A stretch of 53,979 nt of DNA from the NCBI GenBank assembly GCA_022842285.1, contig JALHPV010000007.1, forward strand, positions 1 to 53,979, written 5' to 3'. Both the position numbers and the translations under genes were made by a program. This document shows, in pieces, positions 1-53,979 of this stretch (the stretch's first letter is position 1; each line of letters starts with the position of its first letter). Origin of the DNA: Kofleriaceae bacterium (lineage in GTDB: Bacteria; Myxococcota_A; Polyangia; Haliangiales; Haliangiaceae). Below the pieces are notes generated by a model that saw only the letters and a program-made list of their open reading frames with translations, did no database searches and was not told the DNA's origin.

Positions 1-532
1 CGACATGCTCGGCGACCGCGGGGAGATCGGGGTTGGCCTGCGCCGGAAGCTTGCCGAGGCCGGAGAGCTGGCGCACGACCTTGTTCGCCAGCTTGTTCAG
101 CACCGACGAGCCCGTCATGAGCGTGTGGTGGTCCATGCCCCGCGAGAAGAGAAAGTCCACGGCGCCGAGGAGATCGAGCTCTGTCGACGGGAAGGCGTTC
201 TGGCCGGCGACATCGGTCCCCGGCCGGCAGGGCGTCACGCACGCGCGGAGGTTGGGGACGCCGTCGATCCGCACGAGGCACCCGCTACAATGACCTTCGA
301 AGCAGAAGAACGTGCGGGGCCGGTGATACTTCAGCGAGCGCGAGAGCACCCGCGCGTCGCCGGCGAGCGCGGCCGCCGCGATGCTCTCGTCGCCGTAGGC
401 CCGCACCGCCTGCTCGCCCATGCGGATCTCGAGTGGTTCGCCCCGTACCGCATCGATCGACCCGCGCCGCCCTTCGGCGCCGCTGACTCCAAGCGTCCGC
501 TCGTAGTCCGCATCGGCAAGGCGTCGGGCCAC
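1..532 (-). CDS. 2Fe-2S-binding domain of a sarcosine-oxidase-alpha-like / FAD-dependent oxidoreductase (C-terminus beyond window)
   Basis: Reading the minus strand from a GTG at 532 gives 177 codons open to the window edge. Residues about 33-110 form a plant-type ferredoxin (Fer2_4) domain. It has the hallmark KYHRPR followed by Cys77-x4-Cys82-x2-Cys85 and Cys98, the four cluster ligands. The following stretch contains GMDHHTLMT and VRQLSGLGKLP, typical of sarcosine oxidase alpha-type and Hcn-like proteins, where an FAD/NAD-binding oxidoreductase domain follows. That part lies outside the window. No ATG precedes the ferredoxin fold and an in-frame stop lies a few codons upstream of the GTG, so this start is the best available. 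The substrate cannot be inferred. Confidence 0.8.
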   Translation of the reverse strand, partial: MARRLADADYERTLGVSGAEGRRGSIDAVRGEPLEIRMGEQAVRAYGDESIAAAALAGDARVLSRSLKYHRPRTFFCFEGHCSGCLVRIDGVPNLRACVTPCRPGTDVAGQNAFPSTELDLLGAVDFLFSRGMDHHTLMTGSSVLNKLANKVVRQLSGLGKLPAQANPDLPAVAEHV

Positions 533-657
533 GCGTTTGAAGTACCACGCTCGTCGTCAGATCGGCCGATCGTACGGGGGGCAAAAATGAGTCACGTAAT
601 TGCCCATCCGCCGAGCGCTGAGCTACCGTCCCACACCAAGGAATAGGGGATCGATCA

Positions 658-2634
658 ATGGCGACTCCAACGAGGCCGTGCCCGTACTGCGGCGCCGCCG
701 TGCTCATGAACGCCGCGGCGTGTGGAACGTGCGGGCGACCGATGCCGCCGATGCAGGCGGGGGCGCCAGGCGCGGCGCCGGCGAAGACGATGTTCGGCTA
801 TGCCGCTCCGGCGATCCCAGGGCGTCCTGGCGGTCCGGGGCCCGGACAGCCTGGCTATCCGCCGGGGCAGCCCGGTTATCCGCCGCCAGGAGGTCAGCAA
901 CCTGGCTATCCGCCGCAAGGCCAGCAGCCGGGCTATCCGCCGCCGGGTGGTCAGCAGCCGGGTGGCTATCCGCCGCCGGGCGGTCAGCAGCCAGGCGGCT
1001 ATCCGCCGCCGGGTGGTCAGCAGCCGGGGGCGCGCCCGTCTCAGCCTGCGGCGCCAGGTGGCTATCCGCCGCCGGGTGGTCAGGCGCCGAATCCGTATGG
1101 TCAGCAGCCGGGCCAGGCGCCGAATCCGTATGGTCAGCAGCCGGGCCAGGCGCCGAATCCCTATGGGCAACAGCAGCCGGCCGCGCCTTACGGGCAGCAG
1201 CCGCAGGCCGCGAATCCCTATGGGCAGCCACAGCCGCAGCCGCAGCCGCAGCCGGCCGCGCAGGCGAATCCGTACGGTCAGCAGCCGCAGGCCGCGAACC
1301 CGTACGGTCAGCAGCCACAGGCCGCGAACCCATACGGTCAGCAGCCGCAGGCCCAGGCCGCGAACCCATACGGTCAACAGCCGCAGGCCCAGGCCGCGAA
1401 TCCCTACGGTCAAGCGCAGCCACCGGCCGCGAATCCGTACGCCGCACAGCAGCAGGCGACCTACCCGCAGGCGCCCGCGAACCCGTACGGCGAGCAGCCG
1501 CAGACGGGTGGCGCAGCGGAGCTCGCGGGCAAGTTGCCGCAGTCCGCGCCGGGGACGATTTTCGGCTTCCCGGTCTCGAAGCTCCGTGACACGAGCCTGC
1601 AGCGGAAGTTCCTGTTTCTCGCCGGTGTCGCGCTCGTCGCGTCCGTCGTGATTCCCTTCGCCATCTCGCCGGAGCTCAAGTTCTCCTTCTCGAGCGGCAT
1701 GCCGAAGTTCATGGTGATGATCTGGCCGATCGTCGCAGGTGGTCTCTTCCTCCTGCTGACGGCCGCGAAGCCCGAGCTGCGCGCGAAGGTGCCGCCGGCG
1801 GTGCTCCAGTGGATTCCGTTCGGCGTCTCGTACGCGGGCGTGTTCATCAGCGGCCTCGGCGTTGGCTTCCTCTGGTACATCATCGGCCTCACGGGGCTCG
1901 GCGGTGGTGGCTGGGGGCCGCTGATGGGCATCTACATCACGTCGAACAGCCTGCACATCATCGGCTACGCGCTGCTGGTGTTCGGTCTGCTCGCGCGCAT
2001 CGCGAAGCCGACCGATCAGACGGCGCGCATCATCATCGCGATCGGCGCCGGCACACAGGTGCTTAGCCTCCTCGACGGCTTCAGCCTGTTCAGCTTCGGT
2101 GGTGCGGGCCTCTTCTTCATCATCCACAACCTCCTGCTGTTCATCGTCATCGTCCTGTCGGTGGCGTGCATCCTGTTCGTGGTGCCGCCGCAGAAGCTGC
2201 CGCCGGCGCTGCGCGCGATCGATGCTCTCGGTCCGCTGATCGCCGCAGTCCTGATCGGCTGGCTCCCGCTCCAGCAGATCCTCCTGTTCTTCGCGATGTG
2301 GCTGTCCATGAGCCTCGGGCTCATCACGTCGCTGCTCATCACGGCCCACGGCCTCCTCTATCTCCTCGCGTTCTTCGGCGTGCTGATGATGTCGGCGCCG
2401 GCCGCGTACGAAGAGGCGATGCGGATGTTCGGGAAGGGTGGCGCGTCGCCGCCTCCAGCCGCCGGTGGTGGCACGCCGCAGGGTGGTGGTTACCCGCCGC
2501 AGGGCGGAGGCTACCCGCCGCAGGGTGGTGGTTACCCGCCGCAGGGCGGAGGCTACCCGCCGCAGGGTGGTGGCTACCCGCCGCAGGGCGGCTACGGCGG
2601 CCAGCAGGGTGGCGGCGGCCAGGGCTGGCAGTAA
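658..2634 (+). CDS. zinc-ribbon, Pro/Gln-rich repeat, polytopic membrane protein
   Basis: 658 aa in three parts. Residues 1-30 hold a zinc ribbon (Cys8-x2-Cys11, Cys22-x2-Cys25). Residues about 55-290 are low-complexity repeats, first YPPxGGQQPG and then NPYGQQPQA. From about residue 315 to 600 there are roughly eight hydrophobic segments, with first helix FLFLAGVALVASVVIPFAI. The tail is a second run of GGYPPQG repeats ending GQGWQ. Short blocks AKTMFGYAAP (near residue 40) and GTIFGFPVS (near residue 297) look like related linear motifs flanking the repeats. Architecture of this sort is common in Myxococcota, but I recognise no function. A strong hairpin follows the stop codon. The frame is supported by the zinc ribbon and membrane segments; the antisense frame is Arg-rich nonsense. 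Confidence 0.8.
   Translation: MATPTRPCPYCGAAVLMNAAACGTCGRPMPPMQAGAPGAAPAKTMFGYAAPAIPGRPGGPGPGQPGYPPGQPGYPPPGGQQPGYPPQGQQPGYPPPGGQQPGGYPPPGGQQPGGYPPPGGQQPGARPSQPAAPGGYPPPGGQAPNPYGQQPGQAPNPYGQQPGQAPNPYGQQQPAAPYGQQPQAANPYGQPQPQPQPQPAAQANPYGQQPQAANPYGQQPQAANPYGQQPQAQAANPYGQQPQAQAANPYGQAQPPAANPYAAQQQATYPQAPANPYGEQPQTGGAAELAGKLPQSAPGTIFGFPVSKLRDTSLQRKFLFLAGVALVASVVIPFAISPELKFSFSSGMPKFMVMIWPIVAGGLFLLLTAAKPELRAKVPPAVLQWIPFGVSYAGVFISGLGVGFLWYIIGLTGLGGGGWGPLMGIYITSNSLHIIGYALLVFGLLARIAKPTDQTARIIIAIGAGTQVLSLLDGFSLFSFGGAGLFFIIHNLLLFIVIVLSVACILFVVPPQKLPPALRAIDALGPLIAAVLIGWLPLQQILLFFAMWLSMSLGLITSLLITAHGLLYLLAFFGVLMMSAPAAYEEAMRMFGKGGASPPPAAGGGTPQGGGYPPQGGGYPPQGGGYPPQGGGYPPQGGGYPPQGGYGGQQGGGGQGWQ
841..1500 (+). 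repeat. low-complexity coding repeats (YPPxGGQQPG then NPYGQQPQA units)
   Basis: Imperfect in-frame tandem repeats inside the zinc-ribbon membrane protein. The 5' part repeats units of about 30 nt encoding YPPPGGQQPG. The 3' part repeats units of 24-39 nt encoding NPYGQQPQA. Synonymous drift between units argues for older expansion with selection on the protein. Confidence 0.75.
2482..2586 (+). repeat. 21-bp coding tandem repeat with 42-bp higher-order period (GGYPPQG)
   Basis: Five consecutive 21-bp units each encode GGxYPPQ. Units alternate between a GGTGGTGGT and a GGCGGAGGC beginning, so a 42-bp dimer is repeated nearly exactly. That points to recent slippage or recombination, unlike the more diverged N-terminal repeats of the same gene. 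Confidence 0.8.
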
Positions 2635-2661
2635 GCCCCGTCACGTAGAAATGTGAGAGCG

Positions 2662-2689
2662 ACGGCCCTTCGGGGCCGTTCGTCGTTTT
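2662..2689 (+). terminator. rho-independent-type terminator after the zinc-ribbon protein gene
   Basis: A perfect 7-bp stem ACGGCCC/GGGCCGT closes a TTCG tetraloop at 2662-2679, followed by a short T-rich run ending TTTT at 2689. It lies 27 nt after the stop codon and just before the promoter of the next gene. Confidence 0.6.
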
Positions 2690-2693
2690 CGGT

Positions 2694-2699
2694 TAGTAT
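2694..2699 (+). promoter_or_regulatory. -10 box TAGTAT, 7 nt before ATG 2707
   Basis: A TANNNT hexamer so close to the start codon implies that transcription begins at or next to the ATG (leaderless). No Shine-Dalgarno sequence fits between the box and the start. Confidence 0.5.
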
Positions 2700-2706
2700 C
2701 TGACCC

Positions 2707-3069
2707 ATGCGATCGACGCTGCTCGGTCTCCTCCTCGCCCTGGCCGCCTGTGGTGGTTCGAGCGCGAAGCGCAGTGGCGAGAGCTGCTTTGCATCGTCGG
2801 ACTGCGAGGATGGGCTGGTCTGCGACATGGGCCGTGAGCCGAACGTCTGCGCGCCGACGAGCACCATGGTCGATGCAGCGGAGCCGGATGCCAGCGACGA
2901 TGCCGCCGGCCCGGATAGCGGGATGCCGGCCGATGCCGGACCGGATGGTCCCCGTCCCGACGGGCCGCCTCCTATTGATGGGGCTATCGATGCAGCTATC
3001 GATGCGGCGCCGCCCGTCGACGCCGCCGAGCCCGACGCCGCGGTCGACGCCGATATCGACGCGATGTAA
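2707..3069 (+). CDS. small lipoprotein with Cys-rich segment and Asp/Ala/Pro tail
   Basis: 120 aa. The N-terminus MRSTLLGLLLALAAC is a lipoprotein signal (lipobox LAAC), so the mature protein starts at Cys15. Residues about 24-50 hold SCFASSDCEDGLVCD and a later Cys, a small disulfide-type knot resembling the four-Cys 'CxxDxDCxxGxxC' motif in many myxobacterial lipoproteins. The remaining 65 residues are a disordered tail of DAA, PDG and IDAAIDAA repeats. No function is recognised. It sits between the membrane protein and the MCE genes but has its own promoter, so it need not be functionally linked to either. Confidence 0.75.
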   Translation: MRSTLLGLLLALAACGGSSAKRSGESCFASSDCEDGLVCDMGREPNVCAPTSTMVDAAEPDASDDAAGPDSGMPADAGPDGPRPDGPPPIDGAIDAAIDAAPPVDAAEPDAAVDADIDAM

Positions 3070-3087
3070 GCGGCCGCTCCGCCGCGC

Positions 3088-3093
3088 TACCCT
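3088..3093 (+). promoter_or_regulatory. -10 box TACCCT, 6 nt before ATG 3100
   Basis: TANNNT hexamer with 6-nt gap to the start of the first MCE gene, predicting a leaderless transcript carrying both MCE genes. Confidence 0.5.
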
Positions 3094-3099
3094 CGCGGG

Positions 3100-4131
3100 A
3101 TGAAAGAGCGCGGCCTCGAGTTCAAAGTCGGCGCGTTGATCGTCACGGCGGCGGTGATCCTGGTCGCCTTCATCTTCGTGCTCGGGAACTTCTCGCTGCG
3201 CTCGGGGTTCCGCCTGAAGGTCGACTTCGACTACGTCGGCTCGTTACAGGCCGGTGCCCCGATCAAGGTCTCCGGCATCAAGGTCGGCAAGGTCGAGGAG
3301 GTCGAGTTCCTCGGCGGCAAGGTGGACCCTGCCACCAACCGCCGGGTGCAGGTGCGCGTGACTGCCTGGATCGAGGATCGGGTGCGCGACAGCATCCGCA
3401 CCGACGCCGAGTTCTTCATCAACACCGCGGGCGTGCTCGGCGAGCAGTACCTCGAGATCGTGCCCGGCTCGGACTGGGACCACCCGGCGATCGCCCCCGA
3501 CACGATCGTCTTCGACGACAAGCAGGTCCACGACCCTCCGCGCACCGACCTCGTCGTGGCGCGCCTGTACGAAGTGCTCGAGGGGGTCTCCAACGTCCTC
3601 CGCGACGAGCGGACCGGCATCAAGAACCTCATCGCCAACGGTGCGAGCGCGGTCGCCGAGCTGAATACGCTCCTCGTCCAGAACCGCGCGCAGATCGGCG
3701 AGCTCATCGGGGAAGGCGCGGCCCTCGCCAAGGAAGCGCGCGGCACCCTCGAGCGCGTCAACGCAGGCCTCGGCGACGGGACGTCTGTGGCCGGCCTCGT
3801 TCGCAGCGCCGACGCCACCCTCGACCAGGCCACCACCACGATGGCCGAGCTCACGCCTCCCGCCAAGACCCTCATGGCCGACGCCACCCGCGTCACCGGT
3901 CTCGTCACCGAACAGCGCCTCGACCACGCCCTCGGTGCCGTCGACAAGCTCGCCACTACCGCCGACAGCGCACGCGGCCTCGTGACCAACGTCGACGGTC
4001 TGGTCACCGACATCCGCAAAGGCAAAGGCACCGCCGGGGCCCTCATCGCGCGCGACGACCTCTACAGCGATCTCCGAGAGCTCATCCGCGATCTCAAGCG
4101 CAATCCCTGGAAGCTCTTCTGGAAGGAGTAG
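3100..4131 (+). CDS. MlaD-family MCE-domain lipid-transport protein 1
   Basis: 343 aa. One N-terminal membrane anchor (residues about 10-30, VGALIVTAAVILVAFIFVLG) is followed by an MCE domain (about 38-125) with the typical LQAGAPIKVSGIKVGKVEEVEF strand pair, split here as LQAGAPIKVSGI and KVGKVEEVEF. A long helical region follows, and the protein ends in GKGTAGALI and LKRNPWKLFW, an ending common in MlaD proteins. MCE proteins are the periplasmic, substrate-binding part of ABC lipid transporters that move phospholipids between the membranes. The second MCE gene starts 4 nt after this stop. The likely ATPases and permeases are on the opposite strand at 6357-9422. Confidence 0.9.
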   Translation: MKERGLEFKVGALIVTAAVILVAFIFVLGNFSLRSGFRLKVDFDYVGSLQAGAPIKVSGIKVGKVEEVEFLGGKVDPATNRRVQVRVTAWIEDRVRDSIRTDAEFFINTAGVLGEQYLEIVPGSDWDHPAIAPDTIVFDDKQVHDPPRTDLVVARLYEVLEGVSNVLRDERTGIKNLIANGASAVAELNTLLVQNRAQIGELIGEGAALAKEARGTLERVNAGLGDGTSVAGLVRSADATLDQATTTMAELTPPAKTLMADATRVTGLVTEQRLDHALGAVDKLATTADSARGLVTNVDGLVTDIRKGKGTAGALIARDDLYSDLRELIRDLKRNPWKLFWKE

Positions 4132-4135
4132 CCCG

Positions 4136-5140
4136 ATGGTGATCGGCGAGCCGGCAGTCCTGCGACGCGTGGGCGCGATCACGATGATCGTCCTCCTGCT
4201 CGCCATTGCCTTCGTCGCCCTCGTCCTCCCTCGCATCGAGTGGCACGCGATGGTCCGCATCCAGGTCGCCCTCCGCGAGACTGCGGGCCTACGCGAAGGT
4301 GCCCCCCTTGTCGTGGCCGGCCGTCCTGTCGGCTCCGTCGAGACCATCGCCCTCACTCGCGACGGCGTCGTCGTCACCGTGGCCCTCCCTGCCAACACGG
4401 CCGCCCGCATCCCACGGGGCGGCGACATCTTCGTGGCCTCCAAGGGCCCCTTCTCGGCCCGCTATCTCGAGGTGGGCGCCGCCCCCGACACCTCCCACGG
4501 CACCCTCGCCGATGGTGACCGCATCACCGGCATCACCCCGCCCAGCCTCGATCGCGTGCTCCAGCGCACCTGGGACAACCTGACCACCGCCCGCGCGTTT
4601 GCCGACACCATCAAGCCCGAGGTCGCCGCCCTCGGCACCGCCCTCACCACCCTCGGCTCCACCCTCGACACCCTCGACCCTGCCGCCACCCTCGACCTCA
4701 AGCTCCAGCTCCTCGCCTTCGTCGCCGAGGCCCGCGCCCTCTACACCGACACTCTCGGCGGTGCCGACGGCGTCGCCCGCCTCCGCGCACTCCTCGCCCG
4801 CGGCCGCACCGTCCTCACCACCACCAAGGCGCGCATCGCCGAGCTCCGCATCGCCGCCGCCGCGCTGAGCGCCGACGTCGACGCCGCCCGCACCCGCTTC
4901 GGCGACCGCGCCACCACTGCCCTCGCCAAGATCGAAGCCACCATCGCCACCATCGAGTCCACCATCGACCAGCTCGATCCGATCCTCGCGACCATCGCCG
5001 ACATCCGCGGCCGCATCTCGCGAGGCGAGGGCTCGCTGGGCCGCATCATGACCGACCCCGAGTTCCCCGAGGATGCGAAAGAGCTGGGCAAGATCATGAA
5101 GCGCCAGCCATGGCGGATCATCCAAAAGCCCGCGCCTTGA
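4136..5140 (+). CDS. MlaD-family MCE-domain lipid-transport protein 2
   Basis: 334 aa, a diverged paralogue of the preceding gene. It has an N-terminal anchor (about 13-33, AITMIVLLLAIAFVALVLP), an MCE domain (about 40-125, with LREGAPLVVAGRPVGSVETI) and a long Ala/Thr/Leu-rich helical stretch. It ends in GEGSLGRIM and MKRQPWRII, matching the GKGTAGALI/KRNPWKLF ending of its neighbour. The 4-nt intergenic gap means co-translation. Two different MCE proteins together with two different permeases and two different ATPases suggest mixed (hetero-oligomeric) complexes. Codon choice is extremely C-rich at third positions. Confidence 0.88.
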   Translation: MVIGEPAVLRRVGAITMIVLLLAIAFVALVLPRIEWHAMVRIQVALRETAGLREGAPLVVAGRPVGSVETIALTRDGVVVTVALPANTAARIPRGGDIFVASKGPFSARYLEVGAAPDTSHGTLADGDRITGITPPSLDRVLQRTWDNLTTARAFADTIKPEVAALGTALTTLGSTLDTLDPAATLDLKLQLLAFVAEARALYTDTLGGADGVARLRALLARGRTVLTTTKARIAELRIAAAALSADVDAARTRFGDRATTALAKIEATIATIESTIDQLDPILATIADIRGRISRGEGSLGRIMTDPEFPEDAKELGKIMKRQPWRIIQKPAP

Positions 5141-5221
5141 CCTCTCCGGGGGAGAGGTGAAACCGGAAAGTCGCAGTCCGGCGTCCGGCCGCCATTCGGA
5201 CGCGGTGTCCGGTCACCGGAC
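5140..5221 (+). repeat. REP-like palindrome cluster upstream of the RAYT gene
   Basis: Begins with a perfect 8-bp inverted repeat ACCTCTCC-GGG-GGAGAGGT (5140-5158) containing the 14-mer CTCCGGGGGAGAGG (5144-5157). AAAGTCGC follows at 5167-5174. It ends with GTCCGGT-C-ACCGGAC (5207-5221), a 7-bp stem. The 14-mer recurs at 6330-6343 (inverted) and 10460-10473. The remainder of the gap to the RAYT start (5222-5292) shows nothing else. Confidence 0.75.
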
Positions 5222-5292
5222 GGACCCTGTCGTAAACGACCGGAATCACAGCGTGCTCGCCACGGCGTTGGGCATGCAGTGCCACGCACGTC

Positions 5293-6192
5293 GTGACCCT
5301 TCCGCGTCCTGTCTACCCAGGCACCGTCTGCATGGTGACGCGAAGCTGCACCCAGCAGCAGTTCTTGCTGCGTCCGGATCCGGAGACGAACAACGCCTTC
5401 ATCTACTGCCTCGCCGTCGCAGCCGAGCGGCACGGGGTCACGGTCCTCGACTTCATTCAGATGTCGAATCATCTCCACGGTGTGGTTCACGATCGCTATG
5501 GCAACCTCCCCGAGTTCACGCGCGACTTCCACAGCCTGCTAGCCAAGTGCATCAACTGCATCCGGCGTAGGTCCCAGAACGTCTTCACGACCGACCAGGT
5601 GAGTGTGGTCGTTCTCGAGGACTCGAAAGCGATCGTCGACAAGCTCTGCTACGTGGCGACGAACGCCGTGAAAGACCACCTCGTCGAGACATGTGCCAAG
5701 TGGCCGGGTGCATGTGGCCATCGTGCGCTTGTCGAAGGTCGCACGCTGCGAGCTACGCGCCCCAAGCACTTCTTCGATTCCGATGGCGAGATGCCTGCCA
5801 CTGTTTCCCTGACGCCCACGATTCCGAACGAGCTTGGCGATCCGCAGGAGATCCTCAGCGAGGTCGTGCGCAGAGTGGAGCAGTTCGAACGTGAAGCTGC
5901 TCGTGAGCGCGCGGCCTCTGGCCGCAAGGTCCTGGGCCGGTACGCCGTCCTTCGCCAGTCATGGCGTGATTCGCCAACAAGTCGCCTCCCGCGTCGGGGA
6001 CTCCGACCTACGTTCGCAGGGCGTCTGTGGGCTCGGATCGAGGCCGCGCAGAGGAAACGGGCCTTCGTCAGATCCTATTGCCTTGCCCGCGCGGCATTCC
6101 TCGCGGGAGCTCCGATCCCGTTCCCCGCGGGCACGTACTGGATGCATCGGTACGTCGGGGCCCCTGTAGAGCCAAACGAAAACTCGAACTAG
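5293..6192 (+). CDS. REP-associated tyrosine transposase (RAYT / Y1_Tnp, IS200-like)
   Basis: 299 aa. The HUH nuclease motif is MSNHLHGVV with His60-x-His62. The expected catalytic tyrosine is Tyr120 in LCYVATNAVKDHL, the counterpart of the 'YVxxNPV' box of RAYT proteins. These enzymes nick single-stranded DNA at REP hairpins and are usually domesticated single-copy genes rather than active insertion sequences. The C-terminal 130 residues are basic and of unknown role. Palindromes on both sides share a 14-bp core with a third site about 4 kb away, as expected of a RAYT with its own REP family. The gene separates the two halves of the lipid-transport locus. The first codon is uncertain; a GTG a few codons downstream is also possible. 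Confidence 0.82.
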   Translation: MTLPRPVYPGTVCMVTRSCTQQQFLLRPDPETNNAFIYCLAVAAERHGVTVLDFIQMSNHLHGVVHDRYGNLPEFTRDFHSLLAKCINCIRRRSQNVFTTDQVSVVVLEDSKAIVDKLCYVATNAVKDHLVETCAKWPGACGHRALVEGRTLRATRPKHFFDSDGEMPATVSLTPTIPNELGDPQEILSEVVRRVEQFEREAARERAASGRKVLGRYAVLRQSWRDSPTSRLPRRGLRPTFAGRLWARIEAAQRKRAFVRSYCLARAAFLAGAPIPFPAGTYWMHRYVGAPVEPNENSN

Positions 6193-6219
6193 CCGTACTT
6201 CATGCGTGCGCGCGGTCGA

Positions 6220-6261
6220 ACGCCGCGCGCCGTCGCGGCGTGGTTGATCGCCGACGGCGAT
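6220..6261. repeat. two perfect hairpins downstream of the RAYT gene
   Basis: ACGCCGCG-(6 nt)-CGCGGCGT at 6220-6241 is an 8-bp stem. ATCGCCG-A-CGGCGAT at 6247-6261 is a 7-bp stem. Neither has a T tract, so they look like REP/BIME-type hairpins rather than terminators. Confidence 0.6.
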
Positions 6262-6329
6262 TGGGGAGGATAGCCACTACAGCCGGGGCGAGGGACCGTG
6301 CCAGCAGACGCGTTCGCATGCCAGACGAA

Positions 6330-6343
6330 CCTCTCCCCCGGAG
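6330..6343 (-). repeat. REP core, inverted copy of the 14-mer at 5144
   Basis: The exact reverse complement of CTCCGGGGGAGAGG, 14 nt upstream of the stop codon position of the minus-strand ATPase gene. With the 5144 copy it brackets the RAYT gene in inverted orientation. Confidence 0.7.
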
Positions 6344-6356
6344 GGGCGGGGCTGGG

Positions 6357-7118
6357 CTAGAACCCCGGCGTCTCCATCGGCCCGGTCGACAAGCCGCCAA
6401 TGAACTGCTGCACCACCGGGTCGGGAGAGGCTCGCAGTGCCGCTGGTGATGCGAGTGCGTGGACCTTGCCCTGGTAGAGGAATGCGATGCGGTCGGCGAT
6501 GCCGAAGATGGATGGCAGGTCGTGCGAGACGACAATGCAGGTGACCTTGGACCTGTCGGCGAGCTCGCGGATGAGGCGGTCGATACGACGAGCGCTGACG
6601 GGGTCGAGGCCCGTGGTGGGCTCGTCGAAGAGCACGACATCGGGGTCGAGGGTCAGGGTGCGGGCGATGGCGGCGCGCTTGCGCATGCCGTCGGAGAGGT
6701 CGGCGGGATAGCGGTCGGCGTAGTCGGCCATGTAGACCTGGGCGAGGCGCTCACGTGCAGATACGAGGGCCGCTTTCTGGGAGAGGCGGTGGTGCTTGCG
6801 GAGGGGCAGGGCCACGTTCTCGGCAAGGGTCATGGAGTCGAAGAGCGTCGAGGACTGGAAAACCATGCCGACGCGTTTGCGGATCGGAGCGAGGGCGGAC
6901 TCGGGGAGGTGGTCGACCCGGCTGCCGTCGAAGTAGATCTCGCCGGCGTCGGCGCGGAGCAGGCCGACGAGGAGCTTGATCGTGACGGACTTGCCGACGC
7001 CCGAGGTGCCGATGATGAACATGACCTCGCCGCGGGTGACCGCGAGGTCCATGCCGCGGAGGACGGGGGCGGCGCCGAAGGACTTCGTGATGCCGCGCCA
7101 CTCGACGAAGGCGGTCAT
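6357..7118 (-). CDS. MlaF-type ABC transporter ATPase, ATPase 2 (LSDGM signature)
   Basis: 253 aa. Walker A is canonical, GTSGVGKS (residues 37-44). The Q-loop is MVFQSS. Walker B is VVLFDEP with the catalytic Glu present, and the switch His is intact (VVSHD, His199). The signature is LSDGM (141-145) instead of the usual LSGGM, so the second Gly that contacts ATP gamma-phosphate across the dimer interface is an Asp. It is the last gene of a minus-strand operon and overlaps the permease stop by 4 nt. Together with the 8661-9422 ATPase it probably forms a heterodimer powering phospholipid transport. The MlaF family assignment rests on length, the GM(x)KR signature and the permease neighbours. 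Confidence 0.92.
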
Positions 7119-7897
7119 AGGTCACCGCCCGTGACCCAGAGCGCGCCCGCGGAGATGACGAAGTCGAGGATGATGACGGAGAAGGAGCTGCCAATGACCG
7201 CGGCGGTGGTCGCCCAACCGACACCCTCCGAGCTGCCCCGCGCGCGCAGGCCACAGAAGCCGGCGACGACGGGGATGGCCGCTCCGTAGGCGCCCGCTTT
7301 GACGGCGAGCATGATGAGGTGGCGCGGCCGCACGGCGCCGAGGTCGAAGAAGGTCTGCGGGTTCACGCCGAACGAGACCGTCGCGGTGAGCCCGCCGGCC
7401 GCGAACATCACGAGGCTGCCAGCGATCGTGAGGACGAGCGTCATGATCACGCATGCGACAAAGCGCGGGACGATCAGGTAGTCGATGGGCAGCACGCCAC
7501 TCATGCGGAGGGCGTCGATCTGCTCGGTGACCTTCATCGAGCCGAGCTCCGCGGCGATGCCGGCGCCGACACGCGTCGCGAGCATCATGGCCGTCAGGGT
7601 CGGGCCGAAGTCGCTGACGATGAGTCGCAGGAACTGACTGCCGACGCGGGTGTAATCGCCAGTGACCTTCCCGAGCTGGAGGCATGCTTGGTAGGTCATC
7701 ACCATCCCGATGAACCCGAGCGTCACGGCGATGAAGAGGAGCGACTTGTTGCCGATGGCGTGGAGCTGACGGGCGAGCTCACCGCGCGGCGCGGAGCGGC
7801 GCCGTAGTAGCCCGGCGATGGTGCTGACGAAGACCATCCACAGCTCGCGGGACGCGCGAACGGCACTGACGGCGCTGGCTCCGATGCGCGTGATCAT
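7115..7897 (-). CDS. MlaE-family permease 2
   Basis: 260 aa from the ATG at 7897, which overlaps the upstream permease stop (ATGA, 7894-7897). A longer reading to 8125 adds an Arg-rich stretch that is a shadow of the neighbouring gene. It shows MlaE family features: an amphipathic N-terminus, then about five membrane segments. [19 protein letters not shown] is the cytoplasmic coupling helix region that contacts the ATPase. MlaE proteins form the membrane core of MCE lipid transporters. Sequence differs clearly from permease 1, so the two probably pair as a heterodimer. Confidence 0.9.
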
Positions 7898-8664
7898 GCG
7901 AGGAGGAAGGTGAGGAAGAAGTCGAGGAGCATGATCGACACGGCCGCCGCCACGACGGCCGCGTTCACCGCTCGGCCGACGCCGACGGCGCCGCCACGCA
8001 CCGACACCCCGAAGAAACACGAAGTGACGGCGATCGCCGCTCCGAACGCGACCGCCTTCTGCACGCCGTGCAGGAAGTCGTAAGGCTCGAGGTTGTCGAC
8101 GAATGAGTAGTAGAGGGTCGACCACTCGATACCGAGGAGAAAGTGGCCGACAACCGACGCTCCGGCGAGTGCGATGGCATCGCCGATCACCGTGAGCGCC
8201 ACGAGCGTGACGACCATCGCGAGCACGCGGGGCACGATCAGGAAGCGCACCGGATCGATCGCGAGGGCCCTCAAGCCGTCGAGTTGCTCGGTGACCGTCA
8301 TCGTCGCGAGCTCGGCGGTGTTGTTGGCTCCGACGCGTCCGGAGAACATGAGCGCGATGAGGATCGGTCCGATCTCTCGCAGTACCGCGTAGCCGGCACC
8401 CCAGCCAGCGAGGGCGTCAGCCTGGAACTGCTTCACGAAGGGACCGCTCTGCAACATCATGAGTCCGCCGGCGAAGAACGCCGTGAGCATGACGATGGGC
8501 ACGCTGCGGTTGCCCATCTTGTAGAGGTTCTTCACGAGCTCCCGGCCGTCGAGCCGAGGGGCGCGCAGCGACACCAGGGCCCGCAGCACGTGGCCAGCGA
8601 GCACGACGATGCCGCCGACTTGTTCGGCGATTCGGAGCACGCCAGCGCCGACCGCCGTGATCAC
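7894..8664 (-). CDS. MlaE-family permease 1
   Basis: 256 aa. An N-terminal amphipathic region is followed by a motif [20 protein letters not shown] typical of MlaE/YrbE proteins. The conserved coupling segment is [20 protein letters not shown], and there are about five membrane segments. The ATG at 8664 overlaps the stop of the upstream ATPase gene (ATGA), so translation is coupled. It carries out the membrane step of MCE-type phospholipid trafficking together with permease 2 and the two ATPases. Confidence 0.92.
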
Positions 8665-9422
8665 GTGGGCGCCTCATCGAGAGGGCCGGTCAGTTCCCCG
8701 CGCACGAACTGCCGCACCAGCGGGTCGGGGGCGTCAGCAATGGTAGCGGCGGGGCCTCGATAGCGGATGACCCCAGCGTGCAGGAACGCGATCTCGTCGA
8801 CGAATCGCGCGAGCGCCACCACGTCGGACGATACCGCGAGCACGCTCGCACCCGTTCGCGCCTGGTCGGCGGCCAGGAGGTCGTAGATCTTCTGGGTCGT
8901 GACCGGGTCGAGGCCTGCGGTGGGCTCGTCGTAGATGACGAGCTCCGGGTCGGCGACGGTGGCCCGCGCGATGCCGACGCGCTTCTTCATGCCGCCGGAG
9001 AGCTCTGACGTCAGCTTCTGCTCGCTGCCGTGCAGACCGACGGCCCGCACTCGATCGGCGACCTTCGTCGCCATGGCGTCGGCGGAGAGGCCCCCGCGTT
9101 GCTCGAGGGGAAACGCCACGTTCTGAGCGACGGTGAGAAAGTCGAACAGCGCGTAGCTCTGGAACAGCATGCCGATGCGCCGGCGCAAGCCTCCGAGGCT
9201 GCTCTCGCTACGATGGGCGAGCGCTTCGCCCAGTACCTCGATCTCTCCCTGATCGGCGGTATCGAGTCCGCACGCCAGCTTGCAGATGACACTCTTCCCC
9301 GCCGCCGCCGGCCCGATGAGCCCGAGGCGCTTCCCGGGCGCGAGTGCGAGCTCGATGCCGCGCAGGACGGCGTGGCCGCCGAAGCTCTTGTGCACCCCCG
9401 TGAGCCGCAACGCTACGGACAT
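8661..9422 (-). CDS. MlaF-type ABC transporter ATPase, ATPase 1 (degenerate Walker A and H-loop)
   Basis: 253 aa. The signature LSGGMKKR (141-148) and Walker B LVIYDEP with its Glu are canonical. Walker A reads GPAAAGKS (37-44), lacking the middle Gly. The switch position reads AVSSD, with Ser199 where a His is expected. Exactly the opposite motif is altered in ATPase 2 (LSDGM), so in a heterodimer one nucleotide site would be consensus and the other degenerate. The start overlaps the preceding lipoprotein gene by 10 nt. It is probably still able to bind ATP, since the P-loop Lys and Ser remain. Confidence 0.92.
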
Positions 9423-10534
9423 GGCTGCTCGAACCGCGCGAGGTACTTCGAGTCGGGCTCGTCGCGCTGGAGTTGCGCACGCACGGCGCAGGCGCCCGTT
9501 GCATCGCCGGCCGCGGCGAGCGTCAGCGCGAGCTCGTAGAGCGCGTCGTCTTTCAGGATCGACGCCGGGTAGTCCTTCGGCAACTTGCGGAAGGCCTCGC
9601 TGGCGCCGTCGAGGTCATGAAGCTCGTCACGCAGGACCCGCCCTAGCTCGAGCTGGGCATCGTCGAGCCAGATCGAGAAGTAGCTGCCGGCACCGAACGC
9701 GACCTCTCGCGTCTTGGTAAGTGCGCGCAGGCGTTCGACGGCGCCTCGGGCATCTCCGAGCTCGCGCGACACCCGTGCGGCATGCCAGCGGGCATCGTCG
9801 CGCAATCCGCTCTTGGGGTACTCGACCGGGATGCGGTCGTAGAAGGAACGCGCACTGCCGAGGTTCTCGAGCTCGTGCTCGGCGAGGTCGGCGAGCGTCC
9901 ACACCAGATTGTCGGCGACACCCGTCTGTGCCAGCGGCGTCAGCACCGACTGCACCTGGTCGAACAGGGCGCGCGCATCGCGGCCACGACCGTCCTCGAG
10001 CAAGCGGCGCAGGGCATCGGCTGCCGGGGCCTCGTCGGGGTAGTCAGTCACGGTGCGCCACAGCGCGGTCCACGCGGCCTCGGTCGCGCCCGCGCGCAGC
10101 TGGAGCTCGCCAGCGCGATAGCTGGCCGTCGCCGCCGTGGCCGGATCATCGACCACACGACTGGGGATGGCGAGATAGACGCTGATCGCCTCGGCGGCCC
10201 GATCCGCTCGCTCGAGCACTTCGCCTTCGCCGAGCAGCGCGTCGGCGCATGCGATGAACGCGCGGCGCGGGGGCTTCAGCGTGTGACAGGTGCGTTGAGC
10301 TTCGCGATACGCCGCCACGGCGCCCGTGAAGTCGCCCGCGTCGGCCTTTCGTTCGGCGTCGACGAGGGCGGGCAGCGTCGCGTTGCCGGAGCAGGCGAGG
10401 AGTGCACACGCGAACGCGGCACGGAATATGCCCGCGTGCGCCCGGCCGGACAGCGAACCCTCCGGGGGAGAGGGGAGGCGTGCAAAGTCGCGGCGTTGCG
10501 CCGATCGGCTGACTTTCGAATCTCGGACAGTCAC
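9413..10534 (-). CDS. TPR-repeat lipoprotein encoded in the lipid-transport operon
   Basis: 373 aa from a GTG at 10534 that overlaps the threonine aldolase stop (GTGA). The lipoprotein signal [12 protein letters not shown] lies at about residues 38-50, preceded by an unusual 37-residue hydrophilic leader. Downstream of the GTG there is no ATG, GTG or TTG in frame before the signal, so only a CTG could give a normal-length signal peptide. The body is helical TPR-like repeats (for example [42 protein letters not shown]). A REP-like palindrome lies inside the leader. It is likely anchored in the periplasm, where it might scaffold the MCE complex; that role is inferred from operon position only. 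Confidence 0.78.
10460..10491 (+). repeat. REP element copy inside the 5' coding region of the TPR lipoprotein
   Basis: The exact 14-mer CTCCGGGGGAGAGG (10460-10473) is followed by AAAGTCGC at 10484-10491, the same two blocks with nearly the same spacing (24 versus 23 nt) as at 5144-5174. It is the third copy of the RAYT-linked element. Confidence 0.7.
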
Positions 10535-11547
10535 GCCGCGAGCGCCGCGAGCACGTTCGCTGCTCGCTGCACCGCCTCGCGCGTCACGTCGAGGTGCGTG
10601 ACCGCGCGGATGCGGTGGGGGCCGGCCGGGGTGAGGAGGACGCCGGCGGAGCGGGCGGCGGCGACGGCAGCGTCAGCGGAGAGGTGGCTGAGGTCGATCA
10701 TGACGATGTTCGTGGCGACCGGTGGGACGGTGAGGCCCTTGGCGCCGGCGAGGGACTCGGCGAGGAGCTTGGCGTGGGCGTGGTCGTCGGCGAGGCGGGT
10801 GCGATGGTGGTCGAGCGCGTAGAGACCGGCGGCGGCGAGGAGGCCGGATTGGCGCATGCCGCCGCCGTACATCTTGCGGAAGCGGTGGCAGCGACGGATG
10901 AAGTCATGGGAGCCGGCGACGACGGAGCCAACGGGGGCCCCGAGCCCCTTGGAGAGGCAGACGCTGACGGAGTCGAAGTTGGCGGCGAGCTGGCGCTCGG
11001 AGACGTTGGTGGCCACGGCGGCGTTCCAGAGGCGAGCGCCGTCGAGGTGGGTGATCATGCCGAGGGACTTGGCGGTGGCGGCGACGTCGGCGAGAGCCGC
11101 GGGATCCCACGGGAGGCCGCCGGCCATGTTGTGGGTGTTCTCGACGGCGAGGATGGTGGTCGGGGTGTTGTAGGAGCCGTCGGGGGTGTAGTGGGCGCGG
11201 ATGTCCGCGGCGGTGAACATCGGGGTCGGGAGCAGGAGCGTCTGCAGGCCGGCGAGGGCGGCGAGGGCGCCGGTCTCGTGGCGCCAGATGTGAGCGTCGC
11301 GGCCGGCCATCACGGTGTCACCGGCGCGGCCGTGGGCGCGGAGCGCGATCTGATTGGCCATCGTCCCGGAAGGGACAAAGAGGGCGGCGTCCTTGCCGAG
11401 GAGGTCAGCGACGCGGGCTTCGAGGGCGCGGACCGTCGGGTCGTCGCCGAAGACGTCGTCACCGAGGGGCGCATCGAACATCGCCTGGCGCATCGCGGGC
11501 GTCGGGCGGGTGACGGTATCGCTGCGTAGATCGACGAGCCCGGACAT
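10531..11547 (-). CDS. ltaE: low-specificity L-threonine aldolase
   Basis: 338 aa, full length for the PLP-dependent beta-eliminating lyase family. The N-terminus [16 protein letters not shown], the FGDDPT box and the substrate/PLP segment [10 protein letters not shown] are all typical. Asp169 should hold the PLP ring nitrogen, and the Schiff-base lysine is Lys200 in [12 protein letters not shown]. It cleaves L-threonine or allo-threonine to glycine and acetaldehyde in the cytoplasm. It heads the six-gene minus-strand operon with the TPR lipoprotein and Mla-type transporter, an unexpected pairing. A TACCCT box 7 nt before the ATG suggests that the operon starts here. Confidence 0.93.
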
Positions 11548-11554
11548 GGGGCGC

Positions 11555-11560
11555 AGGGTA
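11555..11560 (-). promoter_or_regulatory. -10 box TACCCT, 7 nt before ATG 11547
   Basis: TANNNT hexamer on the minus strand in front of the threonine aldolase/lipid transporter operon, same sequence as the box before the MCE gene at 3100. The same transcription factor set could drive both halves of the transporter. Confidence 0.5.
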
Positions 11561-11589
11561 GCAGAGCGCCGCGCTCGCCTGGATCGGGC

Positions 11590-12078
11590 TCAGGGCTTGT
11601 CGGAGATGGGCGGACCGCTGTCGGTGGGGGGCGGCGACGGCTTGCTGTCCGTCGGGCGATCCGTGGGGGTGGGGCCACCTTCGGGTGGTTTGTCCTTCTT
11701 CGTGGGCGGCGGGCTGGGCGCGCCGTGCTCGGCGCGGAGCTTCTGCTCGAGGCGCGTCATCATCGCGATCTCCTTCCACGATGGGCGGTCTTCGATCTGG
11801 ATGATGAAGCGCGTCAGCGTGCGCCCCTCGACGACCACGGTCATCACCTCGAGCGAGCCGCGGAAGATCTTGCCCTCCTCCTTGAGCTCGAAGAGGGCGT
11901 ACCCGGTCTCGGCGTCCTTCTCCGTGACCTTCAGCTTCTCGTCGACGATGAGGAAGCGAACCGCCGTCGGCCACACCGCCTCGCGTTCGTACGCAAAGGT
12001 CTTCTCGGAGCGCGCCGCAGCGGGCCCGCTGATCGCGAGGAGTCCGACGACGACGACGCTACGTAGGATCGACCGCAC
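11590..12078 (-). CDS. secreted protein of unknown function with Pro-rich tail
   Basis: 162 aa. A signal peptide ([22 protein letters not shown]) is followed by a compact domain of about 95 residues ([18 protein letters not shown] to [14 protein letters not shown]). The domain resembles small periplasmic proteins with alternating strands. The last 50 residues are a disordered Pro/Thr/Asp/Lys tail. The start overlaps the flippase-like gene by 20 nt, so the three genes from 13887 to 11590 form one unit. No family is recognised. Confidence 0.7.
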
Positions 12079-13174
12079 CCGCCGGATCGTCGCCGCGGGT
12101 GGGGGGAGGGGCCAGTTTTTGCTCGTCGACCTTCCGGGCGGTCCAGAGGTCGTGGAAGGACACGTGCTTCGTCGCCAGGCCCAGGGCGCCGCAGAGGACG
12201 TACCAGCTCACCTGGAGGAGGTAGTGGAGGTTCGCGAAGGCAAAGGCCTGCGCGTAGATCGGCAGGAGCTTGTCGGAGCTGCTTCGGGGATCGAAGCCCA
12301 GGTAGAGGCCGACGCCGAGGAGCGTGAAGTACTGGAACTGCCCGACCAGACCGGGGGAGTTCGGCAGCATGATGCCGACCGCACAGACGCCCATGGTCGC
12401 GAATGCCCCGACGAGAGAGAGGTCGAGGTGGAAGGCGCGCGCGAGCACGAAAACGCCGAGGCCGTTCGCGCCCCAGTACACGACACTCCAGATCACGAAG
12501 ATGGTCAGGTTTCGTGGGTCCTTGATCGCGACGAAGCCGCGCATCATGTCGACGAGCTTCGTGCCGATCACGCGCGCCACGCCCGGCGCGAACCGCGGCA
12601 ACAGCGAGAGCTTCAGGCAGAAGGCCACGGTGCGCTCGGGATTGCGGATCGCAAACGCGAGGAACACGAGCGCCGCCGAGAACACGCCGAGCGCCGCGTA
12701 CGCCGTCGGCATCATCCACCCGGGGGCGGTCGGGCCCCGCAGGGAGAACAGCGCGCCGAACACGAAGAGCGAGACGAGCAGGCCGTCGACGATGCGCTCC
12801 ACGGCGACGGTGCCGAGCGCGGCCGACGCCGAGAGGTCTCCCCGCTTGCGGAGGAGACCAGGCCGCACGAACTCGCCGAGCCGCGCCGGCAGGGCGAGGA
12901 TCGCCATGAACCCGACGGCCGAGATCGCGAGCAGGGGGCCCGTCGGGACGCGCACGCCAAGGGGGGCCAGCAGGTTGTTCCAGCGCAGCGAGCGGCAGAG
13001 CTGCACCACCACGAGGAGTCCGATGTACGCGGCGAGGTAGGGCGCGAACTCGGCGAAGCGAATGCCGTCGATAACCGCCTCGAGTTGCTCGCGCGTCGTC
13101 GCGTTGGGCCACACGAGGTACGCGCACAGCGCGAGCATCCCGAGCGAGAGGATCAGGTTGATCGCGAGCTTCAT
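12059..13174 (-). CDS. lysylphosphatidylglycerol-synthase-TM / UPF0104 flippase-like membrane protein
   Basis: 371 aa with about eight to nine membrane segments. The family motifs are [33 protein letters not shown] and [10 protein letters not shown], the conserved 'R-x-GE-x-x-R' and 'E-R-x-x-D' blocks of the LPG_synthase_TM family. The catalytic soluble domain of true MprF is absent, so lipid-linked sugar or phospholipid translocation is the usual guess for stand-alone members. Its ATG overlaps the phosphatase stop in a TGATG at 13172-13176. Neighbouring a CpsB-like phosphatase hints at a surface polysaccharide role. Confidence 0.82.
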
Positions 13175-13887
13175 CAGTCGGGCAGATTTCCGGCGAGGAT
13201 GGCGCGCGGTGCGTGATCGAACAGCCGATCGATGGCCGCGCTACCCAGCTTCTTCTTGATCCAGGCGAGCCCGGCCGCTGCTTGTTGCACGTCGCCGACC
13301 TGATGGGCATCGGTGGCGACGCAGGTCGCGAGGCCGCTCTCCAGGAGGTGCCGGGCGGCCTTCGTTTCCCGCTTGCCGTGGAAGCCCCCCACCGCGCCGA
13401 GGTCGATCTGGAACGCGCAGTTGGAGCGGAGCGTCCGTGCGAGGTCATCGTTGTCCCACAGCGCCTGATACCGCTCGGGGTGGGCCAGGACCGGGACCTT
13501 GCCCGCCCTCCGGAAGGTGAACAACCGCTCCGCTAACCCAGGCGGCACCAAGGCCGGCGGCAGCTCGATCAGGAAGGCCCGGGTGTCGGCGTACCCGGGG
13601 ATCGTGTCGGCGACGGACCGCTCGAAGAAGACGCCGTCCCACATGTTTTCGGCGGCCAGCCGCAGCGCGGGGTGGTGCGACGCCCGGGCGGCCGATAGGG
13701 CGGCGAAGGTCCCTTCCACCGCGTCCCACGCCGGGAGGTACTGCGAGGCCTTCTGGTGCGGGGTCGCATACTGCTCGGTCACCCCGAGGGCCGCGAGTGC
13801 ATCCAGCATCGCGAGGGCCGTCTTCTGGTCCGGGGCACCGTCGTCAAGACCGAACAGCACGTGGCTGTGGAGATCGACGAAACCCAT
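13174..13887 (-). CDS. CpsB/CapC/YwqE-family tyrosine-protein phosphatase (PHP fold)
   Basis: 237 aa, the usual size for this family. The PHP metal-binding motif [13 protein letters not shown] supplies Asp5, His7, His9 and Asp15/16. [13 protein letters not shown] and VATDAHQ give the remaining metal ligands of the trinuclear Mn site. Family members dephosphorylate bacterial tyrosine kinases that control capsule and exopolysaccharide export, but no BY-kinase is encoded in this window. It is the first gene of a three-gene unit with the flippase-like protein and a secreted protein. Confidence 0.88.
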
Positions 13888-13973
13888 GGACGGGGCGGGG
13901 TGTAGCGCAGGCCCGTGCGCATCTCAACATCGCGTTGAAGCGACGGATCGTGCGTGGTACTGATCGTTGGGTC

Positions 13974-14747
13974 ATGGCTGACAAGCGCGAAAATTCCGTC
14001 CTGTTCTCGCTGCGCGAGCTCCGTCAAATCGAGGAGAACCGCGTCCAGGAGGAGGAGCAGGCCGTTCGCAGCGCCGAAGAGGCGCGCGTGCGGGCTCGCG
14101 AAGAAGCGGAGCGCAAGCGCCGCGAAGAGGAAGAGGCGAAGGCCCGCGCCGAGCACGAGGCGCGCGTGGCCCTCGAACAGGCCCGTGAAGCAGCGGAGCG
14201 CGAAGCTCGCCTGCGGGTCGAGTCGGCCGAGGCCGCCGAGCGCGCGCGTCAGCAGGCGGCGCTCGAGCAGAACCGTCTCCAGCAGGAGATGGAGCTGCGC
14301 CGCGCCGAGGTCGCGAAGAAGCGCCCGACGTGGATGCTCGCGGTCACCGGTATCGCCTTGCTTGCTGCCGTCGGGCTCGTGTTCTTCGCCGTCCAGCGCA
14401 TGAACGAGTCGACGGAGGCGAAAGAGAAGGCGGAGATTGCGCGCAAGGAAGCTGACCAGGCGACCAAGGACGCGAAGGAAGCCGCCGAGCGTCTGACCCA
14501 GATCGAGAACGACCTCGCCGACATCAAGAAGTCGGAAGAGGACGCGAAGAACACCCTCGCCCGCGCCCAGACGCAGGCCGATCGCGACGCCGCAAACGCC
14601 AAGCTCGCTGCCCTCGCGCGCGCCCGTGCCGAGGCCGAGCAGCGCGCCCGCGATGCGAAGGCGGCCGCCTTCAAGGCCGAGCGCAAGAAGGGCGTCAAGA
14701 TCAAGCAGGAGTGCCTCGACAACCCGCTCGCCAAGGGCTGCTCGTAG
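13974..14747 (+). CDS. coiled-coil / single-TM / coiled-coil protein, paralogue A
   Basis: 257 aa from ATG 13974 (a longer reading from 13797 is Arg-rich shadow). The N-terminal ~115 residues are a highly charged Ala/Glu/Arg coiled coil. A conserved block ELRRAEVAKKRPTWM precedes one membrane helix (about 122-142, LAVTGIALLAAVGLVFFAV). A second coiled coil of about 100 residues follows, ending in CLDNPLAKGC. The neighbour at 14866 has the same plan and shares the SL-ELR-IEE start and the RAEVA-KRPTWM block, so they arose by tandem duplication. Topology with the N-terminus inside and a C-terminal Cys pair outside is likely. No known family is recognised. Located next to a Ser/Thr kinase gene. 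Confidence 0.78.
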   Translation: MADKRENSVLFSLRELRQIEENRVQEEEQAVRSAEEARVRAREEAERKRREEEEAKARAEHEARVALEQAREAAEREARLRVESAEAAERARQQAALEQNRLQQEMELRRAEVAKKRPTWMLAVTGIALLAAVGLVFFAVQRMNESTEAKEKAEIARKEADQATKDAKEAAERLTQIENDLADIKKSEEDAKNTLARAQTQADRDAANAKLAALARARAEAEQRARDAKAAAFKAERKKGVKIKQECLDNPLAKGCS

Positions 14748-14757
14748 TCGATCGATC

Positions 14758-14778
14758 GCGTCGCCGCGCTGGCGACGC
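14758..14778 (+). other. hairpin after paralogue A
   Basis: GCGTCGCC-GCGCT-GGCGACGC, a perfect 8-bp stem 11 nt past the stop codon, without a T tract. It may be an RNA-stabilising or rho-assisted terminator hairpin between the two paralogues. Confidence 0.4.
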
Positions 14779-14865
14779 CCAGGTGGTCGAGGCGGGCGCG
14801 ATCGCTGAGCGGATCCGCAACTTCGCTCGCGTGCAACCCGCTCACAGCCCCCGTGTCTCTCGGAC

Positions 14866-15642
14866 ATGGCAGTCGCGCGGGACCACGGTTCGGTCGTAGC
14901 TTCGCTGGCGGAGCTCCGGATGATCGAGGAGCAGCGGATCGCGGACGAGCGCACCGCGATCCGGGTGCGTGAACAGCACCGGCTCGAGGCGATCGCGGCG
15001 GCCGCTCGGGCGGCGCGGGAGGCCGAGGCCGCACAGGTCCGCGCCGAGCACGAAGCGAGGCTCGCGCTCGAGACCGCCCGTCTCCAGGCCGAGCGGGAAG
15101 GGCGCATGCGCGCCGAAGCGGCGGCAGCGGCCGAGCAGGCGCGGCAGTTCGCGATCCTGACCGCGGAGCGCGAGGCGCGCGAGCACGAGCTACGGCGCGC
15201 GGAGGTCGCGCAGAAGCGGCCGACGTGGATGGTGGTCGTCACCGGCGCGGCGGTCGCCGTGGCCGGCGTGCTCGTGTGGTTCGCTCTCGACAAGGCGTCG
15301 GCAAGCGCCGAGTCGGAGCGCGCGCGCAGCCTCGCCGAGCAGGATCGGCGGGCCGCGATCGACGCGCAGCAGGCCGCGGAGCGCGAGATGGAGGGCTTCC
15401 GGCAGGAGCTCGCCCAGCTCGATGTTCGCGTCGCGGAAGCGAAGCGGATGCTCGCGGCCGCGCAGACCGCAGCGGACCGCGCCGCAGCGCAGGCCGAGCT
15501 CGCCAAGCAGGAGACCGCGCTGAAGAAGAAGCGCGACGACGAGCGTAGGCGCATCGAGATCATCCGCAAGCGGGAGCGCGGCGAGCGGATCGACCTCAGC
15601 CACTGCGATAGCGGCTCGCTCGACTGCCTGAAGACCAAGTAG
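14866..15642 (+). CDS. coiled-coil / single-TM / coiled-coil protein, paralogue B
   Basis: 258 aa, the partner of the gene at 13974. The N-terminal coiled coil begins SLAELRMIEEQR (paralogue A: SLRELRQIEENR). The junction ELRRAEVAQKRPTWM is nearly identical, followed by one membrane helix (about 123-143, VVVTGAAVAVAGVLVWFAL). The C-terminal coiled coil ends with CDSGSLDC, again two cysteines. The coiled-coil parts have diverged greatly while the juxtamembrane block is fixed, suggesting that this block binds something shared. The stop codon directly abuts the stop of the convergent kinase gene with no intergenic base. Confidence 0.78.
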   Translation: MAVARDHGSVVASLAELRMIEEQRIADERTAIRVREQHRLEAIAAAARAAREAEAAQVRAEHEARLALETARLQAEREGRMRAEAAAAAEQARQFAILTAEREAREHELRRAEVAQKRPTWMVVVTGAAVAVAGVLVWFALDKASASAESERARSLAEQDRRAAIDAQQAAEREMEGFRQELAQLDVRVAEAKRMLAAAQTAADRAAAQAELAKQETALKKKRDDERRRIEIIRKRERGERIDLSHCDSGSLDCLKTK

Positions 15643-17445
15643 TCAGGTCTGCGGTACGAGCTGGCGGAGCTGCCACGCTTGCAGATGCAGGTGGCGGCTC
15701 GTCGTGCGCGTCCGGCTGCGGAGCGCATCCCCCATCGCGGTCGCGCCCGCGATGAGAGCGATGATGTAGAGCGAGGCGGCGATGAGGATGCCGGCCTCGT
15801 GACCCGAGTAGGCGGGGGCGGTGAGCACGACGCCGGCCCCGTCCACGTGGAGGGTGCGGTCCACGATATCGAGGCGCTCGAGCACGAGCGGACCCATGGT
15901 CGCGAGCGTCATGAGGCCGCCGATCACGAAGGCGTGACTGAGGACGGAGAACCGCGGCGTGAGCGCGAGCGCCATCCCGAGCACGGCGGCCACCGCGGGC
16001 GCGACCATGACCGGCGAGAAGAGCAAGGCCGTCACGGTCACGAGCACGGTGTTGCCGAGGACGAGCAGGCCCGGGCGCGGCTGGCGCGAGCGATACGCGT
16101 GCACGCACATGCCGAGGTTCACGAGGAGGCTCACGCCCAGCGCGACGACGTGCCCCGGACTCTGCGGCGAGATCCAGAACACGAGTGGCAGGAACACGAG
16201 CGCGGTGACGATCGACCAGATGCCGGCCCACGAGTTCACGGTCGCGAGGTGCACTTCTTCCTGGCGGATCGCCTGCTCCACCTCCGGCGGCGTGGTGCGC
16301 GGCGGCTCGAGCATGAGCCGCCCCACGAGCTCGGCGGCCCCGGCGAGCGTCGGGTCGAGGGCGAGCGCAGCGGCGGATTCCCGGATCGCGATGCGACGCG
16401 AGGCCTCGGCGTCGACGGAGTGGAAGGCCGCGCGCGCGATCTCGAGGTGCTTCTTCGCGAGTCCGCGGCGCATCGCTAGATCGCGGTCGCCGTCGAGGAA
16501 GCGCTGCACGCGCTCGCCGAGCTCGCGGGCCGTCGGGCGGCTGCGACGGTCGCTCGCGGTCGCCTGGACGCAGAGCGCGTCGAGCTCGGGAGGAATCGTC
16601 CGGTCCGGCGCACGCACCGAGGGTCGCGCATCGACGCCCGCGATCGCGCTCTGGATGCCGTCGTAGCCGCGCGGATGCAGGGGCTCGCCCGAGAGCACCT
16701 CGAACAGGAGGCAGCCGAGGGTGTAGACGTCGGCGCGGCCATCGATGTCGCTGATGCCGCGGGCTTGCTCGGGGGCCATGAAGCCGGGCGTGCCAATGGC
16801 AGTGCCGGCGACGGTGGCATGCTCGCCGCTACTCGAGTCGACGTCAGCGAACTCACCGTCGTCCTCGCCGATGACCTTCGCCACACCCCAGTCGAGGACA
16901 TACACCTCGCCGAAGTCGCCGAGCATGATGTTCTCGGGCTTGAGATCGCGATGCACGATCCCGCGGACGTGCGCGAACTCGACGGCGATGCAGACGTCGG
17001 TGAAGGCGCGCAGCACGCGCTGGAGGGGCAGGGGAGCCATGATTGGATCGTCGGACGCATCCTCGAGGAGCTGGGCGAGCGTCACGCCCGTCAGCTTCTT
17101 CATCACGAAGTACGGCGAGCCATCCGTATCGCTCCCGATCTCGTGCACGGGCGGAATCGCGGGGTGCTCGAGGCGGCCCTGCACCGTCGCCTCGCGGAGG
17201 AAGCGCGCGATGGCGCGGGCCGACGGGTTCGCGGCTTTCATGCGCTTCACCGCCACGTCGCGGCCGATCTGTTCGTCGCGCGCGTTCATCACCTCGCCCA
17301 TGCCGCCCTTCCCGATGCGGCGCGCCACCCGGTAGCGGTTCGCGAGCAGGTCGCCGGTGGTCGCAGGTGGGCGGGCCACGACGTTGCGTTCGTCGATGGT
17401 AGGCGGCGCCTCGACGGTAGGCACCCCGGTGTCGTCGCGAGACAT
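15643..17445 (-). CDS. Ser/Thr protein kinase with C-terminal multi-TM domain (DWG-type)
   Basis: 600 aa. Kinase domain at residues 38-320: glycine loop IGKGGMGEV (44-52), VAVK Lys67, catalytic loop VHRDLKPEN with Asp167. The activation loop starts Asp185-Trp-Gly rather than DFG, and GTPGFMAPEQ is the P+1 region. A helical linker (about 330-420) leads to about six membrane segments (about 425-575). DWG occurs in some bacterial Hanks kinases and keeps the Mg-binding Asp, so activity is expected. Targets are unknown; the two coiled-coil proteins convergent to it are candidates by position only. A TATCCT box lies 6 nt before the ATG. Confidence 0.93.
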   Translation of the reverse strand: MSRDDTGVPTVEAPPTIDERNVVARPPATTGDLLANRYRVARRIGKGGMGEVMNARDEQIGRDVAVKRMKAANPSARAIARFLREATVQGRLEHPAIPPVHEIGSDTDGSPYFVMKKLTGVTLAQLLEDASDDPIMAPLPLQRVLRAFTDVCIAVEFAHVRGIVHRDLKPENIMLGDFGEVYVLDWGVAKVIGEDDGEFADVDSSSGEHATVAGTAIGTPGFMAPEQARGISDIDGRADVYTLGCLLFEVLSGEPLHPRGYDGIQSAIAGVDARPSVRAPDRTIPPELDALCVQATASDRRSRPTARELGERVQRFLDGDRDLAMRRGLAKKHLEIARAAFHSVDAEASRRIAIRESAAALALDPTLAGAAELVGRLMLEPPRTTPPEVEQAIRQEEVHLATVNSWAGIWSIVTALVFLPLVFWISPQSPGHVVALGVSLLVNLGMCVHAYRSRQPRPGLLVLGNTVLVTVTALLFSPVMVAPAVAAVLGMALALTPRFSVLSHAFVIGGLMTLATMGPLVLERLDIVDRTLHVDGAGVVLTAPAYSGHEAGILIAASLYIIALIAGATAMGDALRSRTRTTSRHLHLQAWQLRQLVPQT

Positions 17446-17451
17446 CCGGGG

Positions 17452-17457
17452 AGGATA
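17452..17457 (-). promoter_or_regulatory. -10 box TATCCT, 6 nt before ATG 17445
   Basis: TANNNT on the minus strand within the 18-bp gap to the next gene; predicts a leaderless kinase mRNA. Confidence 0.5.
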
Positions 17458-17463
17458 CTCCTG

Positions 17464-18960
17464 TCAGTCGACTTCGATGTACACGCCGCGCGCCGCGCCC
17501 GTCGCGTGGTCGATCGCGACCTTCACGTAGGCCCCGAGCCAGCGGCCCGTCACCACATCCACGCCCGGCAGATCCGGATCCGGCGTGACGATCGCCGTCT
17601 CGCGGAGCGCGCGGATCGATGCGACGTGCTCGGCGGGGGAGGCGGTCACGAGTTGCTCGTAGCTTCGGCCGAGCTCCGTGGCGCGGAAGTCGTGGCGCGC
17701 GAGCTCGGCGAGTAGCGCATCGGCCGCAGTCGCGCGCACGGTCGCGGCATCCGGGGCCGGCTCGGTCGGGTCGACGAGGTCGAGCGGATGCGCGACGACC
17801 GAGAGGAGCGCACCATCGACGGCCGTGCCGAGCGCGGCGGTGCGCGCGGTCGCGGTCAGGTACCAGCGACCGAAGAAGCCCTCGAGCCGCGACGCGATGG
17901 TCTGCTCCGCGCCGCCGACGAACTGCTCGACACGCGCGACGCCGACCAGCCCCGTTGCATCGGCCCGGAACGGCGCCGCCGCGATGCGCTCGACGCCCTG
18001 CGCGAAGGCCGCCTGGAACGTGACGTCATCGACGAACACGCCGATCTGCCGCGTACACGCGAGCACCTCCAGGGCTTCACCGCAGGGACCGAGATCCAGG
18101 CTGCCCTCGGGGAGGCTCTGGAGGCAGGCCTTCGTCGTCACTTCGCACGCGGGCCGCGGCCACCTCTCGTATGGATCGTCCGTCGTCATGCCGAGCTTCT
18201 TCACGGCCAGGCCGAGGCGCGCTTGCTTGGTGAGCGGAGCGCCGCTGGTGGGCACGGCCGCGAGCTCGAGACCCGTGCGGCCCCCGGCGATGGCGAACGC
18301 CGTGTCGGGGGCGAGATCGATCTGAAACGCGCGCGGACCGGTAAGGCGTACGTCGGTCAGCGCCTGGCCGTTCGTCACCACGGTGAGCGCGGCGAGGTCG
18401 ACGGTCGATGTTCCCTTCGCGCGGTACATCACCGTGCCGCCGACGACGATGGGCGTCAGCTCCGCCGTCAAATAGAGCTTGCTCGAGCCGGTGAACGACC
18501 CGAGTCGGGGGCGAACGACGACGCGCGACGTGATCGAATCCGGGCGATTTCCGCTCGCCGCGAAGTGAAGGCGCACGAACTGGTTCACGCCGTCCGCGAG
18601 CGTGCGCGCGGTATCGACGGGCCACGTGACCTCGAAGGTGCGCGCGCTCCGGATGGCGAAATCGCCGTACGGGTCGTCGATGATGAAGCCCATCCCCTCG
18701 GTGATCGAGCGGCTCGCGCGACCGCGCAGGACGAACAGGTCGCCGCCGGGGGCCTGACGGCGCGCGACCTCGCGGGTCACCCACAGCGACGTGTCACCCG
18801 CGCGCACGTACAGCTCGGTGTCGGCGTCTGCCTTGCCGTCGTCGTCGGGAGGCGCCTCGGCCTCGTCGTACTGGTCGGTCGCACCGGGATCGGCGCAGGC
18901 GGCGGCCAGGAGACCGGCGGCGAATAGACTGACCAGGCGGCGCATGGTGACGCGCCGCAT
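17464..18960 (-). CDS. large lipoprotein of unknown function
   Basis: 498 aa from ATG 18960 (MRRVTMRRLVSL); ATG 18945 is an equally good start. The signal peptide ends LLAAAC, then an acidic linker (DQYDEAEAPPDDDGKAD). The following ~250 residues look beta-rich, with repeated FxVTW, VVVRPRL and KLYLTAEL strands. They include two Cys-containing segments (PACEVTTKACLQ, GPCGEALEVLACTR) likely forming disulfides. Upstream reading beyond 18960 is low-complexity shadow. No family recognised. The promoter region faces the divergent kinase gene at 19055. Confidence 0.7.
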   Translation of the reverse strand: MRRVTMRRLVSLFAAGLLAAACADPGATDQYDEAEAPPDDDGKADADTELYVRAGDTSLWVTREVARRQAPGGDLFVLRGRASRSITEGMGFIIDDPYGDFAIRSARTFEVTWPVDTARTLADGVNQFVRLHFAASGNRPDSITSRVVVRPRLGSFTGSSKLYLTAELTPIVVGGTVMYRAKGTSTVDLAALTVVTNGQALTDVRLTGPRAFQIDLAPDTAFAIAGGRTGLELAAVPTSGAPLTKQARLGLAVKKLGMTTDDPYERWPRPACEVTTKACLQSLPEGSLDLGPCGEALEVLACTRQIGVFVDDVTFQAAFAQGVERIAAAPFRADATGLVGVARVEQFVGGAEQTIASRLEGFFGRWYLTATARTAALGTAVDGALLSVVAHPLDLVDPTEPAPDAATVRATAADALLAELARHDFRATELGRSYEQLVTASPAEHVASIRALRETAIVTPDPDLPGVDVVTGRWLGAYVKVAIDHATGAARGVYIEVD

Positions 18961-19040
18961 TGCAAGGGTGGCGCCGTTCCACCGTAGCGCCCAGAGGCAC
19001 CCTTGGCTCGCGAGGTGGCTACTCGAGCTGCCGGTCCTGG

Positions 19041-19046
19041 TAGGGT
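19041..19046 (+). promoter_or_regulatory. -10 box TAGGGT, 8 nt before GTG 19055
   Basis: TANNNT hexamer that supports the GTG at 19055 as the translation start of the second kinase rather than the much longer upstream open frame. Confidence 0.45.
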
Positions 19047-19054
19047 CGAGCTCC

Positions 19055-20848
<1,794 letters not shown>

Positions 20849-20901
20849 GCTCATCGAGACCGTCGGGCCGCGGCGGCGCGACGGCCTCGGGGCTCCTGGG
20901 G

Positions 20902-20907
20902 TAGTAT
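20902..20907 (+). promoter_or_regulatory. -10 box TAGTAT, 8 nt before ATG 20916
   Basis: TANNNT hexamer directly before the GAF-GGDEF gene; identical to the box at 2694. Confidence 0.5.
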
Positions 20908-20915
20908 CGGGAGCA

Positions 20916-21773
20916 ATGGCACCGAGCGCTGATCGTCTGCTGGCAGTGATCGAGCTGCAGAACGCGATTGCTGCGACCGGGCTCGTCGGCGACGACGTGA
21001 TGATCCTCGTCTGCGAGCGAGCCGCACAGATCACGGGGGCCGATGCCGCCGCCGTGCTCCTGACCGAGGGCGCCGAGCTCACCATCCGGGCCGCGTTCCC
21101 GCGCGTCGCGCCGGGCGGCCGCGTCACCCGTCCGGCGATGGGCTACAAGACCGACGACGCGCTCGGCGTACCGCTCCTCTACGGTGAGAGCGCGGTGGGG
21201 GTGCTCGAGGTGACGGCGAAGCAGGCGCGCGCGTTCACCGACGATGACGCCGACACGCTGAAGCTCCTGGCGCAGGTCATCGCGATCGCGCTCCACCGCG
21301 CGTACACGTTCCCGCGCCCGCCGCAGGACACGCTGCACGATCCACTCACCGGGTTCGGGAATCGGCGCGCGTTCGACGAGCGCCTGCAGGCCGAGCTCAC
21401 CCGTGACAAGCGGTATGGCCATTCGTTCTCCCTCGCGCTGCTCGATCTCGCGGGCCTCGAGGCGGCCGTGGATCGTCAGGGGCAGGTCGCGGGCGACGAG
21501 GCCCTGCGCGAGGTCTCACGCGTCCTGAAGAAGCATACGCGCGCGATCGATGCCTGCTTCCGGATCGGCCCCGACGACTTCGCGCTCGTCATGCCTGGCA
21601 CCTCCCTCGAGGGGGCGAAGGTCGTGGCCGATCGCTGCCGCTCGCACATCGAGGACGCCAAGCTGCTTGGCGGGTCCATCCGTCCTGCCTTTGGTGCCGT
21701 CGAGGCGCAGCAGGAAGCGGCCGAGGACCTGATGGAGCGGGCGCGCGTCGCGATGAAGGCCAGCGCTGCCTGA
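20916..21773 (+). CDS. GAF-GGDEF protein with degenerate active site
   Basis: 285 aa. The N-terminal GAF domain (about 8-130) has LLAVIELQNAIAA and GVPLLYGESAVGVLEV. The GGDEF domain (about 138-280) begins normally with DPLTGFGNRRAFDERL. The catalytic loop, however, reads RIGPDDFALVMPG, with GPDDF in place of GGDEF. The upstream metal-binding segment is LLDLAGLEAAVD instead of the usual 'DIDhFKxIND'. With the second Gly replaced by Pro, diguanylate cyclase activity is unlikely; binding GTP or acting as a protein switch is more plausible. No RxxD inhibitory site is evident. It may be functionally linked to the kinase just upstream. Confidence 0.88.
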   Translation: MAPSADRLLAVIELQNAIAATGLVGDDVMILVCERAAQITGADAAAVLLTEGAELTIRAAFPRVAPGGRVTRPAMGYKTDDALGVPLLYGESAVGVLEVTAKQARAFTDDDADTLKLLAQVIAIALHRAYTFPRPPQDTLHDPLTGFGNRRAFDERLQAELTRDKRYGHSFSLALLDLAGLEAAVDRQGQVAGDEALREVSRVLKKHTRAIDACFRIGPDDFALVMPGTSLEGAKVVADRCRSHIEDAKLLGGSIRPAFGAVEAQQEAAEDLMERARVAMKASAA

Positions 21774-21779
21774 CCCAGG

Positions 21780-21785
21780 TAGGAT
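21780..21785 (+). promoter_or_regulatory. -10 box TAGGAT, 6 nt before ATG 21792
   Basis: TANNNT hexamer inside the 18-bp gap between the GGDEF gene and the lipoprotein gene. Confidence 0.5.
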
Positions 21786-21791
21786 GCGCCC

Positions 21792-22649
21792 ATGTGGCGC
21801 GTAGGCCTGCTCGCTCTGGTGCTGGTGGCGTGCGGTGACGACGGCACGCCCGATGACGGCGCGACCGATGCCTCGACCGACGACGTCGCGGACGATGCTG
21901 ACGACACCGCCGATGAGGGCGCGGGCGACGACGCCGAGCCGACGCAGTTCGGATCGGTCTCCATCCAGAGCTACGACGCCATGAACAGCCCGGGGACGCC
22001 GACGCGGGGCGGCTCCGCGGGGGCGAGCTTCTACACGAGCGGTGAGACGTGCCCGGTCATGGAGACGATCGGGCCGTGCGACGTGGTGATGTGCTCGTTC
22101 ACGTCGACGGGCCCCATGTCTGCGGGGGCCATCACCGTGACCGGTGCGCAGCGACCGATCACGCTCGCCACGGGGGGCGACGGGACCTACGCCCTGTTCC
22201 AGTCGACCACGCCGCTCTACGCGGGTGGCGAGACGATCACGTTCGCCGCTGCCGGGGCCGCCGTCCCGGCCTTCGAGGTGGCGCTCACGGCGCCCCGGGA
22301 GGTGCGCATCACCTCACCCGCCGAGCCTGCCGCGGTGCTCGCGATCACGCGGTCGCGCGATCTGAGCCTGACGTGGACCGGCGGCACCACGGGGCGCCTG
22401 CAGGTCGTGCTCTACGGGCCCGGTCAGGGCGCGACGAGCCTGTTCTGCCGCTTCGCTGCCGACGCGGGGACCGGGACGATTCCGACCGCCGCGCTGGCGA
22501 TGCTGGAAGCGGGGCAGGGCGCGTTCGCCATGGCGACGATCGCTCTCGCGGAGGTCGAGGCCGGTGACTGGCTCGTGCAGGCATCGGCATACACGAATGC
22601 GGTGTGGCCCGACGAGTCGCTCGTGAGCGGGGGGACCGCGATCGAATAG
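21792..22649 (+). CDS. lipoprotein with extreme Asp-rich linker
   Basis: 285 aa. The signal MWRVGLLALVLVAC (lipobox LVAC) is followed by a roughly 35-residue linker that is over one third Asp/Glu (GDDGTPDDGATDASTDDVAD...). The mature domain of about 230 residues looks like one or two beta-sandwich units (FGSVSIQSYDA, GAITVTGAQRPITL, LSLTWTGGTTGRLQVVLYG, WLVQASAY), with cysteines at TCPVME, GPCDVVMC and FCRF. No catalytic motif is seen. It is a surface or periplasmic lipoprotein of unknown role, and the acidic linker recurs in other lipoproteins of this window. Confidence 0.72.
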   Translation: MWRVGLLALVLVACGDDGTPDDGATDASTDDVADDADDTADEGAGDDAEPTQFGSVSIQSYDAMNSPGTPTRGGSAGASFYTSGETCPVMETIGPCDVVMCSFTSTGPMSAGAITVTGAQRPITLATGGDGTYALFQSTTPLYAGGETITFAAAGAAVPAFEVALTAPREVRITSPAEPAAVLAITRSRDLSLTWTGGTTGRLQVVLYGPGQGATSLFCRFAADAGTGTIPTAALAMLEAGQGAFAMATIALAEVEAGDWLVQASAYTNAVWPDESLVSGGTAIE

Positions 22650-22704
22650 CGGCGGGTTCTATCGGCCGGGGCCGTGGCAGAGAGCTGGAGCGACGAGCTA
22701 TACG

Positions 22705-23409
22705 ATGCGTATGCAAGCACTGCGCTGGACGATGATCTCGATGTTGGCAGGCACCACGCTGCTCGCGGCCTGCGGCAAGAAGCAGGATGAGAGCGCCCCG
22801 AAGGAGTCGCCCAAGACGGGCGGAGACACGGGCGGGGCCAAGGAGGCCAAGCCCGCGGGCGGTCCCGACTTCAGCAAGTGGGACGTCGCTGGCAAGAAGA
22901 AGGCGTGGACGGGCTCGTGGGTCGCGAAGGACAACGGCTCGTGGCAGGCCTGGACCGTCGGCGCCGACGGCAAGATCCAGGCGCAGGAGGGCGAGGAGGC
23001 CAAGACCTTCACCCTCGAGGTCGAGGCGCCCTGCTACGCGTACTTCGCGAACGACAAGGGGATGAAGTTCCCGCATCCGTTCACCGTCCTCGCCGACGGC
23101 AAGATCAGGACGAGCGGGTCGGGCGGCGGCTATCGCAAGGGCACCGACGCGATCTTCTGCGACGGCTCCGGCAAGTTCTACGAGCTCGTCGGCGGCACGT
23201 GCACGGTCTGGGAGGACGACTTCGGCAAGTGGAAGTCGGCCCCGGGCGACTGCAGCATCACGGGCGACGTGTTCAAGCATGCCGATCCGAACGGCGGCGA
23301 GTTCAAGATCGAGGGCGACGCGATCATCGCCGGCTCCAACCCGACCGAGTCGTTCGCGGATCACGAAGCCGCAAAGACGGCCGCGGCCGCGAAGAACGCC
23401 GCGAAGTAG
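22705..23409 (+). CDS. lipoprotein of unknown function (Lys/Gly-rich, beta domain)
   Basis: 234 aa (ATG 22705; ATG 22711 is also possible and sits 6 nt after a TATACG box). The signal ends TTLLAAC, then a Lys/Pro/Gly linker rather than an acidic one. The mature domain repeats short Trp/Gly strands (WDVAGKKKAWTGSWVAKDNGSWQAW) split around GADGKIQ and DGKIRTSG. It has four cysteines (CYAYFAN, FCDGSG, GTCTVW, GDCSITG) likely in two disulfides. The tail is Ala/Lys-rich. I recognise no family. Downstream lies the tRNA-Cys on the opposite strand. Confidence 0.7.
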   Translation: MRMQALRWTMISMLAGTTLLAACGKKQDESAPKESPKTGGDTGGAKEAKPAGGPDFSKWDVAGKKKAWTGSWVAKDNGSWQAWTVGADGKIQAQEGEEAKTFTLEVEAPCYAYFANDKGMKFPHPFTVLADGKIRTSGSGGGYRKGTDAIFCDGSGKFYELVGGTCTVWEDDFGKWKSAPGDCSITGDVFKHADPNGGEFKIEGDAIIAGSNPTESFADHEAAKTAAAAKNAAK

Positions 23410-23414
23410 CCAGC

Positions 23415-23443
23415 AAAGAAAAACCCCGCCGTTACCGACGGGG
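23415..23443 (-). terminator. rho-independent terminator of the tRNA-Cys transcript
   Basis: On the minus strand an 8-bp stem CCCCGTCG-GTAA-CGGCGGGG (one G-T pair, GNRA-type loop, 23424-23443) is followed by TTTTTCTTT (23415-23423). It starts 7 nt after the tRNA 3' end. Confidence 0.85.
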
Positions 23444-23450
23444 TGATTCG

Positions 23451-23522
23451 AGGAGCCACCCGGATTTGAACCGGGGAATGATGGTTTTGCAGACCATTGC
23501 CTTACCACTTGGCGATGGCTCC
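23451..23522 (-). tRNA. tRNA-Cys (anticodon GCA)
   Basis: 72 nt on the minus strand. The acceptor stem is GGAGCCA/TGGCTCC with discriminator U, the normal identity base for tRNA-Cys. The anticodon loop is CTGCAAA with GCA at 23488-23490. The T arm contains GGTTCAAATCC. CCA is not encoded, so it must be added enzymatically. A canonical terminator follows at once. Confidence 0.95.
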
Positions 23523-23591
23523 AGCGGGGGAAACTTCTAGCACGGTCGCGCGGTCCGCGGAACCGCTTTCGGCCGCGTCGTGCGGGCGCTT

Positions 23592-24188
23592 TCACGCGAG
23601 CTGGGCCAGCGGGCCGGGGCACTCCTGCTTGAGCTTGCAGCCCGTGCATGGGCCACCGGTCCAGATCTCCTCGTAGAGCGCCTGGATCTGGTCGAGCATG
23701 GGGCCGTCGTCGGTCACGATGCCGAGCTCGAAGTTGCGGCGCCCGGTGCCTTTCGCCCCGAGGCCGGCGCCGGTCCAGTTCGCACTGCCAAGGTAGAGCA
23801 GCGAGCCATCGACGATCACGGTCTTCAGGTGCACGCGCGGACAGCGCCGCAGTTGCAGGCCGCCGCCGACGAGGCGGGGATGCGCCTGGAGCTCCTCGCG
23901 GAAGGGGCCCGAGGGCATCTCGGCGTGGAGGAGCCGGAGCTCGACGCCGCGGCGCGCGAGGTCATCGAGGATGCCAAGGATCGAGACGTACGAGGTTCGC
24001 GAGAGCGTGCGGCGTCGGCCGGGACGGGCGCGCGCATCTTCGACGAGGAGGGCTTTGACGTTGGCGGTCGCGATCCAGACGCTCGTGTGGGCGGCCCGCA
24101 CGGCCTCGATCACGCGCTCGTAGTGACCGCGGCCTCCCACGAGCTCCAGCGAAACGGGGCGAGCGGGGGCCACGAGGTCCACGGACAT
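23592..24188 (-). CDS. phospholipase D-like protein with a single HKD motif
   Basis: 198 aa from ATG 24188; the longer frame to 24356 runs into the divergent gene and lacks coding character. One HKD motif is clear, HLKTVIVDGSLLYLGSANWT (H-x-K-x4-D). Members of this size, such as Nuc-type endonucleases, act as dimers with one motif per subunit. No signal peptide is seen, so a cytoplasmic nuclease or phosphodiesterase is likely. The C-terminus has a Cys cluster (CTGCKLKQEC) with another Cys just before the HKD motif (RRCPRVHLK), perhaps a metal site. It follows the tRNA-Cys gene in transcription order. Confidence 0.78.
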   Translation of the reverse strand: MSVDLVAPARPVSLELVGGRGHYERVIEAVRAAHTSVWIATANVKALLVEDARARPGRRRTLSRTSYVSILGILDDLARRGVELRLLHAEMPSGPFREELQAHPRLVGGGLQLRRCPRVHLKTVIVDGSLLYLGSANWTGAGLGAKGTGRRNFELGIVTDDGPMLDQIQALYEEIWTGGPCTGCKLKQECPGPLAQLA

Positions 24189-24331
24189 CGAGGGATCGTC
24201 GTCGCTACCAGAGGCCGGGCAAGTTTTCAGGAGCGCGAGCGCAACCCCCGTTCGCGGCGGCGGATCGACTCGCCAGGGGGCGCATAGTTTCGCGGACCTG
24301 CCGTGGCGGGGTGATTGCACTCGGAGCTGGC

Positions 24332-25873
24332 ATGCGATGGTTAGTGGCGGCCGCACTGGTCACCGGCTGTGCCACCGAGCCGAGTCCCGAGGGCGGACGC
24401 CCCGACGGTGACTGGTTCGAGCTGGAGCCCGGCCTTTTCGTCCCCCTGACGTTCGACGGCAAGGCCGACCTCCCGAATGCGCAATTCTCTGCACGACCGC
24501 TCGATACGAGTGGCTACCGCGCGATCGCCGACAAGTTCATCGCCGCCGGCATGGACGTGAAGGTCGTGCCGGAGGTCGTCGCCGGCTACACGTGGCCGCT
24601 CTCCGATTCGCGCGTGGTGCTGAACCGCCAGGGCACGCCCATTCGCCTCGGCTACGAGGTCTACGAGCACACCGGGCTCGACATCATCCGGCTCGCGGAG
24701 ACCGAGAGCTCGGTCGTGCGCGCTCCGACGACGGGGACGGCGATCATCACCGACTGGGCCGGCGACCAGTGGTACCCGCACGGCGACTATTCGACCGTCA
24801 TCTCGATCTGGGATCCGCGCACGCATCACATCGTGCAGCTCATGCACGTGGAGGTGGATCCGACCCTGCCGAAGGGGCGGCCGTTCGAGGTGCAGAAGGG
24901 GCAGTTCGTCGGCGAGCTGGCCGACATCTTCATCCCGGGCGGGATGCACACGCACGTGAACGTGATCGATGCGGAGACCTTCACGCTGATCGACCCGGTG
25001 ACGGTGATGGCGCAGTACGGAGACACGACGCCGCCCACGATCGGCGAGGTGTACGTGCTCGACGCCGCGACCCAGCGTTCACCGTCGCTGCAGACGGGCC
25101 CCCTCGACCTCGTCATCACCGCGCACGACCGCGATGACCAGTCCCCGCGCAACCTCGAGATCGAGAGCATCGCATACACGGCGACGGACCAGCATGGCGT
25201 GGAGCTGGCGAAGCTCGAGCGCTGCAAGCTCGACGATGCGTTCTCGACGCTCGTGCACGACTGGTCGGTCAGCTCGTCGACGATCCGGCTCATCGACTTC
25301 GGCAACGCGAGTGCGCAGTTCACCGGCTTCTGGCCGAGCTCGGATCTCGGAAACCCGGAGCGGGTGTTCCGGTACGCCGTGACGAACCTCCAGCAGGGCG
25401 AGGCCGGCTGCGCGGTCGTCGCCCAGGATGCCGACGGCCAGCTCGCCATCACCGACGAGATCACGGAGCTGCGCGTCCACGTCGAGATGTGGGACCCGCG
25501 GGGCAATCAGGCCACGCAGGACATCGTGCTGACGCGTTCGACTCCGAGCTTCATCGGCGATGCCTGCGAGACCGATGCCCAATGCGGCTTCACGGTGCGT
25601 AGCGGCGAGGCCGGGCGCTGCCACCCGGCCGGCTTCTGCACGGTGACGTGTGCGGGGCCCTGCGATGATCTGACGGGGCGCGCACCGACGTTCTGCATCG
25701 CCGACGAGACGAAGCCCGATGCGGGCATTTGCGTCGCGAAGGCGCATGCCGTCAACGAGCTGTGCGCCTCCCTGCCAGGCACCGAGAATCTCGAGCTCGC
25801 GCGGTTTGTCGGCGCCTCGGGATCCCAGAGCGGTAGCGCGCAGGTCTGTGCGCCCGCTCGCGCCGAGCCGTGA
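24332..25873 (+). CDS. lipoprotein with M23-like (LytM) peptidase fold
   Basis: 513 aa from ATG 24332 (ATG 24311 is an alternative). The signal is WLVAAALVTGC. Residues about 95-225 match the M23 layout. A YEVYEHTGLDI segment gives the H-x3-D zinc pair, followed by APTTGTAIITDW and a YSTVISIWD strand. LMHVEVD and GGMHTHVNV then supply the H-x-H-like site. The remaining 280 residues contain beta domains and a C-terminal disulfide-rich region (CETDAQCGF, CHPAGFCTVTCAGPCDD), like that in the small lipoprotein at 2707. The family cuts peptidoglycan peptides or regulates amidases. Retention of activity is plausible but not certain. Confidence 0.72.
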   Translation: MRWLVAAALVTGCATEPSPEGGRPDGDWFELEPGLFVPLTFDGKADLPNAQFSARPLDTSGYRAIADKFIAAGMDVKVVPEVVAGYTWPLSDSRVVLNRQGTPIRLGYEVYEHTGLDIIRLAETESSVVRAPTTGTAIITDWAGDQWYPHGDYSTVISIWDPRTHHIVQLMHVEVDPTLPKGRPFEVQKGQFVGELADIFIPGGMHTHVNVIDAETFTLIDPVTVMAQYGDTTPPTIGEVYVLDAATQRSPSLQTGPLDLVITAHDRDDQSPRNLEIESIAYTATDQHGVELAKLERCKLDDAFSTLVHDWSVSSSTIRLIDFGNASAQFTGFWPSSDLGNPERVFRYAVTNLQQGEAGCAVVAQDADGQLAITDEITELRVHVEMWDPRGNQATQDIVLTRSTPSFIGDACETDAQCGFTVRSGEAGRCHPAGFCTVTCAGPCDDLTGRAPTFCIADETKPDAGICVAKAHAVNELCASLPGTENLELARFVGASGSQSGSAQVCAPARAEP

Positions 25874-25955
25874 CGGGGAGTCAGGAGCTCGTGGGAGTCG
25901 GACGCCTCGGAACTGAAAGCGGCGATTGACAGGGGCTGCAACCCGCGCGGAGCGA

Positions 25956-25961
25956 TAGGCT
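25956..25961 (+). promoter_or_regulatory. -10 box TAGGCT, 6 nt before GTG 25968
   Basis: TANNNT hexamer that also fixes the GTG as the start of the flavoprotein, which begins MEFDLCVIGAGPAG. Confidence 0.5.
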
Positions 25962-25967
25962 TGCCCC

Positions 25968-27398
25968 GTGGAGTTCGACCTCTGTGTGATCGGCGCAGGT
26001 CCGGCGGGCATCGCCGGTGCCATGCGGGCGATCGATCTCGGCAAGCGCGTGGCGCTGATCGATGGCTCGCCGCTTGGCGGCGTCGGCATCTTCGATGGGG
26101 CACTGTCCTCGAAGACGCTGTGGCACCTCGCCATGGACTACGCGCGCGCATGCCGGAGCGATCGGGGCTACGACGGCAGCAAGCTGTGCCCGAACTGGCC
26201 GGCCGTGCGAGCCGAGGTCGCGGCCGCCTGTCGCGAGGCTCAGTCGCTGCTGGCCCGGCAGCTCGCGGCCGTGGCGGAGCGCGGACAGCTGGAGCTGATA
26301 CGCGGCCGGGCGACGTTCGTCGGTCCGGAGGCCGTGGTCGTGGGGGAGCGAACGGTCCGGGCCGAGCGCTTCCTGATCGCCGTCGGCTCGATGCCGAAGG
26401 TGCCGGGCTCGATCCGGGTCGATGGCGAGCGGGTCCTCACGAGCGATCACATCGAGCGCGTATCGACCCTGCCTCGGCGACTGGCGGTGATCGGGGCGGG
26501 CGTCGTCGGTTGCGAGTACGCGACGATCTTCGCGCTCCTGGGCCAGACCGAGGTGGAGCTGTTCGACCGCCAGCCGCGCATCCTGCCGTTCGAGGACGAG
26601 GACGTCTCGGCGGTGGTGGCCGGTCGGTTCGCCGAGATCGGCGTGCACGTGCATCGCCAGGCGCGCGTGGAGTCCGTCGCCGTGATCGCTGACGAGGTCG
26701 AGATCGGATGGAAGGACGCCGACGGCTCCGTGCAGACCGCTCGCTACGACCGCGTGCTGGTGGCCACGGGCCGCGCGCCCGCGACGGGCTCGCTCGGGCT
26801 CGAACGGGCCGGGGTGACCGTCGATGCGAGCGGCAGCATCGTGGTGGTGTCCGGAACGCGGACGACCGCGCCGAACATCTGGGCGGCGGGGGACGTGACG
26901 GCGGACCTCATGCTCGCGAACCTCGCCGATCTGGAAGCGCGGCATGCCGTCGAGGAGATGTACGGCATCGATCCGCCGCCGCTCGTCTATGAGGCCCAGT
27001 CCGCGATCTACTTCCTGTCGCCCGAGGTGGCGGCGGTGGGGCTCAACGAGCAGATGGCCAAGGCGAAGGGCATCCACTACCGCGCGGCGATCGTGTCCAA
27101 CGCGCTCAATCGCCGGAATCTCGCGATGCGCGCCACCACCGGCTTCGTGAAGCTCCTCGCGCGTCACGATGGTCGGTTACTCGGCCTGCGGGTCGTCGGT
27201 CCGCAAGCGGGCACCGCCATCCAGGGCGTCGCGCTGCTCATCGGGCAGGGCGGCACCCTCGACGCGGTCGACCGCTGCGTGCATCCACATCCCGCCGTCA
27301 CCGAGGGCGTGCTCGAAGCGGCGCGCCTCCTGCTCGGCACTTCGCTATTCAAGCCCGACGCGATGGACGGCCAGTGTCGCGTCGTGACCAGCGAGTGA
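25968..27398 (+). CDS. pyridine-nucleotide-disulfide-oxidoreductase-family flavoprotein lacking the redox disulfide (SthA-like)
   Basis: 476 aa, the length of class I flavoprotein disulfide reductases. FAD site: VIGAGPAG (7-14). NAD(P) site: VIGAGVVGCEYA near residue 180. Second FAD motif: APNIWAAGDV. The C-terminal dimerisation domain carries HPHPAVTEGVLEA, the usual His-Glu pair. At the active site, GGVGIFDGALSSK (37-49) has Gly40 and Ala45 where dihydrolipoamide and glutathione reductases have the redox cysteines. It aligns gap-free with the SthA soluble transhydrogenase pattern GGGCTHWGTIPSK, which itself lacks the second Cys. NAD(P)H transhydrogenase or another disulfide-independent hydride transfer is the best guess. 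Confidence 0.88.
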   Translation: MEFDLCVIGAGPAGIAGAMRAIDLGKRVALIDGSPLGGVGIFDGALSSKTLWHLAMDYARACRSDRGYDGSKLCPNWPAVRAEVAAACREAQSLLARQLAAVAERGQLELIRGRATFVGPEAVVVGERTVRAERFLIAVGSMPKVPGSIRVDGERVLTSDHIERVSTLPRRLAVIGAGVVGCEYATIFALLGQTEVELFDRQPRILPFEDEDVSAVVAGRFAEIGVHVHRQARVESVAVIADEVEIGWKDADGSVQTARYDRVLVATGRAPATGSLGLERAGVTVDASGSIVVVSGTRTTAPNIWAAGDVTADLMLANLADLEARHAVEEMYGIDPPPLVYEAQSAIYFLSPEVAAVGLNEQMAKAKGIHYRAAIVSNALNRRNLAMRATTGFVKLLARHDGRLLGLRVVGPQAGTAIQGVALLIGQGGTLDAVDRCVHPHPAVTEGVLEAARLLLGTSLFKPDAMDGQCRVVTSE

Positions 27399-27407
27399 CT
27401 CGCGCTC

Positions 27408-28385
27408 CTAGTTGTCGATGCGCGGGTGCGCGGCGAAGAAGTCCCACAGCGCGTCGGTCGTGATGAGGTTGTCGCTCTTGTGCCCCAGGAACGGCAGCTC
27501 CTCGCCGCCCGGCCACTGATGACCGCCCCCGTCGACCGTGCACAACACGACATCGGCGCCGCCGGTGCAGCCACCATGGGTCACGCAGGCGACGTCACCC
27601 TGCCGGAACGTCTCCGTCTCGGTCGTGCATTGATTGTGGTCGGTCCAGAACGCCACGCCCGGCGGCACGAACGCGTACTGCGAGAGCTGGTCCGACGTCC
27701 CGTTCACGAGCATCGCCGGGATGGGGTGCGTGGGGTTGCACGGGCTCTGCAGGAGGAGGCCGGCCACGGGGCCGATCGCCGCGATCCAGTCGACGCTGCA
27801 GGCGAGCGTATGGGACATGTAGCCGCCATTCGACATGCCCATCGCGTAGATCCGGTCGTGGTCGACGCACAGGTCCGTCTTCAGCTGGTCGACGAGGGCA
27901 TCGAAGAAGCCGACGTCGTCGACGCCGAGGCTGTTCGCGGGCGAGCAGCACGTGCCGGAGTTCCAGCTCGTGGGAGTGGTCGCCGACATCGAATGCACGA
28001 GGATGAAGCCCTCCGCGTCGGACTTCGCGATCGCGTGCGAGAGGTTGGCCTGCCCGGCCGCGTTGTCCGTGCGGCCGTGGATATTGAGGACGACGGGCGT
28101 CGCGGTCCCCGGATCGTAGCTCGCGGGGACGTGCACGTTCGCGCGCCGCGTGACTCCACCCACCGTGATCGTCCATTCGGCATCGAGCGGCTGGGCCGAC
28201 TTGCCCGCGCAGGTCGCGGCCGGCCCGGCATCGCTCGGGGGCGCGCCATCGGCCGGTGGATCATCGCCGGCGGGGACGTCATCGGTCGCGTCCCCACTCG
28301 GCGTGTCATCGGCGTCCTCCGTGCCCGACGACGACGAGTCACAGGCCGCGAGCACGATCACGACACCGACAACGAGGCGCAGCAC
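27408..28385 (-). CDS. secreted PHB-depolymerase/feruloyl-esterase-type lipoprotein hydrolase
   Basis: 325 aa. The lipobox VLAAC (Cys15) is followed by a 40-residue Asp/Pro-rich linker. The alpha/beta-hydrolase core starts near residue 70 (WTITVGGVTRRANVHVP), typical of the esterase_phd/LpqC group. The nucleophile is Ser185 in GMSNGGYMS, the oxyanion region is NIHGRTDN, and the catalytic His is likely in GGGHQWPGG. Multiple Cys pairs suggest disulfides. It should hydrolyse polyester or aromatic ester bonds outside the cytoplasm. It converges on the flavoprotein gene, with 9 nt between stops. Confidence 0.87.
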   Translation of the reverse strand: MLRLVVGVVIVLAACDSSSSGTEDADDTPSGDATDDVPAGDDPPADGAPPSDAGPAATCAGKSAQPLDAEWTITVGGVTRRANVHVPASYDPGTATPVVLNIHGRTDNAAGQANLSHAIAKSDAEGFILVHSMSATTPTSWNSGTCCSPANSLGVDDVGFFDALVDQLKTDLCVDHDRIYAMGMSNGGYMSHTLACSVDWIAAIGPVAGLLLQSPCNPTHPIPAMLVNGTSDQLSQYAFVPPGVAFWTDHNQCTTETETFRQGDVACVTHGGCTGGADVVLCTVDGGGHQWPGGEELPFLGHKSDNLITTDALWDFFAAHPRIDN

Positions 28386-28580
28386 GCGGGCACTTCAACG
28401 AATGTGGTCGGGCGCGTCAACGCAGATCCGATCACAGCCGCTCGAATGCGCCAATCGCGCAGCAGACTGCGCGTTCAGGCGAGCGGGTGCATGAACATGA
28501 ACACCGTCGCGAGCGTGCCTGACGTTCGAGCGGTGGCTCCGCCTCCGTGGCGGCGCCGACGTGCGCCCGCCGCGCTGGGT

Positions 28581-28586
28581 TAGACT
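28581..28586 (+). promoter_or_regulatory. -10 box TAGACT, 6 nt before ATG 28593
   Basis: TANNNT hexamer at the end of the 207-bp divergent intergenic region 28386-28592, in which I see no other feature. Confidence 0.5.
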
Positions 28587-28592
28587 GCGCAG

Positions 28593-30887
28593 ATGCGCCG
28601 TTGCCTTGCACTCGTGGCCTGGTTGTTGGCGTGCGGAGACGATGGTGCTGGCAGCCCGGATGCTCCGGTGACGCCAGGGCCGACGGCGCGGTTCCAGCTC
28701 GCGGCGAACGGCTTGCCGCCCCCGCTGGCGGTCCCGTGGCCGAGCGACATCTACATCGCCGACGCGGACGGGACGGTCGTCGACACCCTGACGGACTGGT
28801 CGCGGATCGGTGTCACCGCGCGTGAGCCATCGCAGTTGTTCGCGGGCGTGGGCGCGATGGATGGCTTCGGGTTGACGAGCGCGATCCTGTTCGGCATCGA
28901 TGCCAACGGCGCGGACATCGACCCCGCGACCCTCACGACCGCGACCGTGCATCTGCTGGATCCGACGACGAACACGGTCGTGCCGTCGATCGCGGGCTGG
29001 GATCGGATCGCGAAGGTCATCGCCGTCCTGCCGCAGGCGACCCTGGCGCCGGGGCATCGGTACGTCGCCGTCCTCACGACGGGCGTCGCGACGACGACCG
29101 GGGAGCGGGTCGCGACGGCCCCCGAGCTCGCCGCGATCGTGGGCGGGGCCACGGACGGCGCGGCGGCCAGCTACGGCGTCGCGATCGCCGACGCGGGCCG
29201 CCAGAACATCGCGGCGGCCGATGTCCTTGCCATCACCACGTTCACCACGACGACCCACCACCGCAAGCTGCGCGCGATCCGCGATCGACTCGCGGGCGGA
29301 GTCTACGGTCCTTCGCCGACCTTCGTGACCTCGGGCCTGACCGCGCCCATGCGCGCGACGCGCTTCGGCCGGACCGCCCACGCGGGCTGGACCGCCACCC
29401 TCGACGAGTGGCTCGGCGCGGCGCCGCAGAACGCCGATGGTGACCTGCCCGGGTATCCCGTGGACGGCGAGGCGGGCGCGCCGGGCTGGGCGCACGACGC
29501 GATCGGCGCGATCGTCTCTGGCGCGATGGTGTCGCCGCAGTTCGGGCGGCCGTTCGCCAGCACCGGCGCCCTCGACGACGGCACGATCGCGTACGACGCG
29601 ATGGGGCATGCGGTGAAGGCGAGCGACGCGATGGTGCCGGTGACGGTGGTCCTGCCCGCGACGCCACCGCCTGCCACTGGATATCCCGTGATGATCGTGC
29701 AGCACGGGCTCGGCGGTGATCGCTCCATCGCGGTGGCGATCGGCAACGAGCTTGCCCGCAAGGGCATCGCCGCGATCGCGATCGACGCCATCCACCACGG
29801 GCTGCGCGTTCCGGGCATTCCGGACGACTCGTCGTTCGCGCCGGGTACGTACGCGGGGCCCGATGGATTTCCGGATCGCTCGGATCCGACGGCGCTCGTC
29901 GTACTCGTCGGCGGTCTGCGCAACGGCATCCGCGCGCAGGCGAGCTTCTGGCAGCTCGCGCTCGACCTCGTGCAGCTCCGTCGGCTCGTCGGCTCGATCG
30001 ACCTCGACTACGCGGCCGACGAGTTCAACGGCGTGGCGCCGACCCTCGATGCGACGAAGGTTGGGGTGGTCGGCTGGTCGATGGGGGGCCTCGCCACGAT
30101 GGAGCTCGCCGGCATCGAGCCCGGTGACTCCCTCGACCCGGTCGTCGTGATCTCCCCCCCAGGAGTGCTCGCTCGCACGGTCAACGAGTCGCCCGACTAC
30201 GGTACCCAGCTCTCCCTCCTCGTGTCGGTGGCCGGCCTGGATCTCCAGAGCGTGGAGGCGGCCGAGTACAGCGCCGTCCTCCAGTTGCTGCAGAGCCTCC
30301 TCGATCCCACGGACTCCACCGTCTTTGCCCCCGACGCGGCCGCCGAGCACAACCTCTGGCACATCTCGGCCCAGTACGACGAAGCCGCGCCTCCCGCGAC
30401 GGCCGATCGCATCGCACGGGCGATGGGCGCCACGCAGATCACGCCGTCGCTCCGCACTGTCGCAGGCGTCACGCAATCCGCCTCGCCGCTGTCGGCGCCC
30501 GCCGCTGGCCGCATCGTCGCCACGTACGAGGTCGCGCCCGGCGATCATGCGCACGCGTTTGCCCGCTACGGTGTGCTCCAGTACGAGCCGCCCTACGTCC
30601 GCGCCGATGGCCAGCGGTATATCGAGCTGCCCGCGCCCGTGCGCATCCGCCACGCCATCATCGGCGAGCAGCGGGCGATCGCTGACTTCGCGACGAGCAC
30701 GTGGGCAGGCGCGCCGCAGATTCGCGTGACGGGGGCCGACCGCCCGGGCCTCGCTCCAGTGGCAGACGCTGACGACGACGGGTTCTGCGACGATGTCGAG
30801 CTGGCCGCCGGCACGAGCATGTTCTCGGCGACATCCACGCCGCCGGGCCCCCCCGGTTGCGAGCACGACGTCGGCTTTCCGCGGTGA
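28593..30887 (+). CDS. large alpha/beta-hydrolase lipoprotein (VolA/virulence-factor-lipase-like)
   Basis: 764 aa. The signal ends WLLAC, then GDDGAGSPDAP. The N-terminal ~270 residues resemble the N-terminal domain of bacterial virulence-factor lipases (PLAVPWPSDIYI, then DWSRIG; APGHRYVAVLTTGV). The hydrolase domain follows (about 350-690): YPVMIVQHGLGGD oxyanion segment, GWSMGG with the nucleophile near Ser496, and a late GDHAHAF that may supply the His. It ends with a short Asp-rich Cys motif (DADDDGFCDDVE) like a calcium-binding thrombospondin-3 repeat. VolA-type enzymes are surface lysophospholipases; substrate here is unproven. The stop overlaps the start of the next gene (TGATG). Confidence 0.82.
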   Translation: MRRCLALVAWLLACGDDGAGSPDAPVTPGPTARFQLAANGLPPPLAVPWPSDIYIADADGTVVDTLTDWSRIGVTAREPSQLFAGVGAMDGFGLTSAILFGIDANGADIDPATLTTATVHLLDPTTNTVVPSIAGWDRIAKVIAVLPQATLAPGHRYVAVLTTGVATTTGERVATAPELAAIVGGATDGAAASYGVAIADAGRQNIAAADVLAITTFTTTTHHRKLRAIRDRLAGGVYGPSPTFVTSGLTAPMRATRFGRTAHAGWTATLDEWLGAAPQNADGDLPGYPVDGEAGAPGWAHDAIGAIVSGAMVSPQFGRPFASTGALDDGTIAYDAMGHAVKASDAMVPVTVVLPATPPPATGYPVMIVQHGLGGDRSIAVAIGNELARKGIAAIAIDAIHHGLRVPGIPDDSSFAPGTYAGPDGFPDRSDPTALVVLVGGLRNGIRAQASFWQLALDLVQLRRLVGSIDLDYAADEFNGVAPTLDATKVGVVGWSMGGLATMELAGIEPGDSLDPVVVISPPGVLARTVNESPDYGTQLSLLVSVAGLDLQSVEAAEYSAVLQLLQSLLDPTDSTVFAPDAAAEHNLWHISAQYDEAAPPATADRIARAMGATQITPSLRTVAGVTQSASPLSAPAAGRIVATYEVAPGDHAHAFARYGVLQYEPPYVRADGQRYIELPAPVRIRHAIIGEQRAIADFATSTWAGAPQIRVTGADRPGLAPVADADDDGFCDDVELAAGTSMFSATSTPPGPPGCEHDVGFPR

Positions 30888-31666
30888 TGCGCGGCTGGCT
30901 CGCGGTTGCGCTGGTCGTCGGATGCCGTGGCGATGCCCCCTCGGCGGTCGCGACGCCGCCGAAGGATGCCGGCCTCGCGCGCGATGCCTCGACCGCGATC
31001 GCGGCGACGTCGAGCGAGCCGTTCTCGCGGGTGGGCTTGGCGGGGCTCTCGGACGATGGGACGCGCGCGATCCTCGAGTCCATCCCGGGCGTGAAGGGCC
31101 CCCGCGAGCGCATCGCCGTGGACCTCGCGACGATGCAGGTGGTCGAACGGGGGGCGCTCACCGAGGAGATTCCGGGTAGCAACCTGCATCGCGCCGCGGC
31201 ACGGACGCCCTCCGGCGAGCCGATGTTCGGGCTCTACGACGGCGACACGCTGGTCGCAGGCACCGCTGGCTACACCGGCGTGTGGCGCCGCCGTGCCGGC
31301 GGCATCGTCGTGCTCCTGCATCAAGTCGGCCTGCCGACGTGCTTCGTGCGCGTCGAAGGTGTGCCCACGAAGGTCGTGTGGCAGCACTGCCTGGAACCGG
31401 GCGTCGCGCTCGACGCGGCGCTCTCACCGCACGGGGCGTGGGGCGTGTGGACGACGCGCGATCCGCGGGACGACTTCATGCGGATCCACACCTGGAGCAT
31501 CGCGAACGACACCCCCGGGCCGGTGACCGAGGGCCTCGGCGTGCCGGTGATCAGCGACGGCGGGCGCGTCGTCGTGCGCGGGGCGAGCGAGAGCTGCGAG
31601 GTGCGCGGGGAGGAGGCGCTGGTGTGCTTGCGCGACGAGCGCCTCGTGATCGAGCCGTTGCCCTGA
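30887..31666 (+). CDS. lipoprotein of unknown function, coupled to the lipase-like gene
   Basis: 259 aa. ATG 30887 shares its A with the upstream stop codon. The signal is MRGWLAVALVVGC. Repeated FGLYDGDTLVAG, GVWRRRAGGIVVLLHQ and GAWGVWTTRD segments suggest a WD40/TolB-like propeller with about four blades, and two Cys pairs are present near the end (CFVRVE/QHCLEPG, SCEVRGEEALVC). Operon position implies joint action with the surface lipase. The convergent frame at 31424-33610 overlaps its last 243 nt, but coding character favours this gene there. Confidence 0.7.
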   Translation: MRGWLAVALVVGCRGDAPSAVATPPKDAGLARDASTAIAATSSEPFSRVGLAGLSDDGTRAILESIPGVKGPRERIAVDLATMQVVERGALTEEIPGSNLHRAAARTPSGEPMFGLYDGDTLVAGTAGYTGVWRRRAGGIVVLLHQVGLPTCFVRVEGVPTKVVWQHCLEPGVALDAALSPHGAWGVWTTRDPRDDFMRIHTWSIANDTPGPVTEGLGVPVISDGGRVVVRGASESCEVRGEEALVCLRDERLVIEPLP

Positions 31667-33610
31667 CTGCGAGGGCACGTCGAACTGGTACACGCCTCCC
31701 TGGCCACACGACGCGACGATGCGGCCCGGTGCGGGACTCGTGATCGCGCGGACCGTCGAGGCGGTCGCCTGCGTCGCGACGGTCACCGGAGCACGCGGGG
31801 TCACGAGGTCGACGACGAGCGCGCCGAAGTCATGACCGAGCACCGCATGGCCCGGGTACCCACCGACGGCCCAGGCCTGTGCAGGTGACGGAGCGGGCAC
31901 GACGGCGAAACGCGTGGGCGTCAGCGGATCGGCGACATCCACGACGTGAAAGCCATCCCCGCCACACGCGACGACGGCGGTGGAGCCAATGACGGCGACA
32001 TCGAGGGCGTTGGCGCAATCCTCGTCGTAGACGCCGAGCGGCTGGATGCCGGCCGGGTTCGCGATGTTGTAGAGCTTGAGGCCGCCGGGGCCGTCGAGCT
32101 CCTGGTCCGCGATGTACGCGATGTCGCCGACGACCTCGACCTCGATCGCCTTGCTCGTGAGGATGCTGCCCGCGAGCGTGGGCAGCGCGGGGTTGGTGAC
32201 GTCATAGACAAGGAGGCGACCTCCGCCGGTGCCCTCGGTGATGAAGGCCTTCGTGCCGGCGATCGCCACGCCCGACGGCGCGCCGCCCGTCTGCACCGAG
32301 CCGAGGAGGGCCGGCGAGGCCGGATCCGCGACGTCGTAGATGCGCAGGCCGTAGAGCCAGTCAGCGACGTACGCGGTGGTGCCCGCGATCGCCACGTCCT
32401 CGAAGACGAGCGAGAGGCCCGAGATCGGATCACCGGGGAGGGCGGGCGATTCGCCGATGGAGGAGAGGTCGCCGAGCTGGGCGGTGCGCAGGCCGCCGGC
32501 GACGTCGGTCACGAGGAGCGTGCCGCCGGTGGTGGTGAGGCCGAAGCAGTCGGCGCAGAGCGTGACGGGCGTGATGGTCGCCGTGTCCGGCGCGGCGGTG
32601 CTGTGCGTGAACAGGCGGCCGCGATCGGTCGTATACGCGAGCGTGCCGCCGGCGACGGTGGCCGCATTCACACCGGCCGTCGGTAGATCGTAGGCGGTGC
32701 GGATGATCGCGGTGGGCGTCGTGAGGTCGAGGACGTGGAGGCCGTTCGACGCCGGTACCCAGGCCGTGGTGCCGCTCGCGGCGACAGCCCGAGCGAACGG
32801 CCCCCCGTCCGGATCGCCGTGATGGAAGCGCTCCACGGGATTTGCGAGGTCCGTGATGTCGTAAACGTAGATGCCGTCGATGCCCGCGACGATCGCGAGG
32901 TTGTTCGTGATGGCCACGCCGTTCGCCCCCGGGAGCGAGCCCTCGCCGATCACGGCGAGCCCATCGGTGGTGTCGAGCGCGGTGACGCTGACGCCGCCGA
33001 ACCCGCCGCCCCAGTAGTAGAGGCGGGTGCCGACGAGCTGCATGTTGGTGGCGCCGAAGCTGCCGCCCAGGCGGACCTGCGTCGGCGCGTCGGGGGTGGT
33101 GAGGTCGAGCTCGAAGATGCCCTGCTCCTGATCAGCGGCGTAGAGGCGCGTCGCCGTCGCCGCGAGCGCGTGCACCACCGAGAAGCCGCCCACCGGCGCG
33201 AGGTCGATGAGGCCGGTCTCGGTGATCGCCGTCGGATCGCTGATGTCGAGGACGTGGATCTTCGAGTCGAGGTCGAGCCGCTCGGCAACGTACGCACGCG
33301 TGCCGCTGACCGCGACGGCCATGACGACGCCGCGCAGAGCCGGGGATTCACCGAGCGCGGGCGCTGTCGCGGGTGCGGTGGCATCGCGAACGACGAGGCG
33401 TGGACCGACGCCGATGTAGAGCTTGTCTCCGACGAGCACGACCGGACCGGCCGTGCCGCCGGCCTGCGCGCGCGTGATCGGCGGCAGCGCCGGTGGACCA
33501 TCGGGTTGCGATCCATCCGGGCCCACATCGGGCGGGGCTGCGTCGGGTGTGGTCGCGGCGTCGTCACCGCACGCGATCAGAACAACAGCGAGGGCAAGGG
33601 TATGGCGCAT
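31424..33610 (-). CDS. LVIVD-repeat beta-propeller lipoprotein (C-terminus probably over-extended)
   Basis: 728 aa as read. Lipobox AVVLIAC, then an acidic/Pro linker (GDDAATTPDAAPPDVGPDG). Residues about 50-645 are a run of LVIVD-type repeats, for example KIHVLDISDPT, GIYVYDITDLANP, GLRIYDVADPASP, LLVYDVTNPALP and GFHVVDVADPLTP. This predicts one or two beta-propellers on the surface. After VYQFDVPSQ the sequence changes to His/Ala/Arg-rich text for about 80 residues, exactly where the frame enters the convergent gene ending at 31666. The authentic end is probably near 31667, implying loss of a stop codon or a sequencing slip. The start has a TATACG box 7 nt upstream. Confidence 0.8.
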   Translation of the reverse strand: MRHTLALAVVLIACGDDAATTPDAAPPDVGPDGSQPDGPPALPPITRAQAGGTAGPVVLVGDKLYIGVGPRLVVRDATAPATAPALGESPALRGVVMAVAVSGTRAYVAERLDLDSKIHVLDISDPTAITETGLIDLAPVGGFSVVHALAATATRLYAADQEQGIFELDLTTPDAPTQVRLGGSFGATNMQLVGTRLYYWGGGFGGVSVTALDTTDGLAVIGEGSLPGANGVAITNNLAIVAGIDGIYVYDITDLANPVERFHHGDPDGGPFARAVAASGTTAWVPASNGLHVLDLTTPTAIIRTAYDLPTAGVNAATVAGGTLAYTTDRGRLFTHSTAAPDTATITPVTLCADCFGLTTTGGTLLVTDVAGGLRTAQLGDLSSIGESPALPGDPISGLSLVFEDVAIAGTTAYVADWLYGLRIYDVADPASPALLGSVQTGGAPSGVAIAGTKAFITEGTGGGRLLVYDVTNPALPTLAGSILTSKAIEVEVVGDIAYIADQELDGPGGLKLYNIANPAGIQPLGVYDEDCANALDVAVIGSTAVVACGGDGFHVVDVADPLTPTRFAVVPAPSPAQAWAVGGYPGHAVLGHDFGALVVDLVTPRAPVTVATQATASTVRAITSPAPGRIVASCGQGGVYQFDVPSQSGQRLDHEALVAQAHQRLLPAHLAALARPAHDDAPAVADHRHAEALGHRPGGVVRDAPGVDPHEVVPRIARRPHAPRPVR

Positions 33611-33625
33611 CGCGGTTCGTATAGC

Positions 33626-34117
33626 TCATGCCTCCGGTTCCGCCCGCTCTCGCATCGACGTGAGGAGTGAGGCCCACCACAGGCCGAGGTCCCGGATGAA
33701 CTCCGCGACCGCCGTGCCGTGGCGCACGGGGTGATCGTCGCGCAGCGCCGCGAACCCGCGATGCTCGAGCGTGACGCGCGTCCCGGTCTCGGTGCCCTCG
33801 AACCGAACATCGACGATGGTGTCTGGATCCCCCGCGCGAAAGTTGATGCCACGCCACGTGAACGCGAAGTGAGTCGGCGGCGTCCACACCGTGATCGTCC
33901 CGATCTCGTGAAGCGCGGAGCCATTCGCGCCGTACTGCTGATAGATGCGGCCCCCGAGCTTGGGCTCGAGGTGCAGCGGGCCGGGCTGCTTGCCCCCGAT
34001 CCGATACGCCGGACCGTGACGCCACCACGCATCGAGCTCGAGCGTGAACACGTCGAAGGCGGCCGCGAGCGGCACCCGCACGAACGTCTGCACGCGGACC
34101 TGGTCGCCGGCGATCAT
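33626..34117 (-). CDS. AHSA1/SRPBCC-domain protein
   Basis: 163 aa. SRPBCC fold typical of AHSA1-like proteins: the first strand VRVQTFVRVPLAAAFDVFT, then WWRHGP, KLGGRIYQQY, IGTITVWTPPTHFAFTW, TRVTLEHRGF and a C-terminal helix DLGLWWASLL. These proteins bind hydrophobic ligands and are often encoded beside ArsR-type regulators. The ATG overlaps the ArsR stop (ATGA at 34114-34117), so the two are co-translated. Last gene of a three-gene operon. Confidence 0.9.
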   Translation of the reverse strand: MIAGDQVRVQTFVRVPLAAAFDVFTLELDAWWRHGPAYRIGGKQPGPLHLEPKLGGRIYQQYGANGSALHEIGTITVWTPPTHFAFTWRGINFRAGDPDTIVDVRFEGTETGTRVTLEHRGFAALRDDHPVRHGTAVAEFIRDLGLWWASLLTSMRERAEPEA

Positions 34118-34491
34118 CGACGCGTACGCTCCGCGTGGGCCTTGAACGCATCGAGCTGGAGCGTCCAGAAGCGCTCCACCTGCTCGAGCCAGACCCGGAG
34201 CTCCGCGAAGCGCTCGGGCCGCAGCTTGTAGACGGTGGCGCGTGCATCCTCGGAGTCGAAGTCACGCTCGACGAGGCCGGCGGTTCGTAGGAGCCGCAGA
34301 TGGCGGCTCATGGCGGGCGCCGAGATCCCGAGGGCCTCCGCGAGCTCACCCGCACGCCGGGGGCGCTTGCGCAGCAGATCTACCGCGCCACGCCGGGCCG
34401 GATCGGCGAGCGCGCCGAAGGTCGAGTCGAGGGGGGCCCGCGCGCGTCCGGCGCCGCCGCTGAACGCCGGTGCCGGTCGATCGATGCTCAC
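34114..34491 (-). CDS. ArsR-family winged-helix transcriptional regulator
   Basis: 125 aa from a GTG at 34491 that overlaps the stop of the VOC gene (GTGA). The longer open frame to 34680 is shadow. ArsR features are present: FGALADPARRGAVDLLRKRP, then AGELAEALGISAPAMSRHLRLL as the recognition helix-turn-helix, and RDFDSEDARATVYKL as the wing. There is no CxC or other metal-binding Cys, so it belongs to the non-metal, AHSA1-linked ArsR group. It very likely binds the palindrome at 34939-34954 and represses its own operon. Confidence 0.92.
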   Translation of the reverse strand: MSIDRPAPAFSGGAGRARAPLDSTFGALADPARRGAVDLLRKRPRRAGELAEALGISAPAMSRHLRLLRTAGLVERDFDSEDARATVYKLRPERFAELRVWLEQVERFWTLQLDAFKAHAERTRR

Positions 34492-34925
34492 CCGCGCACC
34501 CGCTCGCAGAACCACCAGAGGTGGCCTTCGGGATCGCGAACCTGGTAGCTCTTGTCGACCCAGTAGTCCTCGCCGTAGTCGGAGACCGTCGGGCCGTACA
34601 TGATCGTGCCGCCCGCAGCCTGGGCCCGCGCGCAGTGCGCATCGGCGTCGTCGATGTAGAGCATCACGCTCTGGGTACACGTGCCGCCGATCGAGGCGGG
34701 GCTGGCGAAGGCGCGCTCCCTGCGCTGTTGCACGCGCTGGTCGCTGACCATGAGGACCGACTCGCCAAACGTGAGCTCCGAGTGCTCGACGAGGCCGCCC
34801 TCACCGTCGACCTTGAGGCGAACCTCGAAGCCAAAGGCCTTGCAGATCCAGGCGATGGCCGCGTTCGCGTCCTGGTAGGTGAGGGCCGAGGAGAGGCGCG
34901 GCCAGCCTTGGGGAGGAGGTTTCAT
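34488..34925 (-). CDS. VOC (glyoxalase/bleomycin-resistance/PhnB-like) protein
   Basis: 145 aa. VOC-fold strands and helices: SALTYQDANAAIAWICKAFGFEV, LTFGESVLMVSD, SVMLYIDDADAHCARAQAAG and YQVRDPEGHLWWFCE. This matches the PhnB-like group, whose members bind metals or small ligands. First gene of the VOC-ArsR-AHSA1 operon. Catalysis is not implied; stress-inducible operons of this type are common in soil bacteria. Confidence 0.9.
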   Translation of the reverse strand: MKPPPQGWPRLSSALTYQDANAAIAWICKAFGFEVRLKVDGEGGLVEHSELTFGESVLMVSDQRVQQRRERAFASPASIGGTCTQSVMLYIDDADAHCARAQAAGGTIMYGPTVSDYGEDYWVDKSYQVRDPEGHLWWFCERVRG

Positions 34926-34938
34926 ATCGGATTAATAG

Positions 34939-34954
34939 TTAACGAAATCGTTAA
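34939..34954. promoter_or_regulatory. ArsR operator palindrome TTAACGA-AA-TCGTTAA
   Basis: A perfect 7-bp inverted repeat with 2-nt spacer lies 14 nt upstream of the VOC start codon, in a conspicuously A/T-rich patch. Position and symmetry fit the operator of the ArsR repressor encoded as the second gene of the operon. Confidence 0.8.
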
Positions 34955-34989
34955 TCATCGTCAAGGAGGGTCATGCGACACTGAACAGG

Positions 34990-35850
34990 ATGTCTCGCCT
35001 CGCGTGGTTCGCCGTGAGCACCTGCCTCGTCGCCTGCGCCAGCGCGCGCGAGACCACCGATGACAGCGACGACCTGGACGACACGGTCAGCGACAGCACG
35101 ACTGACACCAATGACGACGACGCGCCGGCGATCGACGCCGCGATTCCCGACGCCCGAGCGGATGCCGGCACCAGTGCGTGTGCGCAGCAGCTCGCCTCCG
35201 CCACCGCGGCCATCGAGACCGCCGCCGCGGGATGGACGCACGCGGTGATGGATGGCGCCTCGGCGCCGGGCTGGCCGCTCGACGAATGGCAGGGGGGCCA
35301 GGCAACCGCGGGGCCCGGTAGCTGTCGCACGGGGGCGCACTGCTGGGCGTCGCCGCTGAACAAGAACTACACGTCGTGCGAGCGGTCCGAGCTCGTGTCA
35401 CCGGCCGTGAATCTCTCCGCGTGTGCGGGGGAGGACGTGCGCCTGGTGCTGTGGACGTGGTTCGACTTCTGGAGCGGCACGGTGAGCGGCAAGCCGGGCA
35501 CCTGGTTCGATGGCGGGCTCATCGAGGTGCAGGGCGCGACCAATAACTGGATGGGCATCATCCCCGCGCCCGCCTATCCCGGCGCGCTCGCGATCAACGG
35601 CAACATCGGCAGCTACGCGTGCGTGATTCCAGACAGCTTCTACGCCCACGGCAAGCCAGGCTTCGTCGGGATGAGCGGAGGCTGGCGCGAACAGTCGATC
35701 ACGCTACCGCAAGCCGTGCTCACGCCATCCTTCCGCGTGCGCTTCGTCTTCGCGTCGGGAGTCAGCTTCCCCGACAACGACGCCGAGGGCAATCGGTCGC
35801 ACACGCGGCCCGGGTGGTTCATCGACGACCTGTCGTTCGCGCTGCCGTGA
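34990..35850 (+). CDS. lipoprotein with very acidic linker and jelly-roll-like domain
   Basis: 286 aa. Lipobox STCLVAC, then a roughly 40-residue linker that is about half Asp/Thr (TTDDSDDLDDTVSDSTTDTNDDD). The mature domain has GWTHAVMDGASAPGWPLDEWQGG, SCERSELVSPAVNLS, VRLVLWTWFDFWSG, WFDGGLIEVQGATNNW and a final PGWFIDDLSF. The last segment and overall order resemble MAM/CUB-like or immune-inhibitor-type beta-sandwich domains, which often bind carbohydrate or calcium. Function unknown. It stands divergent to the VOC operon. Confidence 0.72.
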   Translation: MSRLAWFAVSTCLVACASARETTDDSDDLDDTVSDSTTDTNDDDAPAIDAAIPDARADAGTSACAQQLASATAAIETAAAGWTHAVMDGASAPGWPLDEWQGGQATAGPGSCRTGAHCWASPLNKNYTSCERSELVSPAVNLSACAGEDVRLVLWTWFDFWSGTVSGKPGTWFDGGLIEVQGATNNWMGIIPAPAYPGALAINGNIGSYACVIPDSFYAHGKPGFVGMSGGWREQSITLPQAVLTPSFRVRFVFASGVSFPDNDAEGNRSHTRPGWFIDDLSFALP

Positions 35851-35853
35851 TGG

Positions 35854-36708
35854 CTACGCCTGGCGCGGCGTCAACGCATCCTTCGCGAGCACGACCCAGT
35901 CGGCGTTCGCGAAGCCCTGGGCGATGACCTCGTCCATGCGCGCCGCGACCGCCGGCAGCATCGCCAGCGGGATGCCCGCCGCATCGGCCTCGGCCTGCAT
36001 GAGGCCCGCGTCCTTGCGCGCCATGCCGAGCGCCCACGACGGCTCGTCGTACGGTTGAGCGAGCACGCGCGCGAAGCGTGTCTCGAGCGACTTGCCCGGA
36101 TTGAAATGGGTGAACAGGGTCGCGACCTCGGCCGGCGCGACGTGCATCGCCTTCGCGAGCGCGAGGATGTCCGCGAAGCCCGCCGTGAACGCGATCAGGA
36201 GGAGGTTGCCGAGGAGCTTCATCGCGGCGGCGGCATCGACGCGCTCGCCGAAGTCGACGAGCTTGCCGGTCATCGGGGCGAGCAGCGGGGTCACGCGCGC
36301 GACCAGGGCGCGATCGCCCGACACGAGCATGAGGCCCGTCGCCTCGAGGGCGTTGCCGGGGCCCATGAAGACGGGCGCGTGCACGTACGTGATGTCCGTG
36401 AGGGCGGTGCGGGCCCGCGCGCCCGCGGTCGACGTCGTCGAGTGATCGAAGACGATCGCATCGGCGGCAAGGCCGGGGCGGGCGGCGGCGAGGACCGCAT
36501 CGACGGCGGCGTCGTCGGAGAGAACGATGTGCACGCGCGTCGCGCCGCGTACGGCGTCGGCCGCGGATGCGCATGCGATCACGCCATCGGCTTCGAGGGC
36601 CCGCGCCTTGTCGGGCGAGCGATTCCAGACCTGGACGGTCTCGCCGCGCTTGCGAAACGCCCGGGCGAAGCCACTACCGAGAAGACCAGTTCCGAGGACG
36701 GCGATCAC
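35854..36708 (-). CDS. NAD(P)-dependent beta-hydroxyacid dehydrogenase (6PGDH/HIBADH family)
   Basis: 284 aa. The Rossmann motif VLGTGLLGSGFARAF begins at residue 4. The family block 'DapVfxGPGNA' appears as VHAPVFMGPGNALEATGLML, split by VSGD. The catalytic lysine is expected in MKLLGNLL (the family G-x-x-x-K-x-x-N-N motif is here AAAMKLLGN). The last 120 residues are the all-helical dimer domain. It likely reduces or oxidises a short beta-hydroxy acid or succinic semialdehyde; the substrate is not predictable. Starts with GTG; a TAAGGT box lies 6 nt upstream. Confidence 0.9.
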   Translation of the reverse strand: MIAVLGTGLLGSGFARAFRKRGETVQVWNRSPDKARALEADGVIACASAADAVRGATRVHIVLSDDAAVDAVLAAARPGLAADAIVFDHSTTSTAGARARTALTDITYVHAPVFMGPGNALEATGLMLVSGDRALVARVTPLLAPMTGKLVDFGERVDAAAAMKLLGNLLLIAFTAGFADILALAKAMHVAPAEVATLFTHFNPGKSLETRFARVLAQPYDEPSWALGMARKDAGLMQAEADAAGIPLAMLPAVAARMDEVIAQGFANADWVVLAKDALTPRQA

Positions 36709-36714
36709 GCGCCG

Positions 36715-36720
36715 ACCTTA
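36715..36720 (-). promoter_or_regulatory. -10 box TAAGGT, 6 nt before GTG 36708
   Basis: TANNNT hexamer in the 27-bp divergent gap. On the plus strand, CATAGT (36729-36734) could serve the opposing VOC gene with start at ATG 36742. Confidence 0.5.
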
Positions 36721-36735
36721 CCTCCTGGCATAGTC

Positions 36736-37104
36736 ATGCGCATGAGCAGCGACCATCCGCATCGCCACCATCGCATCGACTACATCGAGCTCGCGGTCAC
36801 GGACATGGAGGCGGCGAAGCGGTTCTACACGCAGGCGTTCGGATGGACGTTCACCGACTACAGTCCTGGATACGCCGGGTTCTCCGACGGCCGGCCGGGG
36901 GAAGCGGGGGGCCTGTACAAGGCGGACACGGTCGTCGCCGGCACGTCGTTCATCATCCTCGCGTCGGCAAAGCTCGAAGCCTCGCGGGATGCCGTGAAGG
37001 CCGCCGGCGGTCGGTTCACCAAGGACATCTACGAGTTCCCGGGGGGCCGTCGCTTCGAGTTTCTTGATCCCGCGGGCAATCAACTCGGCGTCTGGGGCGA
37101 GTAG
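36736..37104 (+). CDS. VOC-family (glyoxalase-like) protein
   Basis: 122 aa from ATG 36736 (ATG 36742 equally possible). VOC motifs: HHRIDYIELAVTDMEAAKRF with YTQAFGWTFTDY, then FIILASAKLEA, DAVKAAGGRF and RRFEFLDPAGNQLGVW with a typical C-terminal Glu. It matches the group of 'predicted lactoylglutathione lyase / 27-kDa antigen CFP30B-like' proteins. Metal ligands would be His10 and the C-terminal Glu. The upstream frame from 36055 is antisense shadow of the dehydrogenase. Confidence 0.88.
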   Translation: MRMSSDHPHRHHRIDYIELAVTDMEAAKRFYTQAFGWTFTDYSPGYAGFSDGRPGEAGGLYKADTVVAGTSFIILASAKLEASRDAVKAAGGRFTKDIYEFPGGRRFEFLDPAGNQLGVWGE

Positions 37105-37108
37105 CTCG

Positions 37109-38116
37109 CTATCGCGCGCGGTCGCCGGGGCCCACCGGATTCCATCGCGTACGCTGCGGCGAGCGAGCGCCGCTCCCCGGGCCGGCGTCGAACGTGACGG
37201 TGGTCGAGACGCCACCCGCGGTGGCCGTCAGCGTGAGGGGGCCGGCGGCGAACGCCTTCACGCTGGCGCAGTTGCCGAACGGGAGGACCGACCCGACATC
37301 GACGCTGTAGCTGTAGGCGAGCCCGACGACGTGCTTGCCATTCGCGAGCGGCGAGAAGCACACGAGCTCCTCCCGCTCGACCACGAGCCGGGTGGGCGTA
37401 CCGGGGTGCGCCGCGAGCGACGTGGGGGCGGCCACGATCTCGGCCTCGAGAGTGATGGCGGTGCGATCTGCGGCGGTGACGTTGATCGGGTAGATGCCGG
37501 GGGCGGCGTCCTCGATCCGCACCGTATCCCACGCCGTTACCGTGCCCGCGGCGGGGTCGACGGTCATGCTCGTGTCGACGAGGCGACGCCGCGCCCCGGC
37601 CTCGTCGGCAGGGCCATAGAGCGCGATGGCGATGTCGGCGTCGCCGGCTGCGAACGCAACCGCCGTCCCCGCGACAACGACCTCGGGGATCGGGGGCGCG
37701 AGCTCGAGCAGCTCGAGCGGCTGCGCGCCGACGAGGATGCGGTCGTACAGGAGCTGCGTGCGGGGCTCGGCGATGCGGAGATAGGTCTCACCGGAGAGGA
37801 TCCCCTCGACCGTGACCTCGGTGCCCGACACCGCCGAGATCGCGAGCGCGCCGCTGGCCGTGGCCTCGAACGGCAACGTGAATGGTTGGCTGGCTTCGTC
37901 CTCGATGCCGATCACCTGGGTACCGCCGACGGCCGTGAGCTCGGGGCCGAGGCCGCCGAACAGCACGCCCGCGATCGTCGTTCCGCGGAAGTAGAGCCCG
38001 TCGGGGGTCGCGCTGGAGCAGGTCTCGCCCTCGGGGCACTCGCCCGATGTCGCCCGCTCGCCCGCCAGGCACCCGGCCAGCACGCTCCCCATGACCATCA
38101 AGCTCACTCGCTTCAT
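37109..38116 (-). CDS. lipoprotein with bacterial Ig-like beta domains
   Basis: 335 aa from ATG 38116; a TTG at 38170 would add 18 residues with no signal character. The signal is MVMGSVLAGC. The N-terminal Cys-rich segment is GECPEGETCSSATPDGLYF. Successive domains of about 80-90 residues alternate strands typical of Ig-like folds (ALAISAVSGTEVTVEGIL, AWDTVRIEDAAPGIYPINV, PLTLTATAGGVSTTVTFD). GC and codon usage match the surroundings. It converges on the VOC gene with 4 nt between stops. Function unknown. Confidence 0.7.
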   Translation of the reverse strand: MKRVSLMVMGSVLAGCLAGERATSGECPEGETCSSATPDGLYFRGTTIAGVLFGGLGPELTAVGGTQVIGIEDEASQPFTLPFEATASGALAISAVSGTEVTVEGILSGETYLRIAEPRTQLLYDRILVGAQPLELLELAPPIPEVVVAGTAVAFAAGDADIAIALYGPADEAGARRRLVDTSMTVDPAAGTVTAWDTVRIEDAAPGIYPINVTAADRTAITLEAEIVAAPTSLAAHPGTPTRLVVEREELVCFSPLANGKHVVGLAYSYSVDVGSVLPFGNCASVKAFAAGPLTLTATAGGVSTTVTFDAGPGSGARSPQRTRWNPVGPGDRAR

Positions 38117-38265
38117 ACCCCCTTGAAGTAGCACCTTGCGTGCCGCGGTCCGACCACGAAGATCGAGCAACTTACCCGGGCGACTGTCACCGTTTGCCGT
38201 CGCTACCGGACAAGCGTGTCAGGCTCGCCGCCCGGGTGCGTGGGAACGGGGCATGATACCGGCCC

Positions 38266-38853
38266 ATGGCGAAGAGCAAGAGCGCGAAGCAGGCAGCGAA
38301 GGCGACGGCGAAGGTCGCGACGGCCAAGAAGGCGGCGGGCGCCAGGGCCAAGGGCGTGGTGGCGAAGGCGAAGAGTGCAGCGAAGGACGTACGCGCGAAG
38401 GCGAAGACCGCGGTCGCCACGGCGAAGCAGAAGGCGCAGACCGCCGTCGCTACCGTGAAGAGCAAGGCGAAGGATGTCGCCGGCAAGGCCAAGGATGCCG
38501 CGAAGGACGCGCGCGCGAAGGCCAAGGGCGCTGCCACCGACGCGGCGAGCAAGGCGAAGGACGTGGCTGGTCAGGCGAAGACCAAGGCCAAGGATGTCGC
38601 CGACCAGGCGAAGGACATCGCCAAGGATGCGCGCGCGAAAGCGAAGGGCGCCGCGAAGCAGGCGAAGCAGGCCACCGAGGACGCGGCTGACAACGTCGCG
38701 GCCCGGGCCGAGCACGTGGCGGACGACGTTCGCGAGGGCGGCGAGAGCATCGTGAATCGCGTCGCGTCGGGCATCGCGAGCGCGGCGGCGAAGGTCGCGT
38801 CGTTCGTGAAGCGCGAGCCCGCCGAGGCTTCGAACGACGACGATCGCGGCTAG
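38266..38853 (+). CDS. histone H1-like Lys/Ala-rich repeat protein
   Basis: 195 aa, of which the first ~145 are almost entirely Lys and Ala with Asp, Gly and Val. Repeating 11-residue-like units occur, such as KAKDVAGKAKDAAKDARAK and KAKDVADQAKDIAKDARAK, separated by KGAA. This pattern fits both histone H1-type C-terminal tails that condense DNA (bacterial Hc1/H1-like) and group 3 LEA proteins that form amphipathic helices on desiccation. The C-terminal 50 residues are acidic/amphipathic (EHVADDVREGGESIVNRV). It could compact DNA or protect during drying. The minus-strand frame through it is an Arg/Leu artefact. Confidence 0.75.
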   Translation: MAKSKSAKQAAKATAKVATAKKAAGARAKGVVAKAKSAAKDVRAKAKTAVATAKQKAQTAVATVKSKAKDVAGKAKDAAKDARAKAKGAATDAASKAKDVAGQAKTKAKDVADQAKDIAKDARAKAKGAAKQAKQATEDAADNVAARAEHVADDVREGGESIVNRVASGIASAAAKVASFVKREPAEASNDDDRG

Positions 38854-38855
38854 TC

Positions 38856-39713
38856 CTAGCTGACCATCAACGCAGCTCCGCCGGCCACGGCGATCGCGCC
38901 GACCAGCTCGGCTCGCGTGGGGCGGTCGCCGACGAGCGCTGCGAAGAGCGCCGCGAACAGTACCGATGTGTTGCGCAGCGTGAGCACGTGGCCCGAGCCG
39001 CTGCGGGCGAGGGCCTCCATCAGCAAGAGGAACGCACTCGAGCATGTGATGCCCATGAGGAGCACCCGTGGCAGGCGAGTGCGGTAGACGGCTGCGAGCG
39101 CGGACCGACCGGGGCGCCCGAGGCGTACGACCGAGAGGAGCCACGAGAGGGTGAGCGAGAGGGCAAACGACGCGGAGCCGTTCGCACCGGCGAGGAGCGC
39201 GGCCTTGTAGGCCATGTGATAGCCGGCGATGGAGAGGGCACAGGCGGTGGCCCACGCGATGCCCGCGCGGTCGTCGGTGGCGCGCCCGGCGGTCTTGGCG
39301 CCGGCCCCGATCCCACAGAGGACGAGACCGGCGAGGACGATCGCGCTGCCGCTGGCGTTGCGCCACGTGACGACCTCCGCGAAGAGCAGGATCGAGGCCG
39401 GCCACACGACGAGGACCGCGCCGCCGCGCGAGATCGTGTAGACCGGACCGAGGCGGCCACGTTCGAGGGCGCGGGCGAGCGTCGTGAAGTAGATCGCCTC
39501 CGCCACGCCCGCGATCACCGTCCATACGAAGCTCTCGGTGGTCGCGAAGGGGACGGCCCCCAGGCCCCAGCGGATGCCGGCGACGACGAGCGCGAATGCA
39601 CTCGCGACGCCGATGGCCGCGACGACACCACGATCTTTGTCGGGCTCGAGGCGGAGGAGTGCATTCCACGTCGCGTGGAGGAACGCCGAGACGAGGACGA
39701 GCGCCGTGACCAT
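38856..39713 (-). CDS. EamA/DMT-family transporter
   Basis: 285 aa from ATG 39713, which shares one base with the upstream stop (TGATG); the open frame upstream to 40301 is shadow. About ten membrane helices in two EamA repeats: the N-terminal LVLVSAFLHATWNALLR and the second beginning IAWATACALSIAGYHMAYKAALL. The ending PTRAELVGAIAVAGGAALM is characteristic. Drug/metabolite transporters of this kind export amino acids, nucleosides or similar; substrate not predictable. Co-translated with the RarD-like gene. Confidence 0.88.
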   Translation of the reverse strand: MVTALVLVSAFLHATWNALLRLEPDKDRGVVAAIGVASAFALVVAGIRWGLGAVPFATTESFVWTVIAGVAEAIYFTTLARALERGRLGPVYTISRGGAVLVVWPASILLFAEVVTWRNASGSAIVLAGLVLCGIGAGAKTAGRATDDRAGIAWATACALSIAGYHMAYKAALLAGANGSASFALSLTLSWLLSVVRLGRPGRSALAAVYRTRLPRVLLMGITCSSAFLLLMEALARSGSGHVLTLRNTSVLFAALFAALVGDRPTRAELVGAIAVAGGAALMVS

Positions 39714-40567
39714 CAGCGCCGCCCAAGCCCGATCGTGAAGATCGCGAGGCCCACCCAGATCACGCCGAAGGCGGCGAGACGATCGAGCGCGAGCGGTTCG
39801 CCATACGCGAGGACGGCGAGGAGAAACTGCCCGGTCGGCGCGAGGTACTGGAGCATCCCGATCGTCGACAGCGGCAAGCGCTTCGCAGCACTCGTGAACA
39901 GGACGAGCGGGACGGCGGTGATGAAGCCAGTGCCCACGAGGAGCGCATGCGTGGCGCCATCGGCGTGACCGAGGGCGGTCGTCGACGTGGCGAGGTAGAC
40001 GACCGCGACCGGCGCGAGCAGCACGGTCTCGATCGTCGAGCCGACCAGCGCATCGACGGAGGCCGTCTTGCGGACCAGGCCGTAGAGGCCGAACGTGCTC
40101 GCGAGGAGGAGCGCGATCCAGGGCACGGTGCCCGTACGCCAGGTCAGGATGCCGACGCCGACGAGCGCGCAGCCGATGGCGATCCACTGCAGCCGCGTCA
40201 GCGTCTCGCGCAGGACGAGCGTGCCGAGCGCGACGGAGACGAGCGGATTGATGAAGTAGCCGAGGCTCGCATCGAGGAGGTGACCGCGCAGCGTGGCCCA
40301 CACGAAGAGGCCCCAGTTGATCGCGAGGAGGCCCCCCGAGAGCGCCATCACCGCGAGCGTGCGCGGTTCGCGGAGCGCCGTGACGAGGTCTTCAAGCCGA
40401 CCCGCGACCGCGGCGATGAGCGCGAAGGCGAGCAGCCCCCACACCGCGCGGTTCGCGATCAGCTCGACGGGCGCGATGTCGGAGAGGAGCTTCCAGTACG
40501 CCGGGACGATGCCCCACATGCCGTACGCGACGACGCCCTGGACAAGCCCGCGTCGGTCAGGTGGCAC
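39713..40567 (-). CDS. rarD: RarD-type EamA-family permease
   Basis: 284 aa, ten predicted membrane helices. RarD hallmarks: GLVQGVVAYGMWGIVPAYWKLL at the start (split as GVVAYGMWGIVPAYWKLL), NRAVWGLL, INWGLFVWAT, ASLGYFINPLVSVALG and the late MLQYLAPTGQFLLAV. Starts with GTG and has a TAGATT box 6 nt upstream. The family is linked to chloramphenicol sensitivity in older literature, but its true substrate is uncertain. It forms a two-gene unit with the following EamA transporter. Confidence 0.92.
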   Translation of the reverse strand: MPPDRRGLVQGVVAYGMWGIVPAYWKLLSDIAPVELIANRAVWGLLAFALIAAVAGRLEDLVTALREPRTLAVMALSGGLLAINWGLFVWATLRGHLLDASLGYFINPLVSVALGTLVLRETLTRLQWIAIGCALVGVGILTWRTGTVPWIALLLASTFGLYGLVRKTASVDALVGSTIETVLLAPVAVVYLATSTTALGHADGATHALLVGTGFITAVPLVLFTSAAKRLPLSTIGMLQYLAPTGQFLLAVLAYGEPLALDRLAAFGVIWVGLAIFTIGLGRR

Positions 40568-40573
40568 GCGGCC

Positions 40574-40579
40574 AATCTA
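40574..40579 (-). promoter_or_regulatory. -10 box TAGATT, 6 nt before GTG 40567
   Basis: TANNNT hexamer that supports the GTG start of rarD and predicts a leaderless transporter transcript. Confidence 0.5.
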
Positions 40580-40592
40580 GCAGGCGGCCCCC

Positions 40593-41423
40593 TTACCGGG
40601 GCGGAACGGCGTAGCCGCGGTGCGGGAACGGATTCGCGGTGTCGCGCCGCGCGAGCTCGACGGGCGTCCAGGTCGCGCCGCGCTCGGCGAAGATCGCGAA
40701 GCCCACGACGCCCACGTTGCGATCGCCCGACGTCTGCGCGGCGTACGACTCGCCGACCGCACCAAACCGAAACGCGGCGACCGCGTTGTCCGAGGTGCGG
40801 AAGCCATCGATGACGAGCGAGTCGTACGGATCGACGAGGTAGCCGCGACGGTTCGGATCGGCGGGCTTGCCATCGACCACGTCGAGCCCGTCGACGGAGG
40901 CCACGACCTCGAAGCGAGCCGAGGTGCCGTTCCGGATGACGAGCCGATAGCGTTCGCCGTCCTCGCCCATCACGAGGGTGCGACCGCCAGCGGTGAAGCC
41001 GGGGAGGGTGGCCCCCGTGTCGTCGACGAGGGCGATCCCGACCGAGCCGTCACCGGCGTAGACCTCGAGCGGCGCGGGGCTCGCGCCGACGTAGGCGGCG
41101 TGCGCGGCGACCCCGTCCGCGTCGTTGTAGTGCAGCGCGACCTCGGCCCACGGCGTGCTTGCCGCACGCACGAAGGGTGAGAAGGAGATCGGGGCGTGGA
41201 CCTCCTCGCCCCATGACGTGCCGAGGCCGGGCCGATCCACGGGCGGCGCCTGCGACGGCTGCACCGCCACGTCGCTCGCCGGTGGACCGTAGTACCCGCC
41301 ACCGGGCGAGGTCGCCGCCACCGCACTCGACTCCGTGGCGATGGGGGTCGTCTTCTGGCCGCCACCCAGGGCGCCACAAGCGGTGAGGAGACCCGTCAGG
41401 AGAATCAGGCGGTTCGGCAGCAT
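40593..41423 (-). CDS. lipoprotein of unknown function
   Basis: 276 aa. The signal MLPNRLILLTGLLTAC is followed by a Gly/Pro/Ser linker without acidic runs. The mature region (about 60-276) contains repeated strands (EVALHYNDADGVAAHAAYVG, LEVYAGDGSVGIALVDDTG, YRLVIRNGTSARFEVVAS, RRGYLVDPYDSLVIDGFR) that suggest a beta-sandwich. FGAVGESYAAQTSGDRNVGVVGFAIF resembles a segment seen in bacterial 'hypothetical, secreted' families. I cannot assign a function. It is divergent from the gene at 41514 across a 90-bp gap with no clear motif. Confidence 0.7.
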   Translation of the reverse strand: MLPNRLILLTGLLTACGALGGGQKTTPIATESSAVAATSPGGGYYGPPASDVAVQPSQAPPVDRPGLGTSWGEEVHAPISFSPFVRAASTPWAEVALHYNDADGVAAHAAYVGASPAPLEVYAGDGSVGIALVDDTGATLPGFTAGGRTLVMGEDGERYRLVIRNGTSARFEVVASVDGLDVVDGKPADPNRRGYLVDPYDSLVIDGFRTSDNAVAAFRFGAVGESYAAQTSGDRNVGVVGFAIFAERGATWTPVELARRDTANPFPHRGYAVPPR

Positions 41424-41513
41424 CGTGTCCCTAGAACGGCGCCCGGTCGCGGGCGCTTACGAAAAAAGTTCGCGCGCTCGTTAACGGTTCCGCGGGCGGC
41501 CCGTCCTTCTGAC

Positions 41514-41909
41514 ATGCCTGCCAAACGCCACATCGTTACCGCCTTCCTCCTGACCACATCGGTCGCCTCCGCCGACACCAACTACCGTCCGCAGGTCGAC
41601 GGCGAGGGCTATCCCCTCGTCGGCAACCTCGCGGCGAAAGGTGGGAGCGCGCCTCGCGAGCGCCCGCGGACCCCGCCGCCCGACGACCAGGTGCCGGAGG
41701 CGTTGCGTGCTCTTCGCGCCGAGCTGTTCGACACCAGCAGGAAGCCAGACGGACCCAAGGCCGTGCTCGACGCGATGGCCCACTTTCGTCCGCTCTGTGA
41801 CGCGGACGGCTATCCCCTCGTCGGCAACGTCAGCTCGAAGTGGAACGGTAACCCGCCCATGCAACCGAGCGCGTTCTGCGCCGCCGTGCGGAACCAGGAA
41901 GGGACCTGA
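41514..41909 (+). CDS. small secreted protein with twin GYPLVGN motifs
   Basis: 131 aa. A signal peptide (MPAKRHIVTAFLLTTSVASA) precedes the mature protein. It contains two copies of a short motif: VDGEGYPLVGNLAAK (about 29-43) and CDADGYPLVGNVSSK (about 96-110), separated by a Pro-rich linker and a helix. Two cysteines flank the second copy (PLCDADG, AFCAAV) and may form a disulfide. No family recognised. It precedes the ferritin-like gene by 2 nt, so the two are translationally linked, and the ECF sigma/FecR pair follows. Confidence 0.72.
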   Translation: MPAKRHIVTAFLLTTSVASADTNYRPQVDGEGYPLVGNLAAKGGSAPRERPRTPPPDDQVPEALRALRAELFDTSRKPDGPKAVLDAMAHFRPLCDADGYPLVGNVSSKWNGNPPMQPSAFCAAVRNQEGT

Positions 41910-41911
41910 TT

Positions 41912-42691
41912 GTGACCGCGTTCGAGCTCGGTGTCGTCGGTGGCCCGTGGGCCCGTCGCCTCGCGCCGCGGCGCGCGTGGATCGACGAGCTGCCGTGGGA
42001 CGAGCAGCTCCCGGAGGATACGGGGCCCGCGCGCGTGATGTGGACCCGCACGGCGTTCAACGAATATGCGAGCGCGGCCGCGTTCGCCGAGGTGGCGGCG
42101 CACCTGCTCGCCGCCGGGGCCCCGATCGATCTGGTGGCCGCGGCGGGCGACTTCGTGGTCGACGAGATCGTGCACGCCGAAGCGGCCGCGCGCCTCGCGA
42201 CGGCGCTGGGCGGCGCCGTCGCGCTCGAGGTGGATCTCGAGAAGCTCGTGCGACCGCCGGTGGCCGGCTCTCCGCTCGTGCGCGCCGCCGAGCTGATCGT
42301 GCGCGTGTCGTGTGTGGGCGAGGCGCTGACCGTGCCGATCTTGAAGCTGTCGCGCGATGTCGCCGGCTCGCCGCTGGTATCGACGGCGCTCGCGCGCATC
42401 GTGGCGGACGAGTCGGCCCACGCGCAGCTCGGCGGCTGGTTCCTCGACTGGGCAGACGGCCAGCTCGATGACGACGCGCGCGCCCACCTGGGCCGGGTGG
42501 CCGGGCGGGCCCTCCGCGATCTCGCGCCCGTACCATCGGAGGGCTGTCGCGCCGGCCTCGGGCTCGTCGATTGCGCGCGCTACGATCCCGTCTTCGCCGC
42601 CGCGGCCACGCGTCACGTGGCCCGGCCTCTTGGCGAGCGCGGCATCGTGGTGCCGGCGGCGGATCTGGCCGCGGTCGGCGCCGCCGCCTGA
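41912..42691 (+). CDS. ferritin-like di-iron protein
   Basis: 259 aa from a GTG 2 nt after the previous stop. It shows the four-helix di-iron pattern: Glu51 or Glu60 in EYASAAAFAE, Glu85-x2-His88 in VDEIVHAE, Glu137 in SCVGEALTV and Glu167-x2-His170 in ADESAHAQ. That gives two E-x-x-H motifs plus two bridging carboxylates. Such proteins are oxygenases, N-oxygenases or iron/peroxide handlers; the wide spacing between the two halves is more like an oxygenase than a storage ferritin. The tail carries an Ala-rich region of unknown role. Neighbours suggest an ECF-controlled stress or iron-related unit. Confidence 0.78.
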   Translation: MTAFELGVVGGPWARRLAPRRAWIDELPWDEQLPEDTGPARVMWTRTAFNEYASAAAFAEVAAHLLAAGAPIDLVAAAGDFVVDEIVHAEAAARLATALGGAVALEVDLEKLVRPPVAGSPLVRAAELIVRVSCVGEALTVPILKLSRDVAGSPLVSTALARIVADESAHAQLGGWFLDWADGQLDDDARAHLGRVAGRALRDLAPVPSEGCRAGLGLVDCARYDPVFAAAATRHVARPLGERGIVVPAADLAAVGAAA

Positions 42692-42701
42692 GGTGCAGGC
42701 G

Positions 42702-42707
42702 TATGTT
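42702..42707 (+). promoter_or_regulatory. -10 box TATGTT, 6 nt before GTG 42714
   Basis: TANNNT hexamer supporting GTG 42714 as the sigma-factor start and an internal promoter for the sigma/FecR pair. Confidence 0.5.
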
Positions 42708-42713
42708 CGCCAC

Positions 42714-43217
42714 GTGCAGGCACCAGAGGCGACGGTGGCGATGCTCGTCATCGCCGCCCAGACCGGGAGCCGCCCCGCGTTCGCCACGCTGTACGAACGC
42801 TTCCATCGCGTCGTGCACGCCATCGCTCTCGCGCGCGTCTCGGCGAGCGACGCCAACGATGTCGTGCAGGACGTCTTCGCCGAGGCCTGGGCGAAGCTCG
42901 GCGGCGTGCGCGAGCCCGCCGCCTTCCCAGGCTGGATCGTGATGCTCGCGCGCAGCCGCGCTATCGATCACGCGCGCAAGCAGCGCCCGACCGAAGCCCC
43001 GGGCGACCTCGCCGTCGAGCCGCCGCCTCGCGCCGAAGCCGCGGCCGCCCTCGACGCGCTCCGGGCCTTGCCCGACACGTATCGCGAGACGTTGATCATG
43101 CGCCTCGTCGAGGGCCTCTCCGGCCCCGAGATCGCCGAACGGACCGGGATGACACCCGACTCGGTCCGCGTACACTTGCATCGCGGCATGAAGCTGCTGC
43201 GCGAGGCCCTGCAGTGA
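42714..43217 (+). CDS. ECF (group 4) sigma-70-family sigma factor
   Basis: 167 aa from GTG 42714 (GTG 42693 and ATG 42741 are alternatives). Sigma region 2: FATLYERFHRVVHAIALARV, then DVVQDVFAEAWAKL and WIVMLARSRAIDHARK. Region 4: ALRALPDTYRETLIMRLVEG, then IAERTGMTPDSVRVHLHRGM. Regions 3 and 1 are absent, as expected of ECF factors. The stop overlaps the FecR-like start (GTGA, 43214-43217), so the sigma factor and its partner are made together. Target promoters might include 41424-41513 or its own, but no bipartite ECF motif is evident by eye. Confidence 0.93.
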   Translation: MQAPEATVAMLVIAAQTGSRPAFATLYERFHRVVHAIALARVSASDANDVVQDVFAEAWAKLGGVREPAAFPGWIVMLARSRAIDHARKQRPTEAPGDLAVEPPPRAEAAAALDALRALPDTYRETLIMRLVEGLSGPEIAERTGMTPDSVRVHLHRGMKLLREALQ

Positions 43218-44203
43218 GCAACGACTACCTTTACGATCGCTCCGGCAGCGATCCCGAGGTCGCGCAGCTCGAGGAGCTCCTCGGCGCCTACCGACACGAC
43301 GCACCGCTGCGCGAGCTCCCGGGCACGCCCGTGCGGTCGCTGCGCGCGCGCCGCATCGCCTTGATCGCCGTACCGGTGCTCGCGGCCGCTGCCGTGGTCC
43401 TGGTGGTGCTACTGCGCCGCACGGAGGAGGTGCCGCGAGCGGCGACGGCGTGTACGGGCGACACCGGCTTCGCCTTCAACGTCACCGGCGGGAGCGCGAG
43501 CTGCGCCGGGGGGGCCGCGAGCACGGGCTCGCTCACCGTCGGCGACTGGTTCGAGACGGCTCGCGACGGTGTCGCCAACGTGAAGGTCGCAAATATCGGC
43601 GAGATGACCGTGTACGGCGATAGCAAGCTGCGCCTCGTCGGTACCGGCCCGAACGAGCACCGCCTCGAGCTCGCGCACGGCAAGCTCTCCGCGCACGTCG
43701 TCGCCCCGCCTCGCATCTTCATCATCGATACGCCCGCCGCTGCGGCCGTCGACCTCGGCTGTGCGTACGACATGGAGGTCGACGGTGCGGGGCGGACGCA
43801 TCTGCGCGTCTCGACGGGGGCAGTGTCACTCGAGGGCAAGGCGGGGCACACCGCCTACGTGCTCGCCGGTCACGAGGTCGACGTGGTCCCCGGCCGCGGC
43901 CCCGGCACGCCCGTCGCCATCGACACGACGCCGGCCGTGCGGACCGCGGTCGCGAAGCTCGATGCGGGCGAAGCCGCCGGCTTGCCCGCGTTGCTCGAGG
44001 CCGCCCAGCCGAACGACATGGTCACGCTGTGGAATGTCGTCGCGCGCACCGCGGGCGCGCAGCGCGTGCAGGCGATCGCCAAGCTGGAGACCTTCGCGCA
44101 GCTGCCGCTCGACGTGTCGCGCGAGCGTGTGCTCGCCGGCGAGCCCGCGGCGCTCGACGCGTGGCGCGAGAGCGTCATCGCGCGCTGGCTCGCGCCCTGG
44201 TGA
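43214..44203 (+). CDS. FecR-domain membrane protein, probable anti-sigma / sigma regulator
   Basis: 329 aa. The cytoplasmic N-terminus (about 1-48) is followed by one membrane helix (about 48-68, IALIAVPVLAAAAVVLVVLL). A periplasmic FecR domain spans about 100-230 (GDWFETARDGVANVKVANIGEMTVYGDSKLRLV split across strands, HRLELAHGKLSAHVV, FIIDTPAAAAVDLGCAYDMEV). FecR proteins pass an envelope signal to the ECF sigma factor encoded beside them. There is no zinc-binding anti-sigma motif (HxxxCxxC). Its stop codon abuts the convergent gene inside a 20-bp palindrome. Confidence 0.9.
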   Translation: MSNDYLYDRSGSDPEVAQLEELLGAYRHDAPLRELPGTPVRSLRARRIALIAVPVLAAAAVVLVVLLRRTEEVPRAATACTGDTGFAFNVTGGSASCAGGAASTGSLTVGDWFETARDGVANVKVANIGEMTVYGDSKLRLVGTGPNEHRLELAHGKLSAHVVAPPRIFIIDTPAAAAVDLGCAYDMEVDGAGRTHLRVSTGAVSLEGKAGHTAYVLAGHEVDVVPGRGPGTPVAIDTTPAVRTAVAKLDAGEAAGLPALLEAAQPNDMVTLWNVVARTAGAQRVQAIAKLETFAQLPLDVSRERVLAGEPAALDAWRESVIARWLAPW

Positions 44204-44213
44204 TCACCAGGGC
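44194..44213. other. 20-bp perfect palindrome spanning two abutting stop codons
   Basis: GCCCTGGTGATCACCAGGGC is centred exactly between the TGA of the FecR-like gene (44201-44203) and the TGA of the minus-strand membrane protein (44204-44206). Both proteins therefore end Pro-Trp-stop from the same bases. It could act as a compact bidirectional terminator hairpin. Confidence 0.7.
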
Positions 44214-44569
44214 CAGAGGCCCCAGGTGAAGTAGCCACCGGCGAGCCCGAACGCCGCGAGCGCCCACGCCCCGAAGAGCTGGAGCCGCCGCTCGGGCCAG
44301 GCCCGTGGCATCACGCGGCAGAGGCCGGCACCGACGAGCGCGCCGACGGCGAGGCCGCCGAGTCCCCACAGGACGAGGCCGACGAAGTGCATCGCGATGC
44401 CCCCGAAGCCGCCGCTCGCGAAGGCCCACGTCCCGCGCACCGGCAGATACGCGAGGTGAGTCCAGCGGCCCCAGTCGCTCGCCGTGTACGCGAACGCCGC
44501 GCCGATCAGCGCGCACATCGCGATGACGTACGCCCGCTGCGACGTCGGCATGCCGAGGGGGCCCGTCAC
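44204..44569 (-). CDS. small polytopic membrane protein, last gene of the cytochrome conduit operon
   Basis: 121 aa from a GTG at 44569 that overlaps the 18-heme cytochrome stop (GTGA); ATG 44551 is an alternative. Three or four membrane segments (YVIAMCALIGAAFAYTA, FGGIAMHFVGLVLWGLGGLAVGAL, LFGAWALAAFGLAGGYF) and a C-terminus TWGLWPW. No heme or quinone motif is obvious, though one His (MHFVG) lies in the second segment. It could be the inner-membrane link to the conduit, as CymA-like or other quinol-side proteins are in known systems; that is inference from position only. Confidence 0.7.
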   Translation of the reverse strand: MTGPLGMPTSQRAYVIAMCALIGAAFAYTASDWGRWTHLAYLPVRGTWAFASGGFGGIAMHFVGLVLWGLGGLAVGALVGAGLCRVMPRAWPERRLQLFGAWALAAFGLAGGYFTWGLWPW

Positions 44570-46113
44570 TTCGATCCCGGATGGCAGCGCGCGCACGCCG
44601 TGCCCGTCACCTTGAAGGCGGTCGTGCCGTCGTGACAACCGACGCACGTCACCTTCGCCGGGGCGGCGAGGTCCATCACCGTCGCGCCGGTCAGGTCCGT
44701 GTGGCACGTGGCGCACGGCGCCGACGTATGCGGGACGTGGGAGAACCGCGCGCGGACCGACCACGGCGCGGTCCGGCGCGCGTGCTCGCGGCGCGCGGCG
44801 AGCCCCATTTGATGGCAGCCCTCACACGCCGAGAGGATCGGCGAGGCGCCACCGGCTGCGGCGTGACAGCCCGCCCCGGTGCACGCCTTGTGTCCGCGCG
44901 GCGGACGAAGCTCCGTGGTCGGCGTGGCGAGGGCATGGCAGGCCACGCACGCCGTGGCGGCGTGCTTCGTGTGGTCGAGCGTGCTGCCGAGCTCGCTCTG
45001 CGACGGTGGCTCGCGATCGGGGATCAGGCGGCGCCACGGCTCCGTCGCGTTGTGGCAGGCGCCACAGATGGTGGGGATGCGGCGCGCGAAGTCGGCTTCG
45101 TGGCAGGCCGCGCAGGCCGCGTGACTCGCCACGCGGGGCTCGCCGCTCGCCGTCAACGAGTGACAGGCGGCGCAGGGCAGGTTGGCGGCGACGTGCCCGG
45201 GGCGCGCGTGACCGAAGCGCTCCTGCGGACGCGCCACCTCGTAGCGCTCGACGGGTTCTTCCTGGTGACACCGGGTGCAGGCTCCGCTCGTCGCGAAGGC
45301 GGCTTGCCCGTCGTGGCAACCGGACGGGCCACACGCCGCCATCGGTACCCGCGGCAGCTGGCGATCGTCGGTGGTGAGCACGGCGGCGTGACAGGTGGTG
45401 CAGGTCGCCCCCGCGCCTCCGCGCTTGGCGTGCGTGTCGTGAGAGAAGGTCTTCGTCACGAAGATCTGCGTCTCCTTGGTGCGCACCATCGCGAGGGGCT
45501 CCGGCTTGCCCGACGCCGGCGAGTGACAGCCCGCACAGGCCGTCATCGCGGGGCCCTTGCCGGCCGTGCCGGCGCCGTCGTGGCAGCCGAGGCATCGGGC
45601 ATGCGGCGCGGGCGGCTTGCTCTTGCTCTTCGCATGGCACGTGGCACACGCGACCGCGGCGTGCCGCTTGTGCGGGGCCTCGAGGGCATAGTCCTGGTAG
45701 AGCGTGTACGGCGGCATGCCCGGCGCGAGGGCGGCCTTCGTCGGAGCGGCGAGCGCGGCCTCGCTGTGACAGGCCGTGCACACGCGCAGGCGCTCCGGCG
45801 GCTCGGTGATCGGCGATGGCTTCTTCCCGAGCTTCGCGGGCGCTCCGCCGTGACACGCGCCGAAGCACGCCGCGTGGCCAGGCACGCCCACGAGCCGGCC
45901 GGTCTTCAGCTCGTGGCAGGCCGTGCATGCGATCGCATCGGCGCCCGACACCGAGACGTCGCGGTCGTGGAGATAGTGGTCGAAGCCCTCGCGCGTTGGC
46001 TTCGGCTGCGCCCCGGCGAGCCCGACGAGCCCGAGCGCGAGCCCGAGGACAACCACCGCCGCGCGCCGCAGGAGACCGCGACGGGCCGCGCGTCCGGATC
46101 GGGGAGGTCGCAT
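44566..46113 (-). CDS. 18-heme periplasmic-type cytochrome c (MtrA-like role)
   Basis: 515 aa. A Sec signal (AAVVVLGLALGLVGLAGA) has no lipobox. I count 18 heme-attachment motifs: 15 CxxCH, one CX3CH (CFGACH) and two CX4CH (CGPSGCH, CTGAGCH). Distal histidines occur as F/L-x-H-x-x-H pairs (FDHYLH, FSHDTH, LDHTKH, FSHVPH) typical of cytochrome c3/c7-like modules. The ATG shares a base with the barrel gene stop (TGATG). It would form a long heme wire inserted in the beta-barrel, carrying electrons across the outer membrane. Known MtrA has 10 hemes, so this is larger. Confidence 0.88.
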   Translation of the reverse strand: MRPPRSGRAARRGLLRRAAVVVLGLALGLVGLAGAQPKPTREGFDHYLHDRDVSVSGADAIACTACHELKTGRLVGVPGHAACFGACHGGAPAKLGKKPSPITEPPERLRVCTACHSEAALAAPTKAALAPGMPPYTLYQDYALEAPHKRHAAVACATCHAKSKSKPPAPHARCLGCHDGAGTAGKGPAMTACAGCHSPASGKPEPLAMVRTKETQIFVTKTFSHDTHAKRGGAGATCTTCHAAVLTTDDRQLPRVPMAACGPSGCHDGQAAFATSGACTRCHQEEPVERYEVARPQERFGHARPGHVAANLPCAACHSLTASGEPRVASHAACAACHEADFARRIPTICGACHNATEPWRRLIPDREPPSQSELGSTLDHTKHAATACVACHALATPTTELRPPRGHKACTGAGCHAAAGGASPILSACEGCHQMGLAARREHARRTAPWSVRARFSHVPHTSAPCATCHTDLTGATVMDLAAPAKVTCVGCHDGTTAFKVTGTACARCHPGSK

Positions 46114-47831
46114 CAGTACACCCCCGACGCGATCAGCCGCAGGCTGCGATAGCCATTGATCTCGGGGGCGCTGTCGAGCTCACTCGACGCGTCGTACTGC
46201 GCGAACAGCCGCACGCGGGGGCCGAGCCACGCATCGACCGTGAGCCGGCCGCCGCCGCGCAGATCACGGTCCGGTACGGCTGTCATGGGATCGGCGTACG
46301 CCGCATCGAAGCGCGTGCGCCGGCCGTAGAGCTCGAGCGATGCCGAGAAGCGCCGGGCTCCGAGGGTCATGCGGATGCGCGTACCGAGCTCGGTGAAGCC
46401 CGCTTCGCCCGTGACCCCGCTCGTGGCGATCGCGTCGGGGAAGAGCGGCGTGTCGATGATGGGCTCGGCGGTCTCGCGGCGCGTGGTGCGGGTGAGGGCC
46501 GAGAGCGCGACGGCCGCCTGCCGCCGGAGGCGGACTTCGAGCGCTCCGCCCACCTCGAGGTAGCTCTGGGTGAAGCTGTTCGCGGGCGTGAGCTCGTCGC
46601 GCAGATCGACCGCGCCGGCCACGCGCGCGAGCAAGTCGACGTTTTCTGCGATCAGCGTTCCGCCGCGCACCGAGCCGATGAGCTGGGGCAGCACCGGGCC
46701 GAGATCGAGGTAGCGCCGCGCCTCGAGGACGTCCTCCTGGCGGCGCACGGTGAGCGTGGGATCCCAGCGCCAGTCGTCCTCGTCGCGGCGCATGACGTCG
46801 AAGACGAAGTTCGTGACCTCCTTGTAGCGGGCGCGGACCTCGAGGCGCTGGGTCGCGACGTGCCCGTCGAGGCCGCGCACGGAGGCGATGACGGCCACGT
46901 CGTCGCGGGGGCGCCAGTCGGCCTCGAACAGCGCACTCTGCGAGCCGGGCTGGCCGGTCGCGTCGGAGCTGGTCAGCGTGAGGTACGAAGCGGCGAGCGC
47001 GATCGGCAGCGGCGTCGAGAGAAAGCGCAGATCGACGCGGACCGTGCCGCCCGCCACCTGCGGCTGCGACTCGTCCAGCGCGCGGGTGTAGCCCGAGCGA
47101 CGCTGCCCGGCGAACGCCTGGATCGACAGGGCGGGGCCCTCGTACGCGACGTTCAGGCCGAGCATGCGGACCTGCCACGAGCTGTAGAGGAACTGATCGC
47201 CCGCCCGCACGCGCAACCGGCGCAGCGGACCGAACCGCTCGGGGACGAAGTCGCGCAGCTCGGCCCAGCCGCTGCGGACTTCGGTGCCGCTGCGCTCGAA
47301 CCACGTCGAGATCGGCGGCGCGACCGGGACATCGCGCTCGAGCGTGGGGTCGAAGGCGGTCAGCTTGCGGGCGACCTGGAACCGCGCCGAGAAATAGGTC
47401 GACAGGCTCGAGAGTCCGACCCCGCGCGTGCTCGCATAGCCCTCGCCAAACCCGTACGAGCGCAGCGTCGCGAAGTCCTGTTCGCCCGCGTTCGCGATCG
47501 CCCCGTCGAGGGATGGGCGACCACTCGGGCGCGAGCCATCGAGCTGGTAACCGACGTTCACCGAGAACGACATCGACTGCCGCAGGTCGCGCAGCGCGGT
47601 GGCGGCATCGACGGTGCGCGTCTTCGCGGGCGCCTGCGCCTTCAGGGGCATCGGTCCGACAACCGGACGCCCCGCGGCGGGAGGAACCGAGGCCGGGGTG
47701 GCCTGCGCGGCGCGACGCATCCGCAGCGACGTACGCACGGGGTCGCGCGTGATCTGGAGCTTCGGCCGCGGCTCCGCCTGCGCGACGCTCGCGCCGAGCA
47801 CGCCGAGCACGATGACGCCCAGCGTCCTCAT
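46113..47831 (-). CDS. outer-membrane beta-barrel of a porin-cytochrome conduit (MtrB/PioB-like)
   Basis: 572 aa from ATG 47831, which overlaps the 15-heme cytochrome stop (ATGA); the longer frame to 48476 is shadow of that cytochrome. Signal peptide MRTLGVIVLGVLGASVAQA. From residue about 90 the sequence is a series of amphipathic strands, such as SFSVNVGYQLDG, STYFSARFQVARK, FLYSSWQVRMLGLNVAYEG, LEVRARYKEVTNFVF and RIRMTLGARRFSASLELYG. It ends LRLIASGVY, with the terminal aromatic residue used for BAM-dependent insertion. No CxxC. Position between two multiheme genes identifies the probable role; direct similarity to MtrB cannot be shown by eye. Confidence 0.82.
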   Translation of the reverse strand: MRTLGVIVLGVLGASVAQAEPRPKLQITRDPVRTSLRMRRAAQATPASVPPAAGRPVVGPMPLKAQAPAKTRTVDAATALRDLRQSMSFSVNVGYQLDGSRPSGRPSLDGAIANAGEQDFATLRSYGFGEGYASTRGVGLSSLSTYFSARFQVARKLTAFDPTLERDVPVAPPISTWFERSGTEVRSGWAELRDFVPERFGPLRRLRVRAGDQFLYSSWQVRMLGLNVAYEGPALSIQAFAGQRRSGYTRALDESQPQVAGGTVRVDLRFLSTPLPIALAASYLTLTSSDATGQPGSQSALFEADWRPRDDVAVIASVRGLDGHVATQRLEVRARYKEVTNFVFDVMRRDEDDWRWDPTLTVRRQEDVLEARRYLDLGPVLPQLIGSVRGGTLIAENVDLLARVAGAVDLRDELTPANSFTQSYLEVGGALEVRLRRQAAVALSALTRTTRRETAEPIIDTPLFPDAIATSGVTGEAGFTELGTRIRMTLGARRFSASLELYGRRTRFDAAYADPMTAVPDRDLRGGGRLTVDAWLGPRVRLFAQYDASSELDSAPEINGYRSLRLIASGVY

Positions 47832-49117
47832 GGCCCGCCTCGCAGCGCCGACGTGTCGTGGCAGTCCCCGCACGAGATGATGCCCACGGGCCCATCGCTC
47901 GCGGCCACGCCCGGGTCCGCCGGGTGACAGGTGAGGCACGGGCGGACGTTGATGCGCGCCTGCCGGCCATGCTCGACCCCGTACGAGCCGAACATGCCGT
48001 GCGAGCGCGGGCGCTGCGCGTGACAGGCCGTGCAGATCTCCGGCGCGTGGCATGTCGCGCAGGTCTCGCGATCCGCGGCCGCCTCCAGGCCATGGTCGAG
48101 CTCGCGCCACGTGATGCGATGGTTCGCGGGGAGCATCGTCTGATGACACTCGTCGCAGGCCTGGAACGGGCTGCCCGACATCTGCGTGTGGCAGCCGGCA
48201 CAGCGCGCGGCCGAGGCTGCGGCGGCCTCCGCGTGGTCGCGCCGGAACGCGATGGTGTGATCGAGCGGCCGCTCCGTCGCCGGCAAGTGCGACCGCGGCG
48301 CGATGGCGGTCAGCGTCGCCGCGCGCTGGCGGTGACACGTCTCGCACACGCGCATGCGCTTGTCGTATGGCACGCGATCGACGTCGTCGTGACACGAGAC
48401 GCAGCTCTCGACGCGCGGTGCGCCCAGCTCCGCGAGGCTTCCTGCCTTCGCCGTGCCGGTGTGGCACGTGTCGCACCGGATCGGCTTGCTCTTGCGATCA
48501 CTGCGATGCCGGTCGTGATCGAAGGGCCGCAGGTCGCCCGTCATCAGCCGGCTGGCGGTGCGCTCGCGCATACCGCCCTGGTGACAATCGCGGCACGCGT
48601 CCATATCGGGAGCTCCCGCGAGCCGCACCTCCGGCGCGTGGCAGCGCGCGCACGTCGCATGGTCGGGGCGCGCGAGCGTCGCGTTGCGGGTGTGGCAGTC
48701 CCCACACGCGACGTGAAACCCGACGCGCTGCTCCATCCGTCCCTGGTCGAGGTGGACCTGGTGCGAGAACGTCGACGGCATCAGCTGGTACGCGTCGACG
48801 GAGGGGTACGGCTTCAGCGGCGCCTGCAGGGTCGGCTGCGCGACGACCTCGGTATGGCAGACCTGGCAGAACAAGGTCGGCGCCGCGAGGAACTGCCGCG
48901 CATGGCACTGCCCCCCATCGCACGGTGCATGGTCGTCGGCGCCTGGCCGCTCGCCGGCGCGGTGACAGTCCCCGCACGCGATCGCGCCGTGCACCTCGTG
49001 CGGCATGCGCGTCGGATCGATCGGCGCGGCTGGCACCTCCGTCGTGCGCGTCTGCGCGCAGCTGGCCACGGCCAGCCCGATGCTGACCAGCAGCACGATC
49101 CATGCGGCCCCGCGCAC
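47828..49117 (-). CDS. 15-heme lipoprotein cytochrome c (MtrC/Oma-like role)
   Basis: 429 aa from a GTG at 49117 (VRGAAWIVLLVSIGLAVASC); no ATG fits the signal peptide. The lipobox VASC makes it membrane anchored. I count 15 heme motifs, 14 CxxCH plus one CX4CH (CDGGQCH), spread from residue about 45 to the end. Pairs such as FSHQVH and FDHDRH supply distal ligands. In known conduits a lipoprotein cytochrome either decorates the cell surface or docks at the periplasmic side; which applies here is unknown. Starts 17 nt after the methyltransferase stop. Confidence 0.87.
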   Translation of the reverse strand: MRGAAWIVLLVSIGLAVASCAQTRTTEVPAAPIDPTRMPHEVHGAIACGDCHRAGERPGADDHAPCDGGQCHARQFLAAPTLFCQVCHTEVVAQPTLQAPLKPYPSVDAYQLMPSTFSHQVHLDQGRMEQRVGFHVACGDCHTRNATLARPDHATCARCHAPEVRLAGAPDMDACRDCHQGGMRERTASRLMTGDLRPFDHDRHRSDRKSKPIRCDTCHTGTAKAGSLAELGAPRVESCVSCHDDVDRVPYDKRMRVCETCHRQRAATLTAIAPRSHLPATERPLDHTIAFRRDHAEAAAASAARCAGCHTQMSGSPFQACDECHQTMLPANHRITWRELDHGLEAAADRETCATCHAPEICTACHAQRPRSHGMFGSYGVEHGRQARINVRPCLTCHPADPGVAASDGPVGIISCGDCHDTSALRGGP

Positions 49118-49134
49118 GGGGCGAACATACTCGA

Positions 49135-50034
49135 TCAGCCGGAAAGCTCGTCCAGATCGGCCAGATCCACGTGGGGTCGATCGGCGGTCACCGGGCGCAG
49201 CACCTCGGCGGCGCGGCGGGGCGCATGAGGCCGCCACCACAGAACCGAGAACGCGGGGTGCCCCATGGTGTACGTGGCCACCAGCCGCTCGCCAGGGAGC
49301 CTCGCCGGAATCGCGTCGCGCACGCAATGGACGACGATCAGCGGCTCGCGTCGCGCGAAGAGCGCCTCGAAGAACCTGCCCGACGTGCGCTGCCAGATCG
49401 GTTCACCGTCGGCCGGGTCGGTGGTGCTCGCGGGCATGGGCGCATTGCACGTCACGAGGTCCGGCCGACCGATGTCACCGCCGACATCGCCCACCGCCGT
49501 GTCCAGCGCGACCCCCGAGAGCGCCGCGCCCAGCCGCGCGAACGCCACCGCGCGCGGGTTCAGGTCCGTCGCGGTGCGGGTCGTCGCGAGCTCGGGCCGC
49601 GCGAGCATCGCGATGGCGCTGCCGCACGCGAGGTCATGCCAGTGCCCGTACGTCCCGCGCGGGATCGCGGAGAGCAGGTGGTAGCTCGAATCGTCGGGCC
49701 AGCAGACGAGGTGCTCGGTCTCGTCGGCATCCGCGCGGTCACACGCGATGATCGACGAGCGCAACGGCAGGAGCGCCAGCGTCGCCCGCACGCGCGTGCG
49801 CGAGCGCTCCACGAGCCCGGCCGCCAGCAGGTCGTCGAGAGGGAGGCGCGCGGCACGGTCGACATCGAGCTCGATGCCGGCGACGAACATCGCGAGCGCG
49901 ACCGATGCGGGCGTGATGGGCTGGTCGAGCAACCGCGAGGGATAGAGGGCGGAGAGGCGGTCGGTGCCGGCCCAGGCCGCGAGCGCGCGCGGCACGAGCC
50001 CCAGCGCTCGTAGCTTCGCCCCGAGCTCATTCAT
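49135..50034 (-). CDS. class I SAM-dependent methyltransferase in the cytochrome operon
   Basis: 299 aa from ATG 50034, overlapping the TPR gene stop by 8 nt; the long upstream frame to 50436 is shadow. An N-terminal winged-helix-like region (RLPLDDLLAAGLVERS) is followed by the methyltransferase domain. Its SAM motif I is HDLACGSAIAML, with acidic loop TDLNPRAVAFARL, and motif IV is VTCNAPMP, an N-[A/P]-P-M variant of the NPPY seen in N-methyltransferases acting on planar nitrogens. The target could be rRNA, protein glutamine or a small molecule. Its place inside the conduit operon is unexplained. Confidence 0.75.
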   Translation of the reverse strand: MNELGAKLRALGLVPRALAAWAGTDRLSALYPSRLLDQPITPASVALAMFVAGIELDVDRAARLPLDDLLAAGLVERSRTRVRATLALLPLRSSIIACDRADADETEHLVCWPDDSSYHLLSAIPRGTYGHWHDLACGSAIAMLARPELATTRTATDLNPRAVAFARLGAALSGVALDTAVGDVGGDIGRPDLVTCNAPMPASTTDPADGEPIWQRTSGRFFEALFARREPLIVVHCVRDAIPARLPGERLVATYTMGHPAFSVLWWRPHAPRRAAEVLRPVTADRPHVDLADLDELSG

Positions 50035-52180
50035 GCGCGAGGTACAGGCGGGCGAGGTCGTACTCGGCGTCGAACACGCCGCGAGCGGCGACGGCCTGCT
50101 CCAGCAGCTTGCGGGCGCCGGCCGAGGTCTTCGCCTCGGGCGCGAGACCCAGGACGGCGCCGTAGAACGCGAGCTCGCCCTGCTGCGGTCCCGTCGTCGC
50201 GCCCTTCGCGAGGTCGGCGTAGGGCAGGGTGCCCACGGCCGCTTGCGCGAGGCGCTCGTACCAGAGGTCGCCGGTGCGGCCCGCGAGGTAGGCGCGCGCC
50301 TGCGGATCCTCCGGGGCCCGCTGGCGGCGGGCGTGCGCCACGATCCAGAGGCTGGTGTACGTCTTGTAGACCTCGGGGACCCCCGGCTCACCGAGGGCGC
50401 GATGGAAGGCATCGACGGCATCGGTGACGCGGTCACTCTGGAGAAAGAACACGACGGCGCCGGCAGCGACGCCCGGGCTGGCCGGCGCGAGGTCGACGGC
50501 CGCGTGCACGAGGTTCGCGGCGCGCTCGGGGTCGCCGAGCCACCACATGCAGCGGCCGCTATCGAGCAGACGCTCGGCCTGGATCGCGGGGGGCAGGTCC
50601 TTGGCGTCGCCGAGGGACGCCCAGGTCCGCAGGGCGGTCAGGAACCGCTCCCCCGCGTCGTCGGCGCGACCGGACCGACGCAGGGCCTCGGCGTCGAGGC
50701 GCTCGAGCTTGGCGCGGCGATAGCGGTCACCGGTGGTCTGATCGCCGAGCACATCGAGCGCGGCGCTCGCCCAGCGGTCGGCGTCCTCGAGCTCGTCGAC
50801 CTGGACGGCGATGGTGGTGAGTGCCTCGAAGGCGTCGATGGACGGTGCGCGCTCGAGGGAGGCGGTGAGCGATTCGCGGCCCGGTTCGATCATGCCCTGG
50901 CTCGCGAGACCTCGCCCGAGGGCGGTCTCGGCGATGGCGGCGGCTTGCTGCCACGACGGGTGCGGGCGGAGCTTCGCCGCGGCCGCGGTGAACTCGACGA
51001 CCTCCCGCCAGGCGGCCTCGGCCGCGTGCGGCCGGCCTCCGGTGGCCAGGCGACCGATGCGATCGGCGTAGAGCTTGCCGAGGCGAAGTACGCTCGTCGG
51101 GTCCGGGGCGCCCGCCTGGGCGAGCCGGCGCTCGTAGAGAGAGATGGCGAGGTCTCCGCGGCCGACCGCTCGCGCATCGTCGGCGGCGCCTTGCACGAGC
51201 CCGACGGCATCGGGCCACTTCGTGAGGCCCGCCAGCTCGACGGCGAGCGCGCCTCCGGGATCGGGGGCGTCCTCGTCGATGCGCATCGCGCTCGCGAGAT
51301 CGGCATAGGCGCCAGGCGTGGGCTGCGCGGCGACGACCTCCGCGCGTACGGTGAGCTCGCGCGAGAGGCCGATGCTCGCCGGGGCCATCCGCGTGTAGTG
51401 ACGATGCAGCTCCTCGATCCGGCCGGCGCGCGCCAGGACACCGGCGAGGCGCTGCGCCGTCACGAGGATGTCCTGGTGGGTGCGGACGAGGCCAACCGAG
51501 CCGCCGCCTTGCTCGAGGATCGCCGAGACCACGTTCTGCCGCTCGACGAGCAGCGTGACGTAGCGGTCGACGAGCCAGGGTAGGGGCAGGCGCGTGGCGA
51601 CGGGGTCGAGGAGCTTGATCGGCTGCGAGCGCACCGCCGCCGCGCCGTACTCGGCGATGGCGAGGTCGTTGGCGTACCCGAGCACTTCGTCGAGCTCGGC
51701 GAGATGCTGGGTGCGTCCGGAGGCATCCACCTCGGCCAGCACGGCGAGGATCTGCACCGTCTGCTCGAGCAACCCGGCGCGGGCGAACCGTGCGCGGAGG
51801 TCCCGGAGCAGCGGCAGCTGCGTCCCGAGGTCGGTCCCGATCGCCGTCGGATCGGGGTGCCACAGCCCGACGAGCTCGTCGGAGAGGCGCGCGACGTCGT
51901 AGTCGCGGTTGTCGACCAAGGCATCGCGCAGGCGGCGGATCGTCGCGGCCGCGATCGTGCTGCGGAGCTGCGTGCGCTCGGCCCCCGGCGCCAGCAGCCA
52001 CAGCCGATCGATGGCAAGCTCGCGATCGCCTTCGTCTCGCAGCTCGAAGGGGGCGTCGGGCCAGCTCGCGGTCCGGGTGACACTGCCGCCGCAGCCGCTG
52101 ACCAGAAGGGCGCCGGCAACGAGCGCGGTGAAGGGCGCAGCGGCTCGACCGAGCGTCGCGAGCCAGCGATGCGCATGCAT
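50027..52180 (-). CDS. large TPR-repeat lipoprotein, first gene of the cytochrome conduit operon
   Basis: 717 aa. Signal MHAHRWLATLGRAAAPFTALVAGALLVSGC with lipobox VSGC. The rest is helical TPR-like repeats (LAIDRLWLLAPGAERTQL; DLAISLYERRLAQAG; DAVDAFHRALGEPG; ARKLLEQAVAARGVFDAEYDLARLYLA). TPR lipoproteins often assemble outer-membrane complexes, so a role in maturation or assembly of the multiheme conduit is reasonable by position but unproven. A TACACT box lies 6 nt before the ATG, only 14 bp from the divergent lysC box. Confidence 0.8.
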   Translation of the reverse strand: MHAHRWLATLGRAAAPFTALVAGALLVSGCGGSVTRTASWPDAPFELRDEGDRELAIDRLWLLAPGAERTQLRSTIAAATIRRLRDALVDNRDYDVARLSDELVGLWHPDPTAIGTDLGTQLPLLRDLRARFARAGLLEQTVQILAVLAEVDASGRTQHLAELDEVLGYANDLAIAEYGAAAVRSQPIKLLDPVATRLPLPWLVDRYVTLLVERQNVVSAILEQGGGSVGLVRTHQDILVTAQRLAGVLARAGRIEELHRHYTRMAPASIGLSRELTVRAEVVAAQPTPGAYADLASAMRIDEDAPDPGGALAVELAGLTKWPDAVGLVQGAADDARAVGRGDLAISLYERRLAQAGAPDPTSVLRLGKLYADRIGRLATGGRPHAAEAAWREVVEFTAAAAKLRPHPSWQQAAAIAETALGRGLASQGMIEPGRESLTASLERAPSIDAFEALTTIAVQVDELEDADRWASAALDVLGDQTTGDRYRRAKLERLDAEALRRSGRADDAGERFLTALRTWASLGDAKDLPPAIQAERLLDSGRCMWWLGDPERAANLVHAAVDLAPASPGVAAGAVVFFLQSDRVTDAVDAFHRALGEPGVPEVYKTYTSLWIVAHARRQRAPEDPQARAYLAGRTGDLWYERLAQAAVGTLPYADLAKGATTGPQQGELAFYGAVLGLAPEAKTSAGARKLLEQAVAARGVFDAEYDLARLYLAHE

Positions 52181-52186
52181 GAAGAC

Positions 52187-52192
52187 AGTGTA
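52187..52192 (-). promoter_or_regulatory. -10 box TACACT, 6 nt before ATG 52180
   Basis: Minus-strand TANNNT hexamer heading the cytochrome conduit operon; overlaps the plus-strand box at 52191 by two bases. Confidence 0.5.
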
Positions 52193-52196
52193 GAGT
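52191..52196 (+). promoter_or_regulatory. -10 box TAGAGT, 7 nt before GTG 52204
   Basis: Plus-strand TANNNT hexamer that covers the alternative GTG at 52195, so it favours GTG 52204 as the lysC start. Confidence 0.5.
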
Positions 52197-52203
52197 GCGA
52201 ACC

Positions 52204-53382
52204 GTGACTCCGACCGGAATCGTGGTTCAAAAGTATGGTGGCTCGTCTGTCGCAGACGCCGAGAAGATCAAGCTGGTAGCCGAGCGCATCGCTCGCACGA
52301 AGGCCGCCGGCAAGAAGGTCGTCGTCGTGGTCTCGGCGATGGGCAAGACCACGAACCAGCTCATCGAGAAGGCCAAGTCCGTGAGCCCGTCGCCGTCGCG
52401 CCGCGAGCTCGACATGCTCCTCACGTGCGGTGAGCGCGAGTCGATGGCGCTGCTCTCGATGGCGTGCACCGAGGCGGGCCTCGAGGCCATCTCGTTCACC
52501 GGCTCGCAGGCGGGCATCCTCACGAACGACCGCCACTCCGGCGCGCGCATCGTCGAGGTGCGCCCGTTCCGCGTCGAGGACGAGCTCGATCGCGGCAAGG
52601 TCGTCATCGTCGCCGGCTTCCAGGGCGTCTCGTACAAGCGCGAGATCACGACGCTCGGCCGTGGCGGATCCGATACGACTGCCGTCGCGCTGGCCGGGGC
52701 GCTCCGCGCCGACTACTGCGAAATCTGCTCGGACGTCGATGGCGTCTACTCGGCCGACCCGCGCGTCGTCGACGCCGCGCAGCTGCTCCACTCCATCAGC
52801 CACGACGAGATGCTCGAGCTCGCCGCCCAGGGCGCGAAGGTCCTCCACGACGCCTCCGTCGAGTTCGCCCGCCGGAGCGGCATCGCCCTCTACGCACGCG
52901 CGACCAACAAAGATGGTGGCGGCACGCGCATCGACTTCACCCCCGAGCGCGAGCGCATCGTCGCCGCGGTCACGGGCCAGAACAACCTCATCCGCGTCCG
53001 CGTCTCCGGTGGCGCGAATGTCGAGCACTGCCTCCAGATCCTGGAGACGGCCTCGATCCCGCTCACGCACCTCGACCTCGAAGGCAAAGAGCTCCGCGTG
53101 TGGTTCACCATCGCCGACGTCCCCGACTGGAGCGAGGTCCGCAAGCGCCTCGACAACGTCCTCGGTGACGGCATCGAGTTCGGTGAAGAAGGGGCGGTCA
53201 CGATCGTGGGCCACGGCATCGGCTCGAACCCCAGCGTCATCAACAAGGCGCGCACCTCCGCGGTCGGCGCCGGCGTGCCGCTCAACGCCGTCAGCGTCTC
53301 GCCGCTGCGCGTGACCCTCTGGTGCGACCGCCCGCACGTCGACAACCTCACGCGCGCGCTGCACAAGACCTTCGTGGAGTGA
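52204..53382 (+). CDS. lysC: aspartate kinase
   Basis: 392 aa from GTG 52204 (GTG 52195 would add three residues). Amino-acid-kinase domain: [11 protein letters not shown] at the start, [16 protein letters not shown], then [20 protein letters not shown] and [12 protein letters not shown], all classic aspartokinase sequences. The C-terminal ~130 residues form two ACT-type domains ([30 protein letters not shown]), the regulatory site for lysine or threonine. It phosphorylates aspartate in the first step toward Lys, Met and Thr. Single-function, with no homoserine dehydrogenase fusion. The next gene starts in overlap with this stop (TGATG). Confidence 0.96.
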
Positions 53383-53979
53383 TGTCGAAGACAAGGCTCG
53401 CGCGGCTCGTGCCGCACCTCGGTCGCCTGAGCCGGGCGACCCGCTGGCGTCGTTCGCGCGGTCGGCCTCGCGTGTGGGCGCACCGCGGCGACTCCGCGCA
53501 CTTCCCGGAGAACACGATGGCCGCCTTCGACGGCGCCGTCACCGCCGGGGCCGATGCTCTCGAGTTCGACGTCCGCTTCGACGCCGACAAGGAAGTCGTC
53601 GTGTTCCACGACGAGAAGCTCGAGCGCCTGTGCGGAGTCCCGGGCACGATGACGGAGACCTCGTCAGCCGCCCGCAAGCAGCTCCGCGTACGGGGCGAGC
53701 CTATCCCCACGCTCGCCGAGGTGCTCTCCGCCTTCGACATCGAGGTCGACGTCGAGATCAAGGCGAACCGCGTCGGCCGGATGGGCGAGCTCGTGGCCGC
53801 GACCGCCCGGATCATCCGGGACTCGGGACGCATGGATCAGGTGCTCGTCAGCTCGTTCGACCCGTTTGCCCTCGTCCAGATTCATCAGCACCTGCCGGAC
53901 GTGGCGCTCGCGTACCTGTTTCATGACGAGCAAGCCATCCCGATGCGCCGGGGCTGGATCGGCAACTGGACGGGCGCGT
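53382..53979 (+). CDS. glycerophosphodiester phosphodiesterase (C-terminus beyond window)
   Basis: 199 codons open to the window edge, from ATG 53382 sharing its A with the lysC stop. A basic N-terminus of about 30 residues precedes the GDPD domain. WAHRGDSAHFPENTMAAF contains the first catalytic His and the Glu metal ligand. GADALEFDVRFDADKEVVVFHDE supplies the E-x-D metal pair and second His (split here as GADALEFDVRF and VVVFHDE). EVDVEIKANR is the later Glu-x-Lys motif. It hydrolyses glycerophosphodiesters to glycerol-3-phosphate and an alcohol. No signal peptide, so cytoplasmic. Confidence 0.93.
   Translation, partial: MSKTRLARLVPHLGRLSRATRWRRSRGRPRVWAHRGDSAHFPENTMAAFDGAVTAGADALEFDVRFDADKEVVVFHDEKLERLCGVPGTMTETSSAARKQLRVRGEPIPTLAEVLSAFDIEVDVEIKANRVGRMGELVAATARIIRDSGRMDQVLVSSFDPFALVQIHQHLPDVALAYLFHDEQAIPMRRGWIGNWTGA

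Follow-up and report, generated by a model that had tools for sequence, protein, structure and literature searches.

A RAYT-type transposase gene and its terminal inverted repeats in a Kofleriaceae genome: a probable TIRtron-like transposon

Positions 5141–6346 of the window, the stretch of 53,979 nucleotides of Kofleriaceae DNA analysed here, probably constitute an inserted TIRtron-like transposon, in which the 14-mer CTCCGGGGGAGAGG supplies the outer inverted repeats; a further copy of the 14-mer, outside this unit, most likely marks an end-bearing fragment. Within the unit an HUH/Y1 transposase gene is framed by hairpins at the left end, one at the right end, and the outer inverted pair. 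The initial annotation of the region described a RAYT flanked by its own REP family, a description that is partly supported: the RAYT and its own flanking inverted repeats stand, but 'REP family' is better given up in favour of terminal inverted repeats belonging to a TIRtron-like transposon.

Transposase gene

The transposase is encoded on the forward strand at 5293–6192 as a protein of 299 aa with a GTG start codon, and is assigned to the RAYT-type (TIRYT-like) HUH/Y1 enzymes by profile, alignment and structure comparison. The window protein matches the NCBIfam model NF047646 (REP-associated tyrosine transposase) with an E-value of 2e-9, a match that lies below the curated cut-off, and all 50 of the 50 aligned family members, the window protein included, match this model at E ≤ 0.01. 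A Pfam search with the window transposase returned no match, and Pfam Y1_Tnp matches weakly in 8 of 34 relatives. The alignment places the catalytic residues at H60-L-H62, Tyr120 and Asn124. H60, H62, Y120 and N124 are invariant across the aligned family, so that both the HUH motif and the catalytic tyrosine are present, while P125 of the Y---NP context, found in at least 90% of the family, is Ala in the window protein.

The AlphaFold model of the protein (pLDDT 92) superimposes on E. coli TnpAREP (4er8) with a Z-score of 15.0 and an rmsd of 2.6 over 153 aligned residues. IS608 and ISDra2 form the next family, with Z-scores of 8.4–9.9, and Foldseek is consistent with TnpAREP as the closest structure. 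The model also predicts C-terminal helices at residues 184–209, 245–270 and 282–288; no HTH family profile was matched by the window protein or its relatives. Judged from the predicted fold, which is that of a RAYT, the gene is a RAYT/TnpAREP (class 2 TnpA-Y1), and the earlier identification of an HUH-tyrosine (RAYT) gene is upheld by the NF047646 match, the invariant residues and the similarity to 4er8.

Distribution of the 14-mer

The 14-mer occurs at 5144–5157 (+, copy 1), 6330–6343 (−, copy 2) and 10460–10473 (+, copy 3) with no further exact match in the window, which agrees in positions and strands with the three occurrences first described, and copies 1 and 2 do bracket the RAYT gene. 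A second block that had been reported beside two of the copies is likewise found: measured from the start of the 14-mer, AAAGTCGC is 23 nt away in copy 1 and 24 nt away in copy 3, and a genome-wide count of the two motifs together gives only these two sites, both in the window. Across the 7.9 Mb genome (550 contigs) the 14-mer has three copies, all in the window and all inside 5.3 kb (reversed control 0), and among 55 related genomes there is one copy in each of two. The 17-mer end repeat, allowing up to 2 mismatches, is found at 11 places genome-wide, the three window sites included. The 14-mer observation is real, given its rarity elsewhere and the inverted placement of two copies around the transposase.

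A true REPtron, in which the 14-mer would be the cognate REP of the window RAYT and would be beginning to spread, is an unlikely explanation. It would account for the inverted copies that flank the RAYT, for a third copy in extra DNA 4 kb away and for the folding of copy 1 as a hairpin. Against it, folding of the single strands is better than in shuffled sequence for copy 1 alone (z −1.8; copies 2 and 3, z +1.1 and +0.9), and the GT[AG]G foot is absent from both strands at all three copies. The other end repeat of the same genome, ACCGGGGTTGATTT, has 14 near-exact matches, and these are not dispersed: most adjoin a RAYT gene or a derivative without one. A genome-wide REP family is ruled out by the count of three copies. 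Because of this count, the missing foot and the folding of copy 1 alone, the REP/BIME population proposed in the initial annotation is not supported.

Element layout and insertion site

The left neighbour of the element is an mlaD-like gene (MCE protein; 4136–5140, forward strand), identified from its open reading frame and from the position of mlaD beside mlaF in relatives. The left terminal inverted repeat, CCTCTCCGGGGGAGAGG (5141–5157, +), contains copy 1 of the 14-mer and lies directly 3' of the mlaD stop. Within it is GGGGAGAG, which conforms to GGGGWSAS and has its complement in the right repeat. The AAAGTCGC block common to copy 3 follows at 5167–5174 (+), and then the left end proper (5176–5222, +), which starts with GTCCGG and continues with tandem GTCCG...CGGAC hairpins at 5181–5203 and 5207–5221. 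A degenerate sigma54-like motif, TTGGGCATGCAGTGCC, with a spacing of 9 occupies 5268–5283 (+). Beyond the transposase gene, alignment and folding define a right end (6208–6243, +) made up of a stem of variable sequence (6208–6230) and the core CGTCGCGGCGTGG (6231–6243). The right terminal inverted repeat, CCCCTCCGGGGGAGAGG (6330–6346, −), contains copy 2 and lies near the stop of the right neighbour, an mlaF-like ATPase gene (6357–7118, −) identified from its reading frame and synteny. The extra hairpins noted previously are present; those at 5207–5221 and 6247–6261 are perfect, and that at 6220–6241 has 8-nt arms and a 6-nt loop.

Where the gene order is the same, in the three relatives G003, G004 and G005, the stops of mlaD and mlaF are separated by 0–50 bp, and neither a RAYT nor the 14-mer is present, whereas the window has 1.2 kb between these genes, holding the RAYT and both inverted 14-mers. 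The junction accepts inserts, since other relatives carry unrelated genes or sequence there. The comparison was made with distant relatives (mlaD ~40–50% protein identity). Neither a target duplication nor a precise empty site could be demonstrated.

The proximity of the repeats to the two genes is also compatible with a different arrangement, in which the outer repeats would be a host terminator-like palindrome at a convergent mlaD/mlaF target and the transposon ends would lie inside it, from 5176 to ~6245. Copies 1 and 2 are located 0 and 10 bp beyond the mlaD and mlaF stop codons, and the multicopy element of the relative G019 described below starts at GTCCGG. However, relatives without the insertion also lack the palindrome, the family has inverted outer repeats in other genomic contexts, and a third 14-mer copy exists elsewhere, which together make this arrangement improbable. 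The left palindrome may act as a terminator; no T-run follows it.

Homologous elements in Myxococcota

About 95 homologues in Kofleriaceae and other Myxococcota share parts of this layout, with 10 full or partial matches in the window's own genome and 30 in one relative. In G019, six copies share 89–97% identity, and copies that are 95–97% identical occupy several sites. Their common left boundary is exact and falls at GTCCGG, and on the right they end at a CCCCGG-type repeat; their left flanks have no tetranucleotide in common. To judge from such sequences, some family members are recently mobile.

The two GTCCG...CGGAC hairpins of the left end are conserved family-wide in two alignments of upstream regions (59 and 42 sequences), and the aligned left ends give no sign of AAAGTCGC as a family-wide block. 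The right end is likewise recognisable across the family as a stem of varying sequence followed by the near-constant core, although 12 of 59 main-family copies have no recognisable core. RNAalifold recovered only 3 pairs from the right-end alignment, in which MAFFT had scattered the variable stem, and an anchored pairing test was used instead. By this test 7–8 of the 8 positions are paired in 40 of 47 stems, compared with 46% of arm-swapped controls.

Outside these ends lie the outer repeats. CCGGGGTT occurs 73 times upstream (complement 11, reversed controls 1) and is present in 28 of 95 copies, and AACCCCGG occurs 56 times downstream (complement 6, reversed controls 0–1) and is present in 32 of 95. 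Inverted pairs scoring at least 13 were found in 21 of 66 copies, where the 95th percentile of the controls is 12 and the window pair scores 15. At the outer-repeat position of the family the window has its 14-mer, whose sequence differs from the CCGGGGTT type and represents a diverged form of it. In most genomes the 10-mer ACCGGGGTTG exceeds its reversed control by a modest margin only.

Chance alone, that is, a GC-rich 14-mer recurring three times, is highly improbable: although the 15 matches at 3 mismatches in the window are no excess over the 16 expected, and third-order Markov versions of the window each hold about 2 three-copy 14-mers, contrary to the earlier argument that three copies in 54 kb are very unlikely by chance, this reading is ruled out by the genome counts (two copies in 55 other genomes against three within 5.3 kb) and contradicted by a family comparison in which inverted outer repeats regularly surround the transposase, as two copies do here. 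The real window holds 35 three-copy 14-mers, mostly coding repeats. A gene at 658–2634 with many short tandem repeats (QQPGYPP/NPYGQQP type) accounts for most of the repeated 14-mers in the window.

Derivatives, partial copies and the third 14-mer

The window's own genome also contains a RAYT-less element of ~150 bp in three copies that are 90–91% identical, at L117 1380–1650, L119 1493–1645 (G000:C489) and L271 ~1506–1633 (G000:C295). These elements are MITE-like, and at least one copy is bordered on both sides by inverted outer repeats of the CCGGGGTT type.

Partial copies lie outside both ends of many family elements, with the terminal repeat kept and the inner truncation point varying. At L057, for example, a 5'-truncated copy is followed by pieces of ~30 and ~11 nt. 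Tandem partial copies were seen downstream at L057, L058, L075 and L054 and upstream at L142, L121 and L070. One automatic measure, some of whose matches are simple tandem repeats, finds terminal-repeat units in 55 of 171 flanks; the corresponding counts are 50 of 1500 for random anchors and 1 of 99 for distal flanks. Units of at least 20 nt are found in 32 of 171 flanks (random anchors 4 of 1500, distal flanks 0 of 99), and at least two unit lengths occur together in 17 single flanks and in none of the controls. The pattern suggests that a freed element end often primes copying of its own terminus, which would generate the partial copies.

Copy 3 lies with AAAGTCGC in extra DNA at 10451–10530 (+), at the junction of an aldolase-like and a lipoprotein-like gene. 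These two genes abut or overlap in seven relatives, whereas the window has ~80 bp extra. The interior of this DNA resembles the RAYT-less element weakly (score 29, p ~0.008, a level reached by 0.8% of random stretches), and a BLAST search with 101 bp around copy 3 found no second copy. Its interpretation as a clear derivative was dropped on these two results. Copy 3 is probably a stray, degenerate, non-autonomous fragment that bears an end and that most likely landed at this second intergenic junction. In the same interval (10451–10534) the lipoprotein frame stays open from a GTG that overlaps the aldolase stop, and the signal peptide of the lipoprotein-like protein may be preceded by extra N-terminal residues.

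Sigma54-like motif

Sigma54 promoters have the consensus YTGGCAC-N5-TTGCW with GG-N10-GC spacing. In 53 of 73 main-family copies a motif of the form YTGGCA-N6-TTGCW (GG-N10-GC) ends 12–17 nt ahead of the start codon, compared with 2.2% of random anchors, and motif scores of at least 10 are reached by 62% of 94 copies and by 0–2% of controls. The window copy has an N9 spacing and fails GG-N10-GC, and by its sequence may be weak or dead. In distant members (e.g. L232, L251 and L256) the motif takes the form GGCAC-N5-GTGCC. A plain hairpin is the less likely explanation, and the sigma54 reading is tentatively preferred because main-family members vary at the positions that would be paired. Some caution attaches to this reading, since transcription would start ~12 nt downstream and yield a nearly leaderless mRNA. 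No account of a RAYT under sigma54 control turned up in a limited literature search. If GG-N10-GC is a sigma54 promoter, transposition in myxobacteria would be tied to stress or developmental regulation.

Discussion

In TIRtrons, terminal inverted repeats border a RAYT-type gene, and many have the motif GGGGWSAS (PMC3733652); most TIRYTs have been placed in subclass 2.1 of TnpAREP, without REP-like hairpins (PMC6006769). The window element resembles these systems in its RAYT-type HUH/Y1 gene of ~300 aa with a C-terminal extension, in flanking inverted repeats unrelated to GTAG REPs, and in terminal repeats that differ between copies of one genome. It also has GGGGWSAS within its repeat, where most relatives have the CCGGGGTT type instead. 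By their flanking position and this motif, the window repeats fit terminal inverted repeats of the TIRtron type. Unlike TIRtrons, the Myxococcota family has conserved hairpin ends, multicopy members that appear to have moved recently, derivatives lacking the RAYT, partial copies that keep the terminal repeat, and the sigma54-like motif; a limited literature search found no report of these distinguishing features. Two of them look new, namely the sigma54-like motif and the partial copies, which are anchored on the terminal repeat and found beyond both ends.

REPtrons (PMC2817692, PMC6006769) share the transposase fold and the flanking inverted repeats, but the window system has neither a high-copy dispersed REP nor the GT[AG]G foot. 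According to PMC6006769, REPtrons do not move as units, whereas some members of the Myxococcota family appear to do so. IS200/IS605 elements (IS608, ISDra2) have the HUH/Y1 fold, subterminal hairpins and multicopy mobility in common with this family; the window protein differs in being a larger RAYT-type enzyme closer to TnpAREP, and the element in having outer inverted repeats and no defined guide tetranucleotide.

By analogy with the biochemistry of IS200/IS605 and TnpAREP, the transposase would recognise the end hairpins on single-stranded DNA, cleave close to the outer repeats by way of a phosphotyrosine at Tyr120, and move the unit together with short derivatives that retain the ends. The main uncertainty in the reading of 5141–6346 as a TIRtron-like transposon is whether the left outer repeat moves with the element. 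It may not, because the mobile segment of G019 starts at GTCCGG, inside that repeat.

A broader proposal, tentative and somewhat short of probable, is that Myxococcota harbour autonomous, non-domesticated RAYT transposons in which the transposase is driven by sigma54 and freed ends prime partial copying of themselves. RAYTs are usually described as single-copy and vertically inherited, and their link to the spread of repeats has been deduced indirectly. The recent movement seen in this family, ends that can be compared over ~95 copies, and the partial copies and derivatives offer a way to test how transposon ends turn into dispersed repeats. If the broader proposal is true, movement would be tied to an enhancer-binding protein, and the ends would leave behind arrays of fragments anchored on the terminal repeat as well as small derivatives, and REP-like repeats could arise directly from the ends of a transposon.
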